Of a stretch of 64,000 nt of DNA, positions 1-64,000 are shown piece after piece. The DNA lies in assembly GCF_000018885.1 (NCBI RefSeq), contig NC_010168.1, positions 62,001 through 126,000 of the forward strand, read 5' to 3'. The translations under genes and the position numbers were made by a program. This DNA comes from Renibacterium salmoninarum ATCC 33209. Lineage in GTDB: Bacteria > Actinomycetota > Actinomycetes > Actinomycetales > Micrococcaceae. Positions within the stretch are counted from its first letter, which is position 1; the number at the start of each line of letters is the position of its first letter. A model generated the notes under the pieces. That model worked only from the letters and a program-made list of their open reading frames with translations. It searched no databases and was not told the DNA's origin.

Positions 1-1
1 T

Positions 2-460
2 ACCTCGAGCGCCCCCTCCAGTAGCGCTGTTGCCGGCCCCGCGCTGTGCACTGCGGCGATGCTCAGCGGCACGATTGGTGACGGTGGGGCCGGAGCTGGA
101 CACGTATTCATGAAAATCATCGTCAAGAATTCCTCGGATAAACCCTGCACGATTGACGGCTACCCGGGGGTATCACTCGTTGGGAATGGCAATGGTACGC
201 AATTAGGAGCAGCAGCTGATCGCGATCAGAACAAGCCATCCAAAGGACCAGTTCTGCTTGCAGCCGGGCAAAGTGCTACTGCCGATCTGCAGTACTCTCA
301 GGCGTCTAACTACCAAAGCGGCTGCAGTCAGTCACAGGCCGATGGCCTAAGGGTCTACCCGCCCAGCGCCACGGATGCGCTCTATATCGCCCAACCGCTC
401 ACTGCGTGCACCGAGAACGCTGTGGTGTTGTTGCAAATCGGCGCTTTCATGGCGGTCTGA
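2..460 (+). CDS. DUF4232-domain protein, 5' end outside window
   Basis: The frame is open from base 2, so the gene starts before the window; the first ATG visible (59) lies inside the domain. The visible 152 residues run from a Ser/Ala-rich linker (TSSAPSSSAVAGPALC) into a domain with CTAAMLSGTIGDGGAGAG, a second Cys in PCTIDGYPGV, and two late cysteines. This is the layout of the secreted or lipid-anchored actinobacterial DUF4232 domain, whose function is unknown. A signal peptide or lipobox is expected upstream but cannot be seen. The last 114 bases overlap, on the opposite strand, the tail of the next gene. Confidence 0.75.
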   Translation, partial: TSSAPSSSAVAGPALCTAAMLSGTIGDGGAGAGHVFMKIIVKNSSDKPCTIDGYPGVSLVGNGNGTQLGAAADRDQNKPSKGPVLLAAGQSATADLQYSQASNYQSGCSQSQADGLRVYPPSATDALYIAQPLTACTENAVVLLQIGAFMAV

Positions 461-1027
461 CAAATCAGGCTTAACTAGATCCGTCAGGCTGCCCAACTCC
501 ATTGGCCGTCGCGGCGTTCGTCTGCCGTGCAACATAGTGTGCAAGCGCATTGCCGCAATCACGCAAGCGACTGCGGAAATACCTTGCAAGATGCCAGAAA
601 GCACCGGGGCCGGGGCAAAAAGCGCCAAAAGTGCGCTTACCGAACAGATTGCTCCGACGGTGACGAGGATTCGAGCCTGCTCTACCCGGCCATACCAAGC
701 AAGCCCGATGCCAAGCACTAACCAACCACCCAAGCCCCGAAACGGTTCAATTGCGCCGCCAAAAAGGACGCCGAACTCAACTCCGCAGGCCAAATATAAA
801 TAGGTTTTCGCAGTACCTGTCATTGCTGGCTTACGATTCAAAAACCAGAGCCAGGTAACAAAGGCCAAAATCATTGAACCAACGGCATAGTGCAAGGCAA
901 TGAGCGAGCTATTTGAGCTGGTGCTCAAATCGGCCGCCGCACCACTGAGAAACAACAAAGCCAACACCGTTAAGGGTAGCCAGTTGTTCCCTACATGCCG
1001 CGATTCCACGGCTATTCCATCTCCCAC
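347..1027 (-). CDS. Hypothetical multi-pass membrane protein
   Basis: I do not recognise a family. The first ~165 residues hold five or six hydrophobic segments, beginning near residues 17-37 (LPLTVLALLFLSGAAADL) and 45-63, typical of an integral membrane protein. The last ~60 residues are hydrophilic and Arg-rich, and the final 37 are read antisense to the DUF4232 gene. That suggests the original stop was lost and the frame now runs on into its neighbour. It is convergent with DUF4232 and divergent from lhr. Confidence 0.55.
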   Translation of the reverse strand: MGDGIAVESRHVGNNWLPLTVLALLFLSGAAADLSTSSNSSLIALHYAVGSMILAFVTWLWFLNRKPAMTGTAKTYLYLACGVEFGVLFGGAIEPFRGLGGWLVLGIGLAWYGRVEQARILVTVGAICSVSALLALFAPAPVLSGILQGISAVACVIAAMRLHTMLHGRRTPRRPMELGSLTDLVKPDLSDRHESADLQQHHSVLGARSERLGDIERIRGAGRVDP

Positions 1028-1194
1028 ATCGTCCCCACGAATGATTGCTTTGCACCGGTCTTTGCCGAACCCTGGAAATATCGCGGGGCGTCAGTATTTT
1101 GCCGTTAGCTTCAGATTACCTCGCGGCGCCGACAGTGTGTTGCGGACACACCGCAGGAGTGTTTCTGTCAGTGCAATACGCAATGATGGTAGCT

Positions 1195-4100
1195 ATGAGC
1201 AATTCTGCCCTTGACCTTTTCAGCGCGCCAACTCGCGCCTGGTTCGAGGGCGCCTTTTCGCAGCCGACGCCGGCTCAAACTGGCGCTTGGCAGGCTATTG
1301 CAAGCGGCGCAAATGCCTTGGTGGTCGCGCCCACTGGTTCCGGCAAAACGCTAGCGGCGTTCCTCTGGTCGCTAGATTCGCTCATCAAAGCGCATGCGGA
1401 GGTCGCCGCTTCTGAGCGGATTGGCACTCAGGTGCTTTACATTTCTCCGCTCAAGGCCTTGGGCATTGACGTCGAAAGGCATCTGCGCGCTCCACTGATC
1501 GGTTTGCGGCAAAACGCCTTACGGCAGGGCGCCGAAGTTCCAGAAGTCAGCGTTGGGGTGCGAAGTGGTGATACTCCCGCCAATGAGCGCCGGAAATTAC
1601 TTAGCCATCCACCAGAAATCTTGATCACCACTCCAGAGTCACTTTTTCTGATGCTGACATCGCAAGCAAAACAAACTTTGAAAACGGTACGTACCGTGAT
1701 CATCGACGAGGTCCACGCGGTTGCTGGCACCAAACGCGGCGCTCATCTGGCAGTTTCCCTCGAACGGCTAGACACCTTGCTCACCGGGTCGGAAGGTACT
1801 GGCAAAGCTGCCCAACGCATCGGACTATCCGCAACGGTTGAACCGCTCAGCACCGTTGCTCGGTTCCTGTCCGGCGAAGCGCCGTGTGAAATTGTGGCAC
1901 CACCGGCGTCGAAAACCTGGAATCTGCAGGTCACGGTACCGGTGGAGGACATGTCAGACCTCGCTTCAGCTGCCGCTGCGCACGACCTTGGGCCGGCCTC
2001 GGGGCTGCAACCCAATGCCTCAATCTGGCCACACGTGGAAGAACGAATCGTGGACCTGGTGTTAGCGAATCGCTCAACCATCGTCTTCTCTAACTCTCGA
2101 CGTCTTGCTGAAAGGTTAACCGGCAGGCTCAATGAGATCTACACCGAACGCATAGAGGCTAAGGAAGAAAACAGCGCTCCGCTGCCGGATTCGCCCATGC
2201 CAGCGCACATCATGGGCCAGGCAGGTAGCACGGCTGGCAGTGAGCCAATACTTGCGAAGGCCCATCATGGTTCGGTCTCCAAAGAACAGCGCGCGCTGAT
2301 CGAAGATGATCTGAAGGCTGGCAGATTGCGCTGCGTGGTGGCCACTTCTAGCTTGGAACTCGGCATCGACATGGGCCTAGTGGACTTGGTTATCCAAGTT
2401 GAATCACCACCCAGCGTCGCCAGCGGTTTGCAACGAGTGGGCCGAGCTGGCCACCAAGTCGGTGAAGTATCGCAGGGTGTGCTGTTCCCAAAACACCGCG
2501 CGGACTTGGTACACTCCACTGTCACCGTGGAAAGGATACTTGCTGGCAATATCGAGCCGCTTTTCATCCCCGCAAATCCTTTGGATATCTTGGCGCAGCA
2601 AACCGTTGCCGCAACAGCCCTAGGCAGCCTGGATGTTGAAGAATGGTTCAGCACAGTTCGACGCAGTGCACCCTTTTCCGCGCTGCCTCGATCTGCGTTC
2701 GATGCGACCTTGGATCTACTCGCTGGGCGTTACCCCTCCGATGAATTCGCGGAGCTACGCCCGCGCATCGTCTGGGATCGCAACGCCGGCACCATCACCG
2801 GCAGGCCAGGGGCACAAAGGCTCGCCGTCACTTCTGGGGGCAGAATTCCAGATCGCGGGCTCTTTGGCGTCTATCTAGTTGGCGCTGAGGAGGGAAAAAA
2901 TTCACGCCGGGTGGGCGAGCTCGACGAGGAAATGGTCTACGAGTCCAGAGTCGGCGACGTTTTCGCTTTGGGCGCGACCAGTTGGCGAATCGAAGACATT
3001 ACACACGACCGCGTGCTGGTCTCACCCGCATTCGGCCAGCCTGGTCGATTACCCTTTTGGAAGGGCGACTCCTTAGGCCGCCCCGTGACACTGGGCCGCG
3101 CCATCGGCGCCTTTATGCGCGAGGTCTCAGCAGCATCACCAAAAGTGGCCACCGAGCGTTGTGCCGCGATTGGCTTGGACAACTACGCAACCGGGAACCT
3201 CCTCGGTTATCTATCTGAGCAAGCCGAGGCTACCGGCGTCGTACCTGACGACCGGACCTTGGTCATCGAACGTTTTCATGACGAATTAGGCGACTGGCGA
3301 ATTGTGCTGCACAGCCCCTTTGGCATGCCAGTCCATGCCCCCTGGGCACTCGCGGTAGGCGCAAGACTTCATGAGCGCTACGGTCTTGATGGCTCAGCTA
3401 TGGCGGCTGACGACGGCATAGTGCTGCGGGTGCCGATGATGGACGATGAGCCACCGGGCGCTGAGTTGTTCATTTTCGACGCCGACGAAATCGAACAGAT
3501 TGTCACTGACCAGGTGGGCGGATCGGCACTTTTCGCTGCCAGATTCCGCGAATGCGCTGCGCGTGCGTTGCTTCTGCCCCGTCAAAACCCCGCAAAACGA
3601 TCGCCGCTGTGGCAGCAACGGCAGCGCTCTGCCCAGCTACTCGATGTAGCCAAAAAATACCCAACCTTTCCGATTATCTTAGAAAACGTGCGGGAATGCC
3701 TGCAGGATGTCTACGATCTGCCAGCGTTGAAAGATATTGCCAGCGCAATTGCTCGGCGTGAGCTTCGGATGACGGAAACTACCACCCAGCAACCATCACC
3801 GTTTGCTCGCTCGCTGCTCTTTGGCTACGTGGAAAGTTTTCTTTATGAAGGCGATTCACCGCTTGCCGAGCGGCGCGCAGCGGCGCTCTCACTCGACCCC
3901 GCACTACTTTTAACGAGCTACTTGGCCGAGCAGAGCTGCGCGAGCTCTTAGACCCACAAGTTATTGCTGATACCGAGGCCGAGCTGCAAGGTCTGGCAGT
4001 CTCACGACAAGTTCGAGGCGTAGAAGGCGTCGCCGATCTACTCCGACGGCTTGGGCCGCTTTCGGAACAAGAAATCACGGCGCGGCTTAGCGCAGAAACC

Positions 4101-5844
4101 GCCACCACAGAGCTGGTCAGCGCCGAGGTGGCGATTACCGAATTAGTCAAAGCAAATAGGGCATTTACTAGCAAGATCGCCGGCCAATCGGTACTACTTG
4201 CGGTAGAAGACGCCGCTAGAGTGCGTGATGCGCTTGGCCTCCCACTACCGATGGGCATTCCGCTGGCGTTCATTGAACCAGTTTTGGACCCGCTGGGAGA
4301 CCTAGTCTCCCGATATGCCCGCACACACGGGCCGTTTCTCACCTCGGAAGTGGCCGCGAGATTCGGCTTGGGCGTTGCGATTGTCCAGTCCGCTTTAGAC
4401 CGGCTTGGCGCCGATGGTCGAGTAGTGCAAGGCGAGTTCCGGCCAATTGCTACGCAGGGCGGTGCAACCGGGCTGGAATGGTGCGATGCCCAGGTTCTGC
4501 GTCGCATCAGGCAACGTTCACTGGCCGCGTTGCGCGCCGAAGTTGAACCCGTTGATCGCGCGGCCTACGCTAGGTTCCTGCCGGCTTGGCAACACATTAA
4601 TTCCTCACTCCGTGGTCATGACGGCGTCCTCACGGTGATCGATCAACTTGCAGGTGTACCGATTCCGGTCTCCGCCGTGGAGCCCTTGGTTCTGGCCGTG
4701 CGGGTGCGAGATTATTCGCCGGCCTTATTGGATGAGCTGATGGCCTCCGGCGAAGTGCTGTGGTCTGGAGCAGGTTCGCTACCAGGTAATGACGGCTGGA
4801 TTTCCTTACATCTGGCAGAGTCTGCCGCGCTCACGCTAAGCCCCGCCGAGGACTACATGCCAGGAGCGCTTGCCTTACGAGTTCAAGAATTTCTCAGCTC
4901 CGGAGGTGCCTATTTTTTCCAACAGTTACGTCTGGGCCTCAGCGACACTGAATTGCCCTCCAATGAAGCGCTCACCTCAGCACTCTGGGAACTAGTCTGG
5001 GCTGGCAGGGTAGGAAACGAAACTTTCGCTCCGGTCCGCGGCATGCTCGACGGCGGGCACACCGCGCATAAGCAAAAGGCAAGGACGCCTCGGCTACGGC
5101 CCGGACGTTTACCAGGCGCCCAAGGTGCTGGGCGCTACGCGGGTCTGAGTAGACCGGCGACGCCAATGGGTTCGCCTATGGTCGGTGGCCGTTGGAGCAG
5201 TTTCGCCGTTGCCACCGAGGTGTTAGAGCCGACCGTTCGCGCGCACGCTATGGCGGATACTCATGGACCGCTACGGGGTAGTCACGCGCGGCTCGGTTGC
5301 CGCGGAGGGTCAGCCAGGCGGATTCGCCTTAATGTACAAGGTGCTCTCCCGCCTTGAAGAACAAGGTAGAAGCCGCCGCGGCTACTTTATTGAAAAGCTT
5401 GGGGCGGCTCAATTTGCCGTGCCAGCTACCGTCGATCGGCTACGGACCTTCGCTACAGATTTCTCGGCAGAGCAGCTCTCTCTCCGCACTGGCCTTGGCT
5501 GCAACAGATCCAGCAAACCCATATGGGGCAGCATTAATTTGGCCCAGCCTAGAAGGCTCCGGTCATAGACCAGGGCGAAAAGCTGGGGCGCTGGTGGTAC
5601 TTGTCGACGGCGAGCTGGTGCTTTACATGGAACGGGGTGGAAAAACCGTGCTTTGTTTCGCCACTGAACCTGCCGTAATTGCCGCAGCGGCATCCGCACT
5701 GGTCAAACTCGTGAAACGCGGTGCGGCCGAGCGGCTTGCCATCGAAAAGTAAACGGTGGCGAGGTGCTAGGGACCTTACTAGCCAGCGAATTGCTTGCAG
5801 CAGGGGCGTATTCAACTCCACGCGGGGTGCGGATCCGCGCCTGA
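1195..5844 (+). pseudogene. lhr: Lhr-family ATP-dependent helicase, at least four frameshifts
   Basis: Pieced together, this is a full-length large helicase-related protein (about 1,550 residues), a superfamily 2 DNA helicase/repair factor. The N-terminal part shows Walker A (APTGSGKTLAAFLW), the DEVH box (VIIDEVHAVAG), SATVEP and the C-terminal RecA-like lobe (QRVGRAGHQ). The Lhr core and winged-helix parts follow. The reading frame changes near 3908 (a T run), near 5258, near 5482 (inside a CT repeat) and at 5745-5748 (an A run). The reconstructed end, GVRIRA then TGA at 5842-5844, abuts nei. ATG 1195 is preferred over 1183/1186 because family proteins start near SALDLFS. The first 918 residues could still be made as a helicase core, but the whole is best called broken. 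Confidence 0.9.
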
Positions 5845-6620
5845 GGGAGATACTGTTTGGTGGCAAGCACAGCAGCTCGACCTTGTTTTGCACGGAATAA
5901 GAACTACATCGCAGCGATTTTCGCGTACCGGCCTACGCCACTGTTGACCTAGCCGGATACCGAGTAGAAAACGTCAAAGCCCGCGGCAGACATCTGCTCA
6001 TTGAGTGCAACTCCCCTGCTGAAAACACTGCGCTGATCCATTCACATCTCAAAATGGAAGGCAGCTGGCACACTTATTCTCGCCAGGAAACCTGGCGTCG
6101 CCCAACTTACACTGCCCGCGTCATCCTGGAGGCCGCAGAAGCAGTAGCAGTTGGGTTTTCGCTGGGATTTGTCCACGTGGTCAAGCCGGATGAACTCGAT
6201 CTGGACTATTTGGGCCCAGATTTGCTGGGACCTGACTGGAACCCGCTAGAAGCCCGGAACCGACTTAGCGCCCAACTTGGCCGACCAATTGGCCTGGCAT
6301 TGCTCGATCAACGGAATCTGGCCGGCATCGGAAATATTTATCGGAACGAATTGTGTTTTCTGATTGGCGCACATCCGCTCAGCGCAGTCGAAAAGGTTGA
6401 CCTAGGCCGGGTAGTTGAGCTTGCTAAACGGCTGCTTGAAGCGAACAAAAATCGAAAGCAACGCAGCACCACCGGAGGTCCCGCCCGAGCAGATAATGCG
6501 AGCTGGGTTTATGGACGAGCTCGACAACCTTGCCGTCGTTGTGGGTCCCTCATTAGAGAAGACGAACTTGAGGGCCGAGTCATCTACTTCTGTCCGCGAT
6601 GCCAACCCTTAGCCAACTAA
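5837..6620 (+). pseudogene. nei: Fpg/Nei-family DNA glycosylase, frameshifted and with a damaged start codon
   Basis: Nei/Fpg enzymes excise oxidised bases using an N-terminal Pro-Glu exposed after Met removal. Here the diagnostic PEGDTVW begins at 5840, but the codon before it is GCG, so the start codon appears lost. After LDLVLHG the frame shifts near 5897-5900 and continues as ELHRSDFRVPAYATVDLAGY, then VKARGRHLLIEC. The C-terminal half is intact, with the helix-two-turn-helix region (LAGIGNIYRNELCF) and a CRRC...CPRC zinc finger. It overlaps the lhr stop by a few bases, as in a coupled pair. The only intact open frame starts at 6054 and lacks the catalytic end. Confidence 0.88.
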
Positions 6621-6632
6621 ACTAGTCCGGTG

Positions 6633-7544
6633 ATGGAATCTCCGCTCCCGGTGCGCAACGGCGTCAACGCGACCCGGCTCAGGCTGCCTGAAGAGGGTCC
6701 CTGGACGACGGCGATGGAATACGTTTTGGATCGCTTCAACCATGTGGACCCGCAGGGTGTAGTGGATCGTTTTGAACGCGGCGAGGTTCAAGGACTTGGC
6801 GGTGTGGTCATCACACCGCAGACGCCCTTGGCTGAGCACACTTTCCTTTGGTACTACCGCGAGCTCCCAGTGGAAAATCGGCTCCCAGTAGAACTGGATG
6901 TTTTGCACCAAGACGATCATCTGGTCGTTATTGATAAACCTCATTTCCTGCCGACAACGCCAGGCGGCATGTATGTTGCCGAATCCGCACTGGTGCGGTT
7001 AAGGGTGCTTTTAGATCTACCAGACCTGGTGCCGATCCACCGTCTAGACCGGATGACAGCAGGAATTCTGCTCTTCGCAGTCAATCCACAAACCCGAGGA
7101 AAATACCAACTGCTCTTTGAGTGCCGCCAAGTTCGCAAACATTATGAGGCCGTCGCATCCGTGCGTGAGGATCTGCAATTGCCGCTGACCATCCGGAGCC
7201 GACTGTACAAATCACGCAGCTATCTACTCACTCAGGAGCTTGCCGGTGAGCCCAACGCAGAAACTCGAGTTTCATTGGAACGGTCTTGGCCCAGTGCGGA
7301 CGGCCCCCGCGGCCTTTACCGGCTTGAACCACATAGCGGCAAAACTCATCAATTACGCGTGCACATGGCCGCGCTAGGAATGGGCATTCTCAATGACCCG
7401 TTCTATCCCGTGTTAAGCGAACAAGCACCCGATGATTACCAAAAACCACTGCAATTACTGGCACGCAGCTTGGAATTCACTGACCCGATTTCCGGGCACG
7501 ATGTGCAACATCTCAGCCGGCTAACCCTCCGCGAAGTCGTTTGA
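6633..7544 (+). CDS. RluA-family pseudouridine synthase
   Basis: This 303-residue protein should isomerise specific uridines in RNA. The catalytic motif HRLDRMTAGILLF, with the conserved Asp, is near residue 135, preceded by DDHLVVIDKPHFLPTTPGG. Late motifs TGKTHQLRVHMA-like (SGKTHQLRVHMAALG) and DPFYP complete the fold. No S4 domain precedes it. ATG 6633 is chosen; GTG 6630 directly before it is an alternative. It follows nei by 12 bases on the same strand and appears intact. Confidence 0.88.
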   Translation: MESPLPVRNGVNATRLRLPEEGPWTTAMEYVLDRFNHVDPQGVVDRFERGEVQGLGGVVITPQTPLAEHTFLWYYRELPVENRLPVELDVLHQDDHLVVIDKPHFLPTTPGGMYVAESALVRLRVLLDLPDLVPIHRLDRMTAGILLFAVNPQTRGKYQLLFECRQVRKHYEAVASVREDLQLPLTIRSRLYKSRSYLLTQELAGEPNAETRVSLERSWPSADGPRGLYRLEPHSGKTHQLRVHMAALGMGILNDPFYPVLSEQAPDDYQKPLQLLARSLEFTDPISGHDVQHLSRLTLREVV

Positions 7545-7569
7545 CCCGCCGCGAGTACCCCTAAACAGC

Positions 7570-7878
7570 TCAACTAACAAAAAGCCACTTGCCACGCTCG
7601 CGTCGCAAGGTGGTCAAGCGGCCAGTGATGGCAATTTCTTCAATCGCGCTGCGCAACTTTGCCGAGGCATCGCTCGCCCGCAGATTTTCGTCCTCGTCAG
7701 TGCTCGCCTCCACCAGAAACCGCAAGGTAATCACTGGAACTCCGGCCACGACGTCGAGCGAATTGGCTTCAACAAGATGGATTGAGCCTAAAGCGGCAAC
7801 CGCGGTACTCATCACCGCTTGTGGCTGATGACCGGGAAGCAGGCCTTTGATCTGGAGGACTGCGCGGAAAGAGGGCAT
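7570..7878 (-). CDS. Conserved small hypothetical protein
   Basis: A 102-residue acidic protein, probably cytoplasmic, starting MPSFRAVLQIKGLLPGHQP. I do not recognise a named domain. The alternation of hydrophobic strands (VPVITLRFLVEAS) and a helix (ASAKLRSAIEEIAI) suggests a small alpha/beta, possibly ferredoxin-like, fold. It is convergent with the pseudouridine synthase, and no signal peptide or membrane segment is present. Confidence 0.5.
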   Translation of the reverse strand: MPSFRAVLQIKGLLPGHQPQAVMSTAVAALGSIHLVEANSLDVVAGVPVITLRFLVEASTDEDENLRASDASAKLRSAIEEIAITGRLTTLRRERGKWLFVS

Positions 7879-7951
7879 TTGTCCAGATTAGCCTGCGGCA
7901 CCGACGATTTTTCAAAGGAATAGCTTCCCAGCACCAAGAGTTAGCTACAGC

Positions 7952-8719
7952 ATGACCTTGAAATCTTGGGAAGCCTTTCGCGCCGAACGAAACCGAACCT
8001 TGCCCGCACCGCACGGCTGGCTGAGTCTTACATCATTTCAGTGGCTCCCGGAGACAGCTGCCACCCTGGACTTGATTCCGGGCGCTTGGCAAGCCGACGA
8101 AAGTGGGGCAACGGTCACCGCGCAGGCCGCAGACGGACTCATCCTGATAGCCGGTAATGTTCCGATCGACGGCACCATATCGGCAAAGCTAGCCGAAAAC
8201 GAGTCACTCAATTGGCTACGAATTGGTTCAGTCGTGATCGAACTTGCCGTGCGCGGCGGCAGTTACGCAATCCGCACTAGGGACTCCAGCGCAGCCACGC
8301 TTCAATCGTTCGACGGCGTGCCCACTTTTAGTTACGACCCGAGTTTTGCGCTCAGTGGGAGCTTCGAGCCCTTCGATGCGCCTACACAACGCGCCATTGC
8401 CAGCGCCAATCCACGGGTACCGGCCAGTGTTGAGCTAGCCGGCGAAGTTCATTTCGAGCTTGCGGGCGAACATTACCGCTTGCTGGCTCAGGACACTGAT
8501 GATGGCTACCTGGTGAATTTCAAGGATTCCACCAACGGAACCGAAACTGCCGGCTGGCGGTTCCTCAACGTCAGCAAACTCGAGGACGGCAGACTTGATC
8601 TTGATTTCAACTATGCCTTGAACTGGCCCAGCGGTTTCTCTGCTTTTGGCACCTGCCCACAGCCGGTGCCGGAAAACTCTCTGCCGGTGCGGATCGAAGC
8701 TGGTGAAAAGCTGCTCTAA
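7952..8719 (+). CDS. DUF1684-domain protein
   Basis: This 255-residue protein carries the DUF1684 signature: an N-terminal WEAFRAERN and LTSFQWL segment and a C-terminal DFNYALNWPSGFSAFGTC followed by PVPENSLPVRIEAGEK. The family is widespread in actinobacteria and has no assigned reaction. The sequence is intact and of usual length. It converges with the FabH-like pseudogene, overlapping it by four bases. Confidence 0.8.
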   Translation: MTLKSWEAFRAERNRTLPAPHGWLSLTSFQWLPETAATLDLIPGAWQADESGATVTAQAADGLILIAGNVPIDGTISAKLAENESLNWLRIGSVVIELAVRGGSYAIRTRDSSAATLQSFDGVPTFSYDPSFALSGSFEPFDAPTQRAIASANPRVPASVELAGEVHFELAGEHYRLLAQDTDDGYLVNFKDSTNGTETAGWRFLNVSKLEDGRLDLDFNYALNWPSGFSAFGTCPQPVPENSLPVRIEAGEKLL

Positions 8720-9697
8720 CCTTCGAGTAGCGAGTACGCTGCTGGCAGCCGAACCACCTGCGCCGCCGCTGTCATCCCGGCGCCAAAGCCAAAAAATAGC
8801 GCGAGCTGGCCAGGTTGGGCACGCCCAGAGGCTAAAAGTGCCGCGGCAGCCAACGGGATTGAGGCACTAGAGGTATTTCCCATGGTGGACACATCATTGG
8901 CTAAAATCGCGCCGCTGAAGCCCAAACGTTTCACCAGTTCCTCGGTAATACGAAAGTTCGCCTGGTGCGGTACAAAGACTTCAATTTCTTTGCCGGCGTT
9001 TTTCAAGGCTTTGTCAATAATCGATGAACTATTTTCAATAACCCATCGAAATACACCTGCTCCCTTCATTGAAGAACTAGGCCAAATAGGTGGGCTGGAA
9101 TCAAAGGCATGCCGCAAATTTCCTTGACTCATACCAATAAGGTCATGTTTCGTGCCGTCGGGATACATTGCAGCGGGCCAGATCGTGCGGTTTGCTGCGG
9201 CCGAGATCAGCGCGGCCCCGGCACCGTCGCCAAAGATTCCGGCAGTGTTCGGATCCTGATAATGCAACCAAATACTCGTCTGCTCGGCAGCAACCAAGAG
9301 GATCTTCTCCGCACCACCGCCGCCTATCAGCCCACTTGCAACACTCATGCCATAACAAAATCCGGCGCAAGCGGCACCAAGGTCGAAGGCGCCTGCATTT
9401 TGCGCCCCAACCTGCTGAGCAATCAGCGGGGCCAACGGTGGCGACTGCACCACTGAACTCTCGGTGGTCACAATGACCAGATCAATTTCCTCCGGTAGAG
9501 CCCCCGCGGTTTGGACTACCTCTAAAGCAGAACGAGCGGCCATTTCTGCGACAGACTGTTGCGTATGACGCCGAGAATCAATTCCGGTTCGCCGCTTTAT
9601 CCAACCTTGCTTCTACCTGAATTCCGGCGGAGAGTTTTTCATTGAAAACAACCCCGGGCGGTCGGTATCCAGAAATAGCAAGCACATGGGGGTGCAT
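8716..9697 (-). pseudogene. 3-oxoacyl-ACP synthase III-like enzyme (FabH/thiolase family), frameshifted
   Basis: KAS III-type condensing enzyme. The active-site Cys lies in DLGAACAGFCYGM, the His in VFVPHQANFRI and the Asn in STMGNTSSASIPLA. The true N-terminus starts at 9697 (MHPHVLAISGYRPPGVVFNE), but the frame breaks near 9605 before WIKRRTGIDSRRHTQQS. The open frame from 9543 alone is 275 residues and lacks the first ~60 of the usual ~330. All three catalytic residues are present, so the lesion is probably recent. It sits upstream of beta-oxidation-type genes. Confidence 0.85.
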
Positions 9698-9747
9698 GCC
9701 ATGAATCTTATCGAGATAAAAGCCCGTCCGTTGGCACCGCCGCCATA

Positions 9748-10911
9748 TTAGACAATTGCGGATAAACCGGTTATTGAACGGCCAACAATGAGAGTATTAA
9801 TCTCAAACGATCCCTCGTAAGTGAAGATTGCCTCAGCGTCTGCAAAGCACTTCGACATGCGGTAATCGGAGACGATGCCGTTGCCACCCAAAATCGATCT
9901 ACCTAGAGCCACGGTTTCACGCATTCGTTCCGTGGTGAACGCCTTCGCCAAAGCCACTTGGTCCATGCTCATAAAAGGCAAAGAGGTCAACTGAGTCATC
10001 ATCGACAATGAGGCCGTGGCATTTCCAAGCATTTTCACCAACTGGGCCTGCACCAATTGGAACGACCCAATGGGCCGGCCAAACTGCTCCCGCTCAACCG
10101 CATACTTCCTGGCGATCTCGAATGCGCCCAATTGCTGTCCAACAGCTTGCCAAGCCACCATCACTCTGGAACCTTGCAGCAGGACATTAGTGTCTTGGAA
10201 TGAGTTGATTCCCGCGAAACGGTCAGCTTCACTGACGCGAACTTTGTCCAGCTCGATATGGGCGTTCTGCACCGTTCGCAGCGCAATCTTATTATCAATT
10301 TTGACTCGGCTGACGCCCGGGAGCGAGGTGTCCAGGATAAACCCGCGCACCCCGCCGCTTTCTGCGTCTTTGGTCCAGAGCAGCATGTAATCGCAAAAAG
10401 TCCCGTTGCCAATCCAACGTTTTGCCCCGTTGATGACCCATTCGTCGCCGTCTCGGAGCGCCGTCGTCGTCATTCCGCCAGCAACGTCAGAACCATGTTC
10501 TGGCTCCGTCAATGCGAATGCCCCGGTAGTCCGCAGCGCGAGCGCGTCGGCCAAATAACGCGATCGCTGATCGTCAGTGCCAAAGAGGTAAAGGGACTCT
10601 ACGAAAAGATCGTGGTGAACCAAGAAGAAGGTTGCCAGCGAGGTGTCTACTTTGGTGATTTCCACAATGACTAGGCCAGCAAAAAGCGGGCTATAACCTT
10701 GCTGAATAACAGTAGAAAGACCAAGCTTGGCCAGATCCGGCAGAATATGCGCCGGGAATTCGGCATCATTCCACCACTGCACACAATAGGGTGCAACCTG
10801 CTCGGTCAAAAACTCGCGCAGCTGCGCCAACTTCTGCTGTTCGAAGCCGGTCAGCCTCGATTCAAGATGGTAAAAGTCGGCGCTGGGCAAGCTGCGTTCG
10901 GGCACACTCAT
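9748..10911 (-). CDS. Acyl-CoA dehydrogenase (glutaryl-CoA dehydrogenase-like)
   Basis: A 387-residue FAD-dependent acyl-CoA dehydrogenase that should oxidise an acyl-CoA to the enoyl-CoA. The FAD/substrate motif [16 protein letters not shown] lies near residues 135-150, [12 protein letters not shown] follows, and the likely catalytic Glu is in [11 protein letters not shown] near residue 370. [16 protein letters not shown] is the helical-domain signature. It overlaps the upstream SDR gene by four bases (ATGA), so the two are probably cotranscribed and act in the same fatty-acid or amino-acid degradation route. The substrate is not determinable. Confidence 0.85.
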
Positions 10912-11711
10912 TTAGGCTGCATCCTGATTGCGCCGTCCAAGCGAATGGTCTCGCCGTTGAGCATGGCATTCGCAATGATGTGTTCCACTAAGGCCGCATA
11001 CTCATCGGGCTGACCAAGCCGGGACGGGTGCGGGATTTGCGCGGCCAAGGAATCTTGCGCGTCTTGTGGCAACCCGGCCACCATCGGCGTGCCAAAAATA
11101 CCGGGCGCAATGGTCATCACCCGGATGAGCGAGCGGGCAAACTCTCTGGCAATGGGTAGTGTCATTGCGGCAACCGCACCCTTTGAGGCCGCATATGCTG
11201 GCTGCCCAATTTGTCCGTCAAAAGCAGCCACCGAGGCGGTATTGACAATGACGCCGCGTTCGGAAGTGTTGAACTCGCCAACTACGGGCTCGTTATTCGC
11301 CATGGCAGCGGCTGCGAGTCGAAGCACATTTAAGGTGCCAACCAAATTCACTTGGATCACCCGGTTGAACGCCTCAAGCGGCAGTACGCCGTCCCGGCCC
11401 AAGACCTTTCCTGGCGTACCGATTCCGGCACAGTTGACCACTACGCGCAAGGTTCCAAGCGTCGAGGCAGCGGCGACGGCTGCCTGTACCTGCGCCTCGT
11501 CGGTGACGTCCGCCCCAGCAAAAACAGCGCTGTTCTCACGACTGGCGTTAAGTTCGGCGGCAACTTCGGCACCATGAGAGCTAGGCAAATCAACAATGAC
11601 GACGGCGGCACCACCGGCATGCAGTCGCCGGGCCGTGGCCGCACCCAAGCCCGAGGCACCACCTGTCACCAGGGCCACCACGATTTCAGAGTTCAAACCG
11701 CTAATCTTCAT
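10908..11711 (-). CDS. SDR-family 3-hydroxyacyl-CoA dehydrogenase-like protein
   Basis: A short-chain dehydrogenase of 267 residues with the NAD-binding [11 protein letters not shown] near residue 16, the NCAG motif, Ser near [11 protein letters not shown] and the catalytic YAASKG. The spacing and the [13 protein letters not shown] segment resemble type 2 3-hydroxyacyl-CoA dehydrogenases (HSD17B10-like). With the overlapping downstream acyl-CoA dehydrogenase it would supply two oxidative steps of beta-oxidation. The start at 11711 has a GAGGAGGAAAC ribosome site just upstream. Confidence 0.82.
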
Positions 11712-11816
11712 GTTTCCTCCTCATCGAGTTCCGTTAATGCATACTAACCGAATTAACAGCTCTGACGCAGAGCTACCCATCAGCACGAAACCAGGCAATC
11801 GGATTAGAGTGAATGC

Positions 11817-12916
11817 ATGAGCGGGCAAACCCAGACCGAAGCATGGGCACACCGGGCCGCGACGGCGGAAAGCGCGGTAAATTCCCGGTTTGGCCGCCGA
11901 CTCCTGATCATCCCGGGTACCTGGTTGGCTAAGATTGCTGCCCCTGCGCAGCGAAACCTGGAATGGCTTACTGGTGGCAAGCTCATTATCTGGATTGCCT
12001 TCTAGATGCCGGTTGGCGCAAGCTCCAAACCGGCAAACAGCCTAATTTACACCGAGCTCAAGCCTTGTTACGCAGCATCAAGCTCCGCAATTTCTTTCGA
12101 CTCAGTAATAGTTTTTATGACGATATGGCGTGGCTGGCGCTGGCGGCCGGCAGAGCCGAGCAGCTCTCACTACAAGCCACTGGCAGGTCTTTCCCGGGTG
12201 CAAACCGGGCTGTACGAACGTTGGGCCGGCAGCTAATTCAAGGCTTCAGCACTGAACCGGGCTGCGGTTTGTTTTGGTCTAAGCGGCGTGACTTCAAAAA
12301 CACGCCGGCCAACGGACCAGCAGCGCTATATTTCGCGCGCGTCGGCGACGTGCAACGAGCTCAGCAGCTTCTCGACTGGCTCTACTCCAACCTCTGGGAT
12401 ACCGAACGTGGTTTGTATCTGGATGGAATCCACCTCAGATCGACCGGGCCAGAACGCGAAGAAACGGTCTGGACTTATAACCAAGGACCGGTCCTTGGTG
12501 CGCTGTGTGCAGTGCCAACTGACAGCAATCTAGACCGGGCCGCTGAGGTGGTGGCCGGCGTCGAACGCGGATTGAGCTCGGATGGCGCAATTTTGTTGCA
12601 TGGCGATGGCGACAGCGGGCTATTTACCGGAATCTTGGTTCGCTATCTGGCAGTTGCGGCCCGGAATCAGGCGCTACCGGCCCGGACCCGAGCCACTGCC
12701 GCGAGTTTGGTCTTCACAACCGCCGAGGCGATCTGGGCCTCCCGCTCCGCCGAAGACGTCTTTACCAAGGATCTGCAGCTCCGTGCTGATCAGTCGTATC
12801 CGAATCAGACGCCGGTGCAACTTTCGACCCAGCTACAGGCCTGGATGATTTTTGAATCCGCGCACCAACTGGCTCAGACCGAAACGCGTCTGCCACCAGA
12901 ACTAACGACACAATAG
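11817..12916 (+). pseudogene. Glycoside hydrolase family 76-like protein (alpha-1,6-mannanase type), frameshifted
   Basis: The N-terminal piece (from ATG 11817, RFGRRLLIIPGTWLAKIA) is in a different frame from the rest, which continues at about 11960 as YWWQAHYLDCLLDAG. The body has the paired acidic residues typical of GH76 (SFYDDMAWLAL) and WTYNQGPVLGAL. Without the frameshift it would be about 365 residues and lack a signal peptide. Its 3' end overlaps the convergent PAP2 gene by 155 bases. A shortened protein from 11963 retains most of the barrel, so residual function cannot be excluded. Confidence 0.78.
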
Positions 12917-13532
12917 CGAGCGAAAGCGACAGCCCCGCAAGTACATCGGTGAGCCAGTGATGGCCCAGATACAGTCGGCTGAATGAGATCGCGAAAATCC
13001 CGACGACGGCGACTGCCGCCCAAACAGCGCGGCGGCCAACTTCCGTATTCCTGCTGATCAGCAAGTAAGCCAACACGATGAAAAAGACGCCCGCCGCCAG
13101 AGCATGCCCGGAGGGAAAAGAATACGAGGTGCTGATACCGAACAGCATGTCTTTCGCTGGCGGCCGAGGCCTGGCAATGGCTAGCTTGACGAAGGTACTG
13201 GTCAACGCCACTACCCCCATGGCTAAGGCAAGCAACACCGGTCGCCAAATTTCGCGCCGGAGCAAAGCCCAGAGCCCCGCGAGCACAATAACAATCACGG
13301 TGAACCAGAGCGGGTTCGCCGCGGTGGTGATTATTCCTAACAGCTGCGTCGCCCAAGGCACCCGGATGGTTTGTAGCCACTCAAGTAGCGGCTTATCGTA
13401 AACGGTAAGGCCCGAATTTTCTGCCACCATGCCCCACAAAACAAAGAAACCCGTCAACCCGACGATGAATAAAACTCCCGCCCAGATCAAAAGGGCGCGG
13501 TTCGGGGTCGCTCGGCGCGAAGTTGAAAGCAT
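12762..13532 (-). CDS. PAP2-superfamily membrane phosphatase
   Basis: A 256-residue integral membrane protein of the phosphatidic acid phosphatase type 2 family. The three catalytic motifs are present: KLAIARPRP, YSFPSGHALAAG and SRLYLGHHWLTDV, with the catalytic His in the last two. About six transmembrane helices are visible. Likely substrates are lipid phosphates such as undecaprenyl or phosphatidyl phosphates. The C-terminal ~50 residues are hydrophilic and overlap the GH76 pseudogene on the other strand, so the original stop may have been earlier. Confidence 0.82.
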   Translation of the reverse strand: MLSTSRRATPNRALLIWAGVLFIVGLTGFFVLWGMVAENSGLTVYDKPLLEWLQTIRVPWATQLLGIITTAANPLWFTVIVIVLAGLWALLRREIWRPVLLALAMGVVALTSTFVKLAIARPRPPAKDMLFGISTSYSFPSGHALAAGVFFIVLAYLLISRNTEVGRRAVWAAVAVVGIFAISFSRLYLGHHWLTDVLAGLSLSLAIVSLVLVADAFRSEPVGARIQKSSRPVAGSKVAPASDSDTTDQHGAADPW

Positions 13533-13600
13533 CCGTCTATTCTGCCTTGGAAAACTGGGCAGATCCTATGGTGCCTGCCGGTGATTCGGCGGGCTGAGCA

Positions 13601-14200
13601 CTATTCGCCAGCCGGTTTATCCCGTTGCGGGTATGGCGCTTCATAGCGCGCGAGCATCTCAACAAAACCAGCTATCTTTCGCTGGCGACCAGCTTCTGTC
13701 TTGAGTTGGCTGAGCCGGAAATACATCGCGAAGCGGTTTTTGGTGTTGAGCACATCGAGCATCTTTTGTGCTCGATGGTTAGCCGAAATAGCTTCGAGCA
13801 AGTCTGCGGGCAACTCCGAATCACTCTGGGTTGCATAAGCCATCTCCCAACGACCATCGGCTTTTGCTGCTTCTACCGCCGCCCAACCGGCTTGCGCCAT
13901 TTTGCCTTCAGCTTCCAACCGAGCAATGTGCTCAGTATTTCGCACCGACCACGAGCTTTTTGGCCCGCGTGGCGTCCAGCGCTGAAAAACACTTTCGGCA
14001 TCGCGGCGTTTGGCCTGGCCGTCGATCCAGCCAAAGCACAGCGCCTCATCGAGCGCGCTGGCGTGAGTTATCTCGGTGACAGTGCCACCTTTTTTATGTA
14101 GCACAAGCCACACACCAGGACGGCTCGCGTGATTTTCAGTGAGCCACTCGCGCCATTGCTCGGCATTTTGCACCAATAATTCGGGGACTTCTGCAGCCAT
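13601..14200 (-). CDS. YdeI/OmpD-associated family protein (OmdA domain)
   Basis: A 199-residue cytoplasmic protein with the family's characteristic EWREWLTENHASRPGVWLVL opening, then ALDEALCFGWIDGQAKR and FQRWTPRGPKSSWS. Family members are annotated as bacteriocin-protection or stress proteins, with no firm biochemical activity. The sequence is complete and of usual length. It is the third of several leftward genes between 13.5 and 18.7 kb. Confidence 0.78.
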   Translation of the reverse strand: MAAEVPELLVQNAEQWREWLTENHASRPGVWLVLHKKGGTVTEITHASALDEALCFGWIDGQAKRRDAESVFQRWTPRGPKSSWSVRNTEHIARLEAEGKMAQAGWAAVEAAKADGRWEMAYATQSDSELPADLLEAISANHRAQKMLDVLNTKNRFAMYFRLSQLKTEAGRQRKIAGFVEMLARYEAPYPQRDKPAGE

Positions 14201-14239
14201 GCCGCCACATTACCGTTTCCGACCGCTACCGAACAGAGT

Positions 14240-15107
14240 TCAGCTGAGCCAATAGCCGCGTTCATGCATCACCTGCGCCAGCAGGTCGGCCCGATCGGTC
14301 ATCACACCGTCCACGCCCAAGTCAAAGAGCCGGTGCATATCTGCCTTGTCGTTGATGGTCCAGACATGCAACTTCAAGCCCCATAAATGCGCTCGATGAA
14401 TGGATTTTCTACTCACTACCCGAAGGACCCCGGCGCGCTCGGGCACCTGTAAGCAATCGACGTCGTGCAGTATTCGCTTCAGCCAACGCCGTGGCAGCCA
14501 GGCGGAAAAGAGCAGAAAAGCCGCAATCGATAGCATCCCGCCTGACGAGGCAGTGCGCTTGCTCAGTCTGGCCAACACCGCGCGGCGACGCGAGTCTGAA
14601 AATGATGCGATACAAATTCGATCATGCAACGAATACCGCTCAATGACATCCACTAACGGCACCACGCCAGCAGCATCTTTGACATCAAAATTGATTTTGG
14701 TTCCGGGCAACGCGGCAACCAAATCTTCGAAACGCGGAATAACTTCCGTGCCATTGATTCGGAGCCGGGAAAGTTCCGCAAAGGTGTGTGCAGAAATCTT
14801 GCCTTTACCGTTAGTAACTCGGTCTAAGACCTCGTCGTGGAACACCGTCAGAGCTAGTTCGCAGGTCCGTTTCAACGTGCCGAAAGCCCAATGCGACGGC
14901 GGACTGAAAGCTAGGCAAGGAATTCTCAATATTCGTGCCAGTCATCGAAAACCCACGATGCGCGAAGGCCAATGGAACAGCCGAGTCTAGATAAGGCAAA
15001 GGCCCAGTTGTGTTCACGCGGCAAGCGTACCAAGCTACGGGGGCTAGAAGCGCCGCCAAAGCAATCTGGAACTTTCTAGCCTTGCTGTTGGGCCAAAAGC
15101 TGCTCAA
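14240..15107 (-). pseudogene. Glycerophosphodiester phosphodiesterase, frameshifted
   Basis: GDPD enzymes hydrolyse glycerophosphodiesters. The N-terminal part (from 15107) has a membrane anchor (ALAALLAPVAWYACRV) and the catalytic AFAHRGFS and ENSLPSFQSAVALGF...HVETDLR. After SSDGV the frame breaks near 14845 and continues in another frame as VFHDEVLDRVT, with C-terminal HVWTINDKADMHRLFDLGVDG. His and Glu/Asp catalytic positions are preserved on either side of the break. Its start overlaps the end of the HAD gene by 32 bases. Confidence 0.85.
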
Positions 15108-15885
15108 TCACTTGCGCCACGCCGTCGTCGTCGATCCCAGGCGCCACCAAGTCAGTGGCCGCCAAAGCAGACTCGTGCCCGCTAGCCATCGCGTAGCCGC
15201 GCCCGGCCCAGGCGAGCATTTCGACGTCGTTAGGCATGTCCCCGAAAGCAACTACCGCCTCGGCCGGGATGCCGCGAGAAGCTGCAAACTCGCTCAAGGT
15301 TGCAGCTTTGTTGACGCCGACCTTGGACATTTCCAATAAGGCGATATCCGGTGCTGAATGCGTGGCATCCACCCATTGGGCGGCGGCGGGCCGGACCTTT
15401 GCTAAAAATTCATCCGCGTTTGAGTCCAGTGTCTTAGCCAATAGCTTCAACACGCCACATTCTGCGCGTAACGAATCTGCCAAAAGCTGGGGCTCTATCG
15501 CCTTCAATGCCGCCGGTGCGGTCTCTCAAACAAACCCTGGTTCAATGAACAATCCGTCGATGGCCTCGGCGGCAAAACTAGCCGAAGCCACCACCTCTTT
15601 AATCGCCTGGCGAGCCGCCAAAACGTCTGCAATTGGCAAACATTTAGTACTGAGCACCCGCTCTTCAGCCAAATCGTAAACCAGCGCGCCATTGGAGCAG
15701 ATCCCTGTTCCCACGTGGCCAATTTGCTCACGCAGCGGATCCAACCAACGCGGAGGACGACCCGTCACAAAGACAACTTCGACGCCGGCTGCAAGCGCGG
15801 GCTGGAATGCAGCCACGGTGCGTGGACTAATTTTCCCGTCGTGGTTGAGGATCGTTCCGTCGATATCGCTTGCGATCAATTGCAT
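15076..15885 (-). pseudogene. HAD-superfamily (Cof-type) phosphatase with an in-frame stop
   Basis: The haloacid dehalogenase motif I is intact (LIASDIDGTILN, residues 4-15), motif II is VVFVTGRPP, and motif IV appears as VAFGDMPNDVEML in the C-terminal half. A single in-frame TGA at 15526-15528, after GLFIEPGFV, splits the frame; the same frame continues with ETAPAALKAIEPQL. This is a nonsense mutation rather than a frameshift. Substrates of Cof-type HADs are sugar phosphates or flavin phosphates; which applies here is unknown. Confidence 0.85.
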
Positions 15886-15889
15886 AGCT

Positions 15890-17191
15890 TCAGGTTATCC
15901 GTGCTTCAGATGGCTCAGCGACCGCGACGCCTTCTTGATAACTGGCCGAGGCAAAGCCGACCAGTAATAAATAGAGTCGTGAGGCCACAAAACCGCCAGT
16001 AATGATCCAAAAAACTGGCGCAGCGCCTAGCCAAAGCACTAAAGCCCCGCCCAGCGGTGCACCAACGACAATCATCGCGCGATTAATCGAACGCATCGTG
16101 GCGCTCATCCGGCCATGTAGTCGTCTCGGCGTCAGAATCACGCGATAGGCCAACTCATGCGCACCGCTCATCCCGAAACCCAAACCATAGATGAACTGAC
16201 CTGCGATCAAAGGCAGCCATAATTGCCATACGGCATTGGGCGCGCTGGTGGACGTCACACCAGAGGTTGCCTGCAGCGCAATCAAGGCAAAGCCGAGGGC
16301 ATCAAAGGCGCCGGAAAGCATGATGGTTTTGCCTGGGCCAAGCCAATGACCCAATCGTGTGGTGAGTGCAGTACTCACCGTTGCACCGACGCCAACTCCG
16401 GTAAAAATCAGGCCCGCAGCGGCCGCATCAAGATGCAGCGTCAGGGTCAGATAGGCGATGAAGACCGTACCTGCCATCGCGTTGAAGATAAACCAGACGT
16501 GCGAGCTTATTGCCAAAGGACGCCGCCGAGGATGCGTGTAGACCCAGCGCACCCCTTCACTGATTTCGCGCGGCAAATTCAGTTTGGCCCGCGGCTCTGA
16601 AATTTCTGGTGCCATAAGGTTTTGCGCTCTGATTCGCCAGATCACTAACGCCGAAAAAACATAAGAGAGCGCATCGACTAAAAATGCCAACGGAATCCCG
16701 ATCATTTTGATCAGGCCACCAGCAAGCAATTGTCCTGTGGCTTGTGCAACCGCGTCGCTTTGTTCAACTCGGGCGTTCGCTTTGTGCAAGAGTTCTCGCG
16801 GTACGAGTTGCGGCAAGTAGGTCTGGTGCTCGGTGTCGCCAATCAGCGAAAACGCGCCGAAAACAACCATCGCCACGATCAACATCGGTACGGTCAGCAC
16901 GCCAAGCAATCCCGAGAAGCTGATGAAGCCAAGTGCGCCCGCTCGCAGTAGATCCGCAACAATCAGCAGCCTGCGCTGCGGCAACCTTTCCACTAACGTG
17001 CCGGCGATCAAGCCCAGAAAGACGTATGGCAGCCATCTGGCAGCGTTGACCAACCCCAGTTCTAGCTCGCTTTGACCAAGCTGCACCGTGACCAGAAACC
17101 CCAGCGCCAAGGTGGTGATGTAGGTGCCAAAACTGGACACTGTGGCCGCGCTCCAGAGCAGCATAAAAGACCGGTGTTCGCGAAGCTTCAT
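15890..17191 (-). CDS. Major facilitator superfamily transporter
   Basis: A 433-residue, 12-helix MFS protein of the MFS_3/EntS-like type, starting MKLREHRSFMLLWSAATVSS. The loop 2-3 motif GTLVERLPQRRLLIVADLLR is recognisable, and DTEHQTYLPQLVPRELLHKANA is typical of drug or siderophore exporters of this group. ATG 17191 is preferred to the open-frame start at 17224 because the family sequence begins at MKLREHRSF. The substrate is unknown and the gene appears intact. Confidence 0.82.
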   Translation of the reverse strand: MKLREHRSFMLLWSAATVSSFGTYITTLALGFLVTVQLGQSELELGLVNAARWLPYVFLGLIAGTLVERLPQRRLLIVADLLRAGALGFISFSGLLGVLTVPMLIVAMVVFGAFSLIGDTEHQTYLPQLVPRELLHKANARVEQSDAVAQATGQLLAGGLIKMIGIPLAFLVDALSYVFSALVIWRIRAQNLMAPEISEPRAKLNLPREISEGVRWVYTHPRRRPLAISSHVWFIFNAMAGTVFIAYLTLTLHLDAAAAGLIFTGVGVGATVSTALTTRLGHWLGPGKTIMLSGAFDALGFALIALQATSGVTSTSAPNAVWQLWLPLIAGQFIYGLGFGMSGAHELAYRVILTPRRLHGRMSATMRSINRAMIVVGAPLGGALVLWLGAAPVFWIITGGFVASRLYLLLVGFASASYQEGVAVAEPSEARIT

Positions 17192-17246
17192 CGCGCCTCC
17201 GTGTCTTATCGAGTCTCGCCGCAAGCCAATGAACTATTCAGCTAAG

Positions 17247-17777
17247 TTAATGAGAAAAAGTACCAATCATTCGGGCCCGGGCAATGCCGTGGCTGAAGAT
17301 ATTGAAGCCCAGGTAGGCGCAGGAACCTTCAGCAGGTACATCTAATGCCTCAACATCGAGCGCATGTACCACCACCATGTAACGGTGCGAGCCGTGCCCA
17401 GCTGGCGGTGCCGCACCCACGTAGCCCGGCATGCCGGCGTCGTTTTTGAGCGTCACGGCACCCAACGGCAAAGCCTGCGACTGCGGCGTCCCGGCACCGG
17501 CCGGCAAAGACGTGGTGGACGCCGGAAGGTTGAAAACTGCCCAGTGCCAAAACCCACTCGCGGTAGGCGCATCGGGATCATAGGCCGTTAGGGCGAAGCT
17601 CTTTGTGTCTGCCGGGAAATCCGACCAGCTCAATTGGGGTGACTCATCCGATCCACCCGCGCCCATCACGCCGGAAACCTGAGCCGTTGGCAAGACATCG
17701 CCGTCTTTGAATGACTCGCTGCTCAGCGTAAAACCGGGCAACTGCGGCAGGTCTGCATAAGGGTCATAACTAATCAT
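17247..17777 (-). CDS. YbhB/YbcL family (PEBP / Raf-kinase-inhibitor-like) protein
   Basis: A 176-residue phosphatidylethanolamine-binding-protein fold. Conserved segments are [31 protein letters not shown], and [23 protein letters not shown]. Bacterial members are cytoplasmic or periplasmic proteins of unsettled function. It starts three bases after the PfkB kinase stop, so the two are probably one transcript. Complete. Confidence 0.85.
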
Positions 17778-17780
17778 GAT

Positions 17781-18704
17781 TTACCTTCCAAAATTGTGGA
17801 GCTCATCTTTAGTTGGCGGATTCGCCCCTGGTCGAGAAACGGTGATTGCCGCCGCATGTGCCGCAATGTTCAGGATGTCAGCTAAATCTTGCTTGCCTAT
17901 CGCGCGCAGCTGCTCTCTACGCTGAGCTCCATCAAGCTCACGGTCAACAATCGCGCCAATCAAGGCCGCCATAAATGAATCACCGGCACCCACGGTATCT
18001 GCGACTTGGACCGCTGGCACATCTGCTGTCACTTCGGCTGCAGCAGCAACAGCCCAAGGACCACCTTCGCCTCGAGTAACCACAACAAGAGCAGGGCCAT
18101 CTGGGTATCCCAGCCAATTGCGTGCAGAATCGAGCGGATCGGACTCTGGATACAACCAATGCAAATCTTCATCGGAAGCCTTGACCACATCAGCGAGCCG
18201 TACGAATTTCTCGGCTCGCTCACGAGCTTCGGCAACATTTTTGATGATGGACGGGCGGCAGTTCGGGTCGTAGGAAATCGTGGCATGTCCGCGTGCCGCG
18301 AGCACCGCTTGGTACACCGCGTCTGCGCCCGGCGATAGCATTGCAGCGATCGATCCGGTGTGCAGCAAAGTTGTCGCTTGAAGTTGTTCCGATGTGACCT
18401 CAGGCAGCGTCCAAGCCAGTTGAAATTGATAACTCGCAGCGCCGTCCGCATCGAGATTTGCCCGCGCAACACTGGTGGCCAATGCATCGGCGGCCAGCGG
18501 AGTCAGCACTGAATTTCCGTGCAAGTGTGCGGCAATGAGTTCACCGTAGGCGTCCTGGCCGTAGCGGCCAAGGAACTCCACTGGATGACCTAATCTGGCT
18601 AGTCCCACCGCAACGTTGAGTGGGCTGCCACCAACGTGCGGCACTGGTTCCGCGCCGGGATGTACAACTTCGTCGATCAGGGCTTCACCGATGACTGTCA
18701 GCAT
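17781..18704 (-). CDS. PfkB-family carbohydrate kinase (fructokinase/ribokinase-like)
   Basis: A 307-residue sugar kinase: N-terminal GEALIDEVV and GGSPLNVAVGLARLG, and the C-terminal PfkB signature DTVGAGDSFMAALIGA with the catalytic Asp. The opening resembles fructokinases more than ribokinases. A remnant of D-ribose pyranase at 19207-19327 is close by but on the opposite strand, so a ribose role is possible and unproven. Intact. Confidence 0.85.
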   Translation of the reverse strand: MLTVIGEALIDEVVHPGAEPVPHVGGSPLNVAVGLARLGHPVEFLGRYGQDAYGELIAAHLHGNSVLTPLAADALATSVARANLDADGAASYQFQLAWTLPEVTSEQLQATTLLHTGSIAAMLSPGADAVYQAVLAARGHATISYDPNCRPSIIKNVAEARERAEKFVRLADVVKASDEDLHWLYPESDPLDSARNWLGYPDGPALVVVTRGEGGPWAVAAAAEVTADVPAVQVADTVGAGDSFMAALIGAIVDRELDGAQRREQLRAIGKQDLADILNIAAHAAAITVSRPGANPPTKDELHNFGR

Positions 18705-18790
18705 GCTGCAACTCTATCTTTTGCCTGCGACAGGATGCACAGTTGATCAGAGGACTAAGTGCGGGCGCAGCAGTTAAAGAAGGCGAAAAC

Positions 18791-19210
18791 ATGTCAGAGA
18801 CAACGGCAGATAAAGGGCGGGACGAACGGTTCGAGCGAGGTATGGCAATGCTCAACCAAGTAAGCGGCGACGGCGGTGGCCAGCAAGTCGTTGATTCGCT
18901 TGCCGGAATCTCGCCCGAGTTAGGTCATCAGATTGTGGCCTGGGGTTTCGGTGAAATCTATAGCCGCCCACAGTTGGCACCGCGTGACCGCCAGTTAGTC
19001 ACGTTAGGTATGTTGACGGCTTTGGGCGGCTGTGACCCGCAACTCGCTGTGCATGTAAATACTTCGCTCAACGTCGGTTTGACGCCCGATGAAATCATCG
19101 AAGCGCTGCTCCAGTCCGCCGCCTATTGCGGAATTCCCCGAGCCATCAATGCCACGTTCATAGCCAAGAAGGTCTTCGAAGAACGCGGTGTGCAGATCAG
19201 CACCGATTGA
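18791..19210 (+). CDS. Carboxymuconolactone decarboxylase family protein
   Basis: A 139-residue CMD-domain protein (AhpD-like helical fold). ATG 18791 is chosen over an upstream start because AGAAGG lies eight bases before it and the protein begins MSETTADKGRDERFERG as relatives do. LAPRDRQLVTLGMLTALGG and HVNTSLNVGLTPDEIIEALL are the conserved segments. No CxxC peroxidase pair is present, so a decarboxylase-like rather than AhpD-like role is likelier. Divergent from the PfkB kinase. Confidence 0.82.
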   Translation: MSETTADKGRDERFERGMAMLNQVSGDGGGQQVVDSLAGISPELGHQIVAWGFGEIYSRPQLAPRDRQLVTLGMLTALGGCDPQLAVHVNTSLNVGLTPDEIIEALLQSAAYCGIPRAINATFIAKKVFEERGVQISTD

Positions 19211-19327
19211 GGTTATTGGATTCGCTGGATGAAACGAGCGGACTGGCTAAGGCGGAGCTGATAGTCCGCACCGGCGAAGCCACGCCCTACGCGAATATTT
19301 TCGTTACGCTCCGGAGTGGCCTTCTAA
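19207..19327 (+). pseudogene. rbsD: 3' remnant of D-ribose pyranase (RbsD/FucU family)
   Basis: The bases just after the CMD gene translate as LIVRTGEATPYANIFVT, close to the highly conserved C-terminus of RbsD/FucU mutarotases (RTGExTPYANxxL). A one-base shift near 19310 is needed to reach the family-like end SGVAF and TAA at 19325-19327. Only about 38 of ~135 residues remain, with no start, so this is a dead fragment. It hints that a ribose or fucose utilisation gene set once stood here. Confidence 0.6.
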
Positions 19328-19334
19328 ACCGTCA

Positions 19335-20294
19335 TCAACGAGCGTCGGCAAACCGTTCTGCCGCCTCGAGGATGAGTTGAGTCGTTTTTGCACTGCCCTG
19401 ATGCCCAGCTTCCGAAACAATATGTAGCTGAGCCTCAGACCATTCTTGAGCCAGCAACCAAGGCACGTCTGCCGGGCCGCTGATATCTAGCCACCCATGA
19501 ATCAATACGCCTGGGATCCCGGCGAGTTTGTGCGCGTTTCGAAGCAGTTGATCTTCTGCCAACCAGCCGGCGTGGTGAAAATAGTGCGTGACCAAGCGGG
19601 CAAAAAGCATCCGGAAATCCGGGTCTTGAAATCGTTTGTATGGTGTGAATCCCGGCGCTAAGGACAACACGGCGTCCTCCCACAGGCACCAATCCAGAGC
19701 GGCTTGTTTCTGCACAGCTAGATCGCCATTTTGGTTCAGCAACTGGTAGTAGGCCGCGACCAGATCGCCGTCACGCTCCGCTTCTGGAACGCCGTCCCGG
19801 AATGCATGCCATTGCTCGGGTACAAATCGGCCAGCTTCATGGGCAAGCCAATGCACATCGGCGGGCCGCGTCATCGTCACCGAAACCAGAATCATCGCTC
19901 GCACCCGCTCCGGATATTGCTGCGCGTAGGCGAGGCCAAGCGTAACTCCCCAGGAGCCGCCCCAGAGTACCCAGCGGTCCACGCTAAGTAGCGTACGCAA
20001 CTGCTCAATATCGGCAATCAGATGACTCGTGGTGTTGTTGGATAAATCCAATGACGGATCGCTGGCTAACGGCCTACTATGCCCGCAATTGCGCTGGTCC
20101 ATCTGCACAATTCGATATTTTGCTGGATCCCAATTTCGCCTACCACCCGGCGTCGTACCTGAACCTGGGCCACCATGCAGGACCAAAACTGGTGTGCCCT
20201 GTGGGTTACCGCTGACTTCCCAGCAGATCTGATTTCCATCACCGGTATCCATCATTCCGGTTTCATACGGTTCAATTTCTGGATAGCGTTCCAT
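19335..20294 (-). CDS. pip: Proline iminopeptidase
   Basis: A 319-residue alpha/beta-hydrolase that removes N-terminal proline from peptides. The oxyanion motif HGGPGSG (residues 40-46), the nucleophile elbow GGSWGVTLGLAYAQ (Ser near 113) and the C-terminal GHQGS His are all present, as is DQRNCGHSRP, the family hallmark. It is intact and divergent from a MarR regulator, with an 18-bp perfect palindrome between the two starts; the regulator probably controls it. Confidence 0.9.
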   Translation of the reverse strand: MERYPEIEPYETGMMDTGDGNQICWEVSGNPQGTPVLVLHGGPGSGTTPGGRRNWDPAKYRIVQMDQRNCGHSRPLASDPSLDLSNNTTSHLIADIEQLRTLLSVDRWVLWGGSWGVTLGLAYAQQYPERVRAMILVSVTMTRPADVHWLAHEAGRFVPEQWHAFRDGVPEAERDGDLVAAYYQLLNQNGDLAVQKQAALDWCLWEDAVLSLAPGFTPYKRFQDPDFRMLFARLVTHYFHHAGWLAEDQLLRNAHKLAGIPGVLIHGWLDISGPADVPWLLAQEWSEAQLHIVSEAGHQGSAKTTQLILEAAERFADAR

Positions 20295-20307
20295 GGTTCT
20301 CCTCAGA

Positions 20308-20325
20308 TATAACAGCGCTGTTATA
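20308..20325. promoter_or_regulatory. 18-bp perfect palindrome, probable MarR operator
   Basis: TATAACAGCGCTGTTATA is identical to its reverse complement and fills most of the 39-bp gap between the divergent pip and marR starts (20294 and 20334). Size, symmetry and position match a MarR dimer site that would control both genes. Inference from position only. Confidence 0.75.
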
Positions 20326-20333
20326 GTTTAGCC

Positions 20334-20807
20334 ATGGAGTCCACAGATCTCATAGGCACTCGGCTAAAACAAGTCCAAGACTTGCTCGACGGCGGGCTTG
20401 CCCAGGTGTACGCCGAGCTAGGCTTACCGGGTTTTCGGCCGCGCTACACCCCAGTACTAAAGGTTCTGGACAGCGCAGACGGCCAATCCATTCGAGACTT
20501 AGCCGAGGCCGTGGGCGTAACTCATTCAGCGATGAGCCAGACCGTTGCCCAGCTCTTGCGCGACGGTCTAGTTTCGAGTGAAGCAGGGTCTGATGCACGC
20601 ACGCGATTGGTGCAACTAACTCCGGCGGCTCGGCAGATCATGCCCATTTTGAATCGAGAATGGCAGCTAACCTCGATTCTGGCCCGCGAATTAGAAGCAG
20701 AAATGAGTGTGCCGCTGAGTCAAGTTATGGACGAGGTACTGGCGCTGCTGATACAACGCCCGTACGCCGAAAGGGCAACCGCCGCATCAGCGCGGCTTCA
20801 GGGCTGA
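20334..20807 (+). CDS. MarR-family transcriptional regulator
   Basis: A 157-residue winged-helix regulator. The recognition region reads IRDLAEAVGVTHSAMSQTVAQL (residues about 59-80), followed by the wing with SDARTRLVQLT. It is intact, divergently transcribed from pip, and probably binds the palindrome at 20308-20325 to repress both genes. The signal is unknown. Confidence 0.85.
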   Translation: MESTDLIGTRLKQVQDLLDGGLAQVYAELGLPGFRPRYTPVLKVLDSADGQSIRDLAEAVGVTHSAMSQTVAQLLRDGLVSSEAGSDARTRLVQLTPAARQIMPILNREWQLTSILARELEAEMSVPLSQVMDEVLALLIQRPYAERATAASARLQG

Positions 20808-20815
20808 AGCCGCGC
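20790..20815. terminator. Hairpin between convergent marR and VOC genes
   Basis: An 11-bp perfect GC-rich stem (20790-20800 with 20805-20815) with a GGGC loop overlaps the marR stop codon. No long T run follows on either strand, so intrinsic termination is plausible but not certain. Confidence 0.5.
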
Positions 20816-20822
20816 AGGTCGA

Positions 20823-21218
20823 TTAGAGATAAGGCCTAGTTATCAGTTCGATCGCGTGGCCAGCTGGGTCCTTGAAATAGACGCCTCGGCCGCCGTGTTC
20901 CGTATTGGTTTCGCCGACGCGCTGCATTTGCGGATCGGCCCAATGTTCCACACCAGCTGCTTTCAGGCGTCCGTAGGCCCGATCAAAATGCTCGTCATCA
21001 ACAAGATACGCGTAGTGCTGCATCTGAATCTCGACCGGTGGCGCAGCGAATTGCAACAGCACACCGCCGTCCAACTGAATATTGCGGAAAGGCCCCCAAG
21101 CTGGAGCCTCAGGCAACTCAAAGAGCTCGCAATAGAAATCTATTGATTCGCCGCTGTCCTTCGAGGCGATAATTGTGTGGTTAAAGGTGACAGTAATAAT
21201 TAGCTCCTGGGTGAACAC
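20823..21218 (-). CDS. VOC-family (glyoxalase/bleomycin-resistance fold) protein
   Basis: A 131-residue vicinal-oxygen-chelate protein: TFNHTIIASKDSGESIDFYCELF at the first metal-side strand (His near residue 14), then HYAYLVDDEHFDRAYGRL and GRGVYFKDPAGHAIELITRPY with the terminal Glu. It is likely a metal-dependent lyase, dioxygenase or binding protein; the substrate is unknown. Family alignment favours a start near VTFNH, so the first few residues are uncertain. Confidence 0.75.
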   Translation of the reverse strand: MFTQELIITVTFNHTIIASKDSGESIDFYCELFELPEAPAWGPFRNIQLDGGVLLQFAAPPVEIQMQHYAYLVDDEHFDRAYGRLKAAGVEHWADPQMQRVGETNTEHGGRGVYFKDPAGHAIELITRPYL

Positions 21219-21280
21219 CGCGCTGCGGTATAGACACTATGCAATCAGAGGAATTCAGCGAGGACAACCATTTCTTGCAC

Positions 21281-21322
21281 TTGATCCCAGCTGCTATACA
21301 TGTATAATCTAGATCTTATAGC
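21281..21322 (+). promoter_or_regulatory. Promoter/operator of the toxin-antitoxin operon
   Basis: A TTGATC -35 (21281-21286) and a TATAAT -10 (21303-21308) are spaced by 16 bp. The perfect 12-bp palindrome TATACATGTATA (21295-21306) overlaps the -10, and GCTATA/TATAGC arms (21293-21298 and 21317-21322) flank it. This layout fits autorepression by the ribbon-helix-helix antitoxin. Confidence 0.65.
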
Positions 21323-21341
21323 AACTCGAAGGAGCTTGGCC

Positions 21342-21569
21342 ATGAGTCAGCTAAACCTGCGTGTCGATGAGCAAACCAATGCTCGTTTACAAAATCTCGC
21401 TGAGCGAACTGGTCGCTCTAAGTCTTTCTATGCAACTGATGCGCTCAAACAGTATTTAGATGAGCACGAAGACTTCTTCTTAGCCAAGGACGCGCTCGAG
21501 GAATTCACTCAGTCAAACGATGAGATTGTCTTGCACGAAGAAGTTGACTGGGATTCGCTGGGCGAATGA
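21342..21569 (+). CDS. relB: Ribbon-helix-helix antitoxin (RelB-like)
   Basis: A 75-residue protein from ATG 21342, chosen because AAGGAGC sits seven bases upstream; an upstream in-frame ATG at 21300 lies in the promoter. The N-terminus MSQLNLRVDEQTNARLQNLA is an RHH DNA-binding module, and the acidic C-terminal tail (EIVLHEEVDWDSLGE) is the usual toxin-binding segment. It overlaps the toxin gene by four bases. Confidence 0.85.
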   Translation: MSQLNLRVDEQTNARLQNLAERTGRSKSFYATDALKQYLDEHEDFFLAKDALEEFTQSNDEIVLHEEVDWDSLGE

Positions 21570-21826
21570 CCTATCGAATCGCCTACACGCCGCGGGTCAT
21601 CAAGGATCTAAAGAAATTAGATAAGCAGACCGTTCGACGAGTGAAAGATTTTTTTGACCGCCTGAATCGAGACAATCCTCGATCACTTGGAAAGGCACTG
21701 GTCGGCCAAGATTTCTGGCGGTATCGAATTGGGGATCATAGGATCCTGGTTGCCATTCAAGACGACGTACTTACCGTTTTAGTTGTGAAAGTTGCGCATC
21801 GCCGCGAAGTTTATAAAGAGCGCTAG
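21566..21826 (+). CDS. relE: RelE/ParE-family toxin
   Basis: An 86-residue basic protein with the RelE fold: YRIAYTPRVIKDLKKLDKQ, then DFWRYRIGDHRILVAIQDD and VLVVKVAHRREVYKER. The RxGDxR motif and the C-terminal H-R-x-x-Y are typical of mRNA-cleaving RelE toxins acting in the ribosomal A site. ATGA overlap with the antitoxin gives coupled translation. Both genes look intact, unlike much of the window. The stop overlaps the convergent hydrolase gene by four bases. Confidence 0.88.
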   Translation: MTYRIAYTPRVIKDLKKLDKQTVRRVKDFFDRLNRDNPRSLGKALVGQDFWRYRIGDHRILVAIQDDVLTVLVVKVAHRREVYKER

Positions 21827-22650
21827 CTCAATGCCCGCAACGCCAGCTCTCGGCACTTTGCCCAGGCCGGCGTCGAAACGTCGATCAGGGCAAAATGGTC
21901 GCCGGGAACCGCAATTAACTCAACTGGATCGCCAGCAGACTTTGCTGCGGCCGCGTAGTCTTTGGAAATCTGTGGCGGGACAGTAGTGTCCATCTCGCCG
22001 TAAACAACATCTACTGGGATCCCCAGCGGTAGTTGCTGCATGGGGTCCGCCAACCGGTATTGCACATCCGACGGCGATCCGCCGAGCAGATTGACCACAG
22101 CACCATCGCTCAGATTCAGCTCGCGCGCGGCCTTGAGATCCAACACTCCAGATTGACTGACGACGGCGGTCGCCAAGATTTTCGGCGCAGCACCTGGCGT
22201 GCCAGCGGGCAACTTCGCCCGACCGCCAGCCCAAGCGGCAAGCTGCCCGCCAGCTGAATGCCCCACCAGTACTACCTTCGCGGTGTCTACGCCCAAGTCG
22301 GCCAGCTTGTCGATCGCCGCGGCGACATCCTCGAAAGTTGCCGGCCAGCCGCCGCCATTTCCGGCTAGACGATACTCAATATTCCAGGCTGTTATGCCAT
22401 GTGCCGCCAAATCTGCGGCTAAAGGTTTGCCCAATTCAGCGCCGTAGGTAGAGCGCCAATAACCACCATGGATCACCACAGCAACGCCAGCAACTGACGC
22501 CGATCCAGTAGGCAGATAAAGCTCCCCGTATTGCGCGGAATCGTTCCCATAAGCGAACTTCTGCATCCCAGATTTCCTCTCCGAACTACCGCATCCACTC
22601 AGGGCGATAACTCCGGAGGCAGCAAGAAAAAGCCGTCGAGATACCGTCAT
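21823..22650 (-). CDS. Lipoprotein alpha/beta-hydrolase (esterase-like)
   Basis: A 275-residue exported lipoprotein: a twin-Arg-like start (MTVSRRLFLAASGVIALSGC) ending in the lipobox LSGC. The hydrolase core has HGGYWR (oxyanion region), GHSAGGQLAAW (nucleophile Ser near 133) and GDHFALID (His near 250). The HGG type fits BD-FAE/kynurenine-formamidase-like esterases. Anchored outside the membrane; the substrate is unknown. Intact. Confidence 0.82.
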   Translation of the reverse strand: MTVSRRLFLAASGVIALSGCGSSERKSGMQKFAYGNDSAQYGELYLPTGSASVAGVAVVIHGGYWRSTYGAELGKPLAADLAAHGITAWNIEYRLAGNGGGWPATFEDVAAAIDKLADLGVDTAKVVLVGHSAGGQLAAWAGGRAKLPAGTPGAAPKILATAVVSQSGVLDLKAARELNLSDGAVVNLLGGSPSDVQYRLADPMQQLPLGIPVDVVYGEMDTTVPPQISKDYAAAAKSAGDPVELIAVPGDHFALIDVSTPAWAKCRELALRALS

Positions 22651-22705
22651 GAGAAAGCCTTCACGCCATTGATCATAATATTTGCAGCGATGTTAGGCTC
22701 CGAAT

Positions 22706-22993
22706 ATGGAATTCCTTGTGCTCTCCGAACGCGATTTGGTTAATTTTTCCTTGGCTGATTTTGAGCCATATATCCCCGGCGAAACCAATACCATTCGTCG
22801 GCTTTACGGCGAAGGGAAAGTCCGAAACATTTGGCTACGCGGAGATACCAGAGGGGTTTGTTTCATCCTTGAAGCACAAGACGCCGCTGAAGCTCAAGCA
22901 ATCATCGATGCCTTACCACTGGCCCAGGCCAAGATGTCCAGCTTTCAGCTCATCCCGCTCAACCCTTATGGCGGTTTTGCACAGCAACAGTGA
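22706..22993 (+). CDS. Small YciI/muconolactone-isomerase-like protein
   Basis: A 95-residue protein (MEFLVLSERDLVNFSLADF...) with a ferredoxin-like dimeric alpha/beta barrel pattern: central GKVRNIWLRGDTRGVCFILEA, then AIIDALPLAQAKMSSFQLIPL. Such proteins act as small isomerases or lack an assigned role. It has its own short upstream region and is intact. Confidence 0.65.
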   Translation: MEFLVLSERDLVNFSLADFEPYIPGETNTIRRLYGEGKVRNIWLRGDTRGVCFILEAQDAAEAQAIIDALPLAQAKMSSFQLIPLNPYGGFAQQQ

Positions 22994-23048
22994 TCCAAGC
23001 TGATTCTGTCTTGGCGCGATGCTAGGCTCCCACTGGAAGGGAGCATGA

Positions 23049-24137
23049 ATGAGCACGCAATGGGACCGATTGGATGAGCGGTTACAGCCAACAGTCGCTG
23101 CGAACGTAGCCGTTTACGAGCGGATTCGGCCTGCCCTCGAAGCAGTCACTGCAGACGTTGAGGCTCGGATTCGGGCCATGTTCCACGACGTCGAGGTCAA
23201 ACCGCTTTTTGTCTCCAGCCGCACTAAGTCCGTTGAGTCCTTTCGAGAAAAGGCTTCTAGGACTCTTGAGGCGGATGGCGAACAAGTGCTCCAGTTCCCG
23301 GATCCGCTGCGAAATTTGATTGATCTTGTCGGCGTCCGGGTAATCACCACGTTGCCCAACGAGAACGCTGCCGCGGCAAACCTCATCAAACGTCGACGCG
23401 CAATTTTCGATTGCCGGGGTGACCGAGAAAAAGACATTGGCTCCATTGAGTCCGGCACCTACGGCTATTCAAGCAGGCACTTGATTCTGCGTACCATTCA
23501 AAACGAGGCGGTCCGGGCCTATCAAGAAGCCCTCTATGCCGAAGGTAAACCGAACGGTAGCTACCTCTTTGAATACCAGATCCGTACCGGTTTTGCGCAC
23601 GCATGGAGCGAGATCGAGCATGATATTCGCTTCAAAGCAGAAGATCGCCGCGCTTGGAGCCCCTACTTTGATCGGCAGTTCACCGCGACGGCGGCCATGT
23701 TAGAGACCGTCGACAGCACCTTTTCGGATTTGCACGAGCGTTATGAAACGGTCACTAGTTTTTGGGATGAAGCTGGTGAAGGTGGCACCGCGCTTTCGCC
23801 AGAACGGATCAAATACATCTGGCAGACATTATTGCCCCACGTAGACCGCAAATCCGATGACGACTGGGGCTGGGCAACGGAGCTGCTTGCCGCGCATGGA
23901 CTTGTGCGGACGGTCGATCTTGCCGCGCTACTTCAGTCCGCATCGATATCGCATGTTCGCAAGGCCCTGGATCACCGATACTCCCCCGGACCAGACCGGC
24001 TGCTCGACGATCTCTTGCTGTGGCGTTACGGTCCAGAGCATATTGAACTCACCGCTGCGGACGACGAAAGCCGCCGGGACAGTCTGCAAAGGCGATGGCG
24101 GCAAATGCAGAGCTATCGGAGCACTGCAACGCTTTAG
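23049..24137 (+). CDS. RelA/SpoT synthetase-domain protein (small alarmone synthetase-like)
   Basis: A 362-residue protein with a (p)ppGpp synthetase-type nucleotidyltransferase domain: SSRTKSVESFREKA, LIDLVGVRVITTL, then GYSSRHLIL and FEYQIRTGFAHAWSEIEHD (residues 170-195), the EIQ/RT..HAWAE block of RelA. No HD hydrolase, TGS or ACT domain is present. A C-terminal ~140 residues of unknown function follow. Synthesis of (p)ppGpp or a related nucleotide is the likely role. GGGAGC is nine bases before the ATG. Confidence 0.82.
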   Translation: MSTQWDRLDERLQPTVAANVAVYERIRPALEAVTADVEARIRAMFHDVEVKPLFVSSRTKSVESFREKASRTLEADGEQVLQFPDPLRNLIDLVGVRVITTLPNENAAAANLIKRRRAIFDCRGDREKDIGSIESGTYGYSSRHLILRTIQNEAVRAYQEALYAEGKPNGSYLFEYQIRTGFAHAWSEIEHDIRFKAEDRRAWSPYFDRQFTATAAMLETVDSTFSDLHERYETVTSFWDEAGEGGTALSPERIKYIWQTLLPHVDRKSDDDWGWATELLAAHGLVRTVDLAALLQSASISHVRKALDHRYSPGPDRLLDDLLLWRYGPEHIELTAADDESRRDSLQRRWRQMQSYRSTATL

Positions 24138-24143
24138 CCAGAA

Positions 24144-24190
24144 AACGGGTGGTGTTTAGCTGGAAATAATCCAGCCAAACACCACCCGTT
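24144..24190. terminator. Bidirectional terminator hairpin
   Basis: A 20-bp inverted repeat with one mismatch (24144-24163 with 24171-24190) and a short AATAAT-type loop lies between the convergent RelA/SpoT-like and protease genes. It ends in GTT/AAC rather than a long T run. Position and strength make it a shared terminator. Confidence 0.75.
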
Positions 24191-24204
24191 CATCCGTATT
24201 CGAG

Positions 24205-26085
24205 TTACTCGTTGTTGCTCTGAGCTGCCGCAGCAGCATCCGTGTCCGCTTGAGCTTTCGCCAGGCCAACAAGAAGATCCGCCTGAATCAGGCCAGTGCC
24301 CACCCGCGTTGGGCCGTAGCCATCAGCAGCCGATGTTGTGGCGTTGCCGGAGGCAATCCACTCCCTGATTTTTGCGGGCGTTGCGGCAGGGTAAGCCGAA
24401 ACTGCCATCGCTACCGCACCGGCGACCGCGGGAGCCGCCGCACTAGTGCCGTAAAAAGCAGCAAATCCCTGCACGGTGGTGGCCACGCCGTCGGGCGCCA
24501 TCACCTCGGGCTTATTGCGCACTTCCGCGTTGGCTAGCGCCACCCCGTTTTGATTGAAGTACTGCGTCACCGGGCCGCGTGAGCTGAAGCTCTCTGGAAC
24601 CGTTGGCGTGGACCATTTCGCAGCGGCAACTGCGATGACGTCTTTTGCCGATGAGACACCGGCGTTGAGCGTAATTGCATTGCCGAAGCCGGCTACAAAA
24701 TCCTGGTTTGACCGCAAGCGAAACAACGGAGGCGCTGGCGTGCCGCGTTTATGTTAAATTTGCGCATAAACATCAACCGCTGCACCAGTGGTGTTGATGT
24801 AGCTGACACCTTCTTGCGGAATTCCAGACGCCACATTATCGGCATCGCTATAGGACGTTGCCGTCAACAGCGCACCGGTCGAGTCGACCAATCGCAAGCC
24901 GAGATCACTTTGCGCGTTACCCCAGCCTTCCTTCCACTGCAGGTCGTAATTCACTTTTCCCTTCACCGGGATAGTAGCGATCTTTTTAGTCGTGACACCA
25001 TTGCCGAAATCTTCCAGCTCCGGCGCGACTGGCTTATTTGGATCGGCTTCCTGCGCATCGGGATCCGCGACGAAGTTCGGAGCAGTCTCGAATGCCGAAT
25101 TGCCACAACGATTACCAGCGGAAGCAACATAAATCACGCCTTGAGCTATCGCATTATTGGCAGCGATTGCGGCAGCGCCATCTTGGTAAACCGGATCGGA
25201 AAGGTTGTAAATGTCGTCCGCGATAACCTTGACGCCTTCGTTGACCAAGCTGTTGATAGCTGCGGCCTTGCCGATTCCGCCCGAGGTTGAAAACGCAAGT
25301 TTCGTGATCCCCGGCGCTTCATCGTAAATGATCTGCGCCATCGCCTGACCCTCGTCAGTTGCAGTCGCAGAACCCTCACGCAAAATCTTGACAGTGGCCG
25401 GCAAATCGCCCGAGTCCTGCGCCGCCTTCAGGCCAGGGACGGCCTTTTTCTGGCCGGGATTATCCGGATCATCTACCTGAACGGTTTTGATATTGAAGGA
25501 ATCAGAAATGACTCCAACATAGACGCCCGCGCCATTGGCTGACACGGGCTTTGCCGCGGTAGTTTGCCGAGCCTCAGGGCCCTTAATCGCGGCGTCACCC
25601 TGCGAGGTCACCGAACCTGCATCAGTCGACTGGCCCGAATCGGCCGGAGCCACCCTTTTGACGCCGGGCAGCTTGCCGATCAAGGCTAATTCCTGCGCGG
25701 TAACCGAAGTATAAATTGTCGGCAAAGGCCCAGACTCCACCAAACTCAGCTCTTTGAGTCCCTGCCCCTTCAGTCCATCAGCAACCTTTTGCAGACTTCC
25801 ACGTGCCACCGAAATCTCAACCGGAAATTTGCCCGCTGCATCCGAGAGTTGCGCGGCCGAACCTAACTGCTCACGAACCGTTGCAGCCAAGGCCGACTGC
25901 GGCGCAGCGCTGGCTTCGGCAATCACCGCCAATGGAGTCGCGAGAGCCTTGTCGCCAATAGCAGTCTGGCCCGGTTGCGCGTCAGCCGCGTTCGCAATCG
26001 TCGAAGCTGCGCTAAGGCTCGCTATAGACATTAGCGAGACCAAGAAAAGCGTTGTGGCCTTCCCATGTATTCGATTCATCTTCAA
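24205..26085 (-). pseudogene. Secreted subtilase-like protease, copy 1, interrupted by an in-frame stop
   Basis: A paralogue of the next gene (about 60-70% identical by eye). It has a signal peptide (MNRIHGKATTLFLVSLMSIA), prodomain-like region, GVYVGVISDS (Asp), DEGQAMAQIIYDEAPGI, ASAGNRCGNS (oxyanion Asn) and the nucleophile GTSAAAPAVAG. A single in-frame TAA at 24754-24756 sits exactly where copy 2 has Thr (VYVQI-T-HKRG), separating the last ~180 residues and thereby the catalytic Ser. It begins three bases after copy 2's stop, so the pair is a tandem duplication in one transcript. Confidence 0.85.
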
Positions 26086-26088
26086 GCC

Positions 26089-27978
26089 CTACTTCTTTGC
26101 GTTCGCGGCTACGGCGTCGGCCTGTGCCTTAGCCAGCCCAACCAGCAGGTCAGCCTGGATGAGGCCGGAACCTACTCGATTCGCACCATATCCCTGCGCG
26201 GCAGGCGTTGTTGCGTTGCCCGAAGTAATCCAGGTCTTGATTTGAGCCGGGGTAGCTGCCGGGTAGGCGGTCAGCGCGAGTGCTGCTGCACCCGCGGTTG
26301 CTGGTGCAGCAGCACTCGTACCGGAGAACGCATCGAATCCGTCTACCGTGGTGGCAACGCCGTCGGGCGCCATCACATCCGGCTTATTGATCACTGCCGG
26401 AGTTGCCAACGCAACACCATTCTGGTCAAAGTAATGCGTTACCGGACCACGTGAGCTGCACTCTTCCGGCACCGTAGGGGTTGACCAATCAGACGCGGCT
26501 GCGGCGATAACACCCTTTGCCGAGGAAACACCGGCATTCACGGTGATTGCGTTACCAAAGCCAGCAACGAAATCCTTATTCGAACGCAAACGCAAAAGTG
26601 ACGGTGCCGGAGTTCCACGCTTATGCGTGATCTGAACGTAGACATCAACCGCTCTGCCGGTGGTGTTTTTGTAGCTAACGCCTTCCTGCGGAATGCCAGA
26701 AGCCACGTCGTCGTCGTCACTGAGCGAGGTCGCGGTCAAAAGCTTGCCTGCCGAGTTGACTAGACGAAGACCTAGGTCACTCTTGGCGGTTCCCCAGCCT
26801 TCCTTCCACTGCAAGTCGTAATAGACGCTGCCCTTGTTGGCGATCGTGGCGATTTTCTTATTGGTCACTCCATTGCCGAAATCTTCCAGTGCCGGATTGA
26901 CCGGTTTTGCGGGGTTCGCTTCCTTCTTACTCTTATCGGCAACGAAGGCCGGCTGAGTCTCGAATGCGGAATTGCCACCACGGTTACCGGCAGAGGTCAC
27001 ATACGAAATCCCGTGCGAGACTGCATTCTCCGCAGCTACCGCGCTTGGGTCATCCTGGTAAACCGGATCGGTGATGTCGTAGATGTCATCCGCAATGACC
27101 TTTACACCAGCGTTAACCAAGCGATTTATCGCGACGGACTTGCTTTCCTCTGAGGCGGAAGCAAAGGCGAACTGAGTGATTCCAGGGGCCTCATCGTAGA
27201 TGATCTGAGCCATCGCCTGGCCCTCATCAGAAGAGTTATTTGGCTCAGCCACGGTATTTGCTGGTCCATCATTGAGAACGTTGACTGTTGCCGGCAAATC
27301 TCCAGAAGCCTGGGCAGCTTCGATGCCAGAAACCGTTTTAGTTGCGCCAGGATTGTCTGGATCAGCTACCTCAACTGACTTCCGGTTGATGGAGTCAGAG
27401 ATAACGCCAACGTAGACGCCCGCGCCATCGGCCGACGTCGGCTTGTCTTTTGTTGTTTTCCGCGCCTCCGGGCCCTTGATAACGGCGTCGCCTTGTGAAG
27501 TCACGGCGCCAGCATCTGTTGATTTACCAGCATTAGCTGGCGCTACCCGACGGACGCCGTCAAGCTTGCCAACTGTCTTGAGTTGCTGTGCTGAAATCGA
27601 AGTGTGAATCGCTGAAAGCGCGCCGGCATCAACAAGATCCAGTTTGGACAGGCCTAGTTTCCGCAATTCGCCAGCCACCTGCTGCAAAGCGCCCTTGGCC
27701 ACTGAAATCTCAACGGGAAGTTGACCGGCGGCGTCAGTCACCTTAGAGGCGCTATCTAGTTGTTCCCGAACTGCCGAAGCGAGTGAAGACTGCGGAGCGT
27801 CATTGGCCGTAGCGATCGCTGCTAAAGGAGTGGAGAGGGTTTTGTCATCGGGGGCAAAGCTGCTGGAGCCTTGTTCAGCAGCAGCAGCAGTTGCCGTGCC
27901 GGAACCTACTGAGAGAGTTGCTGCAGATATCAGTGAAACCAAGAAAAGCGTTGCGGCTTTTCCGTGCAGACGATTCAT
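26089..27978 (-). CDS. Secreted subtilase-like (S8/S53-type) protease, copy 2
   Basis: A 629-residue exported protein from ATG 27978, preferred because AAGGAAC precedes it; the open frame begins eight codons earlier. Signal peptide: MNRLHGKAATLFLVSLISAA. Catalytic-type residues: Asp near 195 (VGVISDS), oxyanion Asn near 332 (TSAGNRGGNS) and Ser near 555 (GTSAAAPATAG). Where subtilisins have HGTxVA, this protein has SDEGQAMAQIIYDEAPG, so Glu 252 replaces His, as in sedolisin (S53) enzymes. Intact, secreted, possibly acting on host proteins; activity is inferred only. Confidence 0.85.
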   Translation of the reverse strand: MNRLHGKAATLFLVSLISAATLSVGSGTATAAAAEQGSSSFAPDDKTLSTPLAAIATANDAPQSSLASAVREQLDSASKVTDAAGQLPVEISVAKGALQQVAGELRKLGLSKLDLVDAGALSAIHTSISAQQLKTVGKLDGVRRVAPANAGKSTDAGAVTSQGDAVIKGPEARKTTKDKPTSADGAGVYVGVISDSINRKSVEVADPDNPGATKTVSGIEAAQASGDLPATVNVLNDGPANTVAEPNNSSDEGQAMAQIIYDEAPGITQFAFASASEESKSVAINRLVNAGVKVIADDIYDITDPVYQDDPSAVAAENAVSHGISYVTSAGNRGGNSAFETQPAFVADKSKKEANPAKPVNPALEDFGNGVTNKKIATIANKGSVYYDLQWKEGWGTAKSDLGLRLVNSAGKLLTATSLSDDDDVASGIPQEGVSYKNTTGRAVDVYVQITHKRGTPAPSLLRLRSNKDFVAGFGNAITVNAGVSSAKGVIAAAASDWSTPTVPEECSSRGPVTHYFDQNGVALATPAVINKPDVMAPDGVATTVDGFDAFSGTSAAAPATAGAAALALTAYPAATPAQIKTWITSGNATTPAAQGYGANRVGSGLIQADLLVGLAKAQADAVAANAKK

Positions 27979-28195
27979 GGTGTTCCTTCGTGTGGAGGAC
28001 AAGATTCGACGCCTTTGGTAAGTGCGTTTGAGCGATTCGATTTCACGAAACTGGGAAATACCTGGGTATTATGCACTTAGAACAGCAACGCTTACTCTCG
28101 CCGTCCAGCGATCGCCTTCCACAGGTGCCAAATCTACTGAACCGGTTAAGTTTGAGAATAAGAAAGTCTGTCCCTCCTTTTTCGAATTAACGAAA

Positions 28196-28211
28196 TGTGA
28201 CAACAGTCACC
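28196..28211. promoter_or_regulatory. Possible Crp/GlxR-type site upstream of the proteases
   Basis: TGTGACAACAGTCACC matches TGTGA-N6-TCACA in nine of ten defined positions. It is about 220 bp upstream of the protease start at 27978. The distance is long and the evidence is sequence similarity only. Confidence 0.35.
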
Positions 28212-28235
28212 TAGAACCAATCAACAATCATCGGA

Positions 28236-28281
28236 GCTGCCGCGTTGAACCCATCTTGCGCGAGGGATTCAACGCGGCAGC
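28236..28281 (-). terminator. Hairpin downstream of the lectin/Asp-box gene
   Basis: A 14-bp perfect stem (28236-28249 with 28268-28281) with an 18-nt loop lies 20 bases past the leftward stop of the lectin pseudogene, separating it from the protease transcript. No T run is evident. Confidence 0.6.
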
Positions 28282-28301
28282 GCCGATTGAGCGCTACCTG
28301 T

Positions 28302-30482
28302 TTAGGGCGCTGGTGTGATGCTCAGAATTTGCGCTGCATTGCCGGGAGTCTGCCCAGCAAGCACGAATTGACTGGATTGCGCCTGTAAGGCGAAGCCGCT
28401 ATTTCGATTGACCAGTCGGTATCTCTGCACGCCGTCGACAGAAGTCTTCGATGCTTGAGCCTGCGTGGCATCTGAGGAATTCAGAGCCAAGGTAAGCGGG
28501 ACATTGTCAGTAACTGGTTGCAAATACCATTGGTCGCTGCCGCCAGGTATACCGTTACCCCCGTTCCCGGCTGCATTGAATCCAGGAAGTACCGGGCCTT
28601 GCAGTGCTGCTGAACCGATTGCTCGTCGAGACTCCACAGTACTGCCGCCAAGCTGTAAATAGGCTCCAGTGGCTGAATTCTGCAATCGGTAGAAACCGCT
28701 ATTGTAGGCCGAATCGGTTTCATCACGGACTGGAACGATCTTCCATAGACTGCTTGGCGAACCCGCGCCTAGCGCTAAAGGCGTGCTTCCCAGCGCCAAT
28801 TGATAATTGGCCTGCGGATTGATGGTATTTCCTTGCACGTCCAAGGGTAAGCGGCCCTTGGAGTACACAGGCTGCGAAGCGGTGTGTGGAGTTTGGCTGA
28901 TTGTGGAGGCAGCGCCATTCAAAGCTGAGATCGTGCGGTAGGTTCGGCCGCTGACGTTTTGATTGGTTAAGCTGCCATTATCGATACCGGACAAATAGGA
29001 GTTGGTCGTGCCGGCCGGCTGCTTGCCCACCGGGAACCAACTATTAGGTTTGCTCAGATCATCGGTTTCATAAACGTAGCCGTTGTAGCTTACTGTGCGA
29101 TACCGCTGGGAATAAGCGTCGTAGCTGATGATCGACTCTTCGATCCGGTTTTACTCAACGTATAACCGGTGCGTGCTGGGGTTTTGGAAAATGACATTTC
29201 CAGCAGAAACCACCTGTTGCCGAGAATCGCCAGCATCGTTGGTCACCGTAATGACAATCTTCTTTGCCGAATTCGCTTCCACGAGGACGTCCGCCCCAAT
29301 CGCCGGATCATGGAACTCAACCTTCGGGAGCACATTTCCGCTAGCGTCGCTCAGTGTACCCAGGACTGCATCGGCCTGGTAATTAGTCCCTTGGGCATCG
29401 GCGAAACCAAAAACTCCGCTCGAGGAGACTTTTTGATTCGAGAAATTGAGCGTGCTGCCGTCCGCGCCGGTGCCTTGATAGCTCACCAGGTCATTGGCAG
29501 CGTTGTATGACGTCTCAATATCTAACGAACTGCCCATTTTTCCGTCTTGCCCACCAAGCCCTGGCTCAGTCCAAGCCCCATTTGCGTACTTGTTCCAGGT
29601 GCCCGCAGCCATCTTGCCACTGATCGGCGCACGGGCCATCGAGAACCATTTGGCGAAGCTGGTGTAACCGGGCTTAGTTTTGATCTGCTCGTTATAGAGC
29701 AAGTAAAAATACCCGCTGGCTTGGTCAACGAAAAGCCGGACGCCGGCAATTCCGTAGGACCAAGTATTCGCCGGAAACGCGGTGCTATCGGCCACGCCAT
29801 CGTGCTGATATGGCGATGTGACAATTGCTCCTTGGTAGTTCCAAGTCTGCCCTTTGTCCGAGGAAGTCGCCATCAGGATGCGGTTGTAGTGGATGCCAGT
29901 GGCCACCCGCTGCGCCGGGGTGGGGTTGCTAGTGGACCACGGGTTGAACTGGAATTCATCGTTGACAGCTCCATACCAGGTCCCGGTTGCTGGGTCAGTC
30001 CAGATGCCGATCACATCATAATGGTCATCTTGATAAAGCGAAGGAGCCGGATTTACCGGCTTCTGATTCACTTTGTAACACAGCGAGCCAGGCAAATTCA
30101 TATGAGTATTTGCGTCCTTGACCGTGGTGGTGTTGCCTATTCCGCTGTTTACCGTGCCCAGATCAGAATTGGTGAACGTTTTGGTGAACGTTTTGGTGCG
30201 TGAGTTGGTCGTGGCGGTATCTGTGGCGTTGTTGTAACCGGAATAGGAGCTAATCCAGTGGAACGCTCCATCGTTGTCGACGAAGGCAGAACCGGCGATG
30301 TCGCCACGCAAGCTGCCATTGATCGCCGGGTTGCTGGCGCTGCTGTACTCCGGGAACGGCTGGGTGCCAGCGGCCAAAGCAGCCGGTGCAATACCCAGCG
30401 GGAGAATCAAAAGACCAAGCGTGAGCGACGCCAGTCCAACGTTGCGCCGCAAAGGTGATCGGCGGACTATCCATGGAGACAT
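28302..30482 (-). pseudogene. Secreted Asp-box (sialidase-like) protein with C-terminal ricin-type lectin region, nonsense-interrupted
   Basis: From ATG 30482 (GAAGGG eight bases upstream) a 725-residue exported protein is encoded. It has a signal peptide ending APAALAA, then a propeller-like region with an Asp-box (SSDKGQTWNYQG, residues ~190-200) and WTDPATGTWYGAVNDEFQ. The C-terminal third (RYRLVNRNSGFALQAQS, GFYRLQNSATGAYLQLGG) resembles RICIN/beta-trefoil repeats. An in-frame TAA at 29151-29153 follows RLYVE; the same frame resumes with NRIEESIISYDAYSQRYR. It is the first gene of the LacI-controlled glycan locus and probably bound or cut a host or algal glycan. The exact hydrolase family is not certain. 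Confidence 0.75.
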
Positions 30483-30519
30483 GAGATTACCCTTCATTGG
30501 GCGGATCATATTATTTATA

Positions 30520-30531
30520 GTAAGCGTTTAC
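30520..30531. promoter_or_regulatory. LacI-type operator 1
   Basis: GTAAGCGTTTAC, embedded in the longer near-palindrome ATAGTAAGCGTTTACTAT (30517-30534), lies 38 bases upstream of the lectin gene start. It is identical to operator 2 and of the CG-centred LacI/GalR form. Confidence 0.8.
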
Positions 30532-30639
30532 TATGCGAAACATCGTATGTTTCGGCGATTGCGCTGTCAATGGTGTTGCGATTAAAAGGATTTTTATACC
30601 GATTTTGGCGTCACACTTGTCCGGGTCATTCCGCTTTAA

Positions 30640-30651
30640 GTAAGCGTTTAC
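30640..30651. promoter_or_regulatory. LacI-type operator 2
   Basis: A second exact GTAAGCGTTTAC, 120 bp (about 11 helical turns) from operator 1 and just beyond the lacI 3' end. The spacing would allow DNA looping by a tetrameric or paired regulator; this is inference. Confidence 0.75.
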
Positions 30652-30729
30652 CGAGATATTTGGCCGTATTCTTCAGAAAAGAGGTACCGCAATGTGAAGT
30701 CGGCGACTAGCCGAAAATGCTCGAGAAGA

Positions 30730-31806
30730 TCAGACGGCTCGCACCGAATCGCGGAGCACAATATGCGTACCAAGAGTTGAGTTGGCTGATTCCGAGCCAA
30801 ATTCAAAAGGCCCTAAAGCCGCCCGAACCGCTTCCCTGCCCAAGTCCTCCAGCGGCACATTGACTGTAGTGAGTTTCGGATTGACTTCACGCGAGACTGG
30901 GATGTTGTCATAACCCACAACCGAGATGTCTTCTGGTACCCGCAAGCCAGCTTCAGCAATAGCTTCCATCGCGCCAACAGCAACTAGATCGTTAGCGCCA
31001 AAGACCGCGCTAAAGCTGAGACTGGACGCCAGAATTTCACGCATCCGACGGTATCCGAACGCGCGGCCAAACTCGCCTAGATGCACTAAATTCGGGTCCA
31101 ATGCCAAACCGCGGGCCTCCATGGCAGAGCTGAAGCCCCTGAATCGCGAGGCCGTGGTAGAAAGATTTTCCGGCCCACCGAGATAAACGATCCGCTGATG
31201 CCCTTGCGAAATGAGATAGTCGGTGATCGCAAAGGCACCACCGGAATTGTCGTAATTCACGCTCACAGTAGGTACGTCATTGCCCAAGGAGGGCCGTCCG
31301 CACAGGACCAGTACGGAGCCATTTTCCGCCAAGGCAGCCGCCCGGGCCGCCATTTTGGCTCGATACCCCGGATGGTCGGAGGCGCCGCCGACCAAAATAA
31401 CGGCATCGGCACGCTGCTCCCGCATCAAGTCGACAATCGCCAGCTCGCGATCGCGATCTCCATCCGTCGCCATAATCAAGCAAAGTCGTTTTTCCGAGCT
31501 AGCTTGGCGTTCTACCCCGCGCGCGATGTAGCCGAAGAACGGATCGGCCACGTCCGCAATCACGATACCCACGGTTCTTGTCGTAACACCGGCCAAGGCT
31601 CGCGCATGCGCATTCGCCACGTAACCGAGCTTCTGCACTGCTTCAAGAACGCGCACCTTTGTGGATTCTGCGACCGGGTAATTTGCGCTCAGCGTCCGGG
31701 AAACAGTGGCCACGGACACGCCTGCCGCGATTGCGACGTCGGCAATAGTCGCAACAGGTCGGGGCTTCCGTTCGCTCGGATTCATATCTGCTTTGGAAGG
31801 ACCCAT
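30730..31806 (-). CDS. LacI-family transcriptional regulator of the glycan locus
   Basis: A 358-residue regulator with the N-terminal HTH and hinge helix (TIADVAIAAGVSVATVSRTL, then NAHARALAG) and a periplasmic-binding-protein-like effector domain (TVGIVIADVADPFFG, VFGANDLVAVGAMEAI, VPEDISVVGYDNIP). The start at 31806 (MGPSKADMNPSERK) is chosen; 31785 is possible. It lies eight bases after the D-2-hydroxyacid dehydrogenase, so it is probably cotranscribed and autoregulated through operator 3. It appears fully intact although its target genes are broken. Confidence 0.9.
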   Translation of the reverse strand: MGPSKADMNPSERKPRPVATIADVAIAAGVSVATVSRTLSANYPVAESTKVRVLEAVQKLGYVANAHARALAGVTTRTVGIVIADVADPFFGYIARGVERQASSEKRLCLIMATDGDRDRELAIVDLMREQRADAVILVGGASDHPGYRAKMAARAAALAENGSVLVLCGRPSLGNDVPTVSVNYDNSGGAFAITDYLISQGHQRIVYLGGPENLSTTASRFRGFSSAMEARGLALDPNLVHLGEFGRAFGYRRMREILASSLSFSAVFGANDLVAVGAMEAIAEAGLRVPEDISVVGYDNIPVSREVNPKLTTVNVPLEDLGREAVRAALGPFEFGSESANSTLGTHIVLRDSVRAV

Positions 31807-31813
31807 CCCACCA

Positions 31814-32757
31814 TTATGCAATTCGGGAGAGATCATTGACGACTACGGGATACTCAAAGGGCAGGCCGTGGCTCAATCTGCCCAATTCGGAGATTTCTTG
31901 TTGCCCCAACCGCTTGACTTCATTGCCCATCGCGCCAGCAATGTGCGGGGTGAGAAACACGTTGCTCAGCCGGTATAAGACCGAACTTGCCGGTAAGGGT
32001 TCTGGATCTGTGACGTCAAGAAATGCGTCAAAGCGCCCAGTGACCAATTCAGCCTCCAGCGCGGCGGTATCGACCAAACTACCGCGGGCGGTATTGATAA
32101 GCACTGTGCCGTTTGCCATCGCGCCCAGTTGTGCCGCGCCGATCATCTGCCAAGTGTCTGCGGTTGCCGGTGCGTGCAGGCTGACCAAGTCCGATTCTCG
32201 GCAAAGCTGATCCAGGTCAACTAATTCAGCACCAAGACCCGTGGCATCCCGCGCCGATAGATAGGGGTCGTAAACCAGAACGCGCACATCGAATCCACTC
32301 AACAAATTGATCACCCTTCGACCAACTTGGGATGCGCCAACGATGCCGATCGAGACGCACGCTTGAGCCCCATGATGATGCTCGCCAGCGTGTATTCGGC
32401 CACCGGAATCGCATTTGCAACCGCTGCCGAGGAGACCTGGATGCCGCGCTCAAAAACTTCCGGTGCCAAAAACTTCTTCACGGTTCCACCAGCGTGGATC
32501 ACGTACCGCAATGCAGGCATCGCCTCAAGAGATTCCGGGCCAATCCACAGTGCGCCCCAGCCGGTAATCAGCACCTCGGTCTGCGCCAAACGTACGGGAT
32601 CGACGTCGGCCAAATCAGTCAGCGGAACCCTACTAGTCAAGATCGACAGTTGCTCAATCTGCTGCCACTCAGGTTCGTCGAAGAGCACTGCCTTAGTCTC
32701 CTCGTCCATTGCCAGAGCGGCCTGAAACCTTGGCCGGCTGGCTGCGTCCGTACTCAT
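31814..32757 (-). pseudogene. D-2-hydroxyacid dehydrogenase (NAD-binding), deletion plus frameshift
   Basis: The N-terminal catalytic domain (AMPALRYVIHAGGTVKKFL, VAEYTLASIIMGLKRA) is joined near 32365, in the wrong frame, to the Rossmann part SIGIVGASQVGRRVINLL. The usual ~25-residue linker between them is missing, so a small deletion caused the frameshift. Downstream, NTARGSLVDTAALEAEL, DVTDPEPLP and TPHIAGAMGNE carry the family's Arg, Glu-equivalent and His motifs. It would have reduced or oxidised a sugar-derived 2-hydroxy acid. Confidence 0.85.
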
Positions 32758-32809
32758 TGATCGTCCTCGTTAGGGGTCGTGGTGTGATGCGGAGGTCTCA
32801 CACCTATAT

Positions 32810-32821
32810 GTAAACGTTTTC
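32810..32821. promoter_or_regulatory. LacI-type operator 3
   Basis: GTAAACGTTTTC matches the two exact operators at 10 of 12 positions. It lies 53 bases upstream of the dehydrogenase start, correctly placed to control the leftward dehydrogenase-lacI transcript. Confidence 0.7.
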
Positions 32822-32894
32822 TATCCTAGTCATCTAATCACAGCTTTACTCAACAGTAATCAAGTCAATAGATATAAGGATAGTCTCAGGACCA

Positions 32895-32950
32895 TGTGAT
32901 TGACATCACATGGCCCTGAGGGCATACTGAGCAAAATAGAAAACGCTTAC
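32895..32950 (+). promoter_or_regulatory. Importer promoter with Crp/GlxR-type site and LacI operator 4
   Basis: TGTGATTGACATCACA (32895-32910) is a perfect Crp-type palindrome within a longer 16-bp-arm repeat (32885-32920, one mismatch). Its centre contains TTGACA (32900-32905), a consensus -35; CATACT (32923-32928) at 17 bp is a plausible -10. LacI operator 4, GAAAACGCTTAC (32939-32950; 11 of 12 on the reverse strand), lies just past the expected start of transcription. A factor bound at the Crp site would occlude the -35. Confidence 0.75.
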
Positions 32951-32994
32951 TAGGTATTTTCAAACCACCTCAGAGACGAAAAGGAAGCTCGCGG

Positions 32995-33996
32995 ATGAGC
33001 GTATTGAGCCCGCCACGACCCCCAGCTAAGTCGAAGACAGCGCCCAACGCATCCATCCCGCGGCTGCGCAAACGCAGCTTTCGGCAACGGCTCCGACGCG
33101 ACAAAGTCATGTTGGCCCTGGTGTTGCCCGGCTTCCTCTTTTTCGTGGTGTTCAACTACATCCCGTTGCTCGGCAATATCGTGGCCTTCCTGGACTATCG
33201 TCCATAATATTGGCTTTATCGACAGCATTTGGGTTGGTCTAGATAACTTTAGTCTTGCTTTTTGCAGACCCGGCATTCTGGGCCGCTTTCCGCAACACCC
33301 TAGTAATTACCGTCGTGCAACTGGTGCTGGTCTTTCCCGTGCCCATCCTGTTGGCGCTTTTTCTCAACAGCATCATCTCGAAACGACTTCGGAACTTCAT
33401 CCAGAGCGTGATCTACCTGCCGCACTTCATCGGCTGGGTGATCATCGTCGTCTTATTCTCTGAAATGCTCGGTGCCGGTGGCGCGCTGACACATTTCTTA
33501 CAGTCATTGGGCCTACCAGGCTTCAACGCCATGAATACACCAGAGTTCTTCCCCTTCCTCATCACCTTGCAAAGCATTTTGGAAAGATTCCGGCTGGGGC
33601 ACCATCATTTTCCTGGCTGCAATCGCCAACATTGATCAAGAACTTTACGAAGCAGCCGCCGTCGATGGCGCGAAAGCTCGACACCGGCTGTTTCACATCA
33701 CCTTGCCCGGCATCTTCCCCGTCATTTTATTGCTGTTTATTTTGCAACTAGGCAGCATCCTGTCGGTCGGCTTTGAGCAGATCCTGCTGCAACGCGACAA
33801 CGTAGGGCCGCAGGCAGGAGAAGTCTTGGAAACTTATGTCTTTTTCAACGGCGTCCAAGGCGGGCCGTGGGGTGTTGCCGCGGCTGCCGGGCTGATCAAG
33901 GGCGCGATTGGTCTGATATTGGTTCTTGGCTCAAACAAATTGGCCCATAAATTCGGACATGAAGGGATCTACGCCAGTGGCAAACAACGTCATTAA
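32995..33996 (+). pseudogene. ABC sugar importer permease 1 (LplB/UgpA-like), three frameshifts
   Basis: AAGGAAG precedes ATG 32995. The N-terminal segment RRDKVMLALVLPGFLFFVVF is followed by frame changes near 33205, near 33260 (a T run in GCTTTTTGCAG) and near 33595. Reconstruction gives NIGFIDSIWVGLDNFSLAF, the membrane core, and the EAA cytoplasmic loop YEAAAVDGAKARHRLFHITL that contacts the ATPase. It is of the polysaccharide-type permease family that pairs with a YtcP-like partner, which follows. No ATPase gene is in this locus. Confidence 0.85.
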
Positions 33997-34913
33997 TAGT
34001 CGCCGGGTTGCCGCTCGCCAACCAGCTCGCCGCCTGAGTTCCAGACCGGTATGGCAGGAAAAGCCGCATTCCATCAGCCTGATCTTCAAAGGCCTGTTGA
34101 TTCTACTGATCGGATTCTTGACGCTTTACCCGCTGCTTGCCGTGCTTGGCACCAGTTTTGCTGGCCAAACAGAAATCGCACAAAACAACGGTCTGGTGCT
34201 TTTCCGCTGCACCCAAATTGGGACGCTTATCAGACGATATTCTCCGGTGGGGTAGTAACCAGCGCACTGGTCCGTTCGCTCCTGATCACCGTGGTGGGCA
34301 CAGCATGTTCGTTGTCGATCACGGTAGCTATGGCTTACGGATTGACGAGGAAAGATCTCATCGGCGGCAAGTTCTTCTTGACTGCAGCCCTTTTCACCAT
34401 GCTCTTTAGCGCCGGAATCATCCCGAACTTCCTCGTGGTGAAGGAACTCGGGCTGCTCAACAATTACGTTTCGCTGATCTTGCCCGTAATGATCTCCGCC
34501 TTCAATTTGATCGTCATCCGATCGTTTTTCCAGAACCTGCCACAGGAATTGTTAGAGGCGGCAAGGATCGACGGTGTGGGCGACTTTGGCATACTCATCC
34601 GAATTGTGCTGCCACTGTCCAAAGGAGTTCTGGCCGTCATTGGTTTGTTTTACGCCGTCAATTACTGGAATGCATTTTCAGCGCCATGCTCTATCTCAAT
34701 GCGGATCAGTGGCCGTTGCCGATGATCCTTCGGCAATACGCCTTACTAGGGCAGCCTATGACCGACGGTGCCAACACTGCGGAGATCGCAGCGCCCTCCC
34801 AGACAATCCAGATGGCCGTTGTGGTTATCAGCTTGGTCCCGATTGTTTTAGTCTTCCCATTTCTCCAGCGCTACTTCACCAAAGGCGTTCTCATTGGCGC
34901 CGTCAAAGGCTAA
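33977..34913 (+). pseudogene. ABC sugar importer permease 2 (YtcP/LplC-like), two frameshifts
   Basis: GTG 33977 overlaps the end of permease 1 by 20 bases. The frame shifts near 34205 (to LHPNWDAYQTIFSGG) and near 34678 (NAFS to SAMLYLNADQWPLPMILRQ, one T missing from a run). The EAA loop is LLEAARIDGVGDFGILIRIV. The extreme C-terminus FPFLQRYFTKGVLIGAVKG is characteristic of this permease type and intact. The transporter is non-functional unless the shifts are suppressed. Confidence 0.87.
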
Positions 34914-34939
34914 GTTCAGCCCGGCTATCGAAGGACATC

Positions 34940-36569
34940 ATGACTGAATTTTTGAACAACACCAGCCGTCGGTCGTTTTTGGGACTGGCTGGCTTTAAGC
35001 GCCGCTTTAATCGGCACAACTGTATTGGCTGGGTGTGGGCAGCGAGCGCCGTCGGGAACGGCGAGCGCAGGGCCAGTCACGTTGCCGCAGTACTTGCCGG
35101 CTAAGGATTTCACGCCAGATTTGCCGGGCAGCAGTGATGGCGTTCCAGCCGCGTTCTACAACTATCCAGCTCCCTATAAAACCGTCACTAGCGCGCCATT
35201 GAGCGGCCAGAAATATAGTGCCACCACACTGCTGTTTGGCCCGGTAGCTAACTCGCGGGATAACAACCCGGCCTGGCAGGAGATTGAAAAGCGATTAGGC
35301 GGCAGTATTGAACTCACTGCGGTTTCCTCAGATGACTACGCCACTAAGTTCAATACCCAGGTAGCCAGCGGAAATCTGCCGGATCTGATGTTCAACGACT
35401 CGGTAGCTATCAAGGATATTGTCGGATTCTTGGAGTCCAGCTGCGCGGATCTGACTCCTTTTCTCAGCGGTGAGAACATCAAACAATATCCAAACTTGGC
35501 TGCGATTCCAGAAGTGTACTGGCAGGCCTGCGTCCAGGCCGGGAAGATTTACTTTCTGCCCATCCCTCGCGGCCTGACGGGCGGCTCGGGCTTCTTCAAC
35601 GAAACATTGCTGAAGCAAGCCGGGGTGGATTCCACCGAAAAGATCAAGAACAAAGACGACTTCACCGCGCTACTGAAGGAGCTGACTCGGCCCGACCAAA
35701 ACCAATGGGCACTTGGCAGCACCGGCTTTGGCTTGCCAACTCTGCACCACATTTTCCGCTCGCCGTACCAGTGGCGCTGGGACCAAAAAAATTTAGTAAA
35801 GGACTTCGAAACCGACGAATACTTGGCGGCAATTGAGTATGCCGCAGAGCTCTATAAAGCGGGTTACTACTGTCCTGGCTCCGATGGCTGGACTAAGAGC
35901 CAGATGGTCAATGCCTTCGTTTCCGGGAAAGTCACCATGATCTACGACGGCCTACCCGCGTACCTCAGCAGCACCGGTTATGCGCAAAGCCTGCCACAAG
36001 CTAATGCCAGTTATAAGGCACTGCCGATCCTCCCCTTCGGGCACGACGGCGGCAAAGGTCAAGCTTGGATCGACAATGTAGTAGTGGGCACCACCATGGG
36101 GAAAAGGCTGAGTCAAACAAGGTGAAGGATCTTCTCGCCGTGGCAAATTTCCTGGCCGCGCCCTTTGGTAGCGAAGAGTACTTGCTGATCAACTACGGCT
36201 CGGCTGGCACCGATTATGTGCTGGATGCCAAAGGAAACCCCCAAGCCACCCCGCAAGCGCAACAGCACACTGGAGTTCCGTGGAAGTTCGTTGCGGCACC
36301 GCAACAGGCAATTTACAGCCCAACCGATAAAGCCGCCGTCGACGCTTTGCACTCGGCCTATCAAAAGCTCATTCCAGGTGCCTCAGCAAACCCGTGCGCC
36401 AACCTGTTCAGCTCCACTGATGCGGCCAAAGGCAGCGTATTGGGACGCCGTCAAGGGCTTTGTCGCGGGCCGGCAATCGATGGACGACGTCAAGAGTGCG
36501 GTGACCAAATGGAAGCAATCAGATGGCGACACGATCCGCGGCGAATACCAGAAGCTTTTGACTAAGTAG
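34940..36569 (+). pseudogene. ABC importer substrate-binding lipoprotein (LplA-like), at least three frameshifts
   Basis: From ATG 34940 the leader (NNTSRRSFLGLAG) shifts frame near 35000 into LSAALIGTTVLAGC, a lipobox, after which a long family 1 binding-protein body runs to 36100. Further shifts occur near 36105 (to SNKVKDLLAVANFLAAPFG) and near 36430 (to YWDAVKGFVAGRQSMDDVKS). It would have captured an oligosaccharide outside the cell and delivered it to the two permeases. ATGA-type spacing and shared direction place it in the importer operon. Confidence 0.87.
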
Positions 36570-36618
36570 TTTTGCCAGCATGAATTAGCAAGCCAATTGA
36601 GGAGGAAGTGCCTGCAGC

Positions 36619-38603
36619 ATGACGGATCAACCGTTTACTTTGCCCGCTCTTGATATGAATCTTTCGCCGAGTACCGGTTGGACTCGGGAACACTGGTGGC
36701 GCACCGCCGATCAGTGGCTGGCACCCGTGATTGCCGCCGGAAGTCCCGGTCACGCATTGCCGGTGTTACCGGGACCGGTGACCCGAGATGGCGTGCGGCG
36801 TGAAGGAATGGAAATCATCGGCCGGAGCTTGCTTCTGGCTGCCCCGCGGATTGCCGGCGCGCACCATCCGGCCAGCTCTGTTGCCGAGCGTGAATCGGCA
36901 TCCAGTTTGGCTGATTGGTACCGGCAGGCTCTGGTCAGCGGCACCGCGCCGGCTGGGCCTGAGGCTTGGCCGAAAGGGGTTGCTTGCCGCACTCCTTTGC
37001 AGGGCGTGACCAATTCGATCGTGGAAGCGGCGAATATTTCCTTCAGCCTGTCCGTCTGCCCGGAACTTTTATGGGAGCCGCTTTCTCGGCAAGAGAAATC
37101 ATAAGTTGCCGCCTGGTTGAAACACCACGCAAGTTTGGAGGTTTGGCAGAACAACTGGAAGCTTTCCCCGCTATGGCTGAAGCTTTTCTGCACTCGGTTG
37201 GTGAGGACACCCGCGGACTTACCGGGGCGCGAAATGTGGCCCGGGTGGAGGGATGGTATGCCGGCGATGGCTGGTACACCGACGGACCCGAACATGCTTT
37301 TGACTACTACAACGCTTGGGCGATTCACCCCTATCTTTCGGCCTGGTATCGGCTGACGGACCGCCAGCACAGTGCCGAAGCTGAACGGCATACCGGCAGA
37401 TTGAATGAATTTGTTGCCGGGTTTGCAGATTTCGTTGCCGACGACGGCGCGCTGCTGCATTTTGGCCGGTCACTGACCTACCGCACTGCGGCTTTAGCTG
37501 CGCTCTGGTGCGCTGTTTCAGCAGACAGCAATACCTCGCCAACGATCGCAGCGGGCGCGAGCCGAAAATTGGCTTCCTCGGTGCGCTCGCGTTTTGTCAC
37601 TGAGGGCGTCGGAGTTGAGCAACCGCTAAGTCTGGGCTGGTACGGCCAGCATCGTGGCAGCTGCCAAAGCTACAGCGGCTTCGGTTCGCCCTTTCTTGCC
37701 GGAATAGGATTCTTGGGCCTCGCGCTGCCTGCCGATCACCCAGTCTGGACAGATTCTGAGCCTGAGCCACAGCCACCGCTTGATGCCGTCTCGAGTTTGC
37801 CCGAGGTCGGTTGGTCACTAAGCCGAGCTGACGGGATTTTCAGAATGGCCAATCATGGCAGCGACCATTGTTGGCTCTCGGCAGATTCCGGGCAGGACCC
37901 GGACGATCCGCACCACGCTAAGTTCAGTTACAGCTCACATACCGCACCGGGGACCGATGCTGCCTGGGCCGATAATATTGATGGCCAGCTAGCGTTAGTC
38001 GATCAGAATGGGCTGGCGAGCCGACGCTGCGCCATCCGCGGGTTTCGCACCGACGGAGCGCTCAGCGGTTCGGTACATCTGCCCCAGGTAAACGGCAAAA
38101 CCTTGCCCGGCAGCGCAGTGCTCACCCTCTCGATATTGCATGGTCCACACGAGCTGCGTTGTCATCTGGTGCATGGCTCGGCCGGTTATACGGTGCGCGA
38201 AGGTAGCTTCGCCTTGGCTGGCAACACCCCACCCACGCAACAAATTCAAACAACAAGCGTCCGACTAGAACAAGGCCTGCTCCGGTCTTCTTTGCTAGGA
38301 ATTCATGGTTGGGAACAGGCTGAGGTGGCTCGGTACCAAGGATGTAATGCGCTTGGAAAGCACTCAGCGGCGGCTTTTCTCACGGCACCAGGAAGCAGCG
38401 AAACTAGCTGTTACGTAGCACTGCACTCCTTGACTGTTGAACGTGAACTGCCCAAAACCGCTGCCGAGGTAGTCGCCGTCAAAGTTTCCGGCAGTACGGT
38501 GAGTTGGCGTTGGTGTGATGGCCCATCTGGCACGATTGATATTGCCGACTTCGTGCCCTGGGACGGGATCTTGACGCAGCCAATCGTGGCGGTGACGGCA
38601 TGA
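36619..38603 (+). pseudogene. DUF2264 protein, nonsense plus frameshift
   Basis: Preceded by GAGGAGG. The N-terminal 160 residues (WTREHWWRTADQWLAPV) end at an in-frame TAA (37102-37104), after which VAAWLKHHASLEVWQNNWKL continues in frame before a shift near 37165 to FPAMAEAFLHSVG. The long C-terminal part has the family's GWYAGDGWYTDGPEHAFDYY and NAWAIHPYL. DUF2264 proteins occur in polysaccharide-use loci of actinobacteria, probably as glycan-active (alpha6/alpha6) enzymes, but no reaction is firmly assigned. Its TGA overlaps the fucosidase ATG. Confidence 0.83.
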
Positions 38604-39980
38604 TCGAGCTCAAATATGGCGCGACCAGGAAGCATCCGCGCCAAGACCCAGCGATGCAGAAATTCCGGGCCAATCGCTTTGGCCAATTCATCCATTGGGG
38701 CCTCTTACTCTTTACCAGCCGGAGTGTGGCAGGGCAAAGAATACAAATTTGTTGCTGAGTTCCTGCCTCAGACCGCCGGGATTCCAGAACCAGAATGGGC
38801 CAAGCTGGCAGCAGAGTTCAGCATTGAAGCTTTCGATGCGCAGGAGTGGGCCCGCATTGCGGTCGACGCTGGCGTTAAGTACGTCACCATCACCACCAAA
38901 CATCACGAAGGTTTTTGCCTCTGGCCCAGCGAGTACACCGATTTTCACGTTGGCAATGCTGCTGTAGGTTGTGACGTTTTGGCTGAGCTTTTGGCCGCCT
39001 ATGAAAATCTCGGCGTAGAGGTCTACCTCTACTACTCAGTGCTGGATTGGCATCATCCGGATTGGCGTTACCGGCTAGAAAATGCCGAGGATGAAGTGGC
39101 CTTTACCCGTTACCTGGACTTCGCTTTGAACCAATTGGAAGAACTTGCCACTCGCTACCCGACGGTCAAAGGGTTCTGGTTCGATGGCACTTGGGACGAA
39201 TCGGTCAAGGCAAATGGGCAATGGACTTGGCACGTTGAACAGCGACTTAAAGCGATCATTCCCGGACTCATTGTGAGCAGTAGGCTCCGTGCGGACGACT
39301 TGGGTTCCCGACACCGGGATTCGAACGGATTCCTGATGGGCGATTATGAAAGTGGTTATGAACGTCGGCTGCCCGAGCCGTGGGATCGGACGGTGGTCAT
39401 ACAAGATTGGGAAGCTTGTATGACCATCCCGCAGGCCAGCTGGGGGCACCACGCAGGCCCTTGGGCAAGTCAGACGGTAAAGAACTCTGCCGAGATTATC
39501 GACATGCTGGCGCACTGCGTCTCTTTGGGTGGCAATCTTCTTTTGAACTTTGGCCCCACCGGCAACGGCTCACTTGAACCGAGTGAAGTTGAGCTGGCGA
39601 AGGAAATTGGCCAGTGGCTTCGCGAAAATGGCGACGCCGTATACGGCAAGGGCCTGGCCGCAGCGTGGGCCTACCCGGGCTGGGGATACTTCTCACAAGG
39701 AAGCGATCCAGATACGGTTTACGCCACGGTAACCAAACTCCCGATTTCGAAACGAATCAGGATCAACCTACCTGCGGGACGGCGATTGCTTAGCTGCACA
39801 GCCCTGTCCGCAGCAAGCAGAGGTTTTGTGCTGCGGGAATTGGAAAGGTCGATCATTGAAATAGACCTCACCAGCTGCCAGCCACACATCCTAGCGTTTG
39901 CCCTTGTTACCGGGGCTCTGGACAGTGCCGAAGGCTGGGCCGAAGACTGGCAGGAACCGAACCCGGATGTGGTGAACTAA
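38600..39980 (+). pseudogene. Glycoside hydrolase family 29 alpha-L-fucosidase, frameshifted
   Basis: ATG 38600 overlaps the previous stop (ATGA). The start MIELKYGATRKHPRQDPAMQ and FGQFIHWGL are in one frame; from about 38702 the rest is in another, beginning PAGVWQGKEYKFVAEFL. GH29 features are YVTITTKHHEGFCLWPS, then VKGFWFDGTWDES with the nucleophile-position Asp, and GGNLLLNFGPTGNGSL. No signal peptide, so it would have acted on imported fucosylated oligosaccharides. A truncated product from 38616 lacks the N-terminal HW motif. Confidence 0.87.
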
Positions 39981-40819
39981 TGCCGTTAGCCTTCTCCACT
40001 TTGGGTTGCCCAGACGCAGATTTGCCGGAAGTCTTGCGCCTTGCCCAACGCTTTGCGATCAAAGGTCTGGAACTGCGCTCCGGTGAGGGCCAACTAGTTC
40101 ACCCGGGCTTGACCGCCGTCGACCGCCGCAATCTTCGCCAAGCCTTGGAAAACCATGACCTGAGACTGCTCAGCGTGGCAAGTTATCTGCGGCTTCTGGG
40201 CCAAAACGAACCGCCAGCGAGCAAAAGTGAAGTGACCAGCAGTGAGGCGGCAGCGATGATCTCGCTCGCGGCCGACCTGCAAGCAGGCGGACTTCGGGTT
40301 TTCCCCGGTGGCGTCAGCACACTCAACACCACTGTGCAAAGCGATGAACAGCTGCTCAACGGCCTTGCCGCACTGAGTTTGGCAGCTCAAGGCAGCGGGG
40401 TACAAATCTTGCTTGAAACTCACGATCAGTCCCGCAATGGTGCAGATATCGGCAGAGTAATGCGGCTGTTGGAGGCAGAACTTCCAGACCATAATTTCCG
40501 GGTGATTTGGGACCTTCGGCATAGCTGGCAAGCCGGTGAGCAGCTAGCCGAGACCTATTCTGCGCTCAAGCCGTGGCTTGGCTACCTGCAGTTGAAAGAC
40601 TTACATAACGACGGCGGGTTGACCTTACCGGGCGACGGGGAGCTGCCGTTGCGTGAGGCTGTGCAACTCGTCGGACCTGAGCAGTGGTTCTCACTGGAAT
40701 GGGAGCTCGCGTGGAATCCTGAGCTGCCAGCCTTGGAAGATGCTTTAGCCGCGCTGCAAAAGCTAGAACTTTTCGGCACTCAGCCCGAACTTGAACCAAT
40801 CACCAAGAAGGAATTCTGA
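39980..40819 (+). CDS. Sugar phosphate isomerase/epimerase-like TIM-barrel protein
   Basis: A 279-residue xylose-isomerase-like barrel: MPLAFSTLGCPDADLPEVL, GLELRS, ILLETHDQSRNGADIG, WDLRHSWQAG and the metal-site region YLQLKDLHNDGG. It starts inside the fucosidase stop (TAATG), so it is the last surviving gene of the catabolic operon and would act on the released sugar. It looks intact although the genes feeding it are broken. Confidence 0.82.
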   Translation: MPLAFSTLGCPDADLPEVLRLAQRFAIKGLELRSGEGQLVHPGLTAVDRRNLRQALENHDLRLLSVASYLRLLGQNEPPASKSEVTSSEAAAMISLAADLQAGGLRVFPGGVSTLNTTVQSDEQLLNGLAALSLAAQGSGVQILLETHDQSRNGADIGRVMRLLEAELPDHNFRVIWDLRHSWQAGEQLAETYSALKPWLGYLQLKDLHNDGGLTLPGDGELPLREAVQLVGPEQWFSLEWELAWNPELPALEDALAALQKLELFGTQPELEPITKKEF

Positions 40820-40901
40820 TGACAGCACGGCCGGGATCGAAATCATGATCATTGGCAGGGACCGCAACAAGCTCAATCTGCCCGGCACGAGTGAAGACTG
40901 A
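40819..40901 (+). pseudogene. Possible remnant of a further operon gene
   Basis: An ATG (40819) overlaps the isomerase stop in TGATG but meets a stop after nine codons. A shifted frame then reads IIGRDRNKLNLPGTSED before TGA (40899-40901). This looks like the two ends of a gene with its middle deleted. The family is not recognisable. The following ~115 bases hold nothing I can identify. Confidence 0.3.
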
Positions 40902-41016
40902 CTATTCGAAACTGGTGTTGCCGTTCCTCTGATTTGGTCTCGCCAAGAGCGCAAAAATCACAGAAACTAGCTGACTGCACTTTTCAGAAATCAGCGCCAA
41001 CGTGGATACTGAGAAG

Positions 41017-41682
41017 ATGTGCGGAAGATACGCGATCGACTCCGAAGTCAACGACATGATCATTGAGTTTGTGATGGCGACTGGTCAAGCGCCGCACGAT
41101 TGGCGGCCAGGCTGGACGCTTTCAGAAAGCATCCGGCCAACCGAACAAGTTCCGATCTTGGTTGAAACGCTTCTTGACCGAAACGATCCAACCGGCCCAA
41201 CCAAACTTAGGGCCGAGCCAGCACAGTGGTGGCTCACGCCGTCGTTCTCGAAAGAATTACGCGGCAAAAACCCCACCTTCAATGCGCGCAGCGAAACAGT
41301 CACCGAATTGGCGTCTTTCCGCGGGCCAGTCAAGCGGCAACGAGCCATTTTGCCCGCCGCTGGCTACTACGAAACCCACACAGAAGGTACTGTGAAAACC
41401 CCGTATTTTGTCCAGGATCCCAATGGACTGTTGTTCTTCGCAGGCCTCTATTCTTGGTGGGCTGACCCGGAAAAACCGGCCGATGATCCCAACAAATGGC
41501 ATTTGACCACGACTATTCTGACCAGGCCAGCAGCGGGCGAAGTTGCACAGATCCACCCCCGGACGCCGGTCTGTCTGCCGTTCGAATGGATCGAAGAATG
41601 GATCATCCCGCACCAAGAGGGGACTGCGGAATTCGTCGCAGAAGCAGTGCAAAGCTCAGAAGAAATCATCCAGGAACTGTAG
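41017..41682 (+). CDS. SRAP/HMCES-type abasic-site DNA-protein crosslink protein (YedK family)
   Basis: A 221-residue protein starting MCGRYAID, in which Cys2 is exposed after Met removal and forms the thiazolidine link to abasic sites in single-stranded DNA. The start at 41017 is chosen for this reason rather than the open-frame start at 41002. FNARSETV, LPAAGYYETHTEG (Glu) and QIHPRTPVCLPFEWIEEW (His) are the other active-site motifs. Intact; a single-gene unit. Confidence 0.88.
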   Translation: MCGRYAIDSEVNDMIIEFVMATGQAPHDWRPGWTLSESIRPTEQVPILVETLLDRNDPTGPTKLRAEPAQWWLTPSFSKELRGKNPTFNARSETVTELASFRGPVKRQRAILPAAGYYETHTEGTVKTPYFVQDPNGLLFFAGLYSWWADPEKPADDPNKWHLTTTILTRPAAGEVAQIHPRTPVCLPFEWIEEWIIPHQEGTAEFVAEAVQSSEEIIQEL

Positions 41683-41756
41683 TTCATGGAGATTCCGCGG
41701 TCGTAACTTTCTTGCTGGGAGCGACATCCGCAAGGTATCAGTGAAAGCGTGGGAGA

Positions 41757-42755
41757 ATGCCCACGACTACCCCGGCTTCCAGCACTTCTGACCTCAAAGA
41801 ACAACACCGAGCCCGGATCGCGGTGACCGTTTTCCCGCTTCTGGTTATTCTCGCCGGTGTTCTAGGATTCTTGGTTCCCGGCGCCTTCTCACCCATGGCG
41901 CCCGCGGTGCCCTATTTACTAGGCACCGTGATGTTCTGTATGGGCTTGACCCTTACTCCGCCGGATTTTGCTTCGGTGATCAAGCGGCCTTGGGCTGTGG
42001 CCCTGGGCCTGGTGGCGCACTACGTGATCATGCCTGGGGCTGGTTGGCTGATTGCCACGATGCTGCACTTAGACCCCATGTTGGCCGCTGGCGTCATCCT
42101 GGTTGGCTGCGCACCCAGCGGAACGGCGTCGAACGTGATGGCCTATTTGGCCAAAGGTGATGTGGCGCTTTCAGTAGCGGTTGCTACCGTTTCCACCCTG
42201 GTGGCGCCGCTGGTGACTCCGGCCTTGATGTTGCTGCTCGCGGGATCTTTTTTGAATATCAATGCCGGCGCCATGATGCTAGACATCGCGATTACCGTGT
42301 TGGTCCCGGTTATCTCCGGCCTTCTAGCCCGCTTATTACTCAAGCGCCTGATTAACTTTATTTTGCCAGCCCTACCCTGGCTTTCGGCGCTGGTCATCTC
42401 GATAATTGTGGCGATCGTCGTAGCGGGCAGCGCCGCGAAACTAGCTAGCGCGGCCGCCGTGGTTTTCTTGGCCGTCGTCTTGCACAACGCTTTTGGGCTC
42501 AGCCTGGGTTGCCTAGCTGGTAAGCTCGGCGGCCTCGATGCGAAAGCCCGGCGCGCACTGGCTTTCGAAGTTGGCATGCAGAATTCCGGTTTAGCATCTT
42601 CGTTAGCCACCGCCCACTTCTCACCACTTGCCGCACTGCCAGCAGCAGTCTTTTCGGTATGGCACAACGTCTCCGGGGCTATTTTTGCCGCGTTCATGGC
42701 ACGTAGACCGTTGCCGAGCACAGCCTCAGTTGAGACTGTCAGCTCCGAGGCATAG
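41757..42755 (+). CDS. Bile acid:sodium symporter family (BASS) transporter
   Basis: A 332-residue membrane protein with nine or ten helices. Signature segments are VMFCMGLTLTPPDF, GCAPSGTASNVMAYLAKGDVALSV and EVGMQNSGLASSLA, which match bacterial ASBT-like/PanS transporters for organic anions such as pantoate-type acids. The substrate is unknown. Intact. Confidence 0.87.
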   Translation: MPTTTPASSTSDLKEQHRARIAVTVFPLLVILAGVLGFLVPGAFSPMAPAVPYLLGTVMFCMGLTLTPPDFASVIKRPWAVALGLVAHYVIMPGAGWLIATMLHLDPMLAAGVILVGCAPSGTASNVMAYLAKGDVALSVAVATVSTLVAPLVTPALMLLLAGSFLNINAGAMMLDIAITVLVPVISGLLARLLLKRLINFILPALPWLSALVISIIVAIVVAGSAAKLASAAAVVFLAVVLHNAFGLSLGCLAGKLGGLDAKARRALAFEVGMQNSGLASSLATAHFSPLAALPAAVFSVWHNVSGAIFAAFMARRPLPSTASVETVSSEA

Positions 42756-42800
42756 TGTCGAAGAGTAAGGACGTTCGTTGAGTGAACAGGAGCAAGCAAC

Positions 42801-43250
42801 ATGCAAGCATCAGAAACTCTGGCTGCAAACCTGCAAGCCGTTCTGGTCGATTTGATTGAACTCCATGTCCAAGGCAAACAAGCGCACTGGAACATTGTTG
42901 GCAAGAACTTCCGTGATCTTCAACTGCAGCTTGATGAAGTAATTGCCGACGCCCGTGAATTTTCTGACACTATCGCTGAGCGGATGCGCGCTTTGCACGC
43001 CGTTCCAGATGGCCGAACCGCAACGGTGGCGGCAAGCACATCACTACCGGCCTTCCCCTCCGGTTTGGTAGATACCGGCAAGGCTGTCGATCTGGTGGTT
43101 GAGCGGCTAGATGCCACCGCAGCAACCGCACGTCGAGTGCACGACGACGTCGACGCGGAAGACCCGACGTCGGCCGACTTGCTGCACGCAATCATCGAGA
43201 AGATCGAGCAGTACTCCTGGATGGTCGGCGCTGAGAATATGAGCGCCTAG
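42801..43250 (+). CDS. dps: Dps-family DNA-protection/ferritin-like protein
   Basis: A 149-residue four-helix-bundle protein. AGGAG is eight bases before the ATG. The inter-subunit ferroxidase residues are visible in HVQGKQAHWNIVGKNF and LDEVIADAREFSDTIAERM. It should oxidise and store iron using peroxide and may coat DNA in stress. The stop overlaps the convergent MMPL gene by four bases. Intact. Confidence 0.87.
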   Translation: MQASETLAANLQAVLVDLIELHVQGKQAHWNIVGKNFRDLQLQLDEVIADAREFSDTIAERMRALHAVPDGRTATVAASTSLPAFPSGLVDTGKAVDLVVERLDATAATARRVHDDVDAEDPTSADLLHAIIEKIEQYSWMVGAENMSA

Positions 43251-45481
43251 CCATTCACTCCGGGCCCTCGGCGTGAAAGCGCTGAGGGCCACCAAATGGT
43301 GCCGCCCAGATCATAGGCCAGGGCCGGAACTAAAATTGACCGCACAATGACGGTGTCCAAAAGCACTCCGAACGCGACGATGAATGAAATCTGCGCAAGA
43401 AATAGAATCGGGATAACGCCCAGCGCAGCAAATGTCGCGGCAAGGACGACGCCAGCGGAAGTGATCACGCCACCGGTCACGCCCAAACCTCGGAGAACTC
43501 CGGGTCGAGTACCAAGTCGAAGTGACTCTTCACGAACCCTAGTCATCAAGAAAATGTTGTAGTCGACTCCCAGTGCCACGAGGAAAACGAATCCGAATAG
43601 CGGCACGGAAGCATCCGCGCCGGGGAAACCAAAGATGTGGTTAAAAACCAGTGCCGAGACTCCTAGCGCGGCTAGGTAACTCAGGACCACTGAGCCAATC
43701 AGCAGTACTGGCGCAAGCACCGAACGCAAAAGCAGCATCAAGATCAGTAAGATCACTGCCAGTACCAAGGGAATGATCTTGAATAAATCACTCTGTGCAG
43801 TGGTATTTGTGTCCAAGGCGACCGCGGTGACCCCGCCGATGAGCGCCGAACTATCCAGCGTGGAAAGTTTAGAACGTAAACCTTTCACAGCTTGCTCTGC
43901 CTGCGCGGAATCCGCGGCCGACGTGAGCGTGGCATTGACCAAAACTCGGCCGTCTTTGACAATCTCGGGTGCCGCAGGATCGGGGCGACCAGCTCCTTGG
44001 TACACGGAAGCAGCCGAGAAGTCAGCTGAATTTTTAATGGTTTGAAGTATTTGATCTTGAGCCGAAGCCTGCGTGATGACAACAATCGGGCTACCACTGC
44101 CGGCGTCGAAATGTTCGCCTAAAGCCTTTTGCCCGTCTACAGCATTGGATTGCTTAAGAATCAACGCGGTGTGCGGTACGCCATTTGCTTGGAGCTGCAG
44201 TACTCCGGCCGCACCCGCGAGCAAAACCACTACCGCGATCAGCCAACTAGCCCGAGGACGCCGTCCGATCAGCGTGCCGATTCGTTTCCACAGCCCGGAA
44301 ATACCTGCTAATCCAGCTAGCTCCGCAGATTGAGCGGCATGCCGATGATGGCCAGCCGTCTGCTTGGGCATAAAAGGCCAAAAGGCTACTCGGCCAAATA
44401 TCGCAAGCAGCGCCGGAAGCAGGGTCAAGGCCGCCGCTAACGAGAACAGGATGCCGATCGCTGCGATCGGCCCAAGGCTGCGGTTGGAGTTCAAATCAGA
44501 GACCAGTAAGCACAGCAAGGCCACCACTACGGTGCCACCCGAGGCCAAAATCGGCTCCCAAGACGCTTTGAACGCTCGGCCGAGGGCAGCCCAACGGTTA
44601 TCTACCTCATGCAGCGCTTCACGGAATCGAGAAACCAGCAAAAGTGAATAGTCGGTGGCAGCGCCAATCACCAAAATACTCAAGATGCCTTGGCTTTGTC
44701 CGTTGAGAGTTATCCATCCCCAACTTGCCAAAGTGTAAATCAAAAGAATCGATGCGGTGAGAGCAAAGACTGAAGTTAGCAACACCAAAAACGGCAAGAC
44801 CACTGAACGATAAACAATCAAGAGAATGACCAAGACTGCGGCCAAAGCGACAATCAGCAAGATGCCGTCGATTCCACCGAAAGCGCTCACTAGATCCGCG
44901 CTCAGCCCGGCAGGGCCGGTAACAAAGGTCTTCAACCCATCAGGCGCATTTTCTTCCAGTGCGCTCCGGAGCGCTCCGACAACTGTTTTAAGGTTCTTCG
45001 TGTCAGAGATGGGAATGATTAATTCCGAGGCCTTGCCATCCTGCGACGGCATGGGCCCAATCACTGAGCTGGAAGTCTGTTCCGAGTGGCCTTGCACTCC
45101 AGGAACAGAACTGATCTTTGTTACCAGCTGGGCGATGCCAGCAAGCTGCTCCGAACTCAGTTTAGTTTCAGAAGTAAGCAAGCCAATAGCTGGAATTGCC
45201 GACGAATCTGAGAACTTTTTCTGCCATTCCCCTGCCTCAGTGGACTCTGCGCTGGCCGGCAAAAAACTCGATTGATCATTCGTAGAAACCCCGGAAAGTT
45301 TGCCAAAGGTTGGGCCACCAAATGACGCCGCAAGTAACCAGAGAACAATCAAAATCGAAGGCAAAACGATCCGCAGCCAGCGACGCGGATTCCAATCTTG
45401 CCTATCGGTACGCTCATCAGTTGTGCTGGCAGCCACAGGTGCCGGATGATGGGCTGTACGTCCAACATCAAGTCTCTCCAT
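43247..45481 (-). CDS. MMPL/RND-family exporter
   Basis: A 744-residue membrane protein with two MMPL halves: an N-terminal helix, a soluble domain, then clusters of six helices twice, with GAATDYSLLLVSRFREAL and ALGVDYNIFLMTRVREESLRLG as the repeated RND motif. Relatives export lipids or drugs in actinobacteria. It is divergent from a broken MarR-type regulator, with only 16 bp between the likely starts and a palindrome overlapping its own ATG; loss of the regulator could derepress it. Intact. Confidence 0.87.
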   Translation of the reverse strand: MERLDVGRTAHHPAPVAASTTDERTDRQDWNPRRWLRIVLPSILIVLWLLAASFGGPTFGKLSGVSTNDQSSFLPASAESTEAGEWQKKFSDSSAIPAIGLLTSETKLSSEQLAGIAQLVTKISSVPGVQGHSEQTSSSVIGPMPSQDGKASELIIPISDTKNLKTVVGALRSALEENAPDGLKTFVTGPAGLSADLVSAFGGIDGILLIVALAAVLVILLIVYRSVVLPFLVLLTSVFALTASILLIYTLASWGWITLNGQSQGILSILVIGAATDYSLLLVSRFREALHEVDNRWAALGRAFKASWEPILASGGTVVVALLCLLVSDLNSNRSLGPIAAIGILFSLAAALTLLPALLAIFGRVAFWPFMPKQTAGHHRHAAQSAELAGLAGISGLWKRIGTLIGRRPRASWLIAVVVLLAGAAGVLQLQANGVPHTALILKQSNAVDGQKALGEHFDAGSGSPIVVITQASAQDQILQTIKNSADFSAASVYQGAGRPDPAAPEIVKDGRVLVNATLTSAADSAQAEQAVKGLRSKLSTLDSSALIGGVTAVALDTNTTAQSDLFKIIPLVLAVILLILMLLLRSVLAPVLLIGSVVLSYLAALGVSALVFNHIFGFPGADASVPLFGFVFLVALGVDYNIFLMTRVREESLRLGTRPGVLRGLGVTGGVITSAGVVLAATFAALGVIPILFLAQISFIVAFGVLLDTVIVRSILVPALAYDLGGTIWWPSALSRRGPGVNG

Positions 45482-45489
45482 GATGGAGA
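45475..45489. promoter_or_regulatory. 15-bp palindrome over the MMPL start codon
   Basis: TCTCCATGATGGAGA has perfect 7-bp arms around one base and covers the MMPL initiation codon, next to the divergent MarR start. It could be the operator of the now-broken regulator or a hairpin limiting MMPL translation. Confidence 0.45.
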
Positions 45490-45497
45490 TAATACCT

Positions 45498-45993
45498 ATG
45501 AATGATTCCGAAACAAATAGCGACAGTCATCGGCAGCTCAGCGCAACGCTTCTGCTGTTGCTGCAAGAGTTAACGGTACAAACCGAGCATTTCATCGAAA
45601 CCGTGGGCGCCGGGGCAGGTCTGCACCGAACAGACCTCAATGCGCTAGCTCATTTGGCGAGGTTCGATCGCAACGGTTAGGCGGCGACGCCTGGCAAACT
45701 TGGTCAAGCTTTGAACCTAAGCTCACCAGCCACCACAGCACTGATCGACCGCCTAGACCGGGCCGGACACGTGGAACGACGACGAAGCGGAACAGACCGC
45801 CGGCAAGTCCAACTGGCAAGTACTGAGAAAGCAAAGCAAACCGGTCGAGCTCTCTTCGGACCGCTTGCCCGACACCTAAGCCTGGCAATGCAGGGTTTAC
45901 AGTGCCACAGATCTAAGTCTCATCAGCCGGTTCATCAGCGAGATGACAGCAGCCACCCAAAGCGCGGAGGACGACGTTCTTAAGCCATCGTGA
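45498..45993 (+). pseudogene. MarR-family regulator, nonsense plus frameshift
   Basis: The N-terminal helix region ELTVQTEHFIETVGAGAGL is followed by LNALAHL. An in-frame TAG (45678-45680) interrupts at NG, probably from CAG; the frame resumes as AATPGKLGQALNLSSPATTA with the recognition helix and the wing RRSGTDRRQVQL. A shift near 45905 is needed to reach SATDLSLISRFISEMTAATQ. ATG 45498 is preferred. Its probable target is the adjacent MMPL exporter. Confidence 0.82.
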
Positions 45994-45997
45994 GCGC

Positions 45998-46657
45998 CTA
46001 GCGTCGTTTACCAGGCCGCCGTCGAGCTTGATTTTGCGGTTTACGCTTGGTCGGTTGAGTAGGTTTGCGCACCGGTTTCTTTTTCGCTGGGGCTTCCTCA
46101 GCCCTAGCGTTACGCGAGGTATTAGCTGTTCGACCGCGAACTATGCCAATAAATTCTTCAATATCGTCCTCTTCGCGTTCAGCCAACCAAGCAATCGCCA
46201 CCGGATACTCGGGCGCATCGGTTACCGGGCGGAAGCTCAGATCCTTGCGGTTGTAGTGCCTCGCTTCAGACTGCGGCAAGAGGTAAAGCCCGACGTCGGC
46301 CGCGACCAGATCCAGAATCGCTTCCGTGCCATGGTGACCGGGAACGCTAGCATCGTCGAGTAGGTTTTCATCGGCCAAATCAGCCAGCGTTAACTCATCA
46401 AAAGCCATCGCAGCATGATCTTTAGGGGCTGCAACCACCGCAACCTCGGTATAGAGCGGAATCAGATGCAGGTTTTCGCGATCCACTGGTGGCCGGAGTA
46501 GGCAAAGATCTGCTCGCCCGTCAAAAAGCACCTCGCGCTGCTCTTCGATACTGATCGGAACGGCTTCCACCGGATGACGGGGATGCCGTTCAGCCCAGCG
46601 ACGGAACCATTTGTCCGGGCTCACTCCGGGAACGAAGGCGATGCGTAACACCATCAC
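45998..46657 (-). CDS. LysR-type effector-binding domain without HTH, with a basic tail
   Basis: A 219-residue protein containing only a LysR substrate-binding domain (LRIAFVPGVSPDKWFRRWAE, ADLCLLRPPVDRENLHLIPL, VAADVGLYLLPQSEARHYNR). No helix-turn-helix precedes it, and upstream sequence offers no continuation. The last ~35 residues are Lys/Arg/Pro-rich (KKKPVRKPTQPTKRKPQ), like an unstructured nucleic-acid-binding tail. Free-standing versions are known in actinobacteria; the function is unclear. Confidence 0.75.
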   Translation of the reverse strand: MMVLRIAFVPGVSPDKWFRRWAERHPRHPVEAVPISIEEQREVLFDGRADLCLLRPPVDRENLHLIPLYTEVAVVAAPKDHAAMAFDELTLADLADENLLDDASVPGHHGTEAILDLVAADVGLYLLPQSEARHYNRKDLSFRPVTDAPEYPVAIAWLAEREEDDIEEFIGIVRGRTANTSRNARAEEAPAKKKPVRKPTQPTKRKPQNQARRRPGKRR

Positions 46658-46720
46658 AGCCTAGTGCGTCACTGGTGCGGTGCCCCAAACATCGTTGCGG
46701 CACTGCACCAGTTCTTCAGA

Positions 46721-47313
46721 CTAGGCGTGCAGCCATTTGACGCGCAGCGCGCTGCTGCTCGACTTGCTCGCTTCGGTCTTTTTGACGTTGTTGTACTGCA
46801 CGTCATACAAAGTGGGGCTGGGCGAACCGTCGGAAGTGATGGAAATATTACTAAAATCCACGGTGCCGAAATTGGCCAAGGGCTCACCATATGCCTGGCG
46901 ATACGGCGGTTCAGCGATGACTTCAGCAGTCAGGTTTCCAGCGGAACTCCCTGGTGCATTGCCGTCCTTGGTATAGGTCCAACCGCGGCTAGAAACTTCT
47001 TTCAGCCGGTACTGGCCATTAGCTAGCCTGGTCACGCTGGCATCAAGTTTATCGCCGGGCTTGACCGGATATCCGGAGTATTCGCCGCCGTCTCCGGCAA
47101 TGGGACCGTCCGGCCAAAACTCGGCGAACAAACCATAGTGCGCGGTTCCGTTATCGCACCATTGCGCGGAACCAACTTGTTCTAAAGCCTTGTCATCGTT
47201 CCAACCGCCAAGCCCAATCCACAGGTAGGAAGACTGGAATCCAGATGATGGACAGCTGAGGTTTGGCACCGTCCAGCTTGCCTTGACGCTAGAGAACTTT
47301 GCGTTATGCGAGA
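46721..47313 (-). pseudogene. G1-type (glutamic) peptidase homologue, 5' end removed by IS994
   Basis: The frame is open back to the IS994 end at about 47314, reading NAKFSSVKASWTVPNLSC, so the start and probable signal peptide are lost. The rest has SSYLWIGLGGWNDDKALEQVGS (candidate catalytic Gln), FAEFWPDGPIAG and LTAEVIAEPPYRQ (candidate catalytic Glu), as in eqolisin-like peptidase G1 proteins. If complete it would be a secreted acid-type peptidase. Confidence 0.7.
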
Positions 47314-48338
47314 CTGAATCGCTCCGGTGTGTCCGGAGGGTTTCTCAGACGATGAGCCTGTCGGCGGCTGCCGTGCTCTGGTAGTGATTGTAGTAGTGGT
47401 TTTCTAGCTCTACTGGTGGGATGTCTCCGCAGTACTGGTAGAGCCTTCGGTGGTTGTACCAATCGGCCCATTCAGCGGTGCCGATTTCGACTTCTTCTAG
47501 AGTCCGCCAGGGCTTGCCGGGTTTGATCAGCTCGGTCTTATAAAGCCCGTTGATGGTTTCCGCCAAGACGTTGTCGTAACTATCACCCACAGAACCGATC
47601 GAGGGGCGGATACCGGCCTGGGCCAGGCGTTCGGTGAAGGCCAAGGAGGCGTATTGAGCCCCGGCATCGTGATGATGAATCACCCCGGAAATCTCAGCCC
47701 CGGCCCGTTCACGACTCCAGATTGCCTGATTAACTGCGTTGAGCACTAGCACGGTGTTCATAGAAGCACTCGCTGACCAGCCCAGGATCCTCCGAGAGTA
47801 AGCATCGATCACGAAGGCAACATAGACCCACCCGGACCAGGTCGAAACATAGGTGAAATCATCTACCCATAGCCGATCCGGTGCCGTTGGTGTGAAATCA
47901 CGGCGGACCAAGTCCTTCGCTCGGGCCGCCTTCGAGTCTTTGATCGTGGTGCGTTTGACCTTGCCACGGACCACACCCTGTATGCCAAGTAACCCCATGA
48001 GCCGTTCTACCGTGCACCTGGCCACCGGCACACCTTCACGGTTCATCGCCAACCAGACTTTCCTGGTGCCGTAAACCCCGTAATTAGCGGCATACACCTT
48101 CTGGATCACGGGCTTGAGCACCTCATCACGTTGTTCTCGGTGAGATCGTGTTTTATCCACCCATTCGTAGTACGTGGACGGGGTGGTCTTCACCCCGTCC
48201 CAGTAAGCACCTGGCAGATCGACTCGACACCCCACCGCAATCCATTATTCTCGCGGTGACCGGCATGGTCCTTGATGTATTTCACGATCAGTGTTGTGGC
48301 GGTCGAGTTCGACCGCGACAAAAGCTGAAGCACTCCGA
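47314..48338 (-). mobile_element. IS994 copy 1 (IS3 family), 5'-truncated
   Basis: Identical or nearly so to copy 2 from its right terminal repeat (CTGAATCGCTCCGGTGTGTC, starting 47314) up to 48338, where homology stops abruptly inside orfA. The left end and most of orfA are missing; the sequence beyond is a different IS3-type remnant. It points in the opposite direction to copy 2. Confidence 0.85.
47345..48235 (-). CDS. IS994 transposase OrfB segment (DDE), copy 1
   Basis: A 296-residue open frame with an rve integrase core: DRLWVDDFTYV (first Asp), GVIHHHDAGAQYASLAF (second Asp) and AETINGLYKTELIKPG (Glu). The upstream HTH-like piece VESICQVL lies in another frame, as in copy 2. Residues 1-15 as translated are an artefact of that frame change. 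orfA is lost, so this copy cannot move itself unless supplied in trans. Confidence 0.85.
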   Translation of the reverse strand: MGCRVDLPGAYWDGVKTTPSTYYEWVDKTRSHREQRDEVLKPVIQKVYAANYGVYGTRKVWLAMNREGVPVARCTVERLMGLLGIQGVVRGKVKRTTIKDSKAARAKDLVRRDFTPTAPDRLWVDDFTYVSTWSGWVYVAFVIDAYSRRILGWSASASMNTVLVLNAVNQAIWSRERAGAEISGVIHHHDAGAQYASLAFTERLAQAGIRPSIGSVGDSYDNVLAETINGLYKTELIKPGKPWRTLEEVEIGTAEWADWYNHRRLYQYCGDIPPVELENHYYNHYQSTAAADRLIV

Positions 48339-48495
48339 CGTGGAAATCATCACTGCTGAGTGGGTGTTCTGGTACAACCACGAACGATTGATACATCGCC
48401 TAGGAAAGATCCCGCCCGCCGAAGCAATAGCCAACTACTATGCTAGAAACCAAGCCGCCAAGCTGTCAGCTTCACACATAACCGGGAGTGCATGA
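48339..48495 (+). pseudogene. C-terminal fragment of another IS3-family transposase
   Basis: The frame reads VEIITAEWVFWYNHERLIHR then LGKIPPAEAIANYYARN, a typical end of an IS3-family OrfB (W.NWYN...RLH..LG..PP.E). It differs from IS994 (whose end is EWADWYNHRRLYQYCGDIPP). It begins exactly where IS994 copy 1 stops and runs the other way, so one element was truncated by insertion of, or recombination with, the other. Confidence 0.75.
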
Positions 48496-48628
48496 AACCC
48501 GGGGCGATTCAAATCGCTTATAACTTCGTTACAGTCTAACCAACTACAGAGACCAGCGGTAATTTTTTTTGTGGTTGAGGGCTAGTGGTGAAATACCCCA
48601 TCAAACCTGCATCAGCCCCCTTAACTCG

Positions 48629-49155
48629 CTTCAAGGCTACAGCAGAGTTAACATTTTCGAACATGGTGGTTATTCTGCTTACTTCCAAGAATTCAAGCCT
48701 GATGGGAATCCCGACGCGGTCAAAGGACCTTCTTTTGTTTATAAAAAATATGGTCCTGCCAGGGAACGGACGTTCACATCGCGATAGAGGTTAAAGTCTC
48801 TACACCTAACGGTTCCGCAACAGCAACTGACAAATTTGAATACGTGGGTAGTGACCAACACCCAGATATCCATGCACCAGATGGAGCAACTCCGGTTACT
48901 GGTAAATGGTGTTCTGGGGGCTTGGCCCACGTTTGATGGAAAACACATCGCAGACCTCAAAACCGATCCTCCAGTGAATTCTCCAACAGTTTTCCAGCCT
49001 GCGCAGGCCCAGCAGACGGTTTGTGGCTTTCTTTAATAGTCGCCAAGCCGCCATGAAGACTAGTTTCTAGACTTCTTACAGAATGCATCCGGCGTTGCCG
49101 TCTTACCTGAATCAACACCTGTTACCTAAAAAGCCAACAACCTTTAACTAAGGTT
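48629..49155 (+). pseudogene. msa: Eroded, inverted msa copy
   Basis: Pieces of p57 appear in order on the plus strand. GYSRVNIFEHGGYSAYFQEF matches the mature N-terminus GFSSVNIFQQGGYSAFFHEL. GPSFVYKKYGPA follows, and 48785-48911 is then identical to msa 49874-50000. The 3' end (TTTAACTAA, 49143-49151) is again identical to that of msa. Most of the two IPT domains and the whole repeat tail are missing, and 48912-49140 is unrecognisable. It lies tail-to-tail with intact msa. Confidence 0.8.
48785..48911. repeat. 127-bp exact inverted repeat, left arm (partner 49874-50000)
   Basis: By direct reading, these 127 bases equal the reverse complement of 49874-50000 within msa; they encode the end of the second IPT repeat (ATATDKFEYVGSDQHPDIHA). 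The flanking sequence is diverged or unrelated, so this block was copied or corrected recently. Confidence 0.85.
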
Positions 49156-49235
49156 TATTAAATCCTTAAATGAAAAAAGCCCATCCACTGGATGGGCTTT
49201 TTTCATTTAAGGATTTAATAAACCTTAGTTAAAGG
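49141..49235. repeat. 95-bp perfect palindrome containing the msa terminator
   Basis: The arms 49141-49187 and 49189-49235 are perfect reverse complements of 47 bp around a single C at 49188. The core AAAAAAGCCCATCCA-C-TGGATGGGCTTTTTT is a bidirectional intrinsic terminator. The outer ends carry the last codons and TAA of msa on both strands, so two msa 3' ends face each other here. Confidence 0.95.
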
Positions 49236-50901
49236 TAATATCTATTTTTCCGCTAAGGTCATTAGATAGTTTCCAAGCTCCGGAGGAGTGCTCAAAAACA
49301 CCGAAACTCGTCTTACCCTCACCATTCCACTGACCAGTTACCGCAACATCCCCAGCATTACCAAAGACATGGGTTGAGGCAACAGTCTGGGCATCGTAAC
49401 TAATCAAAATACTATTCTCACGATGTAACCCAACCTGGGTTTTTGCAGTCCCGATCCAGTTCCCAGTAATTGGGGCATCAGTAGAATTTCCGAATATGAA
49501 ATGATAGGAAACAGGCGGATTGGCAGTGGTTAGATCTGATGTAATATACCACTCTAATCCATTAGCAGTAGACCGTGTCACACCAATCGATGTTTTACCT
49601 TTACCATCCCAGTCACCTGTGACAGGAGTATCACCGGGATTACCAAAAGCAACGATCGCTGTTACTTTACCAATAGAAGTTCCAGCATTCGATAGATACC
49701 ATTGGCCGCCTCTCTCAACGCCAATACCAAATCGACCTTTACCATCCCAGTCACCTGTGACAGGAGTATCACCGGGATTACCAAAAGCAACTGAAACGGA
49801 ACCAGCATTTGGCTTTTGCAGTACCCATTGGCCGTCCTTGAACCATCCACCATACGTGTTGTTGTCGCCAGACCACCATTTACCAGTAACCGGAGTTGCT
49901 CCATCTGGTGCATGGATATCTGGGTGTTGGTCACTACCCACGTATTCAAATTTGTCAGTTGCTGTTGCGGAACCGTTAGGTGTAGAGACTTTAACCTCTA
50001 CCGGGCCAGCGGCATCTACTGCTGGTGTTTTTACAGTCAACGAGTTGCCATCCTGCGCGATGTGAATTTCCGTTGCCTCGTTGTCTCCGAAGGTAACTCT
50101 CGATACGTCGAATAGGTTGCCGCCATTCACCTTCACCACAGTACCGCCGTCACGAGGCCCAGTCTTAGGCTCGAGAGTTGCTGCTGTCGGGGCGCTTCCG
50201 AAGTAGTGGAAACTCTCGTACGTTACCGTCTCCCCACCGGGGTTAGTGACTGTAACCTTTACCGGGCCAGCGGCATCTACTGCTGGTGTTTTTACAGTCA
50301 ACGAGTTACCATCCTGAGCGACGGCAATGTCCGTTCCCGGTTTGTCTCCAAAGGAGACTTGCGATGCGCCGAATAGGTTGCTGCCATCCACCTTCACCAC
50401 AGTACCGCCGCCAAGAGGACCCGCCGGAGGCTGAAGTCCGGATGCAACAGGTTTATTTGCCGGGCCACATCCCATTGGGGATGGCGCATTATCGTTACAC
50501 CCGAAACCTACGTTTAGAGTCGTCCCCCAGACTTTCAGTTCCTTGGCAGGACCATCTTTGTTATAAACAAAGGAGCTTCCTTTTTGCTCATTTCCAAAAA
50601 CCGCGTTTACTACGGGAACAACAAGATCTCCGTCTTCGAAGCCCTTTTTACCTAAATCACCAGAACTATAAGAGCCACCAGCTGCAACTGGTCCTCCTGC
50701 GGCGCTGGAGGTCCCGTCAGGCCTTAACTCGTGAAAGAAAGCAGAATAACCACCCTGTTGAAAAATGTTAACACTGCTGAAGCCTTGTACTGTTGAAGTG
50801 GAAGAATTCCCTTCACCTTGCGAAGCTTGCGCAAGAGGAGCCACCCCAAAAAAAGTGACTGCAGTGACTGCAGTCAGCGCTAAAATTTTTTTTATTTTCA
50901 T
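49225..50901 (-). CDS. msa: p57 major soluble antigen
   Basis: A 558-residue secreted protein, the immunodominant cell-surface and extracellular antigen of R. salmoninarum that agglutinates salmonid leukocytes and is tied to virulence (established knowledge). The signal peptide is residues 1-26, cut after AQA before SQGEGNSS. Two IPT/TIG domains follow (GLQPPAGPLGGGTVVKVDG; TLEPKTGPRDGGTVVKVNG), then about five propeller-like repeats of the form FGNPGDTPVTGDWDGKGxxxIGV to the C-terminus. ATG 50901 starts the known leader; the frame extends 17 codons further but into non-coding-looking sequence. No good Shine-Dalgarno is visible. The gene is AT-richer than its neighbours and sits between IS elements, which suggests acquisition. 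Confidence 0.96.
   Translation of the reverse strand: MKIKKILALTAVTAVTFFGVAPLAQASQGEGNSSTSTVQGFSSVNIFQQGGYSAFFHELRPDGTSSAAGGPVAAGGSYSSGDLGKKGFEDGDLVVPVVNAVFGNEQKGSSFVYNKDGPAKELKVWGTTLNVGFGCNDNAPSPMGCGPANKPVASGLQPPAGPLGGGTVVKVDGSNLFGASQVSFGDKPGTDIAVAQDGNSLTVKTPAVDAAGPVKVTVTNPGGETVTYESFHYFGSAPTAATLEPKTGPRDGGTVVKVNGGNLFDVSRVTFGDNEATEIHIAQDGNSLTVKTPAVDAAGPVEVKVSTPNGSATATDKFEYVGSDQHPDIHAPDGATPVTGKWWSGDNNTYGGWFKDGQWVLQKPNAGSVSVAFGNPGDTPVTGDWDGKGRFGIGVERGGQWYLSNAGTSIGKVTAIVAFGNPGDTPVTGDWDGKGKTSIGVTRSTANGLEWYITSDLTTANPPVSYHFIFGNSTDAPITGNWIGTAKTQVGLHRENSILISYDAQTVASTHVFGNAGDVAVTGQWNGEGKTSFGVFEHSSGAWKLSNDLSGKIDITFN
49597..49791. repeat. 57-bp direct repeat pair inside msa
   Basis: 49597-49653 and 49735-49791 are identical and 138 bp apart, matching one propeller-like repeat unit of 46 residues. 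Slippage or recombination here would add or remove exactly one unit in frame. Confidence 0.85.
49999..50307. repeat. 48-bp direct repeat pair in the IPT region of msa
   Basis: 49999-50046 and 50260-50307 are identical and encode NSLTVKTPAVDAAGPV in each IPT/TIG repeat. The period is 261 bp, or 87 residues, in frame. Confidence 0.85.
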
Positions 50902-50908
50902 AGCTTTT

Positions 50909-50914
50909 ATTTTA
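50909..50914 (-). promoter_or_regulatory. Possible msa -10 box (leaderless transcript)
   Basis: TAAAAT on the minus strand ends eight bases before the msa ATG. Transcription from it would begin at or next to the start codon, giving a leaderless mRNA, which would explain the missing ribosome site. No clear -35 is visible. Confidence 0.35.
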
Positions 50915-51417
50915 CCACAGCGCACCAGCGAAAGCCATCTCCGCTCGTTCAACGGACCCGCGTTCCGGCATGGTTTTCACTGCTGCTCTGCAACGAGCGG
51001 AGACGTACAAACTCAAGCAAGCCGTCCCGTTGCCAAAAGCCGCAACGGCTCGGCTCGTCCGGGGATGGGCAAGTTTCTGATCAAGGTTAGGCGGCCGTCC
51101 AGGTATTCCTGTCCAACTCAGCCTCACGCGAGTATGAAGCGCACCTGAACGATACAAACAAAAAATTGGGATATGGCCTAAGGCGGCCCGTCCCTCAGAA
51201 ACGAACCAACCAACGAGTAAAAGAGTTAAAGGAGAGCAAATGTCGAACATTTCTCTGGAACCCAGAGAACACAGCTGCAGGGAGCGTGAATTCCGTGAAT
51301 CTATAGCATAAAGACCAGCAGAGCGGCAATCTGCAGAACTAGCATGCGACGTTGCCGTTGGCCTACAGGGCCACCAGATCTTGATAAACTTGTGAGATGT
51401 GTTGGTGACCCGTTTTA
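50915..51417. other. Intergenic stretch with no supported gene
   Basis: About 500 bases between msa and the IS200-type element. A leftward open frame (50912-51250) has no recognisable domain and abnormal Arg/Ala composition. One phrase on the minus strand near 51100 (ELDRNTWTAA) faintly recalls the DRDxNAAxN end of TnpB, so decayed IS605-type sequence is possible but unproven. I see no RNA gene here. Confidence 0.4.
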
Positions 51418-51907
51418 ATAGGGCGCAAGCCCTGTCGTTTAGGGCGGGGTTAGCCCGTTGGTCGTTGTTGGTTTTCGATGTATTTTTTCACGATGTTTAG
51501 GGGTGCTTCGCCGCAGGATGCGGCGAAGCAGGACGGCGACCAGAAGTGTCCTCGCATGTGGGTGCGGTTGGTGCGGCCAGTGAATTCTTGTCGCAGGTAT
51601 CTTGCCGAGACTCCTTTGAGTGAGTTAACAAGTTTTGGAGAGCGCGACTTTCGGTGGGTAGTGCACCAGCAGGTGCACATGGTCTTCTTCGCCATTAAAC
51701 TCAGTCAGTTCAGCTTCGAAGTCTTTGCAGATGTCATCCATGATTTCTTCGCACCGGGTGAGCATGTCGTTGTTGAGGACTCCGCGACGGTATTTGGTGA
51801 CGAACACCAAATGTGCGTGAAGGTTATGTACGACGTGTCTACCATGTCGAATATTAGGGTCTTGTTCCCAGCGCGGTGTCATAGCCCAATAATATTGTCA
51901 GTGGTGT
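51418..51907 (-). mobile_element. IS200/IS605-type element, broken
   Basis: It contains a tnpA pseudogene and, just after its 3' end, small hairpins (GGGCGCAAGCCC at 51421-51432 and GCCCTGTCGTTTAGGGC at 51428-51444) like the structured ends of IS200/IS605 elements. The other end is cut short by IS994 copy 2 only 25 bases beyond the tnpA start. Confidence 0.7.
51450..51882 (-). pseudogene. TnpA Y1 transposase of IS200/IS605 type, frameshifted
   Basis: The N-terminal part carries HNLHAHLVFVTKYRRGV and the HUH motif EDHVHLLVHYPPKVALSK. One extra A in an A run (near 51635) shifts the frame; the remainder reads LVNSLKGVSARYLRQEF and ends with the catalytic Tyr region APLNIVKKYIENQQRP. Both the HUH and Tyr sites are intact, so a one-base reversion would restore it. 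Confidence 0.88.
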
Positions 51908-51958
51908 CTGAATCGCCCCGGCGTGTCCGGAGACTTTCTTGTTTGAGAGGATCAGGAC

Positions 51959-52324
51959 ATGGCAGGGAAAACTACGACACGGTATCCGCAGGAGTTGAAG
52001 GATCATACGGTGCGCATGGTGGCGGAGATGGAGGGTGCATCTTCGGAGTGGGCGGCGATGCAAAAAGTTGCCCAGCTTTTGGGTGTGGGTGTGCCGGAAA
52101 CGGTGCGTAAATGGGTCCGGCAAGCCGAGATCGATGTTGGTACTAGAACTGGAACAACGAGCACGGAATCGGCCGAGCTGAAACGGTTACGGCGTGAGAA
52201 CGCTGAGCTGAAACGGGCGAACGCGATCCTTCGGAGTGCTTCAGCTTTTGTCGCGGTCGAACTCGACCGCCACAACACTGATCGTGAAATACATCAAGGA
52301 CCATGCCGGTCACCGCGAGAATAA
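51959..52324 (+). CDS. IS994 OrfA (HTH regulator/transposase subunit)
   Basis: A 121-residue product: HTH region (YPQELKDHTVRMVAEME, AQLLGVGVPETVRKWVRQAE) and a C-terminal leucine-zipper-like coiled coil (ESAELKRLRRENAELKRANA). The family sequence ASAFxAxELDR is reached near residue 105, after which the frame leaves the orfB coding phase. Confidence 0.85.
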   Translation: MAGKTTTRYPQELKDHTVRMVAEMEGASSEWAAMQKVAQLLGVGVPETVRKWVRQAEIDVGTRTGTTSTESAELKRLRRENAELKRANAILRSASAFVAVELDRHNTDREIHQGPCRSPRE

Positions 52325-53224
52325 TGGATTGCGGTGGGGTGTCGAGTCGATCTGCCAGGTGCTTACTGGGACGGGGTGAAGACCACCCCGTCCACGTACT
52401 ACGAATGGGTGGATAAAACACGATCTCACCGAGAACAACGTGATGAGGTGCTCAAGCCCGTGATCCAGAAGGTGTATGCCGCTAATTACGGGGTTTACGG
52501 CACCAGGAAAGTCTGGTTGGCGATGAACCGTGAAGGTGTGCCGGTGGCCAGGTGCACGGTAGAACGGCTCATGGGGTTACTTGGCATACAGGGTGCGGTC
52601 CGTGGCAAGGTCAAACGCACCACGATCAAAGACTCGAAGGCGGCCCGAGCGAAGGACTTGGTCCGCCGTGATTTCACACCAACGGCACCGGATCGGCTAT
52701 GGGTAGATGATTTCACCTATGTTTCGACCTGGTCCGGGTGGGTCTATGTTGCCTTCGTGATCGATGCTTACTCTCGGAGGATCCTGGGCTGGTCAGCGAG
52801 TGCTTCTATGAACACCGTGCTAGTGCTCAACGCAGTTAATCAGGCAATCTGGAGTCGTGAACGGGCCGGGGCTGAGATTTCCGGGGTGATTCATCATCAC
52901 GATGCCGGGGCTCAATACGCCTCCTTGGCCTTCACCGAACGCCTGGCCCAGGCCGGTATCCGCCCCTCGATCGGTTCTGTGGGTGATAGTTACGACAACG
53001 TCTTGGCGGAAACCATCAACGGGCTTTATAAGACCGAGCTGATCAAACCCGGCAAGCCCTGGCGGACTCTAGAAGAAGTCGAAATCGGCACCGCTGAATG
53101 GGCCGATTGGTACAACCACCGAAGGCTCTACCAGTACTGCGGAGACATCCCACCAGTAGAGCTAGAAAACCACTACTACAATCACTACCAGAGCACGGCA
53201 GCCGCCGACAGGCTCATCGTCTGA
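52278..53224 (+). CDS. IS994 OrfB transposase (DDE), two reading phases
   Basis: The beginning (LIVKYIKDHAGHRENNGLRW, then VESICQVLTGTG) lies in the +1 frame relative to orfA and stops at TGA 52377-52379. The rest (VKTTPSTYYEW to the end) is in the orfA phase from about 52376. The catalytic triad is DRLWVDDF, HHHDAGAQY and AETINGLYKTE. The same arrangement occurs in copy 1, so it is a property of the element here rather than a recent lesion. Confidence 0.75.
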
Positions 53225-53255
53225 GAAACCCTCCGGACACACCGGAGCGGTTCAG

Positions 53256-56200
53256 TTCTTTGTCCGTGATCACGATGCTGGCCTTTCCTGCGGAGACTGG
53301 GCAGCGGAAACGAGCAGCCCAGCGTTGACTGTCGCGATGCGAGAAAGAGCTCTGAGTAGTTCCGCTGCGATCTGTTCGCCTACCGCGAGTTGAATCCCAT
53401 CTGATCGCCAGGAAACGATGCATTGCATCCCGCCGGCGGCCGTTGGGATCGCTTCTATCGTGAGCTCGGTAGAGGTTTTGGGCGGCCGGATTCGAATCGC
53501 TTGGACGGTGATTAAGTCATTGAGCCGGCCCCGATATGGCTCCTTTTGAAGCACCACGAAAGCTTGGAACCAAGGGTGTCTGGTCCGCGGTGGCGAAAGC
53601 TCTCGGACCAGCGCGTCAAAGGGCATCTGAGCGTGCGTTAGCGCGGAAGCTACCTGCTCAATAGCCTGGGACAACACCTGTTCAAGTGCTGAATTTGCCG
53701 AAAGACGAATCGCAAAGGGATTGACGAAGTAGCCAATCACCTCGTTCAGAGCCGGGTCGAAACGACCTGCGGTCACGGAGCCTAGGCACAGTTCTTCCAC
53801 ATCGAAAATGCCAGCTAGCACGATCGCGGAGCCGGCCACTATTAGCGGCAGTAACGGACTACCGTTTTTGGCAGCGGTTGCGGCTAACTCTGCCGTGAGT
53901 TCCGGACTAATCTCAGCAATGGCCTCTTCTCGGCAGGCCTCAGCGCGAGTTGCCGGAGCGGGCAAAAAGGTGCGACGGCGTTCTTCAAAGCATGTTGCCA
54001 ATGTGGCAAATCGTAGCTGGCCAAGGTTTCCTTTTGCCCGGCCTCCCACTCACCATAGTTGGCCATCGTGAAATTGTTGCTGGCTGCGAGTGCCTGCTGA
54101 TTCGGCTGCTCGCCGGTGAAGACTTCTTGTAAATCGTCGAGAAAAATCTGTTCACACCATCCGTCGAAAGCAATATGGTGCGCCTGCAGGAAAAGGAGAT
54201 GTTTCTGCGCAGAAAGCTGGCAAATTCTGAAGCGGAGGGGGGCTTCGTCCTCTAGATCAAAAGGACGATCCCAGAGATCTTGGCTGATTTGTGCTGCCGC
54301 ATCTTCAACCGAAAGATGCCCAGCTCCCGCGGGCAACGCACTGAGCTGGATTTCTAGCTTTGCCTCTTCGGAGGTTTGCACCTCCTGGACCGCAGATTCC
54401 TCGCCAAAAGGGTAGCGAGTTCGCAGCCCGGGGTGACGATCGATCACTTTTCGGAGCGAGTCAACCAGAGTGGTCACCTCCAGCGGGCCCTCAAGAAGGT
54501 AGGCAAGCACCAACATGTTGTCCGCGGAACCGGGTTCTTGCATCTCGGCCAGCCAGAACCTTTGCTGAGCGTGCGAAAGCGGCGCAATGTTTTGTTCGGA
54601 ATCGTCGGCAATTAGCGGAATCGATAGCGCCGGACGTTGTTGAGCGGACACCGTGTGGCAATGGGCGCGCAGCTGGCGAAGACTGCCCAGTCGATAAACA
54701 TCACCCGCACTGAGGGGGGTATTGAAGTGCTTACCAACCCTTGCCGCTAATCGGATGATGTCCAAAGAGTTTGCCCCGGCAAGCACCAGATTGTGCTCAG
54801 CGGAGAGATTGGGCAGGCCAACGATTTCTCGAATCTCGGCGAGCAACGGATCGCTTTCGTCCAGGGGTTCGGACGGGCTAGCAGCCGTGCGAGGCTTAGC
54901 ATCGTGTGCTTCGAGCAGGGTTCGAACTTTTTTCCGATCGGTTTTTCCATTGGCATTGAGCGGCAGCGAGGTCAGCTGGTGGAAGACCGTTGGCAGCATG
55001 GCCGGTAGTAGTCGGTGGGAGGCAAATTTTCTTAGCTCGGATTCGGTGTGTTGAGACCCGGCGCTACTGGAATAGGCCACAGCAAGCACCGGCCGCTGAT
55101 TCTCTCTGCTGATGGTCAGAGCGCAGACTTTAACAATCTCGGGGTGGCTTTCTAGGACCGCTTCTATTTCACCAACGTCAATTCGGATGCCACGAATCTT
55201 AATCTGATCGTCAATGCGGCCGCGGTAGGACAAGATGCCGTGCGGATCTCTGGCCACTCGATCCCCAGTGCGGTAGTAAGGTATTCCGCGATGGCTGAAG
55301 AAGGCGCGCTCAGTCTCCTCCGGCTGGCCAGCGTAGCCAAGCGCCAGCCCGTCGCCGCCAACGGCTAGTTCTCCTTCATCCGCGTCGCGGGGATGACCTT
55401 CTGCATCCAAGAACAAGATCGGCGTGTGCGGTAACGGCGTGCCAATGGGAATTTCGGTACTGGAATCAGCAACATCTACCGCGCGAATTACGTGTGTGCT
55501 GACGAAGATCGTAGCTTCGGCCGGGCCGTATCCGTTGACAATTTTTAGCTCGGGGTATTGCGCCATCACGCCACTCACGCTGGCAACTGATACTCGCTCA
55601 CCGCCAACAATCAGCAATTTGAGCCCGGCAAATAACTCGGGGCGCTCCTCAGCAAAGAGGCTAAACAGAGAGCTCGTCCGCCAGAGGCTATTCACTCCTC
55701 GCGCAATTGCGCGCTCTAGCTGATCGCTGTCCAGAGCCGCTGAGCTCTGATCCATCAAAACGCAGCGTCCACCATTGAGCAAAGGTGCCCACAATTCAAG
55801 CGAAAGCGCGTCCCAAGGTAGCGGTGCTGCCTGCAAAAAGACGCTACGTGAATCGAGGTCCAAGGTGGGCGAATCGACTACGGTTCGGATGGTGCCTCGA
55901 TGCGGTGAAAGAACACCTTTCGGCTTGCCGGTGGAGCCGGAGGTATAAAAAATGCTGGCAGCGCAAGAGCCGTCGGTTAATGCTGCTGGCGGAACGGAGC
56001 TAATCTTTTGCAGCTCATCGAACGTGACTACAGCCATCCCACTGGCTGAGGCGGCGGACTCGAGTTCGCCTCTTTTTGTTGAGATCAAGAGATCTGTTTC
56101 CGTGCCAGCGAGCACATCGAGAACCCTGCCGGTCGGCCAACTTTCATCGGTAGCAGCGTAGGCCGCGCCAGCCCGAAGCACGCCAAGCAACATGACCACC

Positions 56201-56439
56201 AAATCGCGCGAGCGCGGCATACGCACGGCAACACGACCATGAGGTTTGAGGCCCAGGTGCGCAAGAGCGGCGGCAATCTTGTCTGATTCTGCAGTGAGCT
56301 GCTGGTAGCTCAGCGTACGGTTGCCTTGCTGGAGTGCGATTGCCTCTGGACGTTTATGGGCGTGATGAGCGACGATTTTTTCAATGAGTTCGCCGTAAAT
56401 GTAGGGATTGGACAGGGCAGGTGGGATCGGCAGAGACAT
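53256..56439 (-). pseudogene. NRPS module A-PCP-C, frameshifted and cut by IS994
   Basis: From 56439 the adenylation domain (residues ~10-510) shows FYTSGSTGKPKGVLSPH, LPWDALSLELW, VNGYGPAEATIF, YRTGDRV and NANGKTDRK. The Asp in the WDA motif suggests an amino-acid substrate. A carrier domain (LVLAGANSLDIIRLA, phosphopantetheine Ser) and a condensation domain (HHIAFDGW) follow. The frame shifts near 53975 inside the C domain and again near 53290, where ASIVITDKELN begins the linker to a next module; IS994 copy 2 removes everything after. It is 47 bases downstream of the other NRPS gene. Confidence 0.88.
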
Positions 56440-56486
56440 ACTGTTGTGACCTCAGAGGATTTTGAACTGGCGCTGGGCTCGCGGCA

Positions 56487-58266
56487 TTAGGATTGCCCCG
56501 AAACCAGCATCGAATCAATAACTTGGGCTTGATCGCGCAGGACGCTGCTTGCGAGTAAGTCGGCAAAACTCACTCGGCAGGCTAGATCGCGGGTGACTCG
56601 GCGGTGCATGCGAAAAGCCAGCAGCGAATGCCCGCCAAGTGCGAAGAAGTCCTCATCGCAACCAATTCCCTCGACGTTCAACAGTTCCGCCCATAGCTCA
56701 GTCAAATACCGTTCGGTTTCGGTCGTCGGCTCATACTGTGACGCTTCTGGTTTACGTTCCTGCGCAAGAATTTCGCGTAAGGCTGCAACGTCCCGTTTTC
56801 CGTGGGCGGTGGCTGGCATGTGATCTTGAACGATGAATTGGCTGGGAACCATGAAGTCTGGCAGATGGAGTTCTGCACGTTGGCGCAGCTCCTTGACTGA
56901 AATATCACCTTCCAGGACCACAAACGCAACTAGCCTGCGATCGTTTCCTTCACCGTCAGCAATGACTACTGCGTCGTGAACTTCTTCGTAGCGACACAGC
57001 GCGCGTTCAATCTCGCCGTGCTCGACTCGGTAACCGCGAATTTTGACCTGATTGTCGGCCCGTCCCATGAAGACCAAGACGTTGTCGGGGCGACGGCGAG
57101 CTAAGTCGCCAGTGCGATACATCCGTAGTGGCTGCCCGGCTTCTTGGTCAATCATGATGAAGCGCTCAGCGGTGAGGTCTGGTCGATCTTGATCACCTTT
57201 GGCTACCCCCGGCCCGGCCACAAGAAGTTCGCCGGGTTCCCCTTCTGCGACGTCGCGCAGATTCTCGTCAACAATTCGGATCGTCACGCCCGTCAGCGGT
57301 AGCCCAATCGGCACCGAGTCGGCGTCGGCGTCTTCCTTCGTGACTCGGTGTGCGGTGCAGGCGGTGGTGATTTCGGCGGGTCCGAAGAAGTTGATCAGTT
57401 CGCCGTCGAACCGGCTGTCAAGCAGTGCTTTAGCTGCTGAAGGCAGCAGTACGTCACCGCCCACGCCAAGTATCCGCAATGACGAGAAGGCTTCACTGTC
57501 GGCGCGAACAACATGGTTGACCACCATGGTCGGAACCAACATTGCAGTGATACCAAACTTCACCATTTGGCGACGGAAGTCCGCTGCCAAAAGTTCCGGA
57601 ACGGGCGGCAGGATGATTACTTGGGCTCCAGCAAGCAGGGAGGACCAGAATTCAAAATGGAACGCGTCAAAGGAAATGCTCGAAACCTGACCCACCTGGT
57701 CGCTCGTGCTGAGCTGGGGCATTCCTTGATTGGTGGCGAAGGAGACCAAGTTCTGATGCTCCAAGACAATCGCCTTGGGTGTGCCGGAGGAGCCGGAGGT
57801 GAAGAGTACGCTGGCGGCACTGTCCCTTTGCGGCTCGGCAAGCGCCTGAAAGCCGCCGTCGAACTGAGCTCGTTTTTCAATGTCAATAAGTTGTGCCTCA
57901 ACGCTCTGGAGTCGTTCCGTTGAGCTGGGCGAGGTGAGGACAATCCGAGCACCACTCGTCTGCAACATCAGGTCCCGGCGACTCTGCGGGTACCTCGTGT
58001 CCGGTGCAACATATGCTGCACCGACCTTGAGCGCGCCAAGTATCGCAATGCACAGTTCGATTGACCGTGGCAGGTAAATTCCTACTCGATCTCCGGCAAT
58101 TACGCCGGCATTTTGAAGCAGGCTTGCGGCCTTGTCAGACTCGGCATCGAGTTCCGAATAGGTTATTGTCCGAATTTCATCAAAGATAGCTGGAAGTTCA
58201 CTGTGAATTTCGGTGGAAAGTTTTAAACAATTTGGTCAGGGTGGGATCAAATTCCGAGGAGCTCAT
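56487..58266 (-). pseudogene. NRPS A-PCP protein, frameshifted near the start
   Basis: From 58266 the start (MSSSEFDPTLTKLFKTFH) breaks near 58215; the frame resumes as EIHSELPAIFDEIRTITYSE. The A domain has VLFTSGSSGTPKAIVLEH, SFDAFHFEFW (Asp for an amino-acid amino group), INFFGPAEI, YRTGDLARR and TAHGKRDVAAL. A complete carrier domain ends it (DEDFFALGGHSLLAFRM). No condensation or thioesterase domain, so it would be a loading or stand-alone module feeding the next protein. Confidence 0.88.
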
Positions 58267-58951
58267 AGGTTTGAAGAATACATGAAATTCATAGTTTATA
58301 AAGTGGTCGTTCTGGAACTTTTGAAACTACATTATTGTGGTTTACTGATGTGGCTCACCCGGTTATAATCCGGGGCTATTCAGTACACTGATGGTTCAGA
58401 TCGACCCGAGTGACAATTTACGGACTATGAATCATTTATTTGAAACGGGTCGATTGATGGGAGCAATCTGAATGATCGAGTATTGTTTATGGCGTTTTCA
58501 GAAGACTAAGCCGCAGACCCGTTAGCCCCGTAGCTACTGGCTGCGAGGGAGTCCAGCTGAGCCCGGGGTCTGCGCCGGGGTTGGACTATAAACGCCAGGC
58601 TGTTAAATAGTCAAAATCTTGCAATCCTGCTAAATCTCTGTGAGTCTTACGGCGGAAGTAAGGCGAATTTTTTTGCCGATTATCTGAATTAATATTCATT
58701 TTAGGCATGGTTAATCGCCGGGACTTTTAGTGTTAATCTCGCTTAGCCAACCGTTACTCGCGCAAAACTTGCACTCAAAACGTGAGTCGAGTTCAAGAAA
58801 TGATCAAGATGTTCAGCATTTAGCCTTTGAGGCTGCTAGCTGCAGGCTGCTAGGTATTTCAAGGCAAGATGATCGTAATCACGGCTTCGATTGACCATAA
58901 AACCAAATCAACTGGCGTCAATATATACCGCTGACTATTGGGGATAATTTC
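58267..58951. other. 685-bp region without a recognisable gene
   Basis: AT-rich sequence upstream of the NRPS genes. It contains a structured element at 58490-58597 (listed separately), a TCGACCCG/CGGGTCGA inverted repeat (58401-58408 and 58446-58453) and a GGTTATAAT promoter-like string at 58361-58369. No frame over 60 residues resembles a protein. It may be the leader of the NRPS transcript or the scar of a deleted gene such as dhbC/E/B. Confidence 0.5.
58490..58597. ncRNA. Candidate structured RNA or nested stem-loop element
   Basis: The outer stem TGGCGTTT/AAACGCCA (58490-58497, 58590-58597) encloses CGCAGACCC/GGGTCTGCG (58512-58520, 58566-58574) and an inner CTGG/CCAG stem (58537-58540, 58553-58556). 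It fits none of the riboswitch or SRP/tmRNA consensus strings I know. The strand is undetermined; on the minus strand it would lie ~220 nt upstream of the NRPS start. Confidence 0.35.
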
Positions 58952-59954
58952 CTAGGCCAGCGTAGAAACGGCGGCATTTGGTGATTCCGCGCGTCGGAGT
59001 GAACGGCAGCCAACTAAGGTCCCCAACACGACGACGGCGCCACCCGCGGCGAAAGCGAGCACCGCCGCCGACGGTGCCAGAATGCGGCCCAGTGCGCCGA
59101 GCACAAGTGAGCCAGCCGAATCGCCGGTGGTTTCTTGGGCCATCCACAGTGCGTTGACCCGACCTAGCAATTCATCGGGCGTATTGGCTTGCACCAGGGC
59201 ATACTGCAGAATGCCGGACCAGGAGTTGAGTAGGCCAAAGACGGCTAGGAACACCAAACATAGAGACTAGATCGCGCATCAGCGCAAAACCGATGAGCGC
59301 AGTGCCCGGACGTCGTAGGCCAGCTAGCCAGCCGCTCAACAGCGAGGCTATGACGGCACCGATTGGAATTGCAGAGAACAGCAGCCCGGTTTCTGTCGGT
59401 CCACCGCCTAGAACTACAACCGCCACCGCAGGCAGCATAACGCGGACTCCCGTGGCTATCGTTTCGAGCGTGCCGATTACCACGACGGCTCTGATCACCC
59501 GGTGTTGGTAGACGAAAACCGCACCCTGCCACGCCGTGCGCAGCGGATTCGAACCCGCGTTACCGCCGGGAGAGGGCAAGGATGGTAGCCCGGAAAGCAG
59601 TGTCAGAGTGAGGCAAGTACCCAAGGCGGCCAACAGAATAGTTCCAGCCAACTCCCCAGGCGGCAATAACTACTCCGCCCACGGCGGGCGAGACCATGGT
59701 GCCTAAGCGAACCGTGAGCATATTCAAGGCACCGGCAGCCGCGAGTTTGTCCCGCGGCACCAGCGTGGGGGTTACCGCCATTAACGCGGTTACTGCGAGT
59801 GAGCCAACAAAGGCATCAAATGCACCCAGCGCATAGATCGCCCAGAGCTGTTGGTCAGCAGAAAAAGCGTTTAGCGCCAACAGGGCAAAGGCCAGCGCGC
59901 CTAAGGCTCGCGAGGACATGATGAGTTTTTTTGCGGTCAAAACGATCGGCCAAT
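58952..59954 (-). pseudogene. EntS-like siderophore exporter (MFS), 5' deleted and two frameshifts
   Basis: Three frames join as one MFS protein: ADRFDRKKLIMSSRALGALA (from ~59950), a shift near 59640 to ALGTCLTLTLLSGLPSLP, and a shift near 59250 to FGLLNSWSGILQYALVQANT with ELLGRVNALWMAQETTGDSA, typical of the enterobactin-exporter group. The first two helices are missing; the deletion joins the gene to the start of a DhbA-like gene. The location fits export of the siderophore made by the NRPS genes. Confidence 0.8.
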
Positions 59955-60008
59955 GCCGCGGGCCGCACCGGTGACCAATAGCACGTCGTTATTGGTCATG
60001 GGGGACAC
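59945..60008 (-). pseudogene. 5' remnant of a DhbA/EntA-like SDR dehydrogenase
   Basis: Reading leftward, SPMTNNDVLLVTGAARGIG is the N-terminal NAD-binding motif of a short-chain dehydrogenase such as 2,3-dihydro-2,3-dihydroxybenzoate dehydrogenase. GAAGGAG is five bases before GTG 60008; ATG 59999 is the alternative. The sequence then passes directly into exporter sequence. With the iron box upstream and NRPS genes downstream, a catechol siderophore gene is the likely identity; other SDRs are possible. Confidence 0.6.
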
Positions 60009-60016
60009 GGCTACTC

Positions 60017-60073
60017 CTTCAAAGATTAGCTAAGGCTTACCTAAAGAAGCGTAGCCTTAGCTAATCTTTGAAG
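60017..60073. repeat. 21-bp perfect inverted repeat around the iron box
   Basis: 60017-60037 and 60053-60073 are exact reverse complements with a 15-base spacer. The arm contains most of the iron box, so a second partial box lies in mirror orientation. It could act as paired regulator sites or as a hairpin. Confidence 0.85.
60026..60044 (-). promoter_or_regulatory. IdeR/DtxR-type iron box
   Basis: TTAGCTAAGGCTTACCTAA matches the 19-bp consensus TTAGGTTAGGCTAACCTAA at 16 positions. It lies 18 bases upstream of the dhbA-like start, the position from which an Fe(II)-loaded repressor would silence the siderophore operon. Confidence 0.85.
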
Positions 60074-60179
60074 GCAAAAGAACTTGACGTGCAATAGGTA
60101 ACATTCATTTCCCGGGCAAAAGAGATGTGGCTGCGAGATCAGTACTTGCCTGCACTGATCTCGCGGCCACCTGGTGCCA

Positions 60180-60776
60180 TTATGCTGCGGGGATTGGGTC
60201 CTGTTCTGTTGCGAAGTTGGGTGACAGTGTGAGGAAGTACTCTGCGCACTTCACCGTCTCAAGGTCTTTTTCGATGTCGCCGGGATAGTCGCCAGATCCG
60301 TAGAGCAAGCCAGCCCAGTTCATGTTCATATATTCGGCGCCCAGTCTGAGCGAAGCGACCAAGCCGTCGGCCTTAGCCTGATCTGCGTCGCTGCCAACGG
60401 TGATTGCCCAGAATGCGCGCCCGGTCATGGCGCGCCGGAACTTCAAGCCGGGGATCTTGAGCCAGTTGGACCAAAAGTCCAAATAGCGCTTGATCGGTGC
60501 CGAGACGCTGTACCAATACAGGGGCGAGACGATTACCAAATCGGTTGCTCGTAAGGTTGCTGCTAGCAGGGCGCCCTCGTTGCCATCGGGGAAAATGGGC
60601 GGTGGATCTTCGGGGCTGCGGCTGTCTTGGAAGTCTGGCAGCGGGAAGTCTGCCAAATTGATCCATTCCGAGGTCGCGCCGGCGGGCAGGTTCTGCTGTG
60701 CTCTGCGCGCCAGCGCGGCGGTATTGCCGTCTGTGCGGGAACTTCCTTCAATAAAGACAAAGTGTCGAGTGCTCAA
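60180..60776 (-). CDS. NAD(P)H-dependent FMN reductase / flavodoxin-fold oxidoreductase
   Basis: A 198-residue flavodoxin-like protein starting (TTG 60776) STRHFVFIEGSSRTDGNTAAL, with the phosphate-binding loop SSRTDGNT and SPLYWYSVSAPIKRYLDFW in the flavin region. The open frame continues 17 codons upstream, but that part is Arg-rich and unlike the family. It would transfer electrons from NAD(P)H through FMN, perhaps to quinones or ferric chelates. It sits just upstream of the iron box on the same strand. Intact. Confidence 0.78.
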   Translation of the reverse strand: MSTRHFVFIEGSSRTDGNTAALARRAQQNLPAGATSEWINLADFPLPDFQDSRSPEDPPPIFPDGNEGALLAATLRATDLVIVSPLYWYSVSAPIKRYLDFWSNWLKIPGLKFRRAMTGRAFWAITVGSDADQAKADGLVASLRLGAEYMNMNWAGLLYGSGDYPGDIEKDLETVKCAEYFLTLSPNFATEQDPIPAA

Positions 60777-60786
60777 TGCTTGTTCC

Positions 60787-61649
60787 CTTCGGGTAAGAGT
60801 ACTTTTTCCGTCGCGGTGCCGCCGCAACTATTAGCGCTGCCGCAGCGACAACCGCGCTAAGAATCAAGCCTGGCCGGAACGTGTCTAACGATTCCAGCGT
60901 CAGCTGGGATGGCATCACTAACTGGAACAATTCCGGCGACTTAATGATCAATGTTAGTGCTCGACTTAACGCTGCTTACACCTCCGGGTACAGCGCCGAT
61001 AAGCGCGAAGGCGTCGCAGCGCACGAGGTGGGCCACACGCTGGGCCTGGCGCACAGCAGCACCTGCGTGTTGATGAACCCGACCACACCGGACCGGACGA
61101 ACTGTGGCGTTTTCACACCGCAACAGGATGATGTTGATGGCGTGCAGGCTATTTATGGTTCCAATGGCGTCGGTGCAGATAGCCAAAAGCCGGCCGTGAT
61201 GCACTTATCGCAGGCGCAAAGCTTCAAAGGACCTGAAGAGCTTGCACCAAGGTGCCGACGCCGTCGTGTTGGCCAGCATCGGCTCGAAGAGTTCCTCAGT
61301 GAAAGATTGAATCCCTTTCACCGATCACGTGCTCAACGTCAAGACCTGGCTCAAAGGTGGCAGCATCACCGGAACGGCCATGGTTAACCAGACCGGTGGC
61401 CTTGTCAACGGGGTAAAGCTTGAAGACGATCGGGACCCGTTGCTGACGGAAGGGCAGACTGGCATCTACTTCCTGCACCAGTATGCTCCGGGTAAGTTCT
61501 TTGTCATCGGCGGAGCTGATGGCCGCTTCAACATCGAGGCTAACGGTGCCGTATCTGCATTGGCTTCCTCGAACGTCAAGGGCGTGACGGGCTCATTGCG
61601 TGGCTTGATCGTTCAGACTCAGGACCTGACCACAGGCGAACAGCACTAA
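60787..61649 (+). pseudogene. Secreted zinc metalloprotease (matrixin-like), truncated, frameshifted, nonsense
   Basis: The zinc motif HEVGHTLGLAHSS (HExxHxxGxxH) is clear near 61021-61059, with Met-turn-like VLMNPTTPDRTNCGVFTPQQ. Upstream, a signal-peptide-like RRGAAATISAAAATTALR is in frame but has no start and joins the catalytic part too early, so a block is deleted. A shift near 61240 leads to LHQGADAVVLASIGSKSSS, an in-frame TGA (61308-61310) follows, then FTDHVLNVKTWLKGGSITG to 61649. Confidence 0.72.
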
Positions 61650-61662
61650 TTATTTCAAATCC

Positions 61663-61720
61663 TGCCCCGATATTGGACGGAGCCGCCAAAATTTCAGCGG
61701 CTCCGTCCAATATCGGGGCA
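61663..61720. terminator. 24-bp-arm palindromic terminator, repeat family member 1
   Basis: 61663-61686 and 61697-61720 are perfect reverse complements around a 10-base AT-rich loop, between the convergent metalloprotease and DUF2236 genes. The arm shares GATATTGGACGGAGCCG with the element at 63150-63197. Confidence 0.85.
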
Positions 61721-61733
61721 TTTTGCTGTCGGT

Positions 61734-62631
61734 TCACGGTTCTTGCTGAAGCCGCGCAATCCTCCGCAACGCAGCTTGTTGGCTGGGTCCCACTTTGCCC
61801 AGCCCCAGATGAACAATGCCGAGCACTGTTTTGACGCTCCAACGAGTTAGCCAGGGAAATCTTGACCGTTGCAGGCCGAGTAGCTGCCGATACTTCAGGG
61901 TCCAACGAGTCCACCGCAGCGGCGAAAATTACCCGATACCCACCACGTTGTGACGGCGGTAGCGGCGGGTTGCGAATGAACGCCACCACCTCGGCTACTA
62001 GATCATCAGCGCGAAGATCGCCGTCGTCGAACCATTGACCCAGTTCCGCGCGCATCTGCGCCTCGGTTAGCGGGGCATCGGCAACGCCCATCAGCTGTCC
62101 GGCTTGGGCCCACTCGCGCACATAGGTGTCGCCGTTGACGCGTCGACCATAGCGCTGATTTGCGGTCAAGAAGGCGTCCATGAAGGCGATGTGCACCCAG
62201 CGCAGTAGCTCAGGGTCGGCGGCTGAATAGCGGCGGCTAACACCATGCCCGTCAACAAAATCGCCGCGCACAGTTTGATGAAGGCGTAGGACCCAATTGG
62301 AGGCGCCCTGGGCGGTAGCGGTTGATCCGTAGCTGACGCTGAAGATCCACCGGATGGTCCCGGCTAGTCGACCCAGGGGATCTTCGCGGAAGCGCGAGTG
62401 GTCCCAGACGCCAGCCAGCGCGCCAGGGTGCAGTGCCTGCATTAGTAACGCGCGCACGCCGGCAACGATGGTAATCATCGACGAATGAACTGACCAAACG
62501 GTTGACGACGCCGTGAAGTAGCCCGCGTCGTCGCCGTCGGCAAGGCGCTCCACCCATTCCGGCCGTGACTCTTCCTGGCCGGTGAAGGTGCTCTTCAACT
62601 CGGCCTGCCAACGACGCAGCGGATTAGCCAT
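61734..62631 (-). pseudogene. DUF2236 (oxygenase MpaB-like) protein, frameshifted near the C-terminus
   Basis: The body shows the DUF2236 hallmark ALLMQALHPGALAGVWDHS then FREDPLGRLAGT, and VHIAFMDAFLTANQRYG. Near 61905 the frame shifts; the native end would be WTLKYRQLLGLQRSRFPWLT to the TGA at 61734-61736. The open frame instead runs to 61576, adding ~110 meaningless residues. Family members are haem enzymes related to rubber oxygenase. It starts two bases after the lipoprotein stop. Confidence 0.82.
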
Positions 62632-62633
62632 GG

Positions 62634-63116
62634 TCAGCTCGTTGAGTTTCCGGAGATCCAGAACCAGCGACCGTCAATTTTGACCACTTCGAGGCCAACT
62701 CGGACCGGGTCCACGCCGTCCGGAAAACGCAATGCCTCGGCGCCAAAGATAAACCCTTGTTCCACCTGGACAGTGACTATCCCGTCATCGGGCATGGTGA
62801 ATTTTCGGGAGGGGTTATTAGCGGGCGTCGCCTTGCTTGGGTCAATTTTGGCGTCCCGGAAGAAGTTCGTTTTGTCGCGGTACAAATCGGCGATGAACCC
62901 TTCGCAGTAGCTGCCTAGAGCATTGCGCTCGGCAGGCAAAGCCAGTGCGCAGACGCCATTCCAGTTCCCAGCTAAGACCGCCTCGTAGTATTCACGCACG
63001 ACGACGGCGGCATCGCTGGCCGGGTCACTTGGCTTTGGATCAGCATTCTGCACACTGCAGCCGCTAGCCAGCAACAGCAAAGCGGTCAAAGGCACAATGC
63101 TGCGGATGATCTTCAT
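62634..63116 (-). CDS. Secreted lipoprotein of unknown function
   Basis: A 160-residue protein from ATG 63116 (MKIIRSIVPLTALLLLASGC), with lipobox LASGC. The mature part has VREYYEAVLAGNWNGVCAL and GLEVVKIDGRWFWISGN, a NTF2/SnoaL- or DUF4878-like cone fold by appearance. Anchored on the outer face of the membrane. Probably cotranscribed with the DUF2236 gene. Confidence 0.75.
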   Translation of the reverse strand: MKIIRSIVPLTALLLLASGCSVQNADPKPSDPASDAAVVVREYYEAVLAGNWNGVCALALPAERNALGSYCEGFIADLYRDKTNFFRDAKIDPSKATPANNPSRKFTMPDDGIVTVQVEQGFIFGAEALRFPDGVDPVRVGLEVVKIDGRWFWISGNSTS

Positions 63117-63149
63117 TACCCCATGCAATCACATGAAGGTGACTGCCCT

Positions 63150-63197
63150 CGATATTGGACGGAGCCGGCGAAATTTCGCCGGCTCCGTCCAATATCG
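63150..63197. terminator. 48-bp perfect palindrome, repeat family member 2
   Basis: 63150-63173 is the exact reverse complement of 63174-63197, with no unpaired centre base. It lies between the lipoprotein start and the glucosidase stop, both leftward, and probably terminates the glucosidase transcript. Confidence 0.85.
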
Positions 63198-63212
63198 GTG
63201 GCAATTTCGGCG

Positions 63213-63998
63213 TTAACTGTGCAACCAAAAGGTAGTTTCAGCCGGAATCACCGAATCTGAGGCCAGCACGGAATCTGGAGCCAGCCCTGGCCCGGAACAA
63301 AGTACGACGACGGCGCCCGCCAAGCCGGCGCGAATCGGCAGCTCAGTATCGCCAAAGTTAGCCAACGACCGCCAACCGTTTGGCCGCACGAACTCGATCA
63401 ACTCCGTCGATTCCGAGCTAACCCACTCGAGCGTCTCCGCAGTTTGCAAGGCACGCCGAGCGGCCAGCGCTGCGCGATACAGCGACAGCGAGGAGTCCGC
63501 GACGCCATCTTGCGCTGAAGCCGCAAACGACGCGAACCAAGACGGCTGAGGCAACCAGGGCGCGGAGCCGCCCTCGGCAGCATCGGGACCAAAGCCGTAG
63601 GAGGAGCCAGAAGCCGTCCAGGGCAGCGGGACTCGGCAACCATCACGGCCTTTGCGTTGATGGGCGGTGCCTTCCCAGACCGGGTCTTGCAAAGCGCTCA
63701 ACGGTAGATCTGCCACCTCGAACAAACCCAGTTCTTCGCCTTGATACAGGTAAGCGGAACCAGGTAATGCGAGCATTAAGAGCGTTGCTGCGCGCGCTCG
63801 CCGGGCTCCACGCTCGGCGTCTAGCGCGGGTGACAAGCCGCCAGATAACAACCAAGCATCCTGATCTGCATCGGTCATACCAGCGGGTAGCCCGTAGCGC
63901 GAGGCATGCCGGATCACATCGTGATTGGAGAAGACCCAGGTTGACGAAGAACCGGTCGCGGCCGCTTCAGCTAGGCATTTGCTGATGATCTGGCGGAA
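63213..63998 (-). CDS. GH13 alpha-glucosidase / oligo-1,6-glucosidase, N-terminus outside window
   Basis: The frame is open to the window edge, giving the last ~261 residues. VFSNHDVIRHASRYG holds the conserved NHD of GH13 region IV, followed by LLMLALPGSAYLYQGEELGL and a C-terminal beta domain. The catalytic Asp and Glu lie beyond the window. It hydrolyses alpha-glucosidic bonds of small oligosaccharides; sub-specificity is not visible. No lesion in the visible part. Confidence 0.87.
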   Translation of the reverse strand, partial: FRQIISKCLAEAAATGSSSTWVFSNHDVIRHASRYGLPAGMTDADQDAWLLSGGLSPALDAERGARRARAATLLMLALPGSAYLYQGEELGLFEVADLPLSALQDPVWEGTAHQRKGRDGCRVPLPWTASGSSYGFGPDAAEGGSAPWLPQPSWFASFAASAQDGVADSSLSLYRAALAARRALQTAETLEWVSSESTELIEFVRPNGWRSLANFGDTELPIRAGLAGAVVVLCSGPGLAPDSVLASDSVIPAETTFWLHS

Positions 63999-64000
63999 TT

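Follow-up and report, generated by a model that had tools for sequence, protein, structure and literature searches.

The window analyzed here is the 64-kb stretch G000:C1:62001-126000 of the Renibacterium salmoninarum genome (G000; a single contig of 3,155,250 bp) and carries msa1, one of two msa copies, between IS elements in inverted orientation (Table 1). At the 3′ end of msa1 lies a perfect palindrome of 97 bp (111,140-111,236 in genome coordinates), whose arms match with 0 mismatches around a single base. The initial annotation had placed a 95-bp palindrome at 49141..49235; it is indeed there and extends one base further at each end. Outside the arms the symmetry ends abruptly, with mismatches at offsets 49, 50, 52-56, and on. 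Under an independent-base model, the chance expectation for a palindrome of this length is ∼2 × 10⁻²⁴ per 64 kb. It is the longest perfect palindrome in the window, and none of the palindromes examined has longer arms with a centre of 0 or 1 base. The second longest of the window, 48 bp at 63150-63197, lies between two same-strand genes, its core lacks a T-run, and its flanks show no inverted homology.

The palindrome, its terminator prediction, and its C/G centre are already known from Brynildsrud et al. 2016 (PMC5320689). The available text of that paper describes a "91 bp perfect palindrome" at msa, a rho-independent terminator predicted at both msa loci with ARNold, and a centre base, G in msa1 and C in msa2, located 37 bp downstream of the ORF. 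It also states that the palindrome confounds short-read mapping at the locus. The distance from the msa stop (49225) to the centre (49188) matches these 37 bp, whereas our measurement of the palindrome is 97 bp rather than 91 bp. In further contrast to that paper, we dissect an inverted msa remnant next to the palindrome and read the centre base as a possible flip, not as a riboswitch matter.

Table 1. Features at the msa1 locus (window coordinates)
Feature	Position	Strand	Basis
Partial IS element, inverted relative to the copy at 51908-53256; IS994 according to the available text of PMC5320689	47313..48338	-	Sequence
Block of 2,421 bp common to the msa1 and msa2 loci, 2 differences (48531, 49188)	48519..50939		Block comparison
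Decayed inverted msa-like remnant, three collinear pieces	48632..48917	+	Sequence comparison with msa
Intervening 222 bp, no more msa-like than shuffles	48918..49139		Shuffle comparison
Perfect palindrome, 48-bp arms, centre 49188	49140..49236		Sequence
Terminator-like core: A6, 8-bp stem, 3-nt loop, 8-bp stem, T6; readable on both strands	49173..49203		Sequence; msa-strand fold; ARNold prediction by others
Centre base of the palindrome: C here, G on the same strand in the msa2 block	49188..49188		Block comparison; also available text of PMC5320689
msa (msa1) CDS, 558 aa, TIG/IPT domains; stop and last three codons within the right arm of the palindrome	49225..50901	-	Sequence
IS element, 1,349 bp, 99.6% match beside msa2; IS994 according to the available text of PMC5320689	51908..53256	+	Sequence

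A terminator-like core at the centre of the palindrome

By its build, the palindrome core looks like a predicted bidirectional intrinsic terminator of msa. Six of the 8 bp in the core stem are G-C pairs and T6 follows directly, which is the structure of an intrinsic terminator; the fold of the msa strand reached −72.5 kcal/mol (z, −14.9), and 0 of 200 shuffles were as good. The shared terminator proposed in the initial annotation thus has its counterpart in a core that can be read on both strands. As in bidirectional intrinsic (rho-independent) terminators, this core offers a GC-rich stem, a short loop, and a T-run on both strands, but, unlike in these, perfect symmetry reaches 33 bp past the T-run on each side. 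The core was absent from the 7 hits of a generic terminator scan, probably because its T-run is itself paired and falls outside the tail rule of the scan.

The present function of the palindrome would be to stop transcription of msa. Termination would not explain the outer 33 bp of each arm, since RNA polymerase is expected to dissociate at the T-run, ahead of the distal arm. The contribution of these 33 bp to termination should be small, because they lie before the hairpin in one direction and past the T-run in the other, and they look like a relic at the DNA level. A search for riboswitches in 48400-51500 returned 0 Rfam families at gathering score; the 13 subthreshold matches all fell at the palindrome, and none was to a riboswitch.

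An inverted msa remnant faces the gene

The remnant left of the palindrome consists of pieces at 48632-48707 (12 mismatches in 76 positions against msa; 84% identity), 48722-48770 (8 in 49; 84% identity), and 48782-48917 (2 in 136; 98.5% identity), the last with its msa counterpart at 49868-50003. This identity is uneven (20/125 versus 2/136 mismatches; Fisher p = 2 × 10⁻⁵), so one simple event does not explain the remnant, and the pattern points to a mosaic, produced for instance through gene conversion, for which the 136-bp tract of 98.5% identity beside the 84% tracts is a possible case. The 222 bp that follow showed no msa similarity above shuffles, either at the DNA level (79 of 300 shuffles scored as high) or in three frames (239, 97, and 114 of 300), and had no match in the R. 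salmoninarum genome beyond the msa1 and msa2 blocks. Only the palindrome arm therefore still shows the facing msa 3′ end. The initial annotation had described the site as the junction of an inverted duplication. Inverted msa-like sequence does lie on the far side, in collinear pieces; however, the facing copy is decayed, and what adjoins the arm is unlike msa.

Inverted homologous flanks were seen at 0 of 17 other long palindromes (arms of at least 22 bp; genome sample plus window) when 1.5 kb was compared on each side (less on one side in four cases, and only 124 bp in one of these), which leaves the msa palindrome as the only one of 18. A long perfect palindrome in this genome thus need not mark an inverted duplication. 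One of the others, L145:4086-4161 (G000:C1:2304086-2304161), is a 76-bp perfect palindrome of msa-like build, also without inverted homologous flanks.

The two msa copies differ at the palindrome centre

The second copy, msa2 (G000:C1:945101-946774), has the same 97 bp at G000:C1:946766-946862, except that its centre base is the complement; neither copy shows a mismatch between the arms. Between the common blocks (110,519-112,939 in genome coordinates at msa1), the differences are A/G at 48531 and C/G at the palindrome centre, and the chance of one of two substitutions falling on the centre base is ∼8 × 10⁻⁴. The same palindrome occurs at both loci, each time with the same inverted partner, since the block was copied whole. 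The refuting result named in the initial annotation, the palindrome at an msa copy that lacks an inverted partner, was not observed, but for this reason msa2 is uninformative as a test of it. Most simply, the palindrome would be older than the msa1/msa2 duplication. Palindrome inversion or hairpin processing would leave a complemented centre, and the change may be a flip; a plain transversion or a sequencing error are possible alternatives.

The only msa-like sequences in the R. salmoninarum genome are the two msa copies and the two remnant copies. No msa relative was confirmed in the searched genome contigs, where 20 stretches matched a pattern but tblastn showed 0 of them to encode a relative. 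The common block is bordered at msa2 by L011:12484-12530, which looks like a terminal repeat of the Tn3 family, and at msa1 by what looks like an IS3-type transposase remnant instead. A short ORF between msa1 and the right-hand IS994 copy (51625-51882) resembles, by eye, a fragment of an IS200/IS605-type transposase.

Long palindromes and SbcCD in R. salmoninarum and its relatives

We counted perfect palindromes with a spacer of up to 8 in two samples of the R. salmoninarum genome (800 kb, excluding the window and msa2) and in related genomes. The R. salmoninarum samples contained 16 with arms of at least 20 bp, 8 with at least 30 bp, and 2 with at least 40 bp, the longest measuring 103 bp in all. 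SbcCD-bearing relatives had 2 (G003), 1 (G005), 3 (G006), and 2 (G007) per 400 kb with arms of at least 20 bp and 0 each with at least 30 bp, and G001, which is without SbcCD, had 8 and 0, respectively, in 299 kb of one contig. Arms of at least 14 bp showed no such contrast (30 per 800 kb in R. salmoninarum; 12, 19, 22, and 13 per 400 kb in the four relatives; 15 per 299 kb in G001). Count tests for arms of at least 20 bp gave p = 9 × 10⁻⁵ for the pooled genomes (24 in 1.099 Mb versus 8 in 1.6 Mb), 9 × 10⁻⁴ for R. salmoninarum (16 versus 8), and 0.0015 for G001 (8 versus 8), and for arms of at least 30 bp, p was 1.5 × 10⁻⁴ for R. salmoninarum (8 versus 0); counted by genome, the sample as a whole is only 2 versus 4.

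One palindromic repeat family contributes part of the excess in R. salmoninarum. Its members are long, perfect palindromes that look REP-like, are dispersed genome-wide (e.g., L030:2850-2940 and L045:19227-19329), and share the core ACGCTGCACCACTTTT. This core had 39 forward and 39 reverse matches with at most 1 mismatch, against 0 for a reversed-pattern control. When the family was removed, from the R. salmoninarum counts only and with L144:5705-5765 assigned to it by eye as a variant, 9 palindromes remained with arms of at least 20 bp, a weak excess (9 versus 8; p = 0.075), and 4 with at least 30 bp (4 versus 0; p = 0.012).

Unlike its sister genomes G004 and G006, the R. salmoninarum genome seems to lack a canonical SbcCD hairpin nuclease. 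The SbcD model gave only partial matches in it (best, 39.8 bits versus a cut-off of 77.65) and exceeded the cut-off in 14 of the 19 genomes searched, R. salmoninarum being one of the 19. The SbcC model scored 27 bits, but this model is weak: of 14 genomes used as controls, 1 exceeded the cut-off, and the SbcC of G006 itself scored 260.9 versus a cut-off of 478.5. Of 10 genomes searched with G006 SbcC as the query, G003-G007 had full-length relatives, G001 had two hits that were short and weak, and G000, G002, G013, and G015 had none; G006 SbcD likewise found full-length relatives in G003-G007, and the remaining five genomes gave at most short, weak hits. An SbcD-like metallophosphoesterase of 377 aa remains in R. 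salmoninarum (L024:1391-2524; 51.9 bits over residues 1-94), and a related nuclease activity is therefore possible. The rpoB tree places this genome as sister to the SbcCD-bearing G004/G006 (support, 99/97), so it appears to have lost SbcCD independently of G001 and G002 (3 changes, of which at least 2 are forced).

Loss of SbcCD might let terminators and repeats grow into long perfect palindromes and let palindrome centres flip, in which case palindrome length would record the loss; we put this forward tentatively, as a proposition that is rather doubtful at present. According to the available text of PMC4245961, the smallest hairpins that E. coli SbcCD cleaves in vitro are equivalent to palindromes of 20-36 bp. 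During replication in E. coli, however, SbcCD did not target an 85-bp interrupted palindrome, according to the available text of Darmon et al. 2010 (PMC3315005), so a 97-bp palindrome may be tolerated even in the presence of the nuclease. The lack of arms of at least 30 bp in the 299 kb of G001, also without SbcCD, likewise speaks against the link. As a reason for palindrome tolerance, SbcCD loss is thus a suggestive lead only. Our literature search for Renibacterium with SbcC found no report of SbcCD absence, and the possible link goes, as far as searched, beyond what is in print. Both the palindrome counts and the available text of PMC3315005 indicate that the premise of the initial annotation, that long perfect palindromes are normally removed, was too strong at 97 bp.

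Origin of the palindrome and rival explanations

We favor, with modest confidence, the explanation that a bidirectional msa terminator had its arms turned into a long perfect palindrome by an inverted-duplication event at its hairpin; the palindrome is probably what remains of an inverted duplication that involved the msa end. The core with its A6 and T6, the fold of the msa strand, the ARNold prediction by others, the stop codon within the arm, the collinear remnant, the inverted homologous flanks seen at this palindrome alone among the 18, the presence of the palindrome in both blocks, and the complemented centre as one of only two block differences all speak for this origin. We infer the following steps. 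A strand switch of replication at the terminator hairpin, by fold-back priming or a template switch, would have produced a backward copy of the msa end. This inverted copy would then have decayed, with parts perhaps held close to msa by gene conversion, and the whole block would later have been copied, giving msa1 and msa2. A flip of the centre base may have followed, through processing of a hairpin or cruciform or through recombination of one arm with the other. The available text of Darmon et al. 2010 (PMC3315005) states that short palindromes are able to seed inverted duplications in E. coli lacking both SbcCD and RecA. As in those duplications, inverted copies at the msa site face each other across a short palindrome, but, unlike their chromosome-scale product, the msa site holds a small, decayed remnant of an event that we deduce rather than observe. 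Against this explanation stand the uneven identity of the remnant, the absence of the core from the hits of the generic terminator scan, the 222 bp by the left arm that are unlike msa, and the lack of visible inverted flanks at 17 of 17 other long palindromes.

The last two observations, together with the abrupt end of the arms, would fit local perfecting: intramolecular template switching (quasipalindrome mutation) would have extended a short, imperfect terminator hairpin into the 97-bp palindrome, and the neighbouring msa remnant would go back to a separate, older rearrangement. Template switching that perfects quasipalindromes is described for E. coli in the available text of PMC7202029 and could act on an imperfect hairpin as proposed for msa, and the palindrome at L145:4086-4161 shares the build of A-run, stem, and T-run with extended arms. 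However, the msa palindrome alone among the 18 adjoins an inverted, collinear copy of the neighbouring gene, and we found no imperfect ancestor of the msa site for comparison; we regard this history as possible but unlikely. Two further readings concern the centre base. That its difference reflects a base-calling or assembly error at the hairpin, instead of a biological flip, appears very improbable. Sequence at hairpins is error-prone. According to the available text of PMC5320689, segment orientation in extra copies could not be resolved, yet the reference and this same text treat C/G as a real msa1/msa2 polymorphism. The least credible reading, raised in PMC5320689, makes the 3′ palindrome a riboswitch-like regulator whose C/G centre causes msa1 and msa2 expression to differ; the RibEx/ARNold prediction and the C/G centre given in the available text of that paper favor it, but the Rfam result given above and the position of the palindrome 3′ of the gene speak against it.

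The initial annotation had instead read the palindrome as an unstable site that seeds msa deletions or amplification, which we consider improbable. The variable copy number it invoked is already known (68 isolates carry between 2 and 5 msa copies, according to the available text of PMC5320689) and fits such a role, as do the apparent lack of canonical SbcCD and the finding that, in E. coli lacking both SbcCD and RecA, inverted duplication of the chromosome can be seeded by an 85-bp interrupted palindrome (PMC3315005, available text). However, the arms are perfect in both msa copies, and neither the published duplication units nor the msa1/msa2 block end at the palindrome. According to the available text of PMC5320689, whose unit coordinates derive from coverage depth, one type of duplication unit spans about 110,000-115,000 and is flanked by inverted IS994, and the other spans 110,400-112,901 or its msa2 equivalent, 945,077-947,575. 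The palindromes at both loci are internal to these units, and the msa1/msa2 block also runs across them and ends elsewhere; inverted IS994 copies bound the larger unit. Published coordinates and block thus speak for duplication at the IS or block level rather than from breakpoints at the palindrome, and give no sign that the palindrome drives msa copy-number change.

Implications for msa and for palindrome tolerance

The palindrome sits just behind the gene for the main surface and virulence antigen of a fish (salmon) pathogen. If it is regarded as a terminator that is old and faithfully maintained, and not as an amplification trigger, attention turns to the flanking IS994 copies and to the block ends. 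If the apparent absence of canonical SbcCD were tied to palindrome length, R. salmoninarum would offer a natural test of the effect of this nuclease on bacterial genomes.
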